Source: Scatophagus argus
Lineage: Eukaryota; Chordata; Actinopteri; Scatophagidae
Direction: 5' to 3'
Length of the DNA: 64,000 nt
Assembly: GCF_020382885.2 (NCBI RefSeq)
Contig: NC_058499.1
Span: 1,153,501-1,217,500 of the forward strand
In this document: one piece after another, positions 1-64,000 of the stretch
Position numbering within the stretch: position 1 is the first letter of the stretch
How the letters are laid out: every line of letters begins with the position of its first letter
Program-made: the position numbers and the translations under genes
Notes under the pieces: generated by a model
Told to the model about the DNA's origin: nothing
Database searches by the model: none
Seen by the model: the letters and a program-made list of their open reading frames with translations, nothing else

Positions 1-1563
1 GTTTCAGGTTATTTCACCTTCTGCTCACACTCCAATCATATCACCTCCACACATGGTTATCGAGGTGGAAGCTGTTCAAAACAATGCATATAAACTCTGA
101 AACTCACTGGTACTGGACTGTATGCGGTCTGGACGATACGAACAGTTGCTGAAATGTCTTGAGAAGTTTCAGCTTGTTGGGTCAACATGTGAGTTCGGTC
201 TACAGCTCCCATGAAGATTCAAACCACTAAGTCTTCAGAGTCATGGATTTTCAGCAGAGTTTCCTTTAATATTCTCTCTCATGTTGTGTTATTTTCCGAC
301 ATGAAGCGGCGTCCTCGTTGCCCTCTAGCCGTGGTGGGGGCGGCCGAGCGGCAGGGCGGGGGTCCTGATGCCATTAGTGGTGTTTATTGGCCAGCAGGGT
401 GCTGCGAAGCACCACCCAGGCCTTTAATCAGAGGCCTGCCGGGCCGTCCTCACTGTTTACCTGATACCTCCATGTTAATTACACAGTCTGGAGCAGTCAC
501 AGAGGGAGGCTGTCCTTCAGCCTGACGACACACAGAGCCCAGAGAGGCAGGAAACCAAACACACTGTGTGGAGGAGGAGCAGCACTCAAACATTTAACTC
601 ACCAATTAGAGTTAATCTTTCCTAAAAAGAACGTTGACACTGAAAAGACATAAAACAGGCACTACACCCTCCACATCACCACGGTCTCAGTGAATACTGG
701 ACTCTGATTGGCTGCAGGGAGTCCCATTAATTCCTGAACAGTCATCAGTGAAACTGTTCTAAACTAATGTGCTGTCTGCAGACTCCTCGATGTCAGAGGG
801 AAATGACATAAAAAGCAATGTGAATATCGATGCTGAGCGTAGTCCTGCAGTAGCTCATCCTCACCACAGGGTGGCGGCTGTACACGAGCTGCAGCAGCCT
901 ACACGGCCTCTCTGAACTTCCTCTGCAGGCTGTCAGAGATCATCTCACATCACAGTCACTGCCGACAGCACACATGGACTGTAGGTGAAAATCTTGTGAC
1001 TGATCAGCAACGCGGCTGGACAGCTGATAGTCTTGTTGTTAAACATCCTGTCAGATTATATTTACTGTTTATTAGCGACTCTGAATCAGTTAGCATCACG
1101 TTAGCTTTCCGACACACAGCTGAGCAGAGTGTGTGTCCTGTTTACTGGATGGAGTAATGAGCATCACATAGGAAGCTTATGGGGACTGACTGTCTTTCTG
1201 ACTGTCTTGCAATAGACAGATTGTATGTCTCTTCAACAAATATAAACAAAACATTTAAAAATGTCATCCTGGTCTTTACTGTTTACTGTTACAGGAGAAC
1301 ATAAACAGATTAATCAATAATGAACACTAAGATTTCTCTCTCAAAACAAAGACTTGTACATCAGCTCCAGTTCAAACCAGGCGTCCTGCTGGCTCCAGTC
1401 ACAGAGAGAAGTGGGAGGCCGTCACAGCCAATAAGCAGCCGGCGCTGCGTCCTGTCAGGACGGCACTGATTATGGGATATCACCATGGGAACAGCATGTG
1501 TGTGTGGATGCTGATGGCTCACCACTGTTCAGAAAACACACCAACACTACAGGACAGCCGAGC

Positions 1564-1670
1564 TTACACACACTCTCACACGCACACACACACACACACA
1601 CACACAGCAGACATCACAGACACGCACACATGCGCAAACACACACACACACAGCAGACATCACAGACACG

Positions 1671-1702
<32 letters not shown>

Positions 1703-2030
1703 GCAGACATCACAAATACACACACACACCCACTCTCTCTCTCACACACACACACTCACTCTCTCTCTCACACACACACACTCACTCTCTCTCTCACACA
1801 CACACACACCCACTCTCTCTCACACACACACACTCACTCTCTCTCTCACACACACACACACACCCACTCTCTCTCACACACACACACTCACTCTCTCTCA
1901 CACACTTTCTCTCTCTCTCTCTCTCTCTCTCACACACCCTCTCTCTCTCACACACACACACACACCCACTCTCTCTCACACACTTTCTCTCTCTCTCTCT
2001 CTCACACACCCTCTCACTCTCACACACACA
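1564..2030. repeat. Compound CA / CTCT microsatellite
   Basis: About 470 bases of alternating CACACA and CTCTCT runs, with a short unit around CAGCAGACATCACA repeated three times at its left end. The long Thr-His and Ser-His open frames across it are repeat artefacts and not proteins. Confidence 0.95.
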
Positions 2031-4249
2031 TGAACGTACCGTGACAGAGGATGCAGTGACACTCGTGCTGTCGTCGTCCTCACTCTGTAAAACAACATAA
2101 ACAACATGTGAGTAAATGTACACGTTTTGTTTGTACTCTGCCTGTCAGAGTGAATACTGTGACTGCACTGTGTGTCTGACAGCTGCACGCAGTACGTGTG
2201 TTTTCTGTACACGTTCAGGTGTGCTCACATTTTCCTCCACCTGTAATGAATGAAACGCGTGACGCCGTCCAATCTGAGCATCACACACAACATTTTGCTC
2301 TTAAAGCAAACCACTTGATGCCGTCAGGATTTCATTTCCTCGATAATTTCGTGACTCAGTTGTGATGTTTTTCCTCTACCTTTCCTTTCCTTGTTGTTTG
2401 ATATGTCACCGGCCGGTCACCAGATCAGCTGTTTCCTCCTGAGTGTGTGTGCAGGAGCACTCGAGACATGCATTAATAATCATCTTTGAGATAATTGAGC
2501 ACACGACTCTTCTTGTTGTGTAATTGTTTGCAGAGCGACTCATTATATAAGATTCCTGCAGACTGAGAGTGAACCTCCCAGAAGGAGCGATAAAGGATAA
2601 AATCTAACGAATCCGTTAAATCACCAAAAAGACGGCTCATCTCTCAAAGGCTCAGTAAAACACACTTCAGAGAGGACGAGGCCGCTTTCATCTCTCAACC
2701 CGACATCTTTATTTACCGTCTATTGTCAGCCCGGCAGACTGGAGATCCTCTCTCAACTTGTTAATGAGCACCATTCAATTACGTGATTCATTCTTTCACT
2801 TCCTGCACATGAATAAATCTGTTTCATGTTTCCTTTCTGAGTCATTGTCTCTCTGATTCCTCGGTTTGAAGCCCCCCTTCGCTTCTCTTAGATTTTTGTT
2901 TGATTTCTCTCAACAGCAGGAAACTAAAGTGCAGAAATCTGAACATCGGAGGTGAGGAATGTGGGAGCTCAAACTTTCCCTGAAGGAGGTCGATGGACGC
3001 GTGGCCTGCACGCGGGACCGCTGGCAGGAAGCTGCCCTTAACGCCGCTCGCCGTGTGTGAGTGTACGTTAACACGTCTGTGCCGTGTTTCTCCGCGACGC
3101 TGTGTTCAAAGGATGAAAGGTTGTGTTTAGAAAAGAGCCAGGATGTTCAGTGTAAACCTCTGAACTGCAGGGGGCGCTCTGATCCTGACAGGAACCTGCT
3201 GCACCAATCACAGCTGGTGACAGAAGAGTCAGAATAATGTAATGCAGTACTCTGTCCCGTGGGGCAAACCGCCACGTGAATACAAACACTAAGGATCATG
3301 GGTAATGACGGCTAAAACGCTGCTGGACGCAGGCCTGCTTCCTCGCCTCCTCCCAGCACAGCAGGACGCCGACTACAGGAAGTCCTGGTGTTATGATGGA
3401 CGTTTACTGACTGTGAAGCAGAGAGACGAATGTTGGTCTGCTGGTGAGGAGGGAACACGAATCCCAGGAGAGACGAGGAGGAGGAGGCTGCTCTTCATCG
3501 CTCTCATTAGTAAACACACACACACACACACACTCAGGTGTCACACTAAATGATTGTGGCTCACTGCAGAGGTGAATTAAAGGTAAAAAACAACACAGTG
3601 TTGTGAGTGTCTGAAGTGATAACACACGCACAGCACACTTCACTAAAATGGGAACGCCGCTCACATCGGTGAATACGTCGGAATTTAAGGTCAACGTAGC
3701 AGAGTTTTACTTCTTCCAGCGATCGCTTTGGCTTTACCGCGCGTTGATGTTCTGTTCAGAAGAGTCGGCTAACTTTAGTTTACTGCACGGAGTGAAAATG
3801 CAGCTGATGTGAAAAGGTGAAGCTCTGAAATGTTCTGTAAATTCTCCAGCGAGTTTGACAGCTTTAGCCAAACGGCGGCTGCGGCTAACGTTAGCATCGC
3901 CTCCGTCAGCACCGCAGTGACCACATTCAAAGCACACCTTGTTACTGTTGTAGAACACTTTGATCGACATTTCCCGGCGGTCTCCGTGGAAACCAAAGCA
4001 GATATTTGCAGCACTTATGGGTCGGCATGAGCGTCGAGATTTGAACAAAGAACCGAGTCAGATTCACAAACGACCTCAGGTCATCGTGTGGTCATCTGGA
4101 TCTCTCCCACTCAGAGCTCCTCGCTGTGCCCCCCCCCCATCCTCACCCACCACCCCTCAGTCCTGAAGCCTTTCACAGCTCCGGCTGTGCCACAAGAAGG
4201 CAAGAAGATAATAAAATCAGCTCATTCTGTGTGGAGGAGACATGAATGG

Positions 4250-4560
4250 GCTCCTGTTTCATCGCCAAACTCTGCGGAACAAAGTGGCCCTCCGTTAGCA
4301 TAACAAAAGCCTTTCCCAGCCACTTCCACCCCTCCATCTATTCATCCTGTCAAAACACGGCCGCCGCTGGGCTTTTCCTCCTCTTTCTCACCCCCCCTCC
4401 TCCCCCAGAGATCCTCTGACAGCTACAGAGGCGGGAGGAGAACCTCCCACCTCTCATCACCATTTAGCAGCGGCCCTTTTGTAAGCCAATTGCCCATCCT
4501 AATTGGTGGCGTTTACAAGCCGCTACGTCAAAACGGCGGGCAGTGAAATCCTGCAGAGTG
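4250..4560. promoter_or_regulatory. Candidate conserved regulatory block
   Basis: This is unique, non-repetitive sequence with two facing CAATT/AATTG motifs (CCAATTGCCC and CCTAATTGGTGG, near 4476-4507), bordered by pyrimidine-rich DNA. It lacks microsatellite or transposon character and lies in the flank of a developmental homeobox gene, where conserved enhancers are common. The call rests on sequence texture only. Alignment to other fish would decide it. Confidence 0.3.
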
Positions 4561-6369
4561 GGCGATCAGTTAGAAGAGAAGGAGGAGAAAACAGAGGGGT
4601 GAGGGTGAGGGTGAGGGGGGGTCTGCAGAGTCGCAAGGCCGGTCGGAGGAAAGAGAAGACGCACCACTAAAAAGAGAAGAAGAAGAAGAGAATAAAGACG
4701 ACACTGAAAGACACCAACTTAACCTCGGAGCTCGGATGTCTTTTGTTGTTTCTGTCTCAATCACGTTTGTCAACAACGAAACAGAAGATGAGATCAAGAG
4801 AAAATTATGAAGTCCCAGTAATTGTTCATTTCCTTTGGGATTAAAAGAAAAAGAGCTTTTTACTTTATCGGACTAAATGATCTCACAGACTCTTGATCAT
4901 CCAATCAGCGTCGCTGTGCTCCTCGAAGGGAAGACGTTTCTGATGATGAAAAGAAGACATATTGATCCCCGGGGGTTAATTCACTGAATAACTGAATGTT
5001 TCACTATTGAACCTCAGTGTTTTAATTTGCTTTACGCTGTAACGTTGTAGACAACAGTCACCTGACGCTGAGGAAGGCGTGTCCGGACTGCTGGTCAGAG
5101 GAAACGCCGTGAGGTGTGTGGTAAACTGCGTTACCTGGCCGACAGGTGATGAAGACGACCTCTGCTCGTGTTCGCTCTGAACCCTGTGAGAGCTGGTCAG
5201 CCAAACTTGACCATCACATGACAGAAGTGACAGAAATGCTGCTGTGGCAGCTCAGTGTCGTCAGTCTGTCAGTTAATTGTCTGGAATATTAACATAGAAA
5301 ACACCTGGAGCCACAGCTGATTTATTCTTACAACGAGGCAGAAGCCCATGAGGGCAGGACTTCCCCTTTAATTACACTCGTCAAATCAAACAGCAGCCCT
5401 GCAGTCACAACTCGCTGAGTCTGTCTGAAAATTAAATGTTTCTGAACAGCCCAGAGAGACGGACGGAGACGTATTAAAGACTCTGATGAAGTCCGCTTCA
5501 CAGACGCATGACTAAGCTTTATTAGCGAAAAAGACTCCCGACTCCTTAATCCCACCGCGGCTCCACTCTCGTTTTTAATAATTGTGTGATCGTGTTGAAC
5601 TTTGTAGTGGGAGAAAATATTACATCACACACATAACGCGGCCTGTTGGGTCCACGTGTGTGTGTGTGTTGGATCTGAGCGAGGCGGGACAACATGGCGG
5701 ACCCGCCGGTCGACCGCCTGCCTCTGTGGATGTGAAAGGTTTTCAGGTGATGGCAGATCCCACACACTGTGCTTTTCATTTCATTCGTTTGTCTACTCTA
5801 AACTTTCATTGAAGCAAAATTACATTATTTTAATTACATTTTACATTTTATATTTTATATGCGCTCCTTCAAATGAACACTGACTTGTGCTACTTTTGCA
5901 TTAATTAATCAATAAAAACTAATTAATATTGATTTGTGTGTCACTTTGTTTAAATGACTGCTTCTCTTTGGTCTGACTGTTGATTTTATTGTACTGATTT
6001 TAAAAATGCTTTTAATCCCTCTATTTGTTTTAATTGTTGTTGTTTACCTATTTTACCTTTTTTTATTGGTTTTATTATTACATATTAGATGGTTATTACT
6101 CCCGTTGTTGTTCTTCTGATTCTGTTAGCTATCGTCAGCTGATGGGTCGTCTGTAAACACCTGAAATCTGACAGCAAAACTGCACTTTTAAAGGGCGAAC
6201 GCGACGCTCACAACAGCGCGGACAGAACGAAACCGTTCGGATGAGTCGTGCTGGAGGCCTTCCCTTCATGTAAGTAATGAAAAATCTCGCACACATTAAC
6301 ATATTAATTGAGGTTTTCCAACAATCGTGTTTTGCTGATGGATGCATTCAAATCAGGCTTTCGGTCGGA

Positions 6370-6780
6370 GGAGACGCTTAATGAGCGCGGAGAAAGATAA
6401 CGACTTTGTCAGTATGTGCTCTTAGTGTCGGGCCTTTTGGAGAGAAAGCACTTATCTCGCCCCGGGAACCCCGGCTTATGTAATCTGCCCTCTCATTCAC
6501 GGCCGCTGCCATGCGATTGTTTGAGAAATGAAAAAGCCATTTTGGAGCGAGCGGCCGGTTTGAAAGGAGCCGCCTGTTCTGCAGCGTGGCCCTCGTTGTC
6601 GAAGCCTCACGGGGGTCACCGGAGGTCAAGGGAATTATGATTACGCTGCAGCCTCGGCGCTCATTCGTCGGGCTCCATATTGGCCCCAGTGACCCCTCCA
6701 TACAGAGAGCCCTTTTTGGCTGCTGATGAAACTAGATAGCTCTGCAGAGGAACATGAATGTTTTGTTAAGAGGGGAGTAT
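6370..6780. promoter_or_regulatory. Candidate conserved regulatory block
   Basis: A roughly 400-base unique block with dense motif-like words: an AGGTCA nuclear-receptor half-site (about 6622-6627) followed by ATTATGATTA homeodomain-type sites (6632-6641), ATTGTTTGA and CCATATTGG. Open frames cross it on both strands but none has splice sites or a recognisable domain. It lies about 14 kb upstream of irx5, so an irx5 enhancer is plausible; this is inference. Confidence 0.35.
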
Positions 6781-7551
6781 CGCCGTTGTTCAGTTCAGGA
6801 GGTTCATCTCGACAAGATGGAGGTCGTTTTTCTTTATTTCTTTTCGCTGCTTCTTCACAGGGTTTGTTGGGCTGAAATCACAAATGCGGTTTGAAACATT
6901 TTTCACACCTGAGCTCGAGTCACACAGGTGAGTTGGTGGCTGGCTGGACAGACGACACCAACACTAAACATCCAAGGTGACAAACAGATCCTGTTAATTA
7001 TTACACAGCCTGCGGGGGAACAAGTACTTCAGTGCCACAAGTAAAAGTACTCCTTATCAGAATTTTAAATAATTAGATTATAATTAAAGATGCATTCATG
7101 TGTCTATCACTGTAATGTTGTAGCAGGGAAAAGTGGAGCTCATTTGAACTACATTAAGTATTATACACACATACTTTATGTATTAGGCTACATACATAAA
7201 GTATGTATGTGTATTATATTTTATATTTATGAGTTTCCTGGCAGCTCATCAAATCATTTTCCATCTTCAACTCATCTCTGAGTGTCGTGAAAAACATGGC
7301 CGAGTCATACAGATTGAAGTTTCTCACCATTCCACAAACGGCTGCGATGCCGAGTGGTTTCACAGCTGACTGCTGGGGCAGCACCGCGGGGCATGGTGTG
7401 TTACGCTCCACATGACCTCGATAGTCATGATCAGTAGATTAACCACCAGGTGCATTTCAATCGGGACCTCCAGAGCTCATCCCACAAGTTCTCAATTAGC
7501 ACCACAACATTCATAAACGATTGGCTAAGACGCAGTTTGTGTTTCACTCAC

Positions 7552-8726
7552 CATCCTGGAGATGGTGGGCTCACTGGCCAGAGACAAGGAGTCGCTCTTC
7601 AGAGACAGCAGGTCGGAGCAGGCCAGGTCTCCTCCGTCACTGCTGGAGCTCAGACTGGGCTCTGAGGGCCCCACAGAGATCACCAGGTCTGCAGGTCTCT
7701 GTGGTCTCTGAAGCTCCACTGCTTCTACCAGAGTCGCTGCTGGTCGCAAGGTCTGGAAAACACACGAGGAGAAGCATGAAACTGTGGCCAGTGCTTGACT
7801 GAATAAAATACTGGCCTTTTTGTCAGTGGTTTACATGTCTTAGCAGATGTTAAAGAATTATTATCTCCCATTTCCATCCAGGTGATCACTTTAGTTTCTG
7901 TGTTTGTGGCTGTAAGGATCACAGCTAAGTTACTGAATGGAAAACAAAATTCAAAATGGAGGAAAAAAATCTTTAAATTAGGGAAAAAACTGTTTTAAAA
8001 TGTCTGATTTCCATCATGAATCCCTGAATCCTTGAAATTTCCATCATTAGAACTTTGACTGGCGCTTGTTTTGGACTTCCTGCTCGATGCTCAGATTATG
8101 TAAAACATTAATGATTAGGTATCTGACTTATTTACAGGACATTTTTACCTCACATAAAGTAAATCTGGTGGATTACAGCATTTTGCTCTCCAGACCTCCA
8201 GTGAAGAGTTTTGTGAATCCATTCAGTCTGACTCTATTCGCTGCCACATCTCTGTGCTTCCATCACTTTGCTGATGTTACTGAATGATGAAGCCGACGTG
8301 AAGATGAACGCACCTTTCCTACCTGCTGTACACGTACCGTCTGACTTGAACAAGTGCGATACACGAGGAACAGTCCCGACACAAACAGTACAAACGAACT
8401 CCACACAACACAAACCACCAGTCATCTCTTCCAATCTTCACTCGTGTCCCTCACACTGCGCCGAGCTGCTGCCGAATTAGCATATGAGAGAGTGTTTACA
8501 GCTCAACAAAATGTCCGTCTGCCTCCCTGAACGTGGCGTTCATCTTCATACGTGGCTAACAGGACGAACTGGCTGCCTGAGCCTGTTGACTACAATTAGG
8601 CCCCAGTTGGCAAGAGACATCAGCAGCGACAGTTTAACATCTCACACAGCTCAGATTGTCCTTTAACTGTTTAGGACTGGTGTCCCAAGAGACCTAATTA
8701 CGCCTCTCCAGTCACTATTGTCCCGG

Positions 8727-8775
<49 letters not shown>

Positions 8776-11700
8776 GAGTGGAAGAGCCTGATAAAACGTC
8801 ACACCGATCATTTTGATTTCAGCTAATTATTTAAAGTACTACATCACTTTTACAGTAAACAATAATGACACTGCTTTGCACTTCAGAAAAGGTTCCTGCT
8901 TGGCTTTTAATTCAGATGTAATCATCACATAGAGGCCCGGGGTTTACACTGGCTTACTTGTTCTGCGGTGAAGACCAGCGTGTTGTGTGTTTCAGTGGTG
9001 TCACTGAGGTTTAGCGCACACACGGAAAAACACCGTCAGCCAATCAAATATTCTGTCAGGCTGTTTAACTGTGCAACCTGTTCACAGGATAAGGAATATA
9101 ATTTTATAAAATACAAATAAAGATTCAGATTCAGATAAAGGAAGAGAGTTTGGTCCAGATCATATTTAGCCTGATGTTAGCTTAACACAAATGCTATAAT
9201 GGTTAGCTGTCGTCGTGGGAGAAAAATTTGCCCGTCAAAAACTTTATTATTGACGTTCTCTTGCAACCTAGTCACTAATCTTATATATTACATTTCTAAG
9301 CTAAACTAATAAGCTGCAAAGCTAAATAAAAGCAGATATTAAAACAGCATATTAAACCTATTAATACAGCAAAGGAAATAAATACAGTTATTAACACAGA
9401 AACATGAAATATGGCAACTGAAGTGAGCTTGGGTTAAGATTTTGTGTCACTGTAATTCTGTTCTGCTGTACTGAACCGTTGACATTCCTCTTTTTGGATT
9501 TATTCAGAATGCGTATTTTGTGTTGAAACGTAAGCTTGTGTTAGAAACAGTAAGAAGATTATGAGATGAAATATTTGATATTCAGTGTGCACAAAAATCG
9601 TAAGTCGTGTTGGAGGACACATGATGTTTTCCTCGATTTGTACCGGGTTGTTTTTACTCAGACCTGGTAAGGAAGGTTAGCTTGGATGTTGCACACTCGT
9701 ACATGTTTGTTTAAATTGTCTTCATGTTGAGATTAATGAAAATTGTGGTTTTTTTTTTAGCTGCGTCGTTCACTGTCTTTTTACTTCAACGTGTATGTGT
9801 ACGTGTCCAGGAAGAGCTAAACTCAGCCTGCACGAAACATGAAAACAAGCTGTCTTAGCCGCTGTGTTAGGATTTTAATTAACAATCACTTCACTCCTTT
9901 GAATGAACAGTGAAGTGATAAGGATCAGTGGGAGAACACTTAAAAGCATACATGTCTGATGTACGGTGTTTAATGAGCAGGTTCTCAGCACTACATGATC
10001 CCTGCTGTATGTACAGCGAGGACACGTGCGGGAAAACGATGTGTTTGGGATCCTCCTGAGGTTTGTTTGGGGGGTCTGACTGTCATTAAAACAGGAAAAG
10101 ACCTCAGCATAACATGACGTGCAGCGGGCTTTAATTGGTGCTGCTGACTGTCATGTGCATCATCAAAGTGTCCCGACACGTAAACGCCACGTGCAGTACA
10201 TGCCATTAAAGCACACTGAAGTGAAGACTCGGCAGCGAGGAGTGAGCAGTATGACGTTTAGGTGAACGCACGAAACAAGATGGAAACACTTCCATTGGTT
10301 ACAAGTACAATACGAGTCACCAACGAAGAAGAACGAACAAACAGGATTTTACTTTAACTTGCATCTGAAATGCTTCTGTAGTGGCAGATTTGATGCTTCA
10401 GACGGCGAGGACACTTTCTGAGTTAAAGTAAATGAACAGAGCAAAGAATCATGGAAAAGCCAGTGTAGCATCTCCCCTTAGCTAACAGGAAACGCTTGAC
10501 TGCAAGCCAAGACCACAAGAATCAAGGAAACTGGGGTCCATGATTAAGCAGAACTATCTAATGCCACGTGTGGCCGAGGGACTGGTGTGCTTTGTTTTGT
10601 TTTTTTTAATTATTTAATTCTAATATTTTGTTTTTTGTTTGTTTTTTTTCCTTTTGTTCTGCTTCCTCTGTTCTTTTCATTACAGCCGTGAATGTGCCCA
10701 ACATACATATAACTCCATGGTTTTTGCTTTGCATACAACATGAAGCTGAAATCATTTCAGATTATTTGCAGTTGGCACAAGAGCAGCGTTAAATGGTTCA
10801 GATCAGTCAGCCGGTCTTTCTGGTGGGTCTACAAAGCCAAGCATGGAAACATGCTATTGCCGATTTGGATGCAGGTGGATCATCTTTCTGTTCTCCACTG
10901 TTTAATTCATTCTAACAAAGTAAGCACATAAAGAGCCTTCAAGAACCCTGGCTTGGGCTCACAAACTGATCTGCACTGGAGCTTCAGTGGAAGCCAAAAT
11001 TGCAGCGTACATGTCAGACTTCACTTTCCGCCTCAGCGTGACTGCATCGTGAGCATCACATCGATCCTCTGTCTCCTCCATGTCTCAATTTGTTTTTCAT
11101 TTCAGCACCCTCCGTCCTCAGTAACTGAGGAACTGATTTGAATGTGCTGTGGCTCAGCAGCACTATGAAACTCAGCTGTGTGTAGGCAGCGTAACGACCT
11201 CTCCAATAATCTGCTGGATTTAGCAGTTCTTCTGGCTGCGGCGGACTTGATGTGACGCTACAACAGCAGTCTGGAGAAGGCTAATAACAGCAGAAGATGG
11301 AGGGTTAACCCTGATAAGGTGCTGAATGGACCCACCTCACCCCCCTCCCTGCCTGGATTGCCATCTCCCCATTTCCCATGCAGTGGAGAGCATATCCCCC
11401 AGTGAACACTCAGGCCTGTAAATTGTTTATCAGACACTAATGCAGTAGCCTAATCCTATTTGCATTCATATTAGTTCCCCCGTATCACCATCTGAGGGAA
11501 TTACTTATTTGAATTCTTCTGAGGGGTAAATAACCTTATGCATGATATCAGTATCTTCATAATTCAGATCAGTAAAGTCAATTTGGTTTAAGTGCTCCTC
11601 CGCCGCATGCCGGAGAGCTTCTGAGCAAACTTATTTGGAGGCGGTTCGGATCAGTGAGCGTGTACACATGAGGGCGGGTAATGGGATCTATCAGAGAAAC

Positions 11701-14700
11701 GCTGTACGAGAACTGAAACTCTCACATGTTTAACCCCTCAGAGGCAGATTTAAACACGCAGTCAGACCCGAGCTGCTTTGTGCTCACCAAAACCAGTCGA
11801 AAATCTTTACTCATTTGCCCTGAATGTGCTTCACTTTAACCTTTCTGATGTATTCTGTTGAAGCCTTTTCCCAGTTTCTCTTTTGTCTTTTCACTTCATG
11901 TTATTGCTGGCTCAAGCAACTTAAAACTCTTGGATCTGATTGGTTCACACACTCTGCGTGAGACCTGACACCAGCACATCTACCAAAGATATCACAGTGA
12001 AGTCACGTGGTGTCGAAAATGGAAATCTTATTTCCCAATTAGGAAAATTCAGGTTAAAGTAGAGCCAACAAAACAGAAAATTTCATATAAGACTTGACGA
12101 CTTTCACGTCACATACGCAGAAAAATGCTCAATGAAAGCAAGTGTTTGATAGAATTTGGTTAACATTAATTCATATCAGTTTGTGGATTGAACCTGAGGT
12201 CAGTTAGGAAGGTTTGCGTTAACCCTGATGAAAGCAACAGGTCTTCTTCGTAGCGTCTTTGTTGTTCACACATTATGACTTAAAAACTCACAAACAGTCA
12301 GAAGAACGACTTCCGGTACAGGAAGTGCGACCAGTCGAGGAGCAGGTGGGCGAACTGTCAAATTAATAACGACCACCTTCGGCACAACATTAGCTAAAAC
12401 GTTAGCCACAGCGAACTCGCAACAGGCTCGACTAGCTTACCGTGAGTGGCAGCAGCACAGCAGCTCGATGTCAGAAACTGGAGCAGCTTCGCCGATAAAT
12501 CGACTGGAAAAGTCGCAGAGCTTCAAACAAGGTTGTTTCTATTTATTTCACGAAAAGTCCTCAAAATTTTGATTTCTAATTTAAAGCCCTTTGTGGTTAT
12601 TTTTATGCAGAAAGAAATAAGATATGCGAATGAGATTTGTTTATGAAGCAATAAAAATGTGATAGAGAAAGCAAAAAAGAAGACTGTCAAGAAGTGACGT
12701 TTGTGAGATCATTTCTCATAATTCAAAACACAACGTTGTGGAAATCTTTAAAATAGTTCACACACACTGAACAAATACATTATTGAAAACATTCAGAGCA
12801 TCTTAAATCAACGAAGTGACGCGTGGAAACGAGACCTGAATACATAATTACAGCAATAAACGCACAAACCCTGAGTACAGTGAGGCGGTAAGACAGAAAA
12901 AAGGGGTTTTGAAGAAACAGAAAAAAGGCAGATTGATGAAGAAAAGCTGTCAGGACGGCTGGGCTTTGAACTTGATCAGAGACATCGTTTAAACAAAGAA
13001 CAAAGACAGCAAATATGGAGAAGAAAGTGCTACCTGTGAGTGCTGAAAACAAAGGGTTTGAGGAAGACGAGACATTTGGCACCAGCCACGTTAAAGTGGA
13101 GCAGTTGAAGCCCATGAATATAGATGAGAGGCGGATGTGCATATTATTTCCCATCAGGCTTTTCTGTCTCTGCACTCACCTCCTCTGCATGAGTGATCAC
13201 CAGCGCCGGGAGGCTGCCACCTGGCTCCTGATTGGCTGTGGTAGTCGGGTCCTGGTCCCGGTCGGAGCCGGTGTGTCCCTGATGCCCGGCTCGGTCCTGA
13301 TGCTGAGGTGAGACTTGGTGTAAACAAACAGAGAGAAATCAGACTTTTCAGTCCACACATCAGGTCATTTTATGCATACAAAGACTCGCCAGGGTGCAGC
13401 TGCTGACCCGAGTCCCAAAAACTTAAAGGAACATTCACCCCAAAAATTTAAATGTAGTCATTATTGGTATTTAGTAGGCATTTATTTAGTCATTTCATCC
13501 ACATGCCGATGAAAAGTCGGCTGATGCTTCTTACTTAACAAAACACTTCTGATGCTACGTTTAGTACAGAGTCTTTTAAAGGGATAGTTCATCATGTTGG
13601 GAGATATGTTCTTTTCAAGACTTATTCAAGAAGCTTTGGAATTAATACTCAAAAGTATGTTTACATTTAGTTCTATTTTCAGTTCAATTTCAATTCAGTT
13701 CATTTATATGGCACCAATTCACAACAAAAGTTATCTCATGACACGTTCCAATTACAGCAGGTCTAGACCAAACTCTTTAATTAAATTGTAACATAGAGAA
13801 CCCAACATTTCTAATCAGAAAACACAAAAAAATGGCGCAAATGGTCATTTGAGAAACCCAAGCAGTAATTTTTGTGCCATTACTGGTTTAATAAATGACG
13901 TAAAACAAACAGGTTTCTATCTGTTTTCCTCAGAGTATCGACTACTAACAACACAGTATAAAAGTGTGAGTTTTTTCTTTCATTTAGTCTGTAACAGAGA
14001 AGTGAAAGCAGATGGAAATGGTGCCAGGCTGCCAGACTGACTGGACCACCAGTCAGCCTTTACAACATGCAGTCATCATTTACTGCACACCTTAAAACCA
14101 AAACCCAGTCAGTTTAAATTGTCATTCGGTTAATCGCACTCTAAAAATGCTGGACTCTTCTTCTTGTCGTATGTTTTCTCTGTGCTGGTCCAAACCTCTC
14201 GTATCCATTAACACTTTCTTTCACTGCTCTCATCGTCTCAGGCCTCAAGCTAACTGGTGACACCCAACAACACTTTTACATGTGCAGAGGAGCAAAGAGT
14301 CTTTCTGAGTAAAGGTGTGATCACACTTGAACGAGCATTTCCTGCCACAGTCTTTAGGTGCAAACTTTGACCCACTTCAGTTCTAACTGCCACATTCTCA
14401 CAGACGTTGTTTGTGGTGTTTCTCCCAGCTGTACCAATATTCAGTCACCTCCTTTGAAGCCCATTGTGTCTGGTTTCAGTGCAAACAGACGTATCACCAG
14501 TGTTCACACCAGATTCAGAAACATTTTTATCTTGTCAAAACCACAGAGTCCTTCTGGGCCCCCCTCTCTCCCCTTCATTTCCTGTCATCTCTTTCTGCTC
14601 CACCAGCTCTCTACTCAAGATCACAAACTACATTTGAGTGAAAGTTAAGTCTCACAGTTTCTTCTCACCTCCATCCAGATCCACCCTTTGACCCAACTTC

Positions 14701-15025
14701 TGGTTCTGCTCAGGCCATAACAGGTCCTGATCCCGGCCACTGGAGAGATTGGACTCCTCAAGTGAAGCTCTGGTTGGATTCTGGTCTACTCCCTGCACCT
14801 CTAGCTGGTCCCGAGGTGTATTATGTTCATCCTCAGTACTGCCTTTGTCTTGTACTTGAACCTGGTCCAGACCAGAGTGAAGACTTTGTTGCTCCTGAAC
14901 CCGTTTGAGAGTCTCGGAACTCTTGTTGTACTGATCCTGGGGTTTCAGGTCTTGCAGTGGAGCATTGTTCAGAGGAAACTCTGGGAAATCCTCCTCCATC
15001 ATCAACTGATAGGGAAAGTTCAGCT
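7552..15025 (-). CDS. Unidentified minus-strand gene (3 linked exons)
   Basis: Three minus-strand exons with good splice sites and matching phases: 14669-15025 (ends phase 1), 13180-13313 (takes phase 1, ends phase 0) and 7552-7752 (phase 0 to 0), together about 197 residues. All donors read GTGAG; the second exon has a strong pyrimidine tract before its acceptor. The inferred peptide is hydrophilic and low in aromatic residues. Its first part is rich in Gln, Asp and Glu (SSGRDQDLLWPEQNQ), and its last exon is Ser/Leu/Asp rich (SDLLSLKSDSLSLASEPT), as in a disordered region of a large cytoplasmic protein. I recognise no domain or family. First and last exons are not identified; a fourth upstream exon ending at 17526 would fit the phase. 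It could instead be a decayed gene, though no stop breaks the three exons. Confidence 0.45.
8728..8774. repeat. (CA)n microsatellite
   Basis: Uninterrupted CA dinucleotide run of about 47 bases. Confidence 0.97.
11330..11660. promoter_or_regulatory. Candidate conserved regulatory block
   Basis: Unique block containing an octamer-like TATTTGCATTC (near 11457), TTATGCATGATATCAG (near 11536) and several ATTA/TAAT homeodomain cores, with almost no simple repeat. It is about 9 kb upstream of the irx5 start. The density of such words without an open frame is typical of vertebrate conserved non-coding elements, but conservation itself cannot be seen from one sequence. Confidence 0.35.
13421..13800. 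mobile_element. Dispersed teleost repeat remnants
   Basis: Two pieces resemble sequences scattered throughout fish genomes: a segment beginning AAAGGAACATTCACCCC (13427), and a segment with CAGTTCATTTATATGGCACC (about 13696-13715) followed by AGCAGGTCTAGACC (13757). The resemblance is from memory of common teleost interspersed repeats; a family name cannot be given. They lie just upstream (minus-strand sense) of an exon of the unidentified gene. Confidence 0.4.
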
Positions 15026-18000
15026 CTGGAACGAGATATCCAAAACACTCAGTGACAATTATGTTCTTACTTGATCTTTAAATAATGTTAAATGTAATCA
15101 TGTTTAGTTTGGCTCATGTCCCATCTGCTAACATGGAGGGAGTTTATGAGCTGTACTGCAGCCAGCCACCAGGGGGCAATACACGTTCTCACTTTGGGGG
15201 GGCTCTCGTGTCGATCACCTTCATAAACAGTCAATGGTTTCACCACTGAACCAGTGACTGTAATACCACCAGACTCTCTTTAAAAATCAAACTGTTTTGA
15301 GTTGTTGAGTCAGGAGTAAAAAGTATTTACAGCTAATTAGCCAACGTTAGCATGCTAACATGCTAAACTAATAATCATAGCCTGCTAAACGCCAGCATGT
15401 TAGCCTCATTGTGACCAAGTTAGCATGCTGAATTTAGTATTTAGCTGAAGCCTTACAGAGCTGCTAGCACTGCTGTGGTTTATCTCAGACACCTTAGATA
15501 TACTCTGGTCATTGTTGCTCAGTTAGCCTTTCAACTAATGATGGTTCTTCCTTGATGATCACTTTAGAGAACGACTCTATGGCAAGCCAAAATAATTTTT
15601 CAGTCAGAGTGGGACACCCCAAAGCATTTGTTTAAAATGTCTAACTCTCTGATGTCTTCTTTACATTTGGTGGATGGCAGATAATATTTAGTCAATTGTA
15701 ACAGTAAACAGAGAATGCAGTCCTAATCTAAACCAGTTTATTATGAAATCTAAAGTGTTTGTATCCCAGCTGAGCCCACAATCCACTCTGCAAAGTCTCT
15801 TCATTCACAGCAACATTTCTAACACTTAACAGAGAAATCCCACGGGTGGTAATTATGTCTGAGCTCACATAACAAGGCCTGCATTTCATACTTAGATAAT
15901 AACTATTAAAAAAGAGTGTTTTCCAATTAATTAAACACACTGTCTTTAAGTAACCTCTGGACATTAGCCCCGTGGACTAAACTAATTTATGAGGTACTGG
16001 GGGAAAACAAACCAGCGCTCCTTTCATGTGAAAATCTGAACAAAAGAGTCAGTACCATGGAGAATAGGAGGGGAACTGCACTTCACATTTCCCTGAATAT
16101 TCAACTTTGTACATGCAAATTGTTAACATAAGTTTTTGATATGATAAAACCGCACTACAGTGTCATTTCATGGGCAGGCCTACTGGGGCTCTCGACTTGG
16201 CGATGATGAAAGAGTCATCTGAGCTTTTCCGAACCATTACTTCATACTGCAGGAAGCTCGCAGAGTATTTAATATCAGACTGAGGAGAAGCCTCTTGAGT
16301 ATCATTACCAGCAGAGGAGAATAAGAGGTGCATTCACCTCGGCCGCCGTGGAGCACTTTAATGAAAGATGCTTAAAAAAGCGTGAAAATGCCATCCCTAA
16401 TCTACTCGACCCATCTGTGGAGGAGCAGCTTAAAATCGCATCGCTCGCACCATTTCACCCCGTCAGTGCAGTCATGCTCGTGATGTGCTTAGAGAGGCTC
16501 CTTAAGGAGAATGTTTTCACATTACTCAGGCTTCATTATGCCAAATCAATATTCGTTTGGCATTGCAGGTGATAGACTCCACCTCGAATCGAGGCTCCGT
16601 CCTCACAGCGCTGTACAAAACTGCTCAGGAAAAATATGAACCATTTGAATTACAAAGGAAACTATGGGGAGAAAATGAAAATTAAAGGAGTTAAATTTCT
16701 GGTGCTGATGAGAATCTTCACAAATCATTTAACTCTGGAATCTGTTTGATTTAACTCTGTCAACAAAGAGTTAGTGTTAAAACCCAGAGAGTATCAACTC
16801 CTGAACTGAAACTGACACCAGGACCTGGATTCACAAAACATCCTCAAGCTACAAGTAGCTCCTGTTGGGCCGCTCCAGTGTGGAGGATTTAGGGGAAGAT
16901 ATGGAATATAATATCCATAAGTCTGTCTTCATTAGTTAGCAATCACCTGAAACTAGGAGCCCAGAAGGGACTGGCCAAATGCTGGCTTTAGTGGCCACCA
17001 TAAAGGAGTCTGAGACGAGGGGTGTTCAGTTGGTTGCAATACGCAACCTCATCACTAGGTGTGCGTATTCCACAACGTATTTTAGCTCTACAAGCAGCTC
17101 CTCCACACTCAGATGATACACATTATGTAAAAATATGACACTGAAAAGATTAATTAAAAATGTGACATTCATCTTTTCAAAGCTAAAGGTGAAGACAGCT
17201 GAACTGAACACAGCCTGCAACTGATGGAGGCCACTTTGAAAGCACAAAGCAGCTAGCTAACTAGACGTCGCAAACAGTTTCAACTTTAAAATTACATAAC
17301 AGACCGGATGACACTCAGTGACATAAGCATTCATAAAGACTGCATCATGATAACGACAGATGACACGTCAGTCTTATGCACACCCCTTCAAATGAAGAGT
17401 CACTGGAAGAAACGCCAACTGAGGGCAGCTGCATAGGCAGGTCTGCAGCCTTAAATAGTTTAGTAATTAAGATCAACAGCAATTAATCAATGAAGCTCGT
17501 GACAGCAGCCGTCAGCTGCTCTCACCTGTAAATCTGGAAATCCCTGCTGCAGAGCCTGCAGTCCTGCTGCTGGTCCAGAAGACAGTCCACCTGGTGACTT
17601 CATCACAAACAGACCCATAAGACACGTTTTTCTGGCCGTTTTCAGCAATAAAGAGTGACGCCACTTTCGCTCTCCTCCTGCTAGGAGGAAAGTCTTCCTT
17701 CAGCCACCCTCCTCGTCTAATTATAGGACCCACAAATCAGATTAGACTGTGGCTGTGTGAGCTGAGCTTAAACACACACTGACCTCACATTAACACACAC
17801 ACAAACACAGCAATATCTCAGCAGCTGTTTGTGAAAGAAGGCAGCGGGAAGGACTGAAACCACAACACGTCCTCATGTCTAAATGACATCACCACAAGCT
17901 GTATTCAAACTCACCGAGCTCAGCAGTCCCCTCAGCAGGGTTTCAGTTTCAATTACATTACAAATACTGTTAATGTCCCCTCGCACCCGCTACATGACAA

Positions 18001-19116
18001 TAATGTATGGGCTGCTTTTCTTCTGCCCTGGTTCATGTCCAGCAAATCATTGTTTAACTATTATGAGGAGGGTTTGACATGAAACAACCAAGATGGCCGC
18101 CAGAGGGAAGCTGGCATGGATGCTTTACTTTGAGCAGGATATCAGAACCAAAGATGGCGGCTATTGCACTTTAAGGCGTCAGCAGTTTTACAGACGCCTC
18201 TTTGGTAAAGAAGACTATTGGGGAAAACGCTTTTGGGCTGCAGTGGAATTTTTCACTGCAATACCACAAGTGGCCACCAGGCAAAATTGGAAGGAAAGCT
18301 GAGCAGCGCCGTCATATCTAGGTCTCAATATTACATTCATGAACGTCGAGTATAAAAAAACATTGCAAAAAAAAGAACACTTTCACATCTAACTCAGTGA
18401 ATTAAGGGTTTAGAGGTATTTTTTGTGAGTTTTATTTTGCTTCTGTCAAGTTTGAATGTAGCAAGTTTTACGCTATTGTGAGATGTTAAATTACTGTTTT
18501 TGTAAATGGAGTCTGGTGGCTTTGGGGCAGAGCCGGCCCTATCCAATGTGACGCCTTAGGCGAGATTTTATATGGCGCCCCCCTCCATCGGCAATTTACA
18601 TACGCTTACAAAAGAAATCGAATAGCATTGTTTCTACCGTTGTCTTTAATTTATAAGTCACCCAACATGTCACCCAATTTACATGCTTAACAAATTACAA
18701 AAGAATACAAAAAAATCAGAAATAAAATATAAATATCCTTAGCACAAAACAAATAATATTATCTCTCTATATGTAAACATGTATGTTTACAGACATATCG
18801 ATGCTACACCATCACAGCTCATCTCTGTAGTTCACACTTTCCCATTGCTTAGTGCTACGTCACACCTTCAGTTGTTCTGATTGGTTGCAGGGCAAATTAA
18901 AAATAAACTGAGAAGTTCCAGCTGGACACACGTCTGTCCAGTTATATTCAAAACTAAAACTGGCTCCATGTTGACACGAATATGTTTTTGTTAGCAATAA
19001 AAACTATAATTGTGTAAAATTTGGAAATTCTTTAGAACGAGTTTCTTTTACTGTTGACACTTTGAGAACTTTTTGCTGATAATAAATTCTTTTACTTGTA
19101 ACTGGGTGCTTTTGCC
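15026..19116. other. Non-coding region upstream of irx5
   Basis: Contains degenerate interspersed repeats (about 15150-15245 with CCAGCCACCAGGGGGC, and 18090-18310), a possible extra minus-strand exon ending with a GTGAG donor at 17526, a unique block at 16190-16580, and a repeat scrap with GGCGCCCCCC near 18570. No gene can be called with confidence. Confidence 0.4.
16190..16580. promoter_or_regulatory. Candidate conserved regulatory block
   Basis: A unique 390-base block about 4 kb upstream of irx5. It contains an uninterrupted 74-codon plus-strand frame, but that frame begins with GTG, has no splice context and no recognisable domain. Long open frames in unique, motif-dense DNA can also arise in conserved non-coding elements, which is the preferred reading here. 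Alignment with other fish, and the codon-substitution pattern, would separate the two. Confidence 0.35.
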
Positions 19117-19189
19117 ATGTGGTTTTACTACATTTATTTACTTTTTATAGCATGTAAACCATTGATCAGACATTTTGTAGGACGTGTAC

Positions 19190-19208
19190 CTGTCTCTCTC
19201 TCCTTCAG

Positions 19209-19243
<35 letters not shown>

Positions 19244-19378
19244 TTCAGTCTCTCTCTCTCTTTCTCTCTCTCTCTCTCCTTCAGTCTCTCTCTCTCTCTC
19301 CTTCAGTCTCTCTGTCTCTCTGTCTCTCTCTCCTTCAGTCTCTCTCTCTCTCTCTCTCTCTCTCCTTCAGTCTCTCTG

Positions 19379-19416
<38 letters not shown>

Positions 19417-19478
19417 CTTCAGTCTCTCTCTCTCTCTCTCTCCTTCAGTCTCTCTCTCTCTCTCTCTCTCTCCTTCAG

Positions 19479-19513
<35 letters not shown>

Positions 19514-19577
19514 TTCAGTCTCTCTCTCTCCTTCAGTCTCTCTCTCTCTCTCTCCTTCGGTCTCTCTCTCTCTCCTT

Positions 19578-19612
<35 letters not shown>

Positions 19613-19613
19613 T

Positions 19614-19648
<35 letters not shown>

Positions 19649-19704
19649 TCGGTCTCTCTCTCTCTCCTTCAGTCTCTCTCTCTCTCTCTCTCTCTCTCCT
19701 TCAG

Positions 19705-19739
<35 letters not shown>

Positions 19740-19741
19740 TT

Positions 19742-19788
<47 letters not shown>

Positions 19789-19822
19789 TCAGTCTCTCTG
19801 TCTCTCTCTCTCTCTCCTTCAG

Positions 19823-19858
<36 letters not shown>

Positions 19859-20008
19859 CTTCAGTCTCTCTGTCTCTCCTTCAGTCTCTCTCTCTCTCTC
19901 CTTCAGTCTCTCTGTCTCTCCTTCAGTCTCTCTGTCTCTCTCTCAGTCTCTCTCTCCTTCAGTCTCTCTCTCTCTCTCTCTCTCCTTCAGTCTCTCTCTC
20001 TCCTTCAG

Positions 20009-20044
<36 letters not shown>

Positions 20045-20124
20045 CTTCAGTCTCTCTCTCTCTCTCTCTCCTTCAGTCTCTCTGTCTCTCTCTCCTTCAG
20101 TCTCTCTCTCTCTCTCTCCTTCAG

Positions 20125-20156
<32 letters not shown>

Positions 20157-20187
20157 TCCTTCAGTCTCTCTCTCTCTCCCTCTTCAG
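19190..20187 (+). repeat. CT-rich array with regular TTCAG interruptions
   Basis: Nearly 1 kb of almost pure pyrimidine on the plus strand: (CT)n runs interrupted about 31 times by CCTTCAGTCTCT, plus two TTCGG variants. It ends about 250 bp before the irx5 ATG, so it lies in the promoter or 5' leader. Each unit is a textbook 3' splice-site mimic (pyrimidine tract followed by CAG). The 397- and 447-codon open frames across it (Leu-Ser repeats) are repeat artefacts. Confidence 0.95.
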
Positions 20188-20436
20188 TCTGTCAGAGGCT
20201 TCAGCTCAGCTCAGTTCAGCAGCAGCGGAAGTGGAAAAACTTGCAGCAGAAGCGCACAAACTAAACCCAGCGGCCACCTGCGATGCTCCTGGATGCTCCT
20301 CCGCTTTTAAACCTCCTCTTCCCTCTTTTTCTTCTTCTTCTTCTTCTCTTCTCTCTGCTGTCCCGGGGAGACGCACACGTTCACTCTCCGATGTGAGTTC
20401 GTCCGTGCGCAATAGTCCGGCTCCGTGCGCGCCGTC
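20188..20436 (+). promoter_or_regulatory. irx5: irx5 5' leader / proximal promoter
   Basis: GC-rich DNA between the CT array and the start codon. No TATA box is evident, fitting a CpG-type promoter for a developmental regulator. The transcription start is not determinable from sequence alone. Confidence 0.5.
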
Positions 20437-23400
20437 ATGGCTTACCAGCCTCAGGGTTTCCTCTTCCAGCCGTCCGTGTCGCTGGCTCTGCACTCCTGTC
20501 CGTCCTTCGGCTCCGGGGTCATCTTAGGGCCGAGGACGGAGGAGCTCGGCCGCTCCTCTTCGGGCTCAGCCTTCGCTCCGTACTCGGGATCGGCGACCTC
20601 TCCCGGCTTCAACTCGCACCTCCCGTACGGCGGGGAGCCCCGGGCCGCCGCCACCCTCAACTCCTTCGTGGTGAGTGTCCGCAGCGGAGCGGGCGGGTCC
20701 AGCAGGGGTTTGGGTTTTAGTTCTGGGAGTTTGTGGTGAAACCCAATTGTCACTTTTGGTGTGTAAACGGAAAGTGTGCAAAGCGGGAAAAGACGCTGCG
20801 TTTTATCACACCTGAGTTGGGTTTGAAAGCCACGAAGCTTTGGTCCTTTGTGAGAGGAACTTAAAGTTTCACGAGTTTAAAAGAAACCACAAAATGTTAT
20901 TTTATTTTTACCAAATAAACAAGAATATTTCGATTCTCTTCGGTTTCTGTCTGTGTGAAGAATTTCCCGTTTTGATCTTAAACCGCATTTCAAAATGATT
21001 TTTAAATTTTCTGTCTCTCTTCTGCACTTCTGCTTTTTTTTCTGAAATTGTCAAAATGTGAATCTGATTTTTGTTGTCATTTTTATTTGTCTGTTTTGTT
21101 TAGTTTTTCAGTCTTGCTGTGCTGAAGAGACTTGAATATTGAATCTGAATTTCTTTATTTTCATTTATTTGTATTGAAGCACAATCCAACAGCAGCTGTG
21201 AATTTCATACAAACTGACTAAAACTGAAGTTTTAATGTGAAAGATTAAATGTGATGTAGAGAAATGTGTTAAAGTGTTCTAATCATGTTGTGATTTCAAG
21301 GTGGCCTTCTGCCTGGACTGTTGTTTTCATCCACAGTCCGTGTGCAAATTAAATGTTGTTTGTCTGTTTTAATTAAACTTTTCTTTCACCCTTCAGACCC
21401 GTAAAGATTAGGAATCTCCTTGTCAGAGGCAGGCTGCCAAGAAAACAGCTTCAGCTTAAAGCTGCAGACAGAAAACACAGTGACGCCGTGTGTGCAGAGA
21501 AAACACTGAAAAATGACTGAAAGACAAAACAGAAGGTCTCATCAGAGTGTTTCCGCTCAATAATCATCACATCATGTCCTCTTTCAGAGTCCTGGTTATG
21601 ATCCGTCCTCGGGCATCTCCGGCTCCTTAGATTACCACCCGTTCGGGGCCCTGGGGCCATACCCATACGGAGACCCCACCTACAGGAAGAACGCCACGCG
21701 GGACGCCACGGCCACGCTGAAGGCCTGGCTGAATGAGCACCGGAAGAACCCGTACCCCACCAAGGGGGAAAAGATCATGCTGGCCATCATCACCAAGATG
21801 ACCCTCACTCAGGTGTCCACCTGGTTCGCCAACGCTCGCCGGAGGCTGAAGAAGGAGAACAAGATGACCTGGACCCCCAGAAACAGGAGCGAGGACGAGG
21901 AGGAGGAGGACAACATCGACCTGGAGCGGAATGACGAGGACGAGGAGCCGCTGAAGCCCAACAACGACGAGCCGGAGACGAAGAGCGAAGCCGGTGAGTG
22001 AGAGGAGGAGGAGGAGGAGGAGGAGGAGGAAGGTGCTTTGTTTCAGTCCGTGGTGCCTTTCAGCTGCAACCTTCAGTCCTCTAATCGATTAGTCAAAGAT
22101 TAATCAGCAGCAGGTTTGATTACTGACTGATCGATCGGTCAGTTCAAGTAAAAATGTCAAAGGTCTGAAGAGAATATTTTCAGTTTTTTTATGACCGAAT
22201 CTCTTTGGGTTTCGGATTGTTGGTCGAACAAAACATTTGAAGACGTCATCTTGGAGACTGACCTCAAACATCTCGACTTGCCGTTGCAGACCTAAACGGA
22301 GAAGTTATTCCGCGACAGGCTGCAGCAGATTCAAATCCTAACGGGAACATTTGATTCAGCTGTGGGGGAGAATTCAGGTCCTTTACTAAAGAGAAAGTAT
22401 CAGTACTGCACTAGAAAAACACTCCATTAGTAGGAAAATACCTGCTGTGAAAATGCTACTCAAGAAAAAGTGTGAGTGTTATGAGCAAAATGCACAAAAG
22501 CTAAAAGTATATCATCATTTATAAGCCGTTCAAAGGCTTTAAGGTAAAATATGAAATCTTAAATTAATATGAAATAAAATGTTTACAGTAATACTACTCA
22601 CACTGTACTGCATTTTTGTGTGTCCCGAGTATGTGGAGACAATAAAAAGCAGGTAGTTTCAGAGGAAAGGTGTACAGTTTGCATGATCTGCTGTAATCAC
22701 TGAGTGTTTTGTCATCAGCAGATTCATCAATCGATCACATCAAGAGATTGATTGGATGTTTGATCTGTAAACTGTTAAATGTGAAGTCTTTAAATGTCTC
22801 GATTTGTCTGATCAAAAGACCAACTTCCCCCAAAAAACAGTAAGAATAAATTACACAAAATTATTAATCGATCGTTAATATTTTTTATTGGTTAATTAAT
22901 TTTTGCAGCTGTAGTTCTGTTCAGAGCGTTTTCATTTGCTTTGGTTCATTTTGTGTTTGTTTTCCATCAGCCAGAATTAGTTTGTCTGGTGAATATTTGT
23001 TCATTATTTAAAAAAAATAAACAAAGATGATCAATCAATTTGTCGTGAAAATAATCTGCAAATTAAATGAATATAGTAACAAAAATAATTATTATTTCCA
23101 GCAGCGTGTGTGTGTGTTTATGTCAGCGTGTGTGCTGTCCTTCCTCTCCTGCTGACCTCCTCTTCCTCCTCTTCTCCTCGTCCTCCTCCAGCCGTCCGCC
23201 GCTCGCCGTCCGTTGGAGACTCCTGTGTGCTGATGTTCAGAGACGACAGCGGCAGCAGCAGTGACGCCGATCGAGGGTTCACTGACGCGGACTTTAAAGA
23301 CTCCGGGGACGGGAGGCCGCCCCACATCCCGGGCCACACCTCCACAGGGGCCCCTCCCCAGAACTCACCCCCGGGGACGGTCAGAGTGCTGGAGCCAGAG

Positions 23401-23844
23401 CACACGCCGGGGCCGCCGTCTAAGGAGCACGCCGACTCCTGCAACGCCATTCAGGGGCCAAACCCGGCCCCTAAACCCAAACTGTGGTCCCTGGCAGAGA
23501 TCGCCACATCTTCGGATAAAAGTAAAGGATCTAATGACTGTTCACAAAGCGGAGGGGCGGGACAGCAGCAGGCCTCAGCCCACCCCTCGTCCACAAGCCG
23601 GACCCCGTTCCCCCACAGCCCCGCCCTGCCCCGACACCTCTACTACACCGCCCCCTTCATCCCCGGATACTCCAGCTTTGGCCCCCTGGGGCCCCTGCAT
23701 GGCAGCCCCGGCTCACACTTGGCCTCCACGACGCATTTAAACGGATTACACCAGACGATGCTGCAGAGAGCCGAGGCCATAGCCAGAGACTGCAAACTGC
23801 GCAGTCATGAACTGAAGAAAGGCATGACGAACATGCAGACCTGA
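20437..23844 (+). CDS. irx5: Iroquois homeobox transcription factor Irx5
   Basis: Three coding exons, 20437-20670, 21588-21993 and 23192-23844, with GT-AG borders and consistent phases give 430 aa (human IRX5 is about 480). The N-terminus ([18 protein letters not shown], then [16 protein letters not shown]) matches the IRX5/IRX2 class and is closest to IRX5. A TALE homeodomain spans about residues 109-172, with the three-residue-extended loop and WFANAR in helix 3. An acidic tract follows, then a Pro/Ser-rich region with the conserved [13 protein letters not shown] stretch (about 308-320). The product is a nuclear DNA-binding regulator of patterning (heart, retina, neural tube). No irx3 or irx6 is seen nearby; with rbl2 and sall1 downstream this may be the teleost 'b' duplicate (inference). 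A likely poly(A) signal ATTAAA is at 24057. Paralogue choice is fairly secure; the a/b label is not. Confidence 0.92.
20671..21587 (+). other. irx5: irx5 intron 1
   Basis: AT-rich 0.9-kb intron with GTGAGT donor and CTTTCAG acceptor. Part around 21110-21200 resembles a degenerate interspersed repeat. Nothing coding is seen. Confidence 0.7.
21994..23191 (+). other. irx5: irx5 intron 2 with repeat remnant
   Basis: The intron begins GTGAGTGAG followed by a GAG repeat. From about 22360 to 22560 it carries a sequence resembling a very widespread teleost non-autonomous element (CAGGTCCTTTACT, then repeated GTACT/AAGTA words). The acceptor lies in a TCC-rich pyrimidine tract at 23182-23191. Confidence 0.5.
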
Positions 23845-25263
23845 AGGGCCGTTAAAAACTTTATTTACTCGGACCGTTTGTGGGATCCTCCTCAGAAACA
23901 CCCTGGATATAAAAAAACTATTGAACAGAGACAAAAGGCCCATCTGAGGCCCCTGACTTTTATTTAGAAAAACAAATGTTCATTTTTAGACGCAGTTTTT
24001 CTATGTTGATAAGATGTAATCTTTGTAGTGCGTTTCTGCACAGAACATGAAGCATCATTAAAAGATAGTTTTATTAATACAGAACTGACCACCGGCCATG
24101 TGTCAAATTAAATTTGCCTCAAATCGAAGCTCGACATTCAAAACTGCTCAGGAAAAAGATGAACAGGAGCTTTTCAATTTGATTTATTTTTCCAGGAGAA
24201 CTTCTCCTGCTGGAGAATAACAGTTTAACCACAGTTTGAGGAGGATGTTTGCACATCCCAAAAAGTCTAAAAATTGATTGAATTCAGCACTTTAATTAAG
24301 TGGTTGGATCAAAATAATGTAATTCATCGTTAAGGATGAGTTTAAAAATTTTAAAAGACAAAAGCCTCGTCGGGGGGCGCCTGAAAGGGAGGCAAACATA
24401 CCGCAGGGCTTGAGTTAGAGTCGTTACAGGGGTCTCCTGATGGTTTTAATTCTTCCTGTCTTCATATTGGTTCCCCCGTAGTCCCATATGTTGGTGTTAG
24501 CATGTTAGCATCTATCAGATTAGCTACAACATTTTTCACCTCCTCCATTTTCACACTGAACAGTCAAATTTCACAGTAAACTGATAAAACGTATCAGAGA
24601 GGGATCTGAATGAGGGGAGGAGCAGTCAGTTCACAGACAAACAGGAGCTCATAGTGTGGGCGGTTAAGACTGTTTAGATTTCTCTGCTGCTCGCTGCAGT
24701 AGCTAAAAATGGTTGTGCTAGCATTAGCATTAAGCCAGTCCAGTTCTGTTATGACTGTAGGAAAGCAAACAGTGAAGAGTGAAGCTCATGACAATCAGGT
24801 TAAGTCGCACTGATTGTGTCACGTGAAGGTTTCTGAATCGAGAGCAGGGAAGGCGGACTCCACCATTAACAAGGAAAATGCTATACAAACTGCTAATTAC
24901 CAAATGTGAATGTCAATACATGAAATCTGACCATAATTATCAAAAAGGCAGTCTGGGTTCACGAAAATTTAAAATCATTTTTAACTGGTTAATCAGTCCT
25001 GTTTTTGCTGCTTGTGCTAATTTAATTTAATATTTCATTATTTACTGCTGAGAAGTACATAATTATTATTATTATTATTATAATTTTAGTCCTGTTGTCA
25101 GTACTGGTACGTTACCTTCTCCGTGCTAATGAAAAGGTGTGAGTCGCAGTGTAAATGAAATACCTTTGGACTGCTGATCAGACAGATGGGTATTCCCATA
25201 TGCCACCTTTCTGTCACAAACTCACCGTGAAAGGCAGAGGAAAGACTTTTAAAAAGGTAAAAA
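23845..25263. other. irx5 3' UTR and intergenic DNA
   Basis: Begins with the irx5 3' UTR; the first plausible poly(A) signal is ATTAAA at 24057-24062. The remainder is unique or weakly repetitive AT-rich DNA without a supported gene. Confidence 0.5.
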
Positions 25264-25269
25264 TATAAT

Positions 25270-25515
25270 ACGGATGGATAAAATAGATGAAATCAACTTA
25301 TCCTTTGGAGGTTCACGGGGGGCTGGAGCCAGTCCCAGAGGACAGTACACCTGGACAGGTGGCTGACACATTCTCACCCATTTTACGTCTCCAGTTAACC
25401 TGCATGAGTTTGGACTGCGGGAGGAAGTCGAAGCCGCGCCAAGACGAGGAGAACAACCAACCATGCGACAGATTCGAACCAAGGCCTGCTAACCACCGCG
25501 CCATCGCCGCCGCCT
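25270..25515 (-). mobile_element. tRNA-derived SINE, minus strand
   Basis: Reading the minus strand, an RNA polymerase III box A (TGGCGCGGTGG, 25493-25503) and box B (GGTTCGAATC, 25471-25480) are separated as in a tRNA. A tRNA-unrelated body follows (with CCTCCCGCAGTCCAAAC), then a tail rich in TCCATC/GGATGG words. This organisation and wording are typical of a dispersed vertebrate SINE family. The cloverleaf is degenerate, so it is not a functional tRNA gene. Confidence 0.7.
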
Positions 25516-25849
25516 GCAAATAAAACAGATAAACAGTGGTGCTTAGCATTCAGACTCGACAGCGTGATTCTTTGCGTATGATCTGTGTGTCAGCACAGCA
25601 CTTCACATGTAGGATGAGAAGCTAGACAAGAAGGGGGTAACAACGTGGGAGCGTGACAGGTACTTTTAAACTCTGCGGTAGGAAGACGGGCTCTTTGGTG
25701 CCGCTCTGATTAGCCTCTGGCTTGGTGCTAACGTTAGCTTGCAGACTTCGTGTCCCAGCTGGTGGAGCTAACAGAACGTGTCCACGCTCACACTCAGTGG
25801 TCTGTCCTGAGCTTACCAGGAATCTGAGGCAGACGTTCAGATCACCACA

Positions 25850-25897
25850 TGAAGGGTTCGAATCCCGGCTGTGGCGTGTGTGTGTGTGTGTGTGTGC
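25850..25897 (+). repeat. Box-B-like scrap plus (GT)n run
   Basis: GGTTCGAATCCCGGCTGTGG (25855-25874) is a perfect polymerase III box B context, but no box A or tRNA fold precedes it at the right distance. It runs straight into a GT microsatellite. Probably the remnant of a tRNA-derived SINE. Confidence 0.45.
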
Positions 25898-26199
25898 ATT
25901 AGCTTAATTCTCCTGTCAAGGCCCCGGTCTGAGCTAGAGTCGGTCCCCAGGCACGGCTCAGCGGGCAGCAGTTTTTGTCCCAAAATAGCAAAGACAAGTC
26001 ATGAATGTTTAATTGGCACGAAATCCATCCTGTCATAGCGAACAAACCGCCAAACCCTCTGACGGCCACACGAGAAAGAGACGCCAGAGTCCACACTTAC
26101 TGTACAATCATGACTGCTGTTATACACTTCCTTTATACCTCACAAGATCCTCAAAAAGCTAAAGTTAAACTGAAGAACTGTTGTGTGTGATGTGTGTCG

Positions 26200-26201
26200 G
26201 A

Positions 26202-26235
<34 letters not shown>

Positions 26236-26236
26236 G
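26200..26236. repeat. (CA)n microsatellite
   Basis: A short CA run just upstream of the plus-strand SINE that starts near 26262. Confidence 0.9.
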
Positions 26237-26261
26237 GATGATCTGAGGCGAGTAGGTAGCC

Positions 26262-26525
26262 AGTCGTGGATCAGCGGTTAGGGTGTCGGACCCGTAACCG
26301 GTGGATCGCTGGTTCGATTCCCCGTCCCGGTGTCCATGGCTGAGGTACCCTTGAGCAAGGTACCTAACCCCCACTGCTCCCCGGGCGCTGCACGCGGTCG
26401 CCCACTGCCCCGGGTTTGCTGTGTGTGTGTGCACGTCACTTGGGTGGGTTAAATGCAGAGCACGAATTTCGTTGGAGTGAGTTCCCTCCAATGACAAAAT
26501 ATGTCACTTTAATCTAATCTTTAAT
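26262..26525 (+). mobile_element. tRNA-derived SINE, plus strand
   Basis: Box A TGGATCAGCGG (26267-26277) and box B GGTTCGATTCC (26311-26321) define a tRNA-like head. The body carries CCCTTGAGCAAGG, CCCCACTGCTCCCCGGGCG and GGGTTAAATGCAGAGCACG, words typical of a SINE class abundant in percomorph fish (cichlid AFC-like). It ends in a short repeat of AATCT/TTTAATC units. The copy looks only moderately diverged, so it may be fairly recent. Confidence 0.82.
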
Positions 26526-28135
26526 CTTTAATCTGCCTATTGAGCTGCTGCTCTGACAAACAGGAGGGGACTCTGAGAGAATATTAACAGTTAAGAGGCT
26601 TATACTTTTTATTTTTATTTTTTTATTTTACATTTCTTACATTTTCTTGGGGCGTTTTTGAGGAATTAATTGTGTAAATTTCATACGGAGTTGCTTCTCT
26701 TTTGAAGCGGGTGGATTTGATCCTGATCTGACAGCAGCTAACACGGGGAGTGTGTGTGAGCGTCACGATAACACACGGCGAGAGGCCATGTTCCACGTCC
26801 ACTGATGAAGAGGAGGAGGAGGAGGCCCTGAACCGTCTGAAGGCTCTTCCTGTTCAGCCGTTAGCTGAAGGGCGGTCAGATGAGTTTTTGGTTGGACTTT
26901 ACTCTGCTGTGTTTAGCTGGATGTGGCATTTAAAACTTGAGATAAGGAGATAAAATGTTGAAGATGTTGTCTGAAAACCCTTCTGGCCTGAACATAATTA
27001 TTTTCATCTTTAAATCCCAACATCTTCAAAGTTTTCATTTCATATCAAATCTGAAAGAAGCCATTTTATCAGTGACTTTGCTACTGATTTTACAGGCAGG
27101 ACTTGTTTACTGTGACTTCAGTAAAGGTGTAGTATAATCATGTGTTCAGAGCTCTGAGTGCAGTAAAGCGTCTGACCTCAGATCAGATGAGTGCGGCTCA
27201 TCTGATCTGAGCAGCCGGCTTGTTTCATACGTTAGCTTGCAGACTATTATTGCTTATTGATTATGGTCATTAGTGATTAATTTGCTGATTATTTTCTCCA
27301 TTGACTTTTTTTGGTATAAACAATAGTGCTTATAACCTATAAAATTAAATAAGTGAAAAGCTAACAATTTTCACATTTGAAAAGCTGAAAGCATTAAAGT
27401 TTGTTGTGATTTGGTATAAATAAACTGAACTGAAATGTTTTTACACAAAAATGAGCGACGGTCAGCATTAATGTCGTGTACTTTCTGTCAGTTTAATAGT
27501 TTCAGCTTGTACATCTTCATACATTTAGTCACAAAAATCTCAACCTGGAGTGGAAAGTGGCACAGAAAGGAAATACTCAAGTAGAGTACAAGTACCTCAC
27601 ATTTGTACTTAAGTACAGAACTCAAGTAAAAGTACTTCATAGCAGTCCACTGCTGGAAATAAATCAGAGTTTCTGTCTTTTTCAGGATATTCCACAGAGT
27701 CAGCACAAACATAAACTGACAGATTCCAGAGTCTCGAGGAGGATTTCTTACGTGACAAATTCAGAGTTTTCCAGATGACATGTGAAGCGTGTAGATTTGT
27801 GTTGTTTAACCCGAGTCAGCCGGTCAGCCGGTCAGCCGGTTAGTCGGTTAGTCTGAGTCTCACTGAAATTCGCTTGTTCGCGCTTTCACTTTGGATGCAA
27901 ACATCTGAAGTTGTTTTAAAAGTGAACCTCTCAGATGAGCTCATCTGTCCAAAGTGAGAGAATAAAGCAAACGTGTTGACAGCACAAACGGGAGGCTGAG
28001 TCTGCTTTTCAACACGTGAAACTGAACGAAATTCCACGCAAACTGCAGTCACGTTGTGCTCACCGTGACGGAGGGGAGGACTGACTGCTGTCCACGGACA
28101 CGTTCTGGGTTAAATGTCGTCTACTGCATTCGGCC
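26526..28135. other. Intergenic DNA with perfect hairpin
   Basis: AT-rich, no supported gene. A 67-codon frame at 26750 with a Glu run (DEEEEEE) has no splice support. A perfect inverted repeat lies at 27177-27211, and fragments of the widespread GTACTTAAGTA-type teleost repeat at about 27555-27640. Confidence 0.45.
27177..27211. repeat. Perfect 15-bp inverted repeat, 5-nt loop
   Basis: Left arm CTCAGATCAGATGAG (27177-27191), loop TGCGG, right arm CTCATCTGATCTGAG (27197-27211). The arms match at every position. The surrounding DNA is not repetitive. Confidence 0.9.
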
Positions 28136-28179
28136 TTTTTTCTTTCCACACAAAGTTTTTGCGGAAGACAAACTCGCCA

Positions 28180-28560
28180 CGCGCCCCTCCGGCCTGTTCA
28201 CACTCCCCCACGTGCTGCCTGCTTCCTGTGGGGCTCGCGCTTCCAGCTGCGTGTTAACACCGACCTAAATGCTGTCAGACACCGCGGAGCCTGTCGGTGA
28301 GCCGGCGAGAGGCCCCGCCGCGGGCCGCGGAGCCCCCGGGACCGGCAGATGTCGCGTCGTGATGCCACGCTGCTCCTCTGCCCTCTCCGCCTGCTTCAGC
28401 CCTCCGTCAGCGGCAACAACAGCTGGGCTCACAGGCAGACCAGCAGACGGCTCCCCGCGGCTCCCCGTGATGTGCCGTCCCTCAAAATACCCCAGAGTCC
28501 CCGGAGACGCCCGGGCTGCGGCCGCTGGGACCCAGCCGGCCGGCTCGAAGCGTGACCCCC
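28180..28560. promoter_or_regulatory. Orphan GC-rich, CpG-dense island
   Basis: An isolated block of high GC with many CpG dinucleotides (runs such as GGCCCCGCCGCGGGCCGCGG) about 4.4 kb beyond irx5 and 2.9 kb before the Harbinger-like gene. A 154-codon frame starts at 28269 and a 68-codon frame at 28349, but neither has a recognisable domain or clear splice sites. Most likely an unmethylated island serving as promoter of an unseen or non-coding transcript, or linked to irx5 regulation; this is inference. Confidence 0.45.
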
Positions 28561-28701
28561 CGGTCTGCTGGGCAGAACCGGAGCTCCGCTTCGCTCCTCT
28601 CAGGTGTCACAGAAGAAAGGCGCAGGTGTGCTGCAGCACGAGCCCTTTAACACGAGCCTCAACGAGTTTCCTCCAAAACTGTTTTTTTACTATCCTCAAC
28701 A

Positions 28702-28731
28702 TATTATTATTATTATTATTATTATTATTAT
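28702..28731. repeat. (ATT)n microsatellite
   Basis: Ten uninterrupted trinucleotide units. Confidence 0.93.
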
Positions 28732-28868
28732 GATCATCCACGTGTTTCATTCACGCCACTTCACCTCAGTTTGTTTCCCCTGGAGCGCCCCCTACTGTCA
28801 CATAACCACCATCAAACATTTCACATTTTAAGATCAGCTAAACATGACTGAGGCCTCACAGGACATTT

Positions 28869-28869
<1 letters not shown>

Positions 28870-28915
<46 letters not shown>
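28870..28915. repeat. (CA)n microsatellite
   Basis: Uninterrupted CA run of about 45 bases. Confidence 0.95.
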
Positions 28916-28917
<2 letters not shown>

Positions 28918-31420
28918 TTAAACTGTGTTTCAATGCTGCACTTTCCTGAAAGGCAAACTCAGCAGTGAAAATCAGTTCTGTTTACTTTCTACTCTGTTTT
29001 ACCGACGTCTCCGTCATTTTATTTATTTTATTTTATTTAGGCAGACACAGATTATTTAGGTTTTGTCACTGTGTATAAAACACAACATTTGGTTTGACAG
29101 CAGTTCACTTCACTTACAGCATTTCTATAAACGCATTTAAAAAAACAGGAAATGTGAAAAATTATCATACTTTGCACTCTAATCTGCTTATAACATGTAA
29201 TACATGCCAGTTTAGTATGTAACTGCAACAATGTGACAAAATGTCATTACCTTCAGTGAATAATGTCAGATTATTCTGGCGTCCAAGACGATGTTTTCAA
29301 AAACACCAAATTATTCACTTTACTGTAAACGTTAAATTCTGTAATATTTTGGTATTTTTGCTTGAGATTAGCTGCACATTAATTTTAGATCGATTAAATT
29401 TAAAATCAGGATTGTATGTGTAAAAACTGTGAAATATAAACAGTGAGAGGAGCGCTGAAGGCCTCCGTGAGAGCTGCAGGTGCAGCGTGTGGGACTGAAG
29501 GTGTGAATAAAGGTGGTGCCGAGCCTCCTCCTGCAGGCCGCCGGGGCTTTGGCTGAAGCTGTGTGACAGATGGTGCCATTTGCTAGCAGTCATTCCTCCA
29601 GTGACCCTTACTGTTGAATATCACACAGCAGGAAGCTCCTCCATGTGTTTTACATGGTGGCATCCTGTTAGCGTAGCCGGCGCTAACCCATTGAGGTTCG
29701 AAGTAAACACCCACATGATCTCTGACGCCCCAAACCACCAGCTGACTGCATGTGGAGCAAATGAAGCCACTGGTTTCCTGACAGCCTAAGGTTCTCCATG
29801 ATGTTTGAAGCAGATTTCTCTGAGTCTTTCACTTGTTTCCAAAGCAACATGTCCTCATTCCTGTTGGACAGAACCAGGCTCAGGTGTACTGGACCTTTGT
29901 CGTGCTGTCACGTGGTCAGTGTGGGGAGGTTCGACAACTTGGTCAGGTTTAGGAAGAGATAATTGTTTGGTTGACTTTTGGTTTCATGTGAGACAGGAAC
30001 AGCAGCTGCTTCTCAAAGCCAAGTCAGCGTCCTACGAAGTCGGGTCCTACAGAGGTGAGACGTGAATCCTTCTCAGCATGTGGACAACATGTTTTGTCTC
30101 TCTGAAAGGCTGTTCATATGCTGCTGTGTGTCCTCTGGAACTTAATTTGATGAGTTAAGTGTCCTCTGTGAGAAGACGTCAGCAGGTTTTTAAGTTCAGG
30201 CATCGTGATATAAACTATACATTTAAAATTTGTTCATTTTAGTTGTCGCTCTAGATAAAATGTTACACATAAACATTAAAATAACGCTAAAAGATTCATG
30301 TTGACAGCCTTCTGTTTGTTTGTTGACAACATTTGTTTGGAGTCTCGGGGCCCCGGGTCGCCGTAGCCTGGAGGAAGGGGGCCCCCTGCAGGCCGAGCCT
30401 CCCCACAGCAGCTGGCCCGGCCTCACGCTCCACCTGAGCCAGTCAGAGGCCTGCTGGGACCTCCTGCGGCTCAGATGCAGACATCAGAGCGGCTCAGGAG
30501 CTGAATCTCAGACTGCATCGTTCCCCTGAAGCTTCAGCTGTCGTCTCTGCCGGGAGCGACGCCTCCTGTGGGCCTGCAGGTCGGCCTGGATCAGCGCTGT
30601 CAACCACCTCCGTTTGTTGTCGAGGACCTGGATCCTTAAACCTGGACCCTGCTGCCAGGGCTCTGAGCCAGCTGGAGCTCTGTAGACTCCAAAGAAGCAG
30701 GAGAGACAGGCTGTACCTGTGTTTCCTGTCGGGTTTGCTGTGAAACACTTTGTGTTAGTTTGGTGTCAGTGATTCAGAGTCACTGCAAAAAAACCTCGTT
30801 TCATATTGTTTTACATATCATTTTGATTTTTTAAATTGCAATTAATTAATTATTTCCATGATCAAGTCTACAAAATATAAAAACTGAAACAAATAAATCA
30901 CAACGTCATCACAATTTTTCATCAGATTTCTAATTATGTTTGATCAAAAGTCCAAAACCCAAAGATGTTCAGCTTAAAACAACAGAAGACAAAACAAAAA
31001 ATTCAAAATCGGTAGGAATCAGTGAATTTGACTTTTTTATCCGGTTTATTTTGCTCTCAGGTGTTAATTTCTATGCTGAATCTGTTCTATCAGCTGCTCT
31101 GTTTTTCACTTTGTGGTTTGGTGATGCAGAGCTTTTGCTGTTTGCTTTTTTCATTTTTTAAATCTGTTCATGTACTCAACGTTACATTTGCTTTGTTTTA
31201 TTTCTCGTTGATTTAAATGAATTTTTTCACTGAATGTAAATCAGATTCAGTCCATCATTATCATCACATCAAAATATTTGAAATATTAAACGCCGTTCGG
31301 TGTGTTGAACGCATGAGAGACGGAAGGGAAAATCCATATTTTATCTGCATAACAATGAAAAGCTGGCGGAAGAAGCCACCTGAGAGGCTCAAGTTCAGCA
31401 CCACGAAGGTGACAACGCGG
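28916..31420. other. Intergenic DNA upstream of Harbinger-like gene
   Basis: Mostly AT-rich. The stretch 29800-30060 contains wording typical of a teleost retroelement scrap (GTCAGGTTTAGGAAGAG). A GC-richer block at 30340-30700 contains a minus-strand coding-like segment listed separately. No complete gene is seen. Confidence 0.4.
30508..30700 (-). pseudogene. Coding-like minus-strand segment, possible gene relic
   Basis: On the minus strand 30636-30508 reads as a highly basic, protein-like stretch (VLDNKRRWLTALIQADLQAH, then an Arg/Gln-rich tail) ending in TGA. Just upstream, 30700-30637 is open in another frame and shares the sense of the same protein. The two frames meet at a 7-nt direct repeat (TCCAGGT) separated by 7 nt; a 14-nt duplication there would explain the shift. 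A TTTAAG acceptor at 30635 is the alternative, making it a last exon. I do not recognise the family; the W-x-x-A-L pattern vaguely recalls the end of a PH domain. Confidence 0.25.
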
Positions 31421-31487
31421 GAGTCACGTGGTCGCGCGGCCTCTTACGTCATAAATAGGCGCCGTTGAGGTTAACCGCCAGTTCAAA
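31421..31487 (+). promoter_or_regulatory. Compact promoter of the Harbinger-like gene
   Basis: In 35 bases lie an E-box CACGTG (31425-31430), a CRE-like TTACGTCA (31444-31451) and an ATAAATAG TATA-like box (31451-31458), 30 bases before the ATG. If the TATA-like box is used, the leader would be only a few bases long. Confidence 0.5.
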
Positions 31488-33880
31488 ATGGAGCCGAGCT
31501 CGGAGGATAACTCATCCCGAACAGCTGCGTTACTTTCCTCCGTTGTGAACCTGAGCGCAGCTCCAGCGTTCGGGGACCAGATGTTCGAGCTGTACCGGCT
31601 CCAGGCGGCCCTGCTGAGGCGGAGGAGGGCGCGGGAGATGATGGAGCGGGACCGGCGGCGGCGGCAGTACCTGCGGCGGAGGAGGGCGTTCGTGCTGTCC
31701 TCCTTCGCTGCTATTCTGAGCCTCATCACATCCACCACCAACAGACACATCTGGGTCCGGAACCGAAGTCCCGGGCAGAACCTGTGGTCTTCGGCGGAAT
31801 CGTTCGACGACGAGCAGTGGAAGGCGCAGTTTCGCGTGTGCCGCGCGACGTTCGACTACCTGGTCGAACAGATCGGACCGGCCATCAAACGGCGTCGGAC
31901 GAACTACCGGGTCCCCATCGAGCCGCGCCGCAGACTGGCCATCGCCCTGTGGTGGTTCGCCAGGTCCGGAGAGTACCGGTCCATCGCCACCATGTTCGGG
32001 GTGGGGATCGCTACCGTGTGTGTGATCGTGCGTCAGGTCACCTCGGCCATCCTGGAGCGGCTGTACCAGCGCTGCGTGTCGCTCCCGAGCGGCCAGCGGC
32101 TGGACGACACCATGAGAGCCTTCACGGACCGCTGCTACCCGCAGTGTGCGGGGGCCATAGGGAGGACGCACATCCCCATCGCTCCTCCCAGAGACAACCC
32201 GGATGACTACATCAACAAGAGAGGCTGGCACTCGGTCACCCTGCAGGCTGTGGTCGACCACGACGTCTGGTGAGCGCCGGGCAGCGTGCTGTGAGCCTCC
32301 CACTGACCGACTCGGCTTAACCGGTGTTCTCTATTCGCCACAGCTTCACTGACATCTACGCCGGCTGGCCTGGAAGCACCAGCAGCGCCGCCGTGCTGTC
32401 CAGCTCAGACCTGTACCTGAAGGCAGAGGACCGGCCGGACGGTTACCTGTTTCCCAGAGAGGTGATCTGCAGGGCCTTAACGTCCCTCCTCTGGGGCTGC
32501 CGGATGGCGACACCTTCCTAAAGTCCATGTACACCGTCTGTGTAGTACTGCTGCGTTGTCCATTAGAAGCCATTAGTTGTTTGGTCCATAAAATATCTGA
32601 AAAAATCGAGAAAAATGTCGATCACTATTTCCCAAAGCCCAAACAGACGTCCTCAAATGTCTCATTTTGTCCACAACCCAAAAACCTCTGTTCACTGTCA
32701 TAACAGAAGAAAGAACCCAGAAAATATTCACATTTGAGAAGGTGACAGAGAATCTGAACATTTAAAAACCCAATAATAGTTAATGTGTTAACTAACTTTG
32801 TAGTTGCCAGTGAACGCACTAACTGGTGCAGCTCCAAAGTGTCCCAGTCTACACATGAAAACTGGTTTGTCTTTTCGTACGTCTGTCCCCGATGTGGACC
32901 ATGTAGGATGAGGTCCAGTGTTTTCACGTGTCCTGGGGGACAGGACACTTTGGGCTCTGGGAAACTGCGGTGAGAAACTTTTCACAGTTTTGACATTATA
33001 TAGACTAAACATGTAAATGTGGAAGTAATCCACAGATTAATTAATGATGAAATGTTAGTGGGAGCCTCACTGAGCATTCGGTGCTGTTTGCAAGAGGCTT
33101 TCTGCAGGTCCTGAAGTCTTTAAAAGCATCAACTTCCTTTAAAAAGTTTTAAATCTTATCTCCTGACTGCTGTAACGTTCTTTTGGAAAGGTTTCTGTAG
33201 TGACTGTGGCTGTCAGGAGGCGTTCAACACCTCTAAACTAAAGGATGTTATGAAAGAAAATGTGATGTGAAATGATTGTGGTCCGTCTTGTCCCTGCTGG
33301 TTTCCATCATGCTGTGGCTGCTGTGATGCAGAAGCTGCTATGGAAAAGGCCAGAAAACCCGTTAAAGACGAGATGAGATGTCAAAGTGTTTTTGTATTCG
33401 CGTCACGTGTTGACACTGAAGCGTCTCTTTCAGAAATCAGTTGTGTTTGACGGAGTGGAAATCCCAGTGCACCTCATCGGCGACGCGTCGTTTCCTCTGA
33501 AGCCGTGGCTGATGAAAGGATACGGCCAGGAGCACCAGCTGACCCCTGAGCAGCGCCGCTTCACCTACACCCTCACCTCCGCCCGCTCCGTGGTGGACAC
33601 GGCTTTCACACGCCTGAAAGGACGCTGGAGGTGCCTGCTGAAGAAGAGCGACATCGACATCTCCATGATGCCCAGAGTCGTGGCCGCGTGCTGCGTTCTG
33701 CACAACATCTGCGAGAACCGCGGAGACACTTTCCTTCCTGAGTGGAACGTCGATGTGGCTCCGGGTTCAGGTTTTCTGAGGCAGCCCGACACCGAGCCGT
33801 ACGAAGGAGACACGTACTGCACTGCAGAGGTCATCAGGGACACCATGACCTACAACCTGTTGACGATACTGCAGCACTGA
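31488..33880 (+). CDS. Harbinger/PIF nuclease-like protein, probably domesticated
   Basis: Three exons (31488-32269, 32344-32461, 33434-33880) with GT-AG borders and matching phases encode an intact 448 aa protein. The N-terminus is basic and Arg-rich (about residues 45-65). A DDE_Tnp_4 (HARBI1/ALP1-like) nuclease fold follows. The first catalytic motif, normally GAIDGTH, reads GAIGRTH. The second acidic residue is kept (FTDIYAGWPGS), but the usual HD after PGS is SA. The third motif, normally VVExAFxRLK, reads VVDTAFTRLK. Thus two of three catalytic acids are altered, while fold-defining segments such as KRGWHSVTLQ and RRFTYTLTSAR are well kept. Introns, an intact frame and its own promoter-like upstream DNA argue for a host gene, not a live transposon; terminal inverted repeats were not found. 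A Myb-like partner gene is not present in the window. Family assignment is strong; function unknown. Confidence 0.88.
32462..33433 (+). other. Intron 2 of the Harbinger-like gene
   Basis: 0.97-kb intron, GTGATC donor and CTTTCAG acceptor; no coding sequence or clear repeat recognised. Confidence 0.6.
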
Positions 33881-35876
33881 CGCCTGAGGACCTGCTGAGG
33901 TGCGGCCGCCGCTCAAATCAACACGAATCGCTTTGCTGCATGTTGTTCAGCAGCAGACAGGAAGGACGATGAGGAGCTCTTAGGCTCCGTTTTAAAACTG
34001 TTTGGGTTTACAGTCAAACCGAGTCTGAAGTTCGCTTTGGTTCACTAAAGATGCTGAGCATAAAAAAATGCTTAAAAGGAGCAGTTCAGCAGTCATTGTC
34101 TCCTCACAATCAGGTGGTCTCCTCATCCGCGAAACGTTTACGGACCGAAGGAGTGACGAGTTCATTTCCACACCGTTTCTGCGTCACACAGTTCGTCCTC
34201 TGCAGCAGCAACACGTCTGGCTTCGGGCTCCTTCGCCGTCCAGCGGGCGAGAGGAGGTCGCCAGGCAGGTGCTGCCAGCTGAAGCTGATGTGACATTTAA
34301 TGATCACAGGTGTGTGAGGGGGTTGACACAAGCTGCTGAACGACGTAAACACACTGTTGGAAATCATCTCAAGGATCGTCCAACAGTGTTTTCACAAATG
34401 AGGTCTCTGCACGAGACTTCCAGACTTCTTCCTTCAAAAGTTTTGTATTTATTTATTATATTATATAATATATTATACGGTTTGTCTTCTGTGTGTGTGG
34501 CGGGGAAATACAACTCGAGTTTTGTTACGCAGTCTTGTGTGATTAATTAAATTAATCTTGAGTCCTGTATGTGGTTTTTTTTGTTTTGTTTTTGCTCAAG
34601 TCCAACTTGAAGGAGCAGTTGGTGTCTTTAAAAGACACAATGAATCTGTTCTGAGGGAGACCCGCTCAAGGCAGCACATTTCACACAGAAATAATTCAAA
34701 TATCAACAGCAGAGAGAACAGACTAAATAAAGCTCAAATAAAGTAGATGCATTTCTCAGCTGCACGGACTCAGATGGAGGCTGTTGTTGAGGTTTCTCTG
34801 TAAGATGATATTTACATCACATGATATCAGACCTGCTGGAGGCTTTCAGGTTTACAGCATGAAGTAAAACAACAGTGCATGTGCAGTATGTACTGTCATT
34901 TACTGTGTACAGACACATCCAATACAAAGTACACACCTTACGTACTTTTACATCAGATATTGCTGGAAAGCGTTCCTGTTTGTGGATGCCTTGTATGCAA
35001 TAATGGATCAATAATAATCTGCTAATGTGATTTATTCTCTCCAAAGTCCCACAAGTCCTAAAACAAATCATATACCTGTGCACACTATTTTAACTTTTAT
35101 ACTCGATACTTCAGGTACACTTGATGATAAAGTAAGTGACTGCTGGTAAATACATGTTAACTAAAGGTACATTTATTAATTTAGTGCTGCTACTTCCACT
35201 GAAGTCTTAAATAGAATAATTAATGTAGGATGCGTTTGTAGTTAAGGGAGCATTTTCAGAGTTCAACCATGGATGACGTCACTTGAGTAAAACATCACTC
35301 GTTAGTCTTAACTGAACTGCCAGCGTCACTCACAGCTAACAGTTTTGTGCCCGTGAGGCGGAGATTTCGACGGAAAACATGACAATTTAAAAGAGAAGAA
35401 TAACGTTAACAAGGCTGTTAACGGCTAGGAAACACTGTTCAATACGTGTGGAGACTTTTCCAGAGGCCGTGCAAACTTTTCTTGAGAGGAAACAAGTCAA
35501 AACAAAAATAACCGGAAGTAGTAGTATTCGGCCTGACGGCAGACCCACCCATTCATGCTAACCTACGCACGTTTAGTGGGCTGGGGGAAGATACGCCGTT
35601 TTTGTTATTCTCTGCGTAAAATACGCGCCTAAGTGACGCTCCACTCGTTTTTCGTGGCTCCCCGTACGTCCGTAACGGCTACGCGTAGACGTACCTGTCA
35701 AAGGACATTTAAATGGGCACACTGTACCGAGCCGTATACCGTGCAGCACGCTAATAACGCTGTTACGATCACATTTGGACAAACAGCTGCGTGAGAACCG
35801 CCTGTTCTTCTGGTCGGTGGTGTTGTTTTTCTTTTAACCTGCTTTTAACCGCTAAGTTCGTTCAGAAAACCAAAAA
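33881..35876. other. Intergenic DNA and rbl2 promoter region
   Basis: The first part is the 3' end of the Harbinger-like gene. From about 34930 to 35220 the sequence carries fragments of a common teleost repeat (many TACTT/AAGTA words). The last 300-400 bases before 35877 are CpG-richer and include the rbl2 promoter; no TATA box is seen. Confidence 0.45.
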
Positions 35877-38800
35877 ATGACGGACGAAGACGACTTTGTG
35901 CAGAAAGCTCGAACCGGGTTTGAAGATCTCTGTCGGGCTTTGAATATGGACGAAGAGGCGAGCAGCGAGGCTTGGAAAACCTACGAAAGCATCAGCAGAA
36001 ATTTCACATTAGAGGTAAAACACAAAGCATCTGTCGTATGAATTTTTGTGTCGTTGTTTCTGCTGCTCTCAGCCGGTGTCCATATTTACGGTAACGTTAC
36101 CGCAGCTAGCTAGTTATTACACTTCCGAAGCTAACGCTTCTGTGAATTCAGTCCACTTTCTGTCGTTTCGCTTTCTCAGAATAACAGAATCATTAATCGA
36201 AAACCCGAGTCTTAAATTTGGATGACTTGTTAAGACCACAAAACACCACAAGCCACAGTTTCCACGCGTAGTCATGTGTAAGTACGGCGGTTAGCATTTC
36301 ACACACAGGTCGCTGCGATGCTAAACTAACGTCTCCTCCTGCCGTAATGTGAATACATGCTGCACGTCCCGGCTGTCCTGACATTACACAGTAATATTAA
36401 TGATAATAATAATCTGTCGGTAAGCAGGAAGCCACTAGAGGGGAGGATTTCCATCATGGGCCAGTGAAACCCAACACATCAGACCGACTGATGATAATGA
36501 CGGAACCTGCTTATGAATACGGTTATTTATAGAGAGACTTACGTCTGAAATCTCTCTGCACAAAAGTGCAAAGTAACTACTCAGTACTGTGTTCAGTACA
36601 GCTTTGAGGTACTTGTGTTTTCACAGGCTGCACTGGAAGACAACCTGTATAAAGTGGCGAACACATGCACGCATCAGTCATATAACATACATGACGCTGA
36701 AATATACCACTCTGCATAATGAATACTTTGACATGTCATATCCTTTGTGTATTTTTCTGATAGTAGTTTTAAAGTGCAGTATTCATACTTTTACTTAAGT
36801 CAAGGATGTTTGCTAAGAAAAGATAGAACGTTAGAGTCATCCACATCACTGTGAACACTCACACTCTCCCTCTCCTCCCCCTCCTCCCCCCTCATGTCCT
36901 CCTCTGTGTGCAGGGCAGCGAGCTGCACTGGCTGGCCTGTGCCCTGTACGTTGCCTGCAGGTCCTCTGTGCCCACGGTGGGAAAAGGCACCTCGGAGGGG
37001 AACTACGTGTCTCTGACCAGAATCCTGCGCTGCTCAGAGATGAGGTAGGCCCACAATGCACCTGTGGACTCACCTGCAGGTTTGTTCACGGGAGGCTCTC
37101 TGTGTGACTGTTAATGCAGGACGTGCAAGACGAGGGTCACGTGACAGACGACCAGCCTGACTGCGTCTCCTCTTTACAACACGCACACGTGTTATTATGA
37201 GTTCACTACTGTCATCATTGCTTTGTTGTCTTTTTCCGAGCTACAACTTCAGTCTGATTTTCTAGTTATGTTGGGAAGGCGTTTGCTTGCTACAAGTCAA
37301 GTCATAATCGTAATTTTTACATTTGAAAATAAACAAATATTCTTTTGTTACTTACGCAGTGCGGATGTTGAAACAAACCGCAGCCTAGTGTTGTTCTTCT
37401 TCTCTCCTCGTCCCTGCAGCCTGATCGAGTTCTTTAATAAGATGAAGAAGTGGCAGGACATGGCCAACCTGAATCAGGATTTCCGTCAGAGCACCGACAA
37501 GCTGGAGAGAAACTTCACCGTGTCGGCGGTCATCTTTAAGAAGTACGTTCCCATCTTCAAAGCCATCTTCAAGGCCCCGTCAGAGGAGCCGCCGCGAGTT
37601 CACCGCAGTCGCAAACAGAGGTGAGACATCGTGACCTCTGACCTCAGCAGGAGTTCAGCTAGCTGGCTTTTTGTCACTGAGGTTATTGTCAGTCGAGTCG
37701 TCAATAATCATGTCAGTCAGCTTTCTCTGTGGGGAGATGAAATGCAAACAGCTGTTTAAAGATGACAAAAATGACCGGGACAGTTTGGGCTGTGTGTGTG
37801 TGTGTGTGTGTGTGTGTGTCACCACTGAAGGTGTCCACTTAAATGTTTCCTCTGATGTTTTCATCTCCTTCATGTCTTCTGTTTCCAGACGTCATCCCTG
37901 CACTGTGACTGAGGTCTTCAACTTCTGCTGGGTTTTGTTCGTCCACGCTAAAGGTAAAGATTTACTGTTTCCTCGCTGATTCGTTCACTTTGGAGTCAAT
38001 GTCAGTGTTGGTGATGGGGGACTAAATGTCCTCATCCTGAGCGAAATGTTCTGTTGAAGCATGTATGAAGTTACAGTGATAAACCTCTTAAACTACAGTC
38101 ACAGTTTAGCCTCAGAGGGACAGAAACACAAAGAGGGAACTTCAGACCATAAAGCCGACACGTGGACTCGAGTCACGCGACTTTAGACTCGACAAAATCC
38201 AAAAACGTTTGCATCTTAACTTGTGACTTCACTTGGACTTGAGCCTTTTGATACCTTCCTCCAAACCCAAAGACTTGCTTAGGACCCCAAACTCAAAGTC
38301 GAGGACTCGGGACTCGTGTTTTGAAGCTTGTCAGTCTTGAGTGCAGAGACTTGAAGCTCACTTAGAAGATGATTCAGCTGATTAGTCCAACTTTTATGTC
38401 ACATATTGAAGCTGACAAAGCATGAGCAGCCAGCAGAAAGCCTCTACAATCTGTAACTTGAATGGACTTTAAGGTTAGGGGACACTTCATTTTACCAGTC
38501 GTGCTAAGAAGCAGTAAGGAAGCCTGTTGGATGTGAGATTTACTGATCTGATCTGAGAGCAGGTCCAGGCTTGTTCACTGGAGATCATCACATAAACTCC
38601 TGCTGCCATTCACAACAACTCGGTCCTTTTCTCTCCTGCTCGGTGAAGATTATGCTGTCACTGCTGTTTCTCAGTTTGTCTGTCGTCAGGACTCCTTAAA
38701 CATGTCCACATGTCCTCATCACATGCTGTTATGAAACTAAGAGCACTGCAGATTCATCACAGACAGATGGGTTGTCTTGCAGTGCATCTGAAGTTTTGAG

Positions 38801-41800
38801 TCAGTTTGAAGCTTTGGGACCATGCAGACCCGACCTGCTCCGGTCCTGTTCTGCTGGTGGCTCCTAGCTGGCTCACCACTTGGTTCCTCTCATGTATGAC
38901 GATTACATTCAGGTTAAGAACGTGGAAGTCTGCACCTTTTCTGTTCAAGCAGCTGGAAGTGATATTATGTTCAAGTGTTATTTATTTTATATACAAATCA
39001 AATAATAACTTTTTAATTTCTAATTTGTTTATTTTTCTTTTTCTTTCTTTATTTATTTGTTGCTTTGCTCAAGGGAACCGCAGTGGTTTTTAGTGCGGGG
39101 AAGAGTGTGGGACTCGTTTACTTTCCCCTCATAAAACCTGCTGCCTGGATCCTTCTTAATCCTCCTGACAACTAAAGAGTCAAGCTGAAACCCGCCTGGT
39201 AGATTTGGCAGTAATCATGCTTACGGTCTGCTGTGCCAACTTAACCTGAGGACATGAAAACATCCCTCATGTGGTGTCACGCTGTCTTTGTGTCTTATCC
39301 AGGGAACTTCCCGATGATCAGCGACGACCTGGTGAACTCGTATCATCTGCTGCTGTGTGCTCTCGATCTCGTCTTCACCAACGCTCTGCTGTGCAACGCC
39401 AGGAAAGACCTGCTCAACCCAAACTTCAAAGGTACGAGCTGCAGCCGCCTCCAATGGGAGCTGCTGGCCCCTTCTGTGCAGCGTAGGAACAGACGTCCAC
39501 CCACTTAGAGCTTCTCTCTGCTCACTGAAAACGACTCCAGTGTCAGGATGTATCTCAGCTATGCTAGCAGCGCGGCCACTTTGCTTCAGGCTAAAAGAGC
39601 TCAACAACTGTTGGACATTCTGTGATGACATTAGACTTTTCATCTATCGCCATCACGAGACCAAAACTTCACTGTGTCCAGCAGGGAGGAGAGGCCCCCC
39701 CTCCACCATGAGACCTCGTTTAGTCAGACAGAAACATAACGCTTTTGCTAATATCAGTTAAACCTTTGATGTTCATAGTCTTGAACGAGACCACAGACGT
39801 CACAAAGCTCAAAGTAAATTCGGTCACTGAGTTGCAAAATGTGACATTGAAGAGTCATAAAATTAAATCAGCGTTGGCGTATAGGAAGCCTGCTTATCAG
39901 TCATGTACTCTACTGAATCTAACTCACAAAATAAATCAAAAGTTACGTTCTTTTTGTTGAACAAACTCCAAACTGAGGCTGCTGCAGTGTGTACCAGCAC
40001 TGACCTCCCTTCCTGTTGACACCCGGTGTTTCCTCTGCTCCCCCCGCCTCCACCTCCACCTCCAGATCTGCTCTGCCAGCCTCAACATGAAAAATGACAA
40101 ACTGTGTTCAGACAGGAAGCAAACTTTTTTGCATGTTGGTTTGAAAATCCCAATACACAAACAGGGAATTTAAGACCCAGTGAAACCTTGTTGACCTCCT
40201 GATTTCTTTCCCATGGGACTGAACTCAGCTGGACAAAATCCAGCAGCAGTTTCAAAATCTTCTTTTATCTCAGGGAAGTCTTACATATCACAGATATCAA
40301 GATTCAGAATTGATTTGAAAAGATGTTATTGACACCACACAGACACACTGTTGAGTTTCGTGCACCCACTTCAGACGAGCGACAAGTGCAGCAGTTTTTA
40401 AAGCAGTTTTAGCAATGATGTTTGCCCGTCTGTCAGCTCTCTGTGTGCTCTGGTCCAGGTCTACCAGAGGACTTCAGCAGTAAAGACTACAGACCGCTCG
40501 CAGGTCCGTACTGCTTCATAGAGCAGCTGTGTGAGCTGCATGACGGTCTGGTGCTGGAGGCCAAAGGAGTCAAAGAACACTTCTGGAAACCTTTCATCAA
40601 GAAGCTTTTCCACAAGAGGGTGAGACACGCTGCCTTTCACATGTATGTGTGATGACACGTCTGCTGCATGTTCGCACAGCAGCAGAGAGGAGGAGCCTTT
40701 GTGACCATGGATGTCTCTTCTAATAAATGAACCTGCCTCTGATTTTCCCACCTGATGTGGGTTTTTTCCACTTCTTGTGAACAGGAATAGGAAGTAGATG
40801 TAGGGGGAAAACATACAAACACACACACAAACACACACACGTCTGGTCTGGTGGTGTGTGATTTGTGTCAAACCGAACTTCCTCTCTCTGCGTCCGCAGA
40901 TTCTCAGAGGAAAGGAGGACAGCCTGACTGGTTTTCTGGATCCCATGAACTTCGGCGACAGTTTGTGAGTGTCTTAAATAATTAACACAACTCATGGTTA
41001 CAGAAGGAACATTTGTAGGGCCCTGCTCCCGCCATGGTTTGACTGTTCCAGCTGCTTTGCTCCTCTTTTATGCCACGTGTGTTGAAGAGGACGCACCTGT
41101 GCGTCGTCTCTCCTCGAGATGCAGGAACTGAGACATCTTTCAAGATTTCACTCTGAAATCGATTTCCAGGTCACAGACTGAGAAGACGAGGAGGCACTAA
41201 ATAGAGAGAAGTAATGAATGTAATTCTGATTCTGCTCTGCCATCCTTTTCATTTCCTCGCGTCTGTCGCGCTGTGTCCACAGTTTATCTCTCACTCGGGT
41301 CTATGAGGAACACGTTCTGGCCACCGGCAGTCTGGATGAGAGGATCTTCACCGGTGAGGGGGCGAGCGAGGACATCGGCACCCCTGGGCCTTGTCTGTGT
41401 GAAGGGGCGGAGAACCAGGACGGCCCCACCGGCAGGCTTCACAGCAGCCTCACTGTGAGACGACAGACTTTATTCATTTGTCTCTGTTAAAGCTCCTCCG
41501 TGTTTTATTATCAACTGCTGTAAATAAACTATAAATATAAAATAACCAAGATGGTGTCACTGCTCTCGTCAGGCCTCTGCACTGAAGGTCTCCACCCCGC
41601 TGACAGGCAGGAAGTACATTCAGGAGAACAGCTTGGCATCTCCGGTCTCGTCCGCCATGAAGTGTGTCGGGCGACTCCATACCCTGCTGTCAGGGACCCA
41701 ACAGGGGCCGAGCGCCAAGCTAATGGAGACTCTCAGGTATGTTGCTGGACCTGCAGCCTGTGTGTTACACCGTAATGAGTAGAAATGATGAAGCTCATAC

Positions 41801-44488
41801 AAACTGTGGCCCTGCAGGACCTGTGCCAGGGACCCCAGTGAGGTCATCAGCAGGCGCCTGAGGGACATGTTTGAGCTCTTCTCTCAGCACTTCGAGGGCA
41901 GCGGGGCAGAGAACCGGGGGATGGGGAAAGGTTTGTGCACTCTCAAACTGATGAACAGAACGCTTAACATATCATGCTTCTTGATAACTGCTTAGATGAA
42001 CTTCCTCCTTTAGAAATGGCAGTGAAGTACTTCCATCTGGCGGAGGCGCTCTACTACAGGATCCTGGAGTCCATCATTGAGAGAGAGAAGATGATCCTGG
42101 GGGACGCCGACCTGTCAGTGAGTACAGTCCAGGCAGACCTTTCAGAGCTGTGAGATATTTCAGCCTCTGCAGAGAAAGGTTTGAACGTGTTATTATGCAG
42201 AGTGTACACTGGTTTATGGGTGACGCAGTTACTTTGGAGGAACGTCTTCTCAGCCTTGTGCTCGTGGGGACCCTGTGTGTTTCAGTGTATTCTGGAGCAG
42301 GACGTCTTCCATCGCTCCCTGCTCGCCTGCTGCCTGGAGATCGTCATCTTCTCCTACAGACCTCCAGGGGATTTCCCCAACTTGATCGGCATCTTCCAGC
42401 TCCCCGCTTATCACTTCTACAAGGTATCAATACAACCTGTCACGTCAGTCAGAGTGTGTGCTCAAGTGTCGACACCAGCACATTAACAGGGTGTGTGTGT
42501 GTGTGTGTGTGCAGGTGATCGAGGTGTTGGTGCGCTCAGAGCAGGGTCTGTTTCGGGAAGTGGTGAAGCACCTGAACCAGGTGGAGGAGCAGGTCTTGGA
42601 GACCCTGGCCTGGACCAGTGACTCCCCCCTGTGGGAGAGCCTCCGTGGGACCAAAGACCACGTCCCCACCTGCCAGCAGGTCCTGAAAAGACACAACAAA
42701 CAGGACAACACTTCACTTTGACTTTTGAAAACAAAACAAATACTCGGGTCTTTATTTGTTCTTAACACAGATTTGAGTATTTTTCAGTGTTTTCTGAGCA
42801 TGAATGAGTCCTAAATTCACATTCAGGTCTACTCAGTGTGCACTGAAGACAACACAAGCTTCAGCTCTTCCTGTTGCTGAAGAAGCAGGCTCGCGGTGCT
42901 CAGCTCGTGACTGTGGTCCCCGTGTGTGCGTTTCAGGTGATGCCTCCTCAGCATCTGGAACAAAACGATGACAGCAGCTCAGGCGGCGTTTCTGTGACTC
43001 CTATCAGCCACGCACCAGACCTGAACGCCAGCAGCACTCTCAAAGGTGCGTCTGTGGGCTTTTATTCACTGCTCCTCCTCCCACTGTGGCCTTTTACTCG
43101 CCAAACTGTCTCAAAGTCTCAAAACTCTGGTGGGAAGTTTACAGTGACAAGAGTCCTTCAGCAGGTTTGCATGCAGATAAAAACATTGAAATAAGACTGA
43201 AGTGATTGAGGTGAAGAAGAAAAAAGATTGAAGAAAGATGATTTTCACAGCTGGATTTCTGCAGGAGAGGTGTGTGAGAGTGACACCGAGTTTAGTATAA
43301 CGAAAGCTCAAGTGAAGCTAAAGTACCTCTTAAGCACAGTACTTTAGTATTTGTAGTTACTTTCCACCTGTGAGGCTCTTTGTGTATTTTAACCTGCCCT
43401 CTCTATATAAAAGTGTGTCCATCTTTGAGTTTATTAGAAAACCCTGAATCTAAAATAATGTCCCCTCCTCCTTCCCCTCCAGGTGTGTCGCCCTCGCCCA
43501 CCACCCTGCTGGACCGGTACAGCTCTCCGCCCACCGGCACGGCTCGCCGCCGCCTGTTTGTCGACCCACTGGACGGCGAGCCTGGAGTCCCCTCCAACAG
43601 CACCACCGCCACCACCAGTACGGCACCAGCCGCCACAACCAAGACTGGGCAGCCCGGCCTCGTCACAGCCATCCCAGCTGGGCAAACTGTGGTCACCGTG
43701 GCGACCGCCACCGTTACTGCTAACAACGGGCAGACAGTGACCATACCTGTGCAGGGTAGGGGGAGTGAAAACATACACCTGAATGTGAGATGTGAGGATT
43801 AATAAGACACACTGACCTCTGACCTCTGCAGGTATAGCCAATGAGAGCGGAGGCATCACCTTCATCCCGTTCCAGGTGAGTGTGACCGGACAGGGCGGAG
43901 CCATGTTGCAGCCGCTGTCCGCACAGACTCTGAGCGGCACGCTCGGCGTCCAATCAGCCGTCACCAAAACAACTGGCAAACAGTCCGGCAGTCCTCTGAG
44001 GAAAGGCTCGCTGTCGCTGTTCTTCAGGAAGGTGAGAGATTCTTCTTTTCAGCATTTTGAATTTAAAGTATCTATCAATCTATCTATCTAAAATGTCTAT
44101 AATCAACTGGACCTTTGCTGAGTTTGAGTGTTGAGTTTAAACCCAGACAAATCTGTTCAACAGTGTGTTAATCAGTGAGAGCTGCGATAGCTGTAAGCTA
44201 AGCTAAGCTAAGCTAAGCGAAGCGACTGCAGCTTCATATCTATATATATTCAGACGTGAATAATTCTAAACAACGATTCCGTGTTGTGACTCTGTAACCC
44301 TTTCCACTCGCAGGTGTACCACCTGGCCAGCGTGCGTCTCAGAGATCTTAGTGCCAAACTGGACATCTCCTCCGAGCTGAGGAGGAAGATCTGGACGTGT
44401 TTCGAATATTCTCTGGTTCACTGCACCGACCTGATGATGGACCGTCACCTCGACCAGCTCCTCATGTGTGCTGTTTATGTCATGGCCA

Positions 44489-44540
<52 letters not shown>

Positions 44541-46118
44541 AAGAACATTACCTCCACGCTGTCTGTGTTCCTGTCTACTGAAGTGTGTGTTTTTGCCGTC
44601 ATTGTCAGGTGACCAAAGAAGACAGATCCTTCCAGAACATTATGAAGTGTTACCGCACTCAGCCTCAGGCCAGCAGCAACGTAAGGAACCTCTGAATCAG
44701 ATGTGACACACATGAGGAAAACTGCCGCACACAACAGCTTAAACATTTCATTAACCGTTTGCTGATCCTTCTCGTGGATGTTAGAACACTTTCTGTGTGT
44801 GTGTTTCAGGTGTACAGGAGTGTGTTGATCTCGGGGAGGAGGAGACGTCACTCAGGCAGCAGTGATACCAACAAACACAACTCGTCTGCTGACACCAGCC
44901 AGGATCCAGGTGTGAGAACACCTTGTTTAAGTCACTGTGCTTACTGTAGGTCTGACTGAATGTGAGCTGTGTGTCACGGTGACGACCCCTCACAGTATTG
45001 CGTTTGGTTTTGGACACATTTCCTGTCATCCCTCAGAGTGCACGACCTGCTGAGCAGCAGTCAGACTGAGCCAGAGACCAGCTGGTGAACTCAGTGCAGC
45101 TTTTAGCAGCTAAAGAGGCAGAAGTTTACCTCACGAGGAGGTGGAGACCGCGCTAAAACTGATCTGATTGTGCTGTCCTCCCCTCGCTCCCTTACCCCTC
45201 TCCCCCCAGCAGGTGGAGACATCAGTCCAGTTCCCATTCGCTCCAGCAGCACCTTGCCCACCCCCCAGCCTGGCAGTGCCCCCTCCACCCCCACGAACAC
45301 CTCCAACAAGAACTCCTGCCCCTCCTCGTCCACCTGCTCTGAGGGCGAGCAGGAGCGGGGAGACCTGATCCACTTCTACAACAACGTTTACATCAAACAG
45401 ATGAGACACTTTGCTCTGAGATACTCGGCAGGCTCGCCCTCTGCGGGGGTACGTCTCTCTGAGCTCGTCTACGTGTCTCAGCGTCAAGAAATAAAGGATA
45501 TTCAGTATGCTGCTCGTTGGACATAATATTATCACGTAGATTTTAGTACAACTCTGCAGTAATTGTACTTACTTTGTGTGTGCAGGTGGAGTCCCCTCCT
45601 CTGTGTCCGTACCCCACCCTGAGGACGGGCTCTCCTCGTCGGATGCTTCTGTCCAGCAAACACTCCATCTACATCTCACCTCATAAGACAGGCTCCGCCC
45701 CGACACCAACCAGAGACAAGATTTACTACTACATCTGCAGCAGCCCCCCCAACGTGAGCCCCACCCCCACGCAGCACGACACTCACACTGTAGTACACGT
45801 TCGCAGTACGGTGCGTCGTACAGCAAACACTGAAGTGACTTCAAAGTGAAATTCATCCGTTTTTTTTTTCCAATTATGGTTGGAAACTTAATTACATTAA
45901 ATTTACCGTTTATTTTACCTCGTCTGTCGCTGTGACCTCTGACCCCTCAGCGTCTCCAGGAGATCAACAGTATGATCCGGACCGGAGAGACCCCCACCAG
46001 GAAGCGCATCATTCCTCTGGACGACGAGACGTCACCCAAGAGGGTTTGTCCCGACAACCACTCTGCCCTGCTGCGCCGCCTGCAGGATGTCGCCAACGAC
46101 CGCAGCTCCTCCCACTGA
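35877..46118 (+). CDS. rbl2: Retinoblastoma-like protein 2 (p130)
   Basis: 22 coding exons with fully consistent phases give 1,082 aa (human RBL2 is 1,139): 35877-36014, 36914-37044, 37420-37620, 37889-37953, 39303-39431, 40459-40619, 40900-40964, 41283-41454, 41573-41736, 41818-41930, 42014-42117, 42286-42423, 42515-42679, 42937-43045, 43483-43755, 43832-44031, 44314-44490, 44609-44680, 44810-44909, 45213-45448, 45586-45753, 45951-46118. p130 assembles with E2F4/5 and the DREAM complex to repress cell-cycle genes in quiescence. The N-terminal cyclin-like domain covers roughly residues 30-260. Pocket A runs from about residue 355 to 580 (LASPVSSAMKCVGRLHTLL near its start), a Thr/Ala/Pro-rich spacer follows (DRYSSPP, TANNGQTVTIPVQG), and pocket B runs from about 760 to the end, closing with LLRRLQDVANDR. 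The spacer motif and C-terminus mark it as RBL2, not RBL1 or RB1. Several TP/SP sites in the spacer and pocket B are potential CDK targets. The start is the first ATG in frame with MTDEDDFVQKAR. Confidence 0.96.
36015..36913 (+). other. rbl2: rbl2 intron 1
   Basis: Contains fragments of the common GTACTT-type teleost repeat at about 36570-36800, and a pyrimidine-rich acceptor region (36860-36913). Confidence 0.55.
37954..39302 (+). other. rbl2: rbl2 intron 4
   Basis: At 1.35 kb this is the longest rbl2 intron. It shows weak internal similarity of GACTTG/GACTCG words at 38170-38350 and nothing coding. Confidence 0.6.
39432..40458 (+). other. rbl2: rbl2 intron 5
   Basis: A 1.0-kb intron without recognisable exon or element. 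Confidence 0.6.
44491..44542 (+). repeat. rbl2: (GT)n then (GA)n run at an rbl2 splice donor
   Basis: Exon 17 ends at 44490 (GCCAAG) and the donor GT is the first unit of an uninterrupted GT microsatellite, followed by GA repeats. No GTRAGT consensus is present, so donor choice must rely on other signals. Confidence 0.9.
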
Positions 46119-47650
46119 GACCACACACACACACACACACAAAAGCTTATCTTGCTATACTTGTGAGGACCCTTGAGTCCATCACAACCATCACGGCTAC
46201 CGTATTTCTTCTGAATTTTCTTCCACACACGTCAAAACTCTGCTGCTCGAGTTCACTCTCCACTGTGTTCACTCACACTGAATGAGCTTCAAATGTAGCT
46301 ACTGCCATCTGTTGGCAGGATTACGTCACTACAGCGTACTGTTGGCCGAGACATTAACACACATTCGGTGGCTGAAATCAGACGACGTGTGTGCAGGTGT
46401 AACAAAAAGCAGGAGGTTAGCTGTTGTAGTTGTTACAGATGGATGCAGTTTGTGTCACAAACCGCAAATCTTCTCGAGTCATAATGTGTTTTTAGTTTCA
46501 GTGTGACATACACTTCCAGAGGACATCGTTATCTCTGATGTCCATAAGGTTAGAAATCAGAGACCATTCAGAACTGCGCAGATAACTATCATGTTTTTAA
46601 GCATTCAGCTAATTCAGCGGACTATTTGCCAAAAACAAAACAGTGATAACCTTGCGATCTCACCGGCTCCATGGCGGCCGTCCCTCAGAGCATCATGGGA
46701 ACTGTGGTTCCTAATGTCAGAGTGTAAAACACAGAATATTAACAAATCCATCCATCACATTGTTTTATGTTGCACTATAATATTTGTTTGACTTTACTGA
46801 GACGCAGAATGTCCTGCTAAAATGGAACTGGGGGAGGAGGTTGAGCTAATAATCAATGAGAAGATGGTGATCAACCATCAAACACGTTTTGTCTGCACTG
46901 TGTTGTGTAGAAACAGAGCGTGTCGTTGACTCGTGCCGTTGGTGTTACGCTCTCTTCATTCCATCCATTTATTCTCTTTATTCATGAATGTATTTTTGTT
47001 ACTGAACATTTTCTACATGAAGTTTCTAACTGAAGTGAAGGTCTGATGAAGTTTCAGCAGCTTTCTGAAACAGGATGTTCTCATTCTGATGCTTTAGTTT
47101 TACTTTATTCTCTTATTTTATTTACTTAAACTTTTATTAGTCATCCCCGTTTTCTGTCATACTAAACAAAATATGACTTAATTCCATGTTCTGTTTTACA
47201 GTTCGTTTACAAAATCGTGATCCTTTGTTTTTAAGCATGAAACGTGTCAGTTAAAGGGCTCAAGACTGACATTTATAAAGTTAAAATGTGACTTTTATTG
47301 GCACGTCAGGAGATATTTTGATCTCATTTTTCAAAATCTCACGTAGGAATGAAGATGTTTATATGTTGCTCTCCTCCTGCCTTTCTCATGTGTTAAACAA
47401 AGCGGGTTATTGTCGACTGTTTCGTCAACTGACTGTCATTACGAGAAGTGTGTAAATATTTGTAAAAAAACAAAGAGAGCGAGAGAAAGAAAAGCTATTT
47501 TATGAAGGTGATGTAAACAAAGTGCCTTTTATTTTTTTCACTCCTGAAACCTGTTTGTTTGTTTACAACAAACAAACTTGACTTTTATTAGACTTCCTTG
47601 ATTGTAAAAACTGATGGAATAAATAAAGTGTTTAAAGTGACCTGCTTGTT
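46119..47650 (+). other. rbl2: rbl2 3' UTR
   Basis: About 1.5 kb of AT-rich sequence after the stop codon, ending with two overlapping poly(A) signals AATAAA at 47618-47623 and 47622-47627. A foldback of GTTTGTTT/AAACAAAC lies about 45 bases upstream of them. Confidence 0.65.
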
Positions 47651-48097
47651 CCTGCGTGTCGCCACCAGATGCTGCTGCTGCTTAACATGAGCATTTTATC
47701 ATGAAGTACACCGATCCTCACATCATGAATTCATTTAACAATTCAAATAATACAAAGACAGCGCAAACAAAGTTCACAATCAAATTGAATCAAATTGTGC
47801 GACTGACTGGCGACCAGTTCAGTTCAGGGTGAACCCGCCTCTCAGGTGGGACAGGCTGTAAGACGCACAGCTGCTCCCTGTGATTTATTAACATTATCAC
47901 CTGCAGCTTCACACCTCCAGCATGACGCGGCAGTAAATCTGCTGAGTCGTTCTGATGAAGGTGCTTCATGCTGAAGTCTTTACGTTCCTCAGCACTCGAT
48001 CTCGTTTGTCTCGTTTGATCTTCACGTGTCGTCTGAACAGCATCGTGTCTGTGGAGAAATAAACTCCCACAAAACCTGATCTCTCATTGATCTCTCA

Positions 48098-48099
<2 letters not shown>

Positions 48100-48150
<51 letters not shown>
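48100..48150. repeat. (GT)n microsatellite
   Basis: Uninterrupted GT run of about 50 bases. Confidence 0.96.
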
Positions 48151-48152
<2 letters not shown>

Positions 48153-48229
48153 CTATAGCAACAGACTCAACAGCATGTTGACATCACAATTTTCATCATC
48201 ATACAGTAGATGGCTGTCAGTTTGGAGGA

Positions 48230-48372
48230 CTGAAGGGAGCAGGAGGTCCTATGTGAGGATGAGGAGGAGCAGACGGAGGAGCAGAGGGAGGAGCAGAAGG
48301 AGGAGCGGAGGGAGGAATAGACGGAGGAGCAGAAGGAGGAGTGGAGGGAGGAGGAGCGGATGGAGGAGCAGA
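48230..48372. repeat. Purine-rich 12-nt minisatellite
   Basis: About ten degenerate copies of a unit near GAGCAGAAGGAG, almost all purine on the plus strand. Open frames in it (Arg/Ser rich) are artefacts. Confidence 0.85.
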
Positions 48373-49075
48373 TTTTTATTGTGTGTTTAAGAACACAACA
48401 AACCAGTGAACAGACTGTTTTTATGTGCTCAAACAGAAGCAAATCAGCACATAAAAATCAGTTCTTTCCATCCGTCACTTTGTACTACAAACAGGTGATG
48501 ATGTGATGTGATGTGATGTGCAGGTGACTGACACACACACATCACATCACATCACATTCAGCAGACAGGAAGTGGACTTCAGTCACTGTTGATGTGACTC
48601 AGCCCAGCAGAGAGCTGCTGAGAAGTCCTCATGTCTATTGACAGAGTACCTGCTGGAGCTCACCTGAGTGTGACAGACCACCTGGATGTGTCCTGTCCTG
48701 TCCTGTCTGACCTCAGATCAGCTGGCTGTGGCTCCTGCAGGTTTTGACTGCAGCTGATGATTCATCTGCTGATTATTTTCTCCATGAATCCACTGACTGT
48801 TTGCTTTGTCGACCTGTGAAGACAGCGAGACACGTGGGGTTTGTACCTGCAGCGTCACAGCGGTTTATCAACAGCAGAAGGTTTTTCAAATGGGATGTAA
48901 AAAATAATCTGGTCAAAGAAAAACAAACTAACTGCACTGCCAGGATTGGAATATTTTTATTTATGACTTTAGTTTACAGACTCCAAAGTTCATATTCCTG
49001 CAGTGACAAACAAAACCACACGAGTGGGAGGTGTCTGTCATGACAAATACTTTGTTTTCTATAGTCCCCCCATCC

Positions 49076-49155
49076 TGTCTCTCCTCCCCGTCTCTCTCTC
49101 TCCGCCTCTCCTCCCCATCTCTGTCTCTCTGTCTCTCTCTCTCTCTCTCTCCCCC

Positions 49156-49196
<41 letters not shown>

Positions 49197-49275
49197 CGCC
49201 TCTCCTTCCCATCTCTGTCTCTCTCTCTCTCTCTCTCTGCCCCCGTCTCTCTCTCTCTGCCTGTCTCTGTCTCAC
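49076..49275 (+). repeat. CT-rich tract at the sall1 5' leader
   Basis: Roughly 200 bases of CTCT with CCCC and CTGT interruptions, ending 24 bases before the sall1 start codon. Frames through it on both strands are artefacts. Confidence 0.9.
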
Positions 49276-49298
49276 TCGGTCGTGTCAGAGTGGGAATC

Positions 49299-52200
49299 AT
49301 GTCCCGGAGGAAACAACCCAAACCGCAGCACATCCACACTGATGGTTTGTCTCTGCACAGACGCTCTGGTAAGTTATTTTAATCCTGAAGTTCAGTTTTA
49401 TCTGCGTACTTAAACTTCATGTGATTTTTATGCTTCTAAACAAAAGTTGGATGGTAAAGAAATCATCTCTTCGTTTTGGTTATGGTGTGTCATGGCTTTC
49501 AGACTTATCTTAAATTAAGATACTTTTATTTGCTGCTGGTCAACGCATTTACGTTAAACGTGAAAGAGACAGGAAATGTTCATAAACAGGCTGCCCTCTT
49601 TAAATTCAAGAAGTTCATGAAGGTTAATGGATCACTTCAGCCAACACTTCATTCCTTATGATACACAGACATTTATGAATGTTATTAAATGTCCTGACAG
49701 CATTAACCTCTCTGTCATTCGTCTGTTGTAGAAGATGCGGAGCCTCCTGCAGTGGATCACTTTGCTCATGTCTGCAGCCGATGCTGTGCTGAGTTTACTG
49801 CGCTAACAGGCCTGGAGCGACATCGCAGCGACTGCTCCGCAAACCCTCCGGTTCTGATTGTGAACGAGGATGAAGATCTGCTGTCCGGCAGCAACATTTT
49901 TCCTGCTTCATCACCAGCCAGCCGGAAGCCGTGTGAAACAGCTAATAACTCTGAGATGGAAGACGTGAACGCATCACGGGACAGATCCTACTCAAATGCA
50001 GAATCCATGGATTGTTGTAGCAGCAGAAGTAGCCGCAGAAGCGTGGGAAGCCCAGGGAGCACGAGCAGTAACCAGAGCATCACTGGCACTCAGTGTGAGG
50101 CTGTCCGTTGGACCTCGGTTTTCCCAGAACCTGAACCCGGCCGCTCAGCTGAGAATCTTGAGAGCCCTGAAGTGGCCGTGGCTCAGCTTTCGAAGTCGCC
50201 GCACTCGGAGAGCTGCCACAGTGAGGCCGACATCTCGTCTCTGCTGCAGCAGCTCCTCGCTCTGCAAATACAACAAATCCACCAGCTGCAGCTAATTGAT
50301 CAAATCCGTCACCAGGTTCTGTTGTTTGCTTCTCACCAAGCTGAGACACAAGAGACTGTGGTGATCTACACCAAAGACCTGTCATCTCCAAAATCCACCA
50401 ATCAGCTCAAGGCTCTCAGTGCTCATCAGCAACTCACTGCAGCTGCTGGCACAGCCAAACGTTTATCAACTCGGTCTGCTAACATAAGTAACTGTGAGCA
50501 TTTTACAGCCACAGAGCAGCCAAACCAAAGTCAGCCTGATAGCAAAGATGTGCCATCAAGCTCAGAGTCCTCACAAACTTTTAGGAAGCTCACGACAACA
50601 GCAGTTCACAAGCGTGTTTCCAAAAACCAGCATCTGAGCCGTGGTGCTTCTGACTCCCCACTTAACTTCTTATCCCAAACCAAGATGTCCTCTTTGATGT
50701 TTAGCAATAATTGCTTCATCAGTCAGACTTCTGAGACCTCCAGTTTACCGAAACCTTCATCAGACTGTGTGCCAAACATCAGTGAGATCGTGGAGGATCT
50801 GGACGCCCTGACAGCTTTGGCTCGGAAAATGAAATGCAAGAATCTGAAGCTTTCTGCAGCCACCCGGTCATCGAAAGGGTCTCTCTTCCAATGCAGATTT
50901 TGCACCAAAGCTTTTGGGAGCAGCAGTGCCTTGCAAATTCACCTGCGATCGCACACTGGAGAACGGCCATACAAATGCAACATCTGTGGGAACGGCTTCT
51001 CCACACGAGGGAACCTAAAGGTTCATTTTCAGCGGCACACAGAGAAGCACCCGCTCATCCAGGTGAACATGCTTCCAAAGCACCTGGATAATATCCAAAA
51101 AACTGCTGAGATTCCTCTTGACACGAATTTGTCACCAAAGAAGGCAGCTGCAAGATGGCTCAACAGGTCTCCACTCCCAACGACAGGAACCTCCGGGTCC
51201 CTGGAGGAGTCAGACTCCATCGACCTGTCCTCTCTCATCAAAAAAGAGGAAAACTTTATCTCAGTAGCCATTAATACAACACCATGCATGGAGCTCAGGT
51301 CAAAGGCAAACCTGACAAAGACCTCTGATTCAGATTGGACCAGTCAACATGTGAAACCATCTTTTGACTTCCTGTCCACAACAATGGCCACAAAGTCAGA
51401 GGAATCAATCAGTGTCATACCCAACCCATACATCCTTCCCAAATCTACCTCACTGTCAGGATTCCTTTCATTAAAACGCTCTAACAAGCCCAAACTCACC
51501 GCTGACAAAAGAGTGCCAGACCCAAATGAGTGTGCCATCTGCCATCGTGTACTCAGCTGTCAAAGCGCCCTGAGGATGCACTTTCGCACACATACAGGTG
51601 AGCGTCCGTACCAGTGTGAACTGTGTGGCCGAGCTTTCACGACCAAAGGAAACCTGAAGACCCACCAGGCTGTTCACCGTGCCACAGTCCCGTTAAGAGG
51701 ACAACACTCCTGCCCCATCTGCCACAGGAAGTTCACCAATGCTGTAGTCTTGCAGCAACATGTGCACATGCACATGGAAGGTCACTTTCCCAGCACAGAC
51801 CTCACAAATCAGAAATACTCAGTGGATTGTAATGAAGCATTTGGGGACAAAACTAAACTGAATCAAAGAAAAAACGTTCCTGAGGACGGAGGCTTTCGTG
51901 ACAGCTCATTACGTGGATTCAAATCCCTGTCCATCCATTTGTCCCCATCTCCGTTTGCTAAAAATCTAATTGATGCTAACAAGAAGACAGGTTTCTATGG
52001 GCTGCATGGGGAGCTGCAGCTCAAACGGATTAAAACAGAGAGGCCAGAGGGATCAAATGAGGAATGCAGTCAAACAAACAACCAACAGGCTGCTGACAGC
52101 AGCCAGCGGTGGGACACTTTGTCCATGTCTGGCAGTCCAGCTCCTGAGCAGGCTCCTAAAGGCCAAGCCTCCGTGTACTTTAAAACTGCAAGGCTTGACC

Positions 52201-54295
52201 AACCATTCCAGACTTGGCTTGACTCGACCACTTTAGCTCTTCATTCATCTGCTACAGCATCCGGTGACCCGACCACCACAGGAGATCCTCCCAGCCTGAG
52301 TCACAGTGTCAGAGAAAAGGCTTTCTGGAGGAACACTTACTGTGATGTTTGTGGGAAGAACTTTGCCTGTCAGAGTGCTCTGGATATTCACTATCGAAGC
52401 CACACTAAGGAGAGACCGTTTATCTGCATGACATGCAGCAGAGGCTTTTCCACAAAGGGGAATCTCAAGCAACACATGCTCACACATCAAATGAGGGACT
52501 TCCCACCACACCTCTTTGAACCCTCCAATCCTGACCGAGCACCCACCAATGAAGGCTCCTTGTTGCCTGTTGGTTCCCAAGCTGTAACGGCAGAGATGAC
52601 TACTTTCCTGAGCTCCTCTTTCAGGAATGGCTCTGATCTTTCTGGTTGTTCACAGAGCTCCTCTGTTTCTGAGTCCCCTCTGTGTGCTGTTGCACCACAT
52701 CGCCGGATGCCCAAACAGCACCACTGCAAGACTTGTGGGAAGAGCTTCTCCTCCTCCAGTGCTCTGCAGATCCACGAGAGGACCCACACCGGGGAGAGGC
52801 CCTTCGCCTGCGCCGTCTGTGGACGGGCTTTTACTACCAAAGGAAATCTAAAGGTTGGTTTCAAGCCTTTTCTACTACAGAAACCTAACGACCCAAAACA
52901 GGCTCCGTTCTCCCCCTGCTTCAGGCGCAATGTTCCAGAGGTCGCGTGTCATGTAGATGTACTACTGTGTATATCTTCTAATCCTGTGGTGTTCCAGCTC
53001 AGGATTTCTGGTTTTCATGAAGCAGTCTGGTATAGGAGGTATTCTGACTCATTTATTTATTTATTGTAATTAAACATCTTTGTTACAACTGATATCTTTC
53101 AGACCTGGTCTGTACTGGGACAGCTGTAACACCGTGACACTTCATGTCCCATATGGTCTAGCGGTTAGGATTCCTGGTTTTCACCCAGGCGGCCCGGGTT
53201 CAACTCCCGGTGTGGGAATTAATATTTAGCCAGCATGAATCTGTCATTTGTACATTTGAGTTGCTAAATTCACTGCTGAAGCTCTGAAAACAAGAACTTA
53301 CTTAAACCCTACAGGAGAACCAACAGATGGAGGTTGCAGACTTGAAGCAACCTGGCTTTGGTCTGGTGTCGGCCCTGGGATGAGGACTGTGTTAAACCAG
53401 TACGGGAGGCTGCGTTGGTGTTTTAATACAGGAAGCCTGGCTGGAGTCACGGGAATGTGTTTAAGTGTTTATCAGACACCAGCGTTTTGTAAGAAACACA
53501 CACAGGATTTTATCAATGACTCGACTACGTAAACATTCAGCGCATTAATCAGAAGCCACACGTTCGTATTCGAAGATGAACATTTTCAGGATTTACGCAG
53601 CGACTGTTGTCTCTGCATGGCTAAATATTAATTCCCATACCGGGAGTCGAACCCGGGCCGCCTGGGTGAAAACCAGGAATCCTAACCGCTAGACCATATG
53701 GGACTACATGTCAGTAAACCAGTTAGTTAGTCTGCACATGAATAAAATAAACAAAATATTTAAATATTTAATATCTTAAACTGCTCAACCTGCACAGACT
53801 GTCATGTGACCGTCACTGCATTTGTGTGTGTGGGTGATTTGACACTTCCTGCCACGAGTCCATTCATAAATACATGTTTCAGAAGGACATTATCTGTCGC
53901 CAGTCGGGTTTCTCCATCCATTTCAGCCAATCATATGAGCCTAGATTCATGGTTTGCGATCAGGTAGTGTTACACCTGTGGAAACAAAAGCACGTCCAAA
54001 CTAACCAGTGACTGCACTCCTGCAGGTCCACATGGGAACTCACATGTGGAACAGCGCCCCCAGCAGGAGGGGCCGCAGACCGTCGGCGGGGTTTGGGACT
54101 CGTCCCCTTAAACCTCCTGAGTCGTCGGCGACGCTTTCCTACTGCAGAAAGTCGGTCCACCCCTGGAACCAAAGTCCAGGAGGCGTGAAGATGAGCGAAT
54201 GCTTGGTGAGTGGAGGGACGTCCTTCCCCTCAGGACACGTGGGACTGAAGAAGACGCCTGTCCACAGCAGCGAGCCTCCAGCTGCTAACAGTTAA
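49299..54295 (+). CDS. sall1: Spalt-like transcription factor Sall1
   Basis: Three exons (49299-49368, 49732-52853, 54026-54295), phases consistent, 1,153 aa (human SALL1 1,324). The start encodes [12 protein letters not shown], the conserved SALL peptide that recruits the NuRD repressor. Then come an N-terminal C2HC finger (about residues 38-60), a Gln/Leu-rich oligomerisation stretch ([20 protein letters not shown], about 190-225), and four C2H2 clusters: a pair (about 409-460), a triplet (624-705), a pair (894-946) and a final pair (1022-1075). The last finger is split by intron 2, as in SALL1. Four clusters exclude SALL4. Position between rbl2 and snx20 supports SALL1 over SALL3. It is a nuclear transcriptional repressor of limb, kidney and neural development. 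The region after the last fingers is short (about 80 aa). The shorter length may point to a diverged duplicate (sall1b; inference). Confidence 0.93.
53147..53218 (+). tRNA. tRNA-Glu (anticodon UUC)
   Basis: 72 nt. Acceptor stem TCCCATA pairs with TGTGGGA (one G-T pair), discriminator A. The anticodon stem CCTGG/CCAGG encloses loop TTTTCAC, giving anticodon TTC. Box A TGGTCTAGCGG (53154-53164) and box B GGTTCAACTCC are intact. No T-run terminator of four or more follows within 20 bases. Confidence 0.95.
53632..53703 (-). tRNA. tRNA-Glu (anticodon UUC), inverted copy
   Basis: Minus-strand tRNA with fully paired acceptor stem (TCCCATA/TATGGGA), the same anticodon loop TTTTCAC (anticodon TTC) and intact boxes A and B (GGTTCGACTCC). 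It differs from the plus-strand copy at only a few positions. It shares the 3' flank AATTAATATTTAGCCA, showing that both come from one duplication. Confidence 0.95.
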
Positions 54296-54880
54296 AGAGC
54301 CTCACTGCCAATTCGCTGATTGGTGGAACAAAATGAAGGCTGAATTGTTTATTTGTACTTTGCAACTTGTTCTGCTCTGTCGCTGCACTTTTTAAAATGC
54401 ATTTAAATGTTACGATATCAAATATAAAGCTGTGGTGCTGTGTGAGATTACAGCTGACGTACATGTTCCACATGGCAGTGAGAAGTATGTTATCATGTCC
54501 AACAGACTTAAATATGCTGATTATTGTGATTGCAGGTCTACCATTTATCTTTGTTTTTAAGTCTTACATAACAAACGTAACAGAGTTATGCTTTGTTGTT
54601 TGGATTTATTTGAATTGTTTACTTCTCTGATTTCATCAATTAGAAACTACTGATTATGTGACAACTGAAACAGCTCGCCGCGTTTGATTCACAGTGTTGC
54701 ATTAAAGCCCTTTGAACGGTCCTGTACAGCAGGCCAGCCAGCGTCAGTGACGTGAGACAGCTGTCGTCATGGATACGGGCAGGACAGTCGAGGGTCATAT
54801 GAAATGTATCTGTTCTGTCCCTACTGAAGCTGCCGTCACAGTTCAAATCTGAGCTGAAGACTCAAACGCCGGCGAGCGTT
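54296..54880 (+). other. sall1 3' UTR and flank
   Basis: AT-rich sequence following the stop codon; no canonical AATAAA was located with confidence. No exon or named repeat is seen. Confidence 0.4.
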
Positions 54881-54887
54881 CAGCCGC

Positions 54888-55400
54888 ACAGCAGTGGCGG
54901 GCCGTACATTTGGTACCTGGGCCTTCAGTGGGGACATACCTGACTTAGTCCACCTCTTAACACAACCGCTATCATGTCGCAATTAAAGAAAAATATACTA
55001 TAACGATACTATCCAAAAACGCAACATGACGAGGCGTGGCGTTAGAGAGAGAGGAATTTCGCGTGTTGAGGATAATAACCATTATTAATACAACAAGAAA
55101 CACAGTTAAGACAACTCCAACCTCTACACTACAACCGCAGCTGTGCCGTGTACATCACCTGGAGCAGTTCAGACCTCTGCTCTGACCGCCCAATCAGAGG
55201 ACAGAGGAATGCTCACAGTGAGGATTCTGAAATCTGATTGGCTAAAGAAACAGTCAATGGCCAACATAGTCTAAATTGCACTGGCCAGCACTACTGATTC
55301 TGAAGGCCCTGGGCAGATTAGACTGACATGGTAACACATAGAGGCTGAAATCTGATTGGACAAAAATCGAATATCCACACACACGTACTGGAAGCGGTGC
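54888..55400. mobile_element. hAT-like non-autonomous element fragment
   Basis: It starts with CAGTGGCGGGCCGTACATTT (54892-54911), a terminal sequence typical of a common teleost hAT-type family. An interior with repeated AATCTGATTGG words (about 55231 and 55352) and AGGCCCTGGGCAGATTAGAC follows. The opposite terminal repeat is not found, so the copy is truncated or decayed. Family assignment is from memory and approximate. Confidence 0.5.
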
Positions 55401-56214
55401 AGCCCAGAGACATGCTACGAAGTGAAGAGAATAAACTGTTGGGAATAAATTAATACAATTTCATGGAACAAATATTAGAATTTAGGTTGTAAATGTGGGT
55501 CAGTGGTTCTGATCGTGTTTAGGCCAGCAGAGAAGGCCTTGCTGGTCCTGAGGGCCCCCACTGCCACACACAGGACTGAAGCCTGAAACTGAACCTGCAG
55601 GCGTCTCAGACAGACAACAGACAGACAGACGGACAGACATGACTCACTGCTGCACACACACACACACACACACGCACAAACACACACTCTGTTAAAATAA
55701 CGATGACTAAGTTGGAGGATCGCAGCTGAGCGTCCCTGTGAAGGTCAGCACTGCAGCGACGCGCCGACACAAACAGCCGCTAATCTGCTTTCTTCACTTC
55801 CGCTAAGACGTTCATGATGTCAGCCAAACATTCTGAGTTCAACGGAACGTGTTCCTCTAAAGGTGAAACTGGTTTCTAGTCCATAGGAGGTATCACGTGC
55901 CGGACGGTCAGACGGCCCTGAAAGACGGACTAACGTGTTCAGGATACTTTCTGACTATTAGAAAAACATCAGATTCACCCTTTAGGACTCAATCAGATGA
56001 ACGTGTTTAATCTACTCAGGCCTCAAAACTGGACTTTTTAAATGTTTTAAAGGTCTAATAAACTGGCTGGCTGTTCTGTCATGATATGACAGCGTTGTGA
56101 TTGACCAGCAGCAGGACAGGCTGCACCTCCACCCTCCACCGCCCGTCCTGGTGGTGTTCTCATGTGTAGCGCAGCAGCACAATCAGCAGCTTACTTAAAA
56201 AAAAAACAAAACAA

Positions 56215-56450
56215 AGGTGATGATGCATATTTCACATCAGAACTGCCCGGCTCAGCACGTTGTTTGCAAGAAAGCATTTCCTTTGTGAGCATTTCAGCGG
56301 CAGCCACGGCTCTATTGTCACCCTGACAATGGAAATATGCAATAACAAGAAGACCTGCCAAATCTGCGACGGGCTGACGGCCTCCCTGCCCCCTCGTCCC
56401 CGCCGAGCCCCCGCCGAGCCCCCCGCCGAGAACACACTGATTTAGCTTTG
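56215..56450. promoter_or_regulatory. Candidate enhancer with inverted SOX-type sites
   Basis: A unique block with ATTGTCACCCTGACAAT (56314-56330), an inverted pair of ATTGTC sites spaced by 5 nt as expected for a SOX dimer. Nearby are TTTGCAAG (56262) and ATATGCAATAACAAG (56335). About 2 kb downstream of the sall1 stop codon. Conservation cannot be tested here. Confidence 0.4.
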
Positions 56451-56747
56451 TTGGCAGCTGCTCACATCATCTGTGATCACAAAGCACACAGCAGCTTCAG
56501 AGGCAAAGTCTCAAGCCTCAAGTCTTCTCGGTCGCATCCGCACAGAAATAATCACAAGTCCAGGACTGACTGATCAAAAGAGCAGCAGAGTAATCATCAT
56601 TAATCCATAAGTAAGTGTGCTAAATGAACAGCTGAGCTTCAGCAGCCGCAGACTCCTCAAGCTCCTGAGTCAAAGTTAAACTGACGTGAGATCAGAGAGG
56701 AGTGAGCGCTCTGTTGAACAGAAAGTCTCCGTCCTCTGGCTGAGGGA

Positions 56748-56915
56748 TCAGCCTCAGAAGGTCTCAGAAGGCCTCAGAAGGCCTCAGAAGGCCTCAGCAG
56801 GTCCCGGAAGGCCTCAGAAGGTTTCAGAAGGCCTCAGAAGGTCCCAGAAGGCCTCAGGAGGTCCCAGAAGGCCTCAGGAGGCCTCAGGAGGCCTCAGAAG
56901 GTCTCAGGAGGCGTT
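56748..56915. repeat. 10-nt minisatellite (GGCCTCAGAA)n
   Basis: About 16 degenerate copies of a 10-nt unit with CAGAAG/CAGGAG variants and interspersed GGTCCC copies. Its 110-codon frame is an artefact of the repeat. Confidence 0.92.
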
Positions 56916-58988
56916 TCATGGACTCACTGGTCTCCAGGATGTGATCACATCTCAAAGTGTCAAGTCGGTGGAAACTGATGCTTACGTATCACTGAGTCTT
57001 AACAATAACATTCATTAATACAAGACAAACCAGCCGTTAAGTTTCCCCTGGCAACATTCAGCCTACAAGGAAACCAAACTGAACACTTGGGGTGCATCCC
57101 AATTCTCTTCATCACATCCACGTCTCCTTCACTTGCATCTTTTCCTTGTGCAGCGTGACAAACACGCTCACGTCGTAGTTAGAGAAGTACTGCATCAAGA
57201 GTGGACATCTTAACTACATGGTGATAAAGCAGCAGGCTGAGCTCTCACTCTGTGACTCAGCTTCCTGTAGCTCATTGATTATTGATCGTAGGACGTGTGA
57301 GGGCTCGGAGCTGCAGCATCCATTAGTGACAAACACGCGGACGCTTCATTGGTCGATCTCTGAGTGTGTCTGACATTTCACGTGACCTTTTCAGGCGCTT
57401 CAGAGTCGTCCAGATGGCGTCCATCACGGCTCACAGTGACGGTTCCTCTCACTCGCTGTCACATCCACATTCACACTGTCACTCGAACATGCGCAACAAC
57501 AAATTTGACTCGGACTTGAGCACCAAAGACTTGTGACCTCACTGGGACTTTGGACTTGAAAACACTCAACACCTCAAACCCAACCGACACCAGCGGGTTG
57601 TGACTGCGTGGTGACCTGCTGTTTGCCCTGGACAGGAAGCTGCGGCGCTAACTTTGGTTTTCAGGTCACTGCGGAGTAAAATCCCTGTGATCAGAGGTGG
57701 AGACAGCAGCTCCTCCTTCCTGTCTCTCTTCTCTCAACAGTCAGCTGAGGACGTGTCTCACCGTCCAGACGTCCAAACAGACAGAGACCTGTGTGGTCCA
57801 GCTGGTGCCTTGTTGAGCCAGCGAGGCCTCAGAGGAATCCCTTTGTCTCCACCACAAGCGCTCGTTTATGTGCTTATTTTGTAAATGAGACACGAGTCCA
57901 CAGGCTGACGATTGTTTCATACGCGAGCAGCAGCGTGGAGACAAGAGGCGCCGGCTGTCACTGCATTACGACCTGAAAAGGAAAATATGCAGCAGCCAGC
58001 AGATGTCCTCACGTCCACGTCAACTGCTTTATGTACTTTTATGTTGTACATGTACTTCATTGAAGACCGCATCAGCAGTGTCCTCTGTGAGGCAGCACAC
58101 TGAGACGTCCAACGTCCTGTGAACGTGTCTCCACCCACTGAACTGTCTGTCGGACTCTCAGCACCGACCGCTCGCGCGATGTTGTTCGTTTTGCTCTGAC
58201 GCGCCTCTCACGTTCCCGCACGTTCGTCTCTTCATGTCACGTACCGTCAGGTACCATCAGGTACAGTCAGGTAAGTGGCTCGCGAGGCGTGTGTTGCCTT
58301 CAGATGATCGGTCGGGATGTCTGGACTGTTTGGCACAGAGACACGTGATCTGTCGCGGGGTAGACACCGCCCGGCTGGTGCCACCAGAGCCACGAAACAA
58401 ACTGACTGTGATGCGCCGCGCCCCCCCCCACACACACACACTCACACTGATCTTCACTTTCACTTCCGCTCCACCCGCTTTGTTTGTCACTTCAGCTGGT
58501 TTGAATTCTTCCTCAGAGGGACTTCCTCCTTCACACACACACACACACACAGGTTGTATACTCTGAACACTAAAGTACTGCGCGTGAGTAGAACTGTGAC
58601 AAATCTGTTCTTTACTGCAGTGTTTACATTTTGTCTAATGTGCTCTTCCATGTGTTCATTAGTGATAAAGGAGAGTGTAACGCCGTGTAAAGAATACTCC
58701 TGTACTTCTATCTGAGTGACAGCCTGAACTCTGGACTTGTACACACGATGGAGTATTTTTATACTGTGGCTTTACTGACTGAACTGTTCTGTGTGTGTTT
58801 CCAGCACACACTCTGGGTATTTGTACTTCTCTGGAGCTTTTCAACCCCTCGCTGAGCTGCAGGAGTCGAGCTCAGACGGTTGTTACTGGTGTGTAAATCC
58901 TAAACCAAAGTGAGAGTCGATGAAGAAAGGACGTGCTGGCTGTTAAACAGGTTTTTCCTTCCTGTTTTGGATCAGCTGTTGGGCTGCG

Positions 58989-59423
58989 ATGGCAGAGGCA
59001 CAGAAAGACACCAAAGACCCGACTGAGCCTGACGGGACCACTCAGGATCCAGGTTCACAGTTTTTATGTTAACCTTCTGTTCCTCAACAGGCCTCATCTT
59101 CCTCTTCTTCTTCTTCTTCTTCCTCCTCTGCTGCAGTGATGTATGAAGCTGATGATAAAGGAGCAGTTCAACAAACCAGAGATTGTGTTCAAACTTTACG
59201 ATTTGGTTTCATGTTGTGACATCACTGGGCTTAAGGTCTGCTTTGTTGTTATAAAATGTAAAAGCATTTCATTCAGCCGACTGGGCTGGAAAAGCTTTTC
59301 CTCTTTCAGGAAGCTTTCTGTCTGTGGCCGCACACTGAAGACATGAGGCGTTCAAGTGCTCCTCCACTTGTTTTAGATGACAAAAATTCTTCTTTCTGCT
59401 CCCAGTAATCAAGATCTTAAACC

Positions 59424-59495
<72 letters not shown>

Positions 59496-60798
59496 GCGTG
59501 CGTGTGCGTGTGTGTGTAGACAAGCCCTCCTGTGGGTCCAGGTTAACCACTAAGGAGCTGCAGCAGAACTGGAGGGAGGTGAAGCAGAGGGACCGACCCG
59601 TCAGGCTGCTCTTTGAGATCTCATCCACTCGGATTGTTGAACAGCATCTGACTAAATATGTGGTGAGATCCTGAAACACACACCTGACACACACCAGAGC
59701 ACCGCCGGAACGTAACAAAGTACTTAAGTACTTTTACTCAACTAGTACTTTGTTGTCTTGCTGTTTTCTACTTTGGCTCTGACGCCAGATGTAGCCTGCG
59801 CAGGGTTAGTGACAGCAGCTAGCTTAGCTTAGCATACAGACTATAAACAGGGAAACAGTCAGCTTATCTTAGCATACAGACTATAAACAGGGGAAACAGT
59901 CAGCTTAGCTTAGCATACAGACTATAAACAGGGGAAACAGCTAGCTTAGCTTAGCACACAGACTGTAAACAGAAGAAACAGCTAGCTTAGCTTAGCACAC
60001 AGACTGTAAACAGAAGAAACAGCTAGCCTGGCTCTGTCCACAGGTAGCCAAATGTCTTTTCCAGCAACTCTGAAAGTCACTGACAAACGTAGATGTGAAG
60101 TTGTGTTGTTTCCTGTTTGTTTGCAGGTGTACGAGATCGTGGTGATGCGTTCTGGCAGCTTCGATTCTCGCCGTGTGTCTGTGGAGCGCCGATACAGCGA
60201 CTTTTCCCGCTTTCACCACACATTGCTGGAGGAGTTCAGTGAGGAGCTGGAGGAGGTGGTTCTCCCCCGAAAACTCCTGACTGGGAACTTCAGCCCTGAA
60301 ATCATCTCGGAGCGCCGTCTCTCCCTGCAGGACTATCTGGCCAAACTGTACGCGATCCGCTGCATCCGGCAGTCACCTCATTTCTCCAGATTCTTCACCG
60401 AGCAGGAGCAGAAGCGAGCGCACACCTTGCTGCGGGCGGGACAGTTTCGGCCGGCTGTGGAGCTTCTGCAGACCATCTTAGATATTGAGGAGAAGCTTTT
60501 ACCGTGGCAGAAGCCCACCCTGGTTGTACCGACCCTCTGCGCCCTGGCGGTCTGTTACCGGGATCTGGATGAACCAGAGCAGGCATTTGCGGCTGCCCAG
60601 AGAGCTCTGCCTCCGGTGAGACGCTACGGACTGAAAAACTACAGATCAGCTCTGTTGGACCTGCTCATGAATTTGGGCTATCAGCTGGGACGTCCTGTGG
60701 CTCAGTTACAGGAGGAGCTGACTGTCCTGAGAGACGCCGAGAGGGGGGAGGTGTCCTCCCACTCCCTGAAGGAGATAGTGGTCCACGAGTTCACCTGA
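58989..60798 (+). CDS. snx20: Sorting nexin 20
   Basis: Three coding exons (58989-59052, 59520-59662, 60127-60798), consistent phases, 292 aa (human SNX20 316). The protein begins MAEAQKDTKDPTEPDG. Exon 2 carries the conserved LTTKELQQNW segment that opens the PX region. Exon 3 completes the PX domain with the phosphoinositide-binding motif RRYSDF (about residues 90-95) and PRKLLTGNF (about 116-124), then a helical, TPR-like PXB domain to the C-terminus. SNX20 binds PI3P-containing endosomes and, in mammals, traffics the adhesion ligand PSGL-1. SNX21 is the alternative, but the neighbouring 16q12-type genes favour SNX20. The exon 1 donor (GTTCAC) is weak but is the only one that preserves phase. 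Confidence 0.9.
59053..59519 (+). other. snx20: snx20 intron 1
   Basis: Ends in a GT/GTGC microsatellite that abuts the acceptor TAG at 59517-59519. A TTC-rich pyrimidine tract lies at 59097-59130 but is followed by no exon in phase. Confidence 0.7.
59425..59516. repeat. snx20: (GT)n(GTGC)n microsatellite at a splice acceptor
   Basis: Alternating purine-pyrimidine run of about 90 bases, with potential to form left-handed DNA, ending directly at the 3' splice site of snx20 exon 2 in place of a normal pyrimidine tract. Confidence 0.93.
59815..60035 (+). repeat. snx20: 41-nt minisatellite in snx20 intron 2
   Basis: Five copies, 40-41 nt apart, of a unit containing AGCTTAGC, ACAGACTRTAAACAG and GAAACAG. 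The spacing is read from AGCAYACAGACT at 59831, 59871, 59912, 59953 and 59994. It ends about 90 bases before exon 3. Confidence 0.9.
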
Positions 60799-62160
60799 GG
60801 AGGGGACTGGAACCCACAAAACTCCAAAGATGAATCACTGACTGAATCTGAAGCTCAGATAATAAACAGTCAGAGTCACTCGGTTAGTTAGTCCTCTACA
60901 ACAAAGTGTAAAATGTTCAGGTTTTAGTTCTCTGTTTATCATCAGCTCATATTTTAAGGTGCTGCTGGAAGTGTTTCTACTTTTGGTCCTCCATATTGGT
61001 AAACATGAGGTGGTCAGAATATTAGGAACCCCCTGACTGTTGATGCGCCACCAGCTGAATGCTCCGACACAGAGGTGAACATTAGAGGCTAATCCTAATC
61101 GTACAAATGTAGATTAAAACAACTCACCACTCTTTCCCAGATGACATCTTCAGAAGGTCCTGACCTGAAGTCATTTCATCAGCTGTCACGTCAGACAAAG
61201 AAAAACAAGCTGGAAACAACAAATGCTGCATGAAAACTTTATTGGCAGTATATATTTTTTTACATACACATATCAAATGCAGAAGTCAAAGTCAGTGTGT
61301 GTATGTAAAAATGTATATACTGCAAATAAAGTTGATTCTTCTTCTCTTAAAAAAAAAGAAATAATAAACTGTTCATCTGAATAGTTCCTAATTACTTTTT
61401 TGTTTCTGACTGACTAATTGATTGACTGCAGTCATCGCTACACTAACGTGACGAACTGCGTGTCAGAACTTGTTTGACTGACCTCAAACTGAACTGAGGT
61501 CAGTCACAGGCAGCTTGTCCACGTGTTGTTGTTAAGAAGAGCTGACTGTGGAGGTGAACTAAACGAAACGTTCTGAATCCCTCCGCGTGGACAGGAAGAC
61601 GTGTTTGTCTCATGTCAGTCTCTTGAGAAACGCGCGTGTCGTCCTGTTGCTGCAACACAGATTGGTCCACAGACAAACAGCACTTGAACGCAACACACCA
61701 ACTCAACACCAGCATTACTCAACATGCTTCACCGTGTCGCGTTTACACGACGCAGACAGAAGGTGACAACAACAGAACTTCAGTAAGTGTATGTCAAAGA
61801 GACTTTGTCCGAGTCTCCCGGCGGAGGGACAAGTCCGTTTAGTTTGTACAGCGACAAAACAAAGTGAACTTATCTTACCGGGCTTTTCATCTTGAGACAA
61901 GAAGGCACAAAGACTCCGGGGAAGATGCTAAGCACCCCCATCCCGTTTTCAAAGACGTCTAGTTGTCTTCATGAACATCGAGGATATCAGAGGTAGATTA
62001 GCCGGCCTGCTAACCGCTGGACGCTGCTCGACGCTCGACTGCTCCTGTCTGAGTGTTGAACAGCAGCTGCGTGGAGCCGCAGCTCGTGGCTTCAGCTAAG
62101 GACTTTAACTGCTCAAACTGTCCCGCTGGAGTTTAGTTTGTCATTTAAATCTGCTCAGTC
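60799..62160. other. snx20 3' UTR and mphosph6 promoter region
   Basis: Begins with the snx20 3' UTR; poly(A) signals AATAAA occur at 60861 and 61325, the second inside a long foldback. About 61900-62160 is CpG-richer and includes the likely mphosph6 promoter and 5' leader. No other gene is seen. Confidence 0.55.
61235..61332. repeat. Long foldback (35-bp arms), MITE- or hairpin-like
   Basis: The left arm from 61235 (AACTTTATTGGCAGTATATA) and the right arm ending 61332 are reverse complements over about 35 positions with 3 differences, separated by about 27 nt. The right arm contains the AATAAA poly(A) signal and the left arm its reverse complement. Confidence 0.88.
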
Positions 62161-63937
62161 ATGGCGAACGACTCTGTGAAACTCTCCAAAAACCTCTTAC
62201 GCATGAAGGTAAGCGAAGCCGTCTTTGCCAGCAAACAAGAAGAGACGTTAGCCGTGTGTTAGCTTAGCTTTAGCTCTCAGAGCCCTGCAGCTCCACTCCG
62301 AATCTCGTTCACAAAGTAGACTATAATTGGTTTCATGCTTTTCTGAAAGCACGAATCTGTGGCAAACGTTGGCGTTATTTGTTTTGTATGAAGTTTGAAG
62401 CAGTTACTGATTCGGCTTGTAATTCAGCGACCGAATAAAAGTTAAACCTAACACACAGTTAAACCTAACCCTGAAACAGCCCCCATCCTTACACTGGACG
62501 ATGACAGTCACAAATGTCATCATCTACCTCACTAATTGAACAGCACAGTACCATGATTATCTGTCTATTGCACTGCACTGCACTGTATTTATTTATTTAA
62601 ATCCTAGTCTACCTACACTGTCATTGCACTGCTCCACAGATTCACTGCTATTGTATGTAGTATTTTTCTATTTTTTATCTTTATCTTATTCTATATAGTA
62701 CCTTTGTGTTCTTACTGCTACATGTTTGTTTTTGTACTCGAGAGCAAAATCTAACCGGAGTCAAATTCCTTGTTTGTACACGCAAACTTGAAAGCTGATT
62801 CTGATTCTGATTCTTTATCTGCTGTATATTTTGGTGTCTGTAGATGATAAAGAAACTGTTAGTGATTTAAATAGTTTCTCTAATGTTCTAAAATAGCCTT
62901 TGAGTAAATGAAGTGTGATCCGGTGTGCCTCCACAGTTCATGCAGAGAGGTTTGGATGCAGAGACGAAGAAGCAGCTGGAGGACGATGAGAAGAGAATCA
63001 TAAGTGATGAGCACTGGATTCTGGACCTGCCAGAACTTACAGCTAAAGAGTAGGTGTCAGGTTCTCCAGCAGACAGCCTTGGCGCTTCACGGTCTGGCCA
63101 GCCTCGCCAAACTCTGTACAGAAATCTGCCAGTTGAGTTTTCGTGAGCTAAGTGGAAAAGCTTGATGTATCCACCAGTCACACCTCACCTGGTGTTAACT
63201 TTTATGGCAGTGTAAGGAGGGTGTTTGCCTTTTGTTGTCATAGTGGGAGCTCTTTCTAAGAGTTTGTCTTGTTTTCCTCTTTCAGGAGTTTGATCATAGA
63301 GGAGAAGAGTTTTGTTCCCTGTGAGGACCTGAAGTTCGGCCGCATCTCATTCAAGGGTTTTAATCCAGAAGTCGAGGTCTGTTTTACTTTGTCAGTCCGT
63401 CTTATACTCTGCGTGAATGTTACTTTCAAGGACATCAGAATAACTTGGTGTTGTTCTCCACGGTGTCGGCACATTTCGCTTTGCTTCTGCGTCATAACAC
63501 AAACATTTCTTCACCCCGTCATGTTTATGTTAGCAGTCGGGCCCAGAAAAACTCTGCATGTGTCGTGTGCATCAGATTGTGCAAAGAGTCCAAATGTCAA
63601 AAAACGACAAGTCCAGTCAGGCCGTTTAAAGCCAACAAAAACTGACCTGTGACTAAACGTGATCGCTGACTGATGGAGCTGAGGTTGGCATTTTAGTCAA
63701 ACTGTTAAAAAGTCTCATTCGGGTTTTTTTTGACTTCCTCCTCAAGATGATGTTAAAATATTTGAGATGAAAATGCTGTGCGTCACATATGAACGTGACC
63801 ACGTTTCTTTAACCGTCGGCCATCGTTCTGTCACAGAAGCTGATGGCTGTGATGAATCCAAAGGACGAAGAGGAGAAAGAAGAAGAGGAGGTCAGCCGGA
63901 TGCAAACAGACGTCACAGATGAGGAAATGGCTCTGAG
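62161..63937 (+). CDS. mphosph6: M-phase phosphoprotein 6 (5' four exons; gene runs off the window)
   Basis: Exons 62161-62208, 62937-63049, 63286-63376 and 63837-63937 have consistent phases and encode the first 117 residues; the human protein has 160. The start MANDSVKLSKNLLRMK, then FMQRGLDAETKKQLEDDEKR, the DEHWILDLPEL segment and GRISFKGFNPEVE are hallmark MPHOSPH6 segments. The protein associates with the nuclear RNA exosome (via RRP6 and MTR4) and acts in 5.8S rRNA 3' maturation. The fourth exon ends DEEMALR with an AG|GTACAA junction; the remaining exon, expected to hold the basic C-terminus, lies beyond 64000. Exon 4 has a Glu-rich insertion-like stretch (DEEEKEEEE). Confidence 0.93.
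62209..62936 (+). other. mphosph6: mphosph6 intron 1
   Basis: Most of the intron from about 62545 is a retroelement remnant listed separately; the rest is unremarkable. Confidence 0.6.
62545..62815 (+). mobile_element. 3' end of a LINE-type element
   Basis: Contains words typical of the tail of a common teleost non-LTR element: ATTGCACTGCACTG, AGTCAAATTCCTTG, TTGTACACGCAAACTTG, and a terminal GATTCT microsatellite. Only the 3' untranslated end is present, as expected for a 5'-truncated insertion on the plus strand. The family name is uncertain. Confidence 0.55.
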
Positions 63938-64000
63938 GTACAAAGTGACGCCAACCGTTCATCACATTCACTACGAGCGTCCCGTGAATCACATCTGGGT
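63938..64000 (+). other. mphosph6: mphosph6 intron 4 (start), window edge
   Basis: Begins with GTACAAAGTG donor sequence. It is open in the exon 4 frame to the edge, but the splice site and the family pattern indicate intron. Confidence 0.6.

Follow-up and report, generated by a model that had tools for sequence, protein, structure and literature searches.

The 64,000-nt stretch of DNA analyzed here (the window) contains, at 31,488 to 33,880, a gene that descends from a PIF/Harbinger transposon nuclease and is now probably a host gene. Judged from its residues, the encoded protein is very probably dead as a nuclease. With moderate confidence we favor the fuller reading that this single-copy gene has lost cutting and has kept the nuclease fold as a scaffold for a Myb/SANT-type partner. 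Nuclease-dead Harbinger derivatives are already known from plants, with roles in chromatin; what is new is the gene in the window (the window gene) and that it is not alone in its genome. Two or more dead genes in one fish genome would be natural replicates for asking why a transposase fold is kept after cutting is lost. Among vertebrate nuclease-derived genes, HARBI1 alone is named in the passages we consulted ('at least one', PMC3424704; also PMC9710019, PMC3257199). Titles and abstract openings, with few subscription journals among them, yielded no dead vertebrate PIF/Harbinger nuclease gene.

Spliced together, the exons at 31488-32269, 32344-32461 and 33434-33880 form a frame of 1347 nt, which encodes 448 aa and ends in a stop. 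It has zero internal stops, and both introns have GT..AG borders. This agrees with the earlier note on this DNA, which had described an intact three-exon gene of 448 aa free of stops and frameshifts. The gene and its candidate signals are laid out as follows.

31300..31487, + strand: candidate promoter; CpG o/e 1.16 versus 0.61 for the whole window, continuing into CpG-rich exon 1
31488..32269, + strand: exon 1; codons 1-260 and two bases of codon 261; Arg-rich N-terminal stretch; GAIGRTH motif (Asp replaced by Gly225)
32270..32343, + strand: intron 1; 74 bp, phase 2
32344..32461, + strand: exon 2; remainder of codon 261 through codon 300; CFTDIYAGWPGSTSSAAVL motif, HD replaced by SS
32462..33433, + strand: intron 2; 972 bp, phase 0
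33434..33880, + strand: exon 3; codons 301-448 and stop; LIGDASFPL (Asp317 kept), VVDTAFTRLKGRWRCL (Glu replaced by Asp355)
34726..34742, + strand: candidate poly(A) signals; AATAAA twice, at 34726 and 34737

Residues 227-391 of the protein match DDE_Tnp_4 (Pfam PF13359, E 6.8e-31) with 107.5 bits, above the curated cut-off of 24.8, which places the protein in the PIF/Harbinger nuclease superfamily and bears out its previous description as a Harbinger-type nuclease. A second, weaker Pfam match is to Plant_tran (25.6 bits, cut-off 22). From this family membership, we infer that the protein has the RNase-H-type nuclease fold. The N-terminal part is long, with 14 K/R in the 25 residues from residue 42, and the computed pI is 9.2. 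Comparison with solved structures by sequence returned six ribosomal protein S7 matches, at E 0.18 or worse, which were rejected as not credible. As expected, a pattern search of viral contigs and of prokaryote genomes, which reaches close relatives only, found none for this gene, and plasmids had none either.

Motif positions were set by alignment to relatives from the same genome. The site of the first catalytic Asp (Asp 1) falls on Gly225 within GAIGRTH (residues 222-228), as had been read from the departure from GAIDGTH. The second (Asp 2) is present as Asp317 in LIGDASFP, and the third acidic site, Glu in the family, is Asp355 in VVDTAF, a D for E that had likewise been noticed. The triad is therefore Gly225, Asp317 and Asp355, and the intact DDE of an active PIF/Harbinger transposase is absent. 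In PGSTSSA, the HD that usually follows PGS corresponds to Ser274-Ser275; the earlier note had given SA, a one-residue shift that the alignment corrects. Asp264 ('FTD') is probably not catalytic, as in most of the relatives in the alignment this site is occupied by Asn or some other residue.

The HARBI1 of the same genome reads VLDCVQV, FLGDRRYPL and IVDRTF at these sites, so its third acidic residue is likewise Asp. The Glu-to-Asp change was therefore rejected as proof of a dead nuclease and is, on its own, weak evidence for lost cutting, so that the case for the window gene is carried by the loss of Asp 1. Accordingly, the previous claim of lost catalytic residues stands for Asp 1, with Asp317 kept, and is weakened for the third site. 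DDE enzymes use Asp 1 as a fixed ligand for the metal. This, together with the replacement of all three positions in the nearest intact relative (on contig C15, described below), argues against a still active nuclease in which a nearby acidic residue takes the place of Asp 1 and an Asp that of the third Glu. The shared third-site Asp and the acidic residues close behind the motif (PRDNPDDY) would suit such an enzyme, which we nevertheless consider very unlikely. What these three acidic residues do in DDE enzymes is treated in PMC8230255.

Among the relatives showing a residue at the respective site, Asp 1 is kept in 14/17 alignment rows, Asp 2 in 14/15 and Glu 3 in 13/15 (manual count, leaving out the window gene and the C15 gene, with many rows being copies of one family). 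Counted by clusters, Asp 1 is kept in three of the six that show the site (L046/L063, the L041 family and L047) and lost in the other three: relic L045 has Asn, relic L003 has Ser, and the gene-like locus L016 has Ala. Loss of Asp 1 is thus not confined to intact genes. Across the columns conserved in at least 60% of clusters, the window gene keeps 52/83 and the C15 gene 49/83. Catalytic-type columns are kept in 1/5 cases versus 51/79 other columns for the window gene (p 0.067) and in 0/5 versus 49/79 for the C15 gene (p 0.011), with column 225, which lies below the 60% consensus cut, put among the catalytic-type columns by hand. An excess of loss at these columns in the window gene is only suggestive. 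That 52 of the 83 columns are kept can also be taken as a sign of a former host gene that is losing constraint and becoming a pseudogene, but stops, frameshifts and broken splice sites are all absent and GC at third codon positions (GC3) is 0.77-0.85 across all three exons, which makes this course unlikely.

The genome searched comprises 570.7 Mb in 48 contigs. The whole protein as query gave 15 matches, three being its own exons and the other 12 being 28-47% identical; the window gene is single copy. Like plant ALP1, it thus combines a single copy with lost catalytic residues. Its nearest decayed relatives, L047 (C5), L049 (C17) and L050 (C12), are short sequences interrupted by stops and shifts of frame. 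Relative alignments and trees rest on the first profile-search pass (39 rows), as later passes drifted into wrong frames and were dropped. In trees from short alignments, the window gene pairs with relic L049 (95/93 and 90/88). This pairing, the descent of the gene from a transposon in a genome with at least 115 PF13359 matches (150 of 229 candidates scored) and the loss of Asp 1 in two out of five relic clusters in which the site is seen would all fit a decaying transposon copy that by chance is still readable. Against this stand the 448 intact codons and the distance to the closest other copy, at 47% identity. In simulated neutral decay, the frame stayed free of stops in 9.5% of runs at 0.05 substitutions/site and in 1.4% at 0.1, and the fraction was lower still once indels were assumed.

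Composition also speaks against decay. GC3 is of the coding type, with exon 3 at 0.56/0.43/0.77 over the three codon positions and GC of 0.43 on its intron side and 0.46 downstream, and CpG o/e of the exons is 1.01, 0.67 and 0.89 versus 0.06-0.43 in eight relic segments, all of them depleted. Corresponding values are 0.31-0.65 for the C15 exons and 0.45 for the HARBI1 span, so that high CpG is not a mark of every such host gene. The high CpG and GC of the window gene may belong to its place: intron 1 has a GC of 0.64, about equal to exon 1 (0.65), and GC3 of the two host exons measured in the window is 0.52 (SALL-like) and 0.84 (irx).

Introns and flanks bear on the same question. Ancestral transposons are described as intronless (PMC3257199). 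In L047, a relic of the same subfamily, the sequence runs on across the intron-1 site with no intron, and the intron-2 site looks contiguous in relic L050 (weak alignment, by eye); L041-type copies look interrupted at two places, an impression from match coordinates. The introns of the window gene were likely gained. The 3 kb on either side contain 29 inverted-repeat pairs (15 nt, at most two mismatches), and in no pair do the 3-mer flanks match; simple shuffles gave 9.8 pairs, and 0.1 with matching flanks. No terminal inverted repeats or target-site duplications (TIR/TSD) of an active PIF/Harbinger transposon were recognised in these flanks, a search that eroded or longer-range ends would escape; old TIRs may have eroded. 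Single copy, coding-like composition, the lack of a recognised TIR/TSD and introns at sites without introns in relics together favor a selected host gene, and a decaying copy appears quite unlikely. Intactness, composition, introns and the contrast with decayed relatives thus suggest that the gene has been kept by selection. The earlier proposal of a domesticated host gene minus cutting is strengthened by these features, by the loss of Asp 1 and by the C15 relative, the support coming from inside one genome.

The nearest intact relative, L043 (C15:9060219-9062761), encodes 435 aa in four exons and is intact in our model, with a weak donor site at exon 1. It is 35% identical to the window protein over 397 aa and has the Arg-rich N-terminal part in common. 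All three of its catalytic positions are changed (Asp to Thr, Asp to Glu, Glu to Asp) and its HD is EP; it has tpgs1 (TPGS1_C) as its neighbor upstream and a gna11-like frame (by eye) downstream. The replacements at the catalytic sites thus differ between the two genes, and by eye no intron positions are shared. In the trees, the C15 gene falls beside L047 or L050 in one and beside L017 (weakly) in the other, and a joint origin with the window gene is not rejected (p 0.092 and 0.133), which leaves unsettled whether there was one domestication or two.

Two further loci look dead as nucleases by eye. L016 (C21:9.6 Mb; 797-2603, +) is a gene-like PF13359 locus whose first frame scores below the Pfam cut-off and whose motifs read, by eye, VLAPAHF, AGRGYHL and NVMRTTL. 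L017 (C16:19.86 Mb; 708-2610, +) is a PF13359 frame with catalytic residues replaced by eye; its neighbor, a 221-aa frame at 3907-4569 (-), matches Myb_DNA-bind_4 (PF13837, E 8.8e-12). The nuclease and Myb/SANT frames lie tail to tail about 1.3 kb apart and are possibly a co-domesticated pair, or else an old element.

The window gene is not the HARBI1 orthologue, an identity that was rejected because the HARBI1 of this genome is a separate locus (L015, C24:10.90 Mb), which a human HARBI1 query sequence matches at 72-85% along residues 1-121. Over residues 108-424, the window protein shares 28% identity with that human sequence. Both are multi-exon host genes with a domain of the same superfamily, but the HARBI1 of this genome keeps Asp 1 and Asp 2 whereas the window gene is without Asp 1. 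In vertebrates, HARBI1 is reported to interact with NAIF1 and to depend on it for nuclear localization, and in insects, including Drosophila, PIF nucleases were repeatedly domesticated along with Myb-like proteins (PMC9710019). The insect genes are likewise domesticated PIF nucleases, of separate origin from the window gene.

Closer parallels come from plants. Arabidopsis ALP1 is reported to have DGA for DDE (PMC4671723). HDP1 and ALP1 are described as having lost the triad, with the nuclease-Myb interaction kept in all cases examined and running through the nuclease N-terminus in several of them (PMC7282668). Like the window gene, they are nuclease-derived host proteins minus catalytic residues; unlike it, they lost other residues, the window gene reading G-D-D, and we infer that it arose independently of them. 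Links of ALP1 to PRC2 and of HDP1 to IDM1 are reported for the plant proteins (PMC4671723, PMC7282668); for the window gene, a role in DNA binding or chromatin silencing may be suggested by analogy.

On the same analogy, the window protein would most likely be a non-cutting scaffold for a Myb/SANT partner. The RNase-H-type fold would be retained without cutting, and the N-terminal half would bind a Myb/SANT-type protein. This partner, presumably encoded elsewhere in the genome, would supply DNA targeting, and the pair would act on chromatin or transcription with no DNA cleavage. Ten of the 86 frames of at least 60 aa between 24 and 37 kb were tested for a Myb/SANT domain, and none of the ten had one. 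A wider and more doubtful proposal is that fish genomes carry a few PIF/Harbinger nucleases that were domesticated independently, no longer cut (on C7, C15 and perhaps C16 and C21) and serve Myb/SANT partners as scaffolds, much as the ALP/HDP system does in plants. On this view, the two frames on C16 could be a pair that was domesticated together and has stayed together.

The window gene had been placed between irx5 and rbl2, and its surroundings fit. Pfam identifies the exon at 21564-21998 as an IRX-type homeobox and finds domains of the RB family in frames between 37145 and 45523; beyond these domains, we take the neighbors to be irx5 and rbl2. The RB-family gene, on the same strand, starts about 2 kb downstream of the window gene (start set by eye). 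Among the matches found, C7 carries no second copy of the window's irx exon; the closest match elsewhere, at 92%, is the central one of three irx-like exons on C1. A protein search of the genome found no relative of the window gene beside this C1 cluster, so the gene either arose later than that duplication or has been lost from the C1 side. Upstream of the irx homeobox exon, a TC-type dinucleotide repeat extends over about 1 kb (window 19193-20183), and a 41-bp unit repeated 5.2 times with 93% match (window 59816-60027) adjoins a PX-domain frame.
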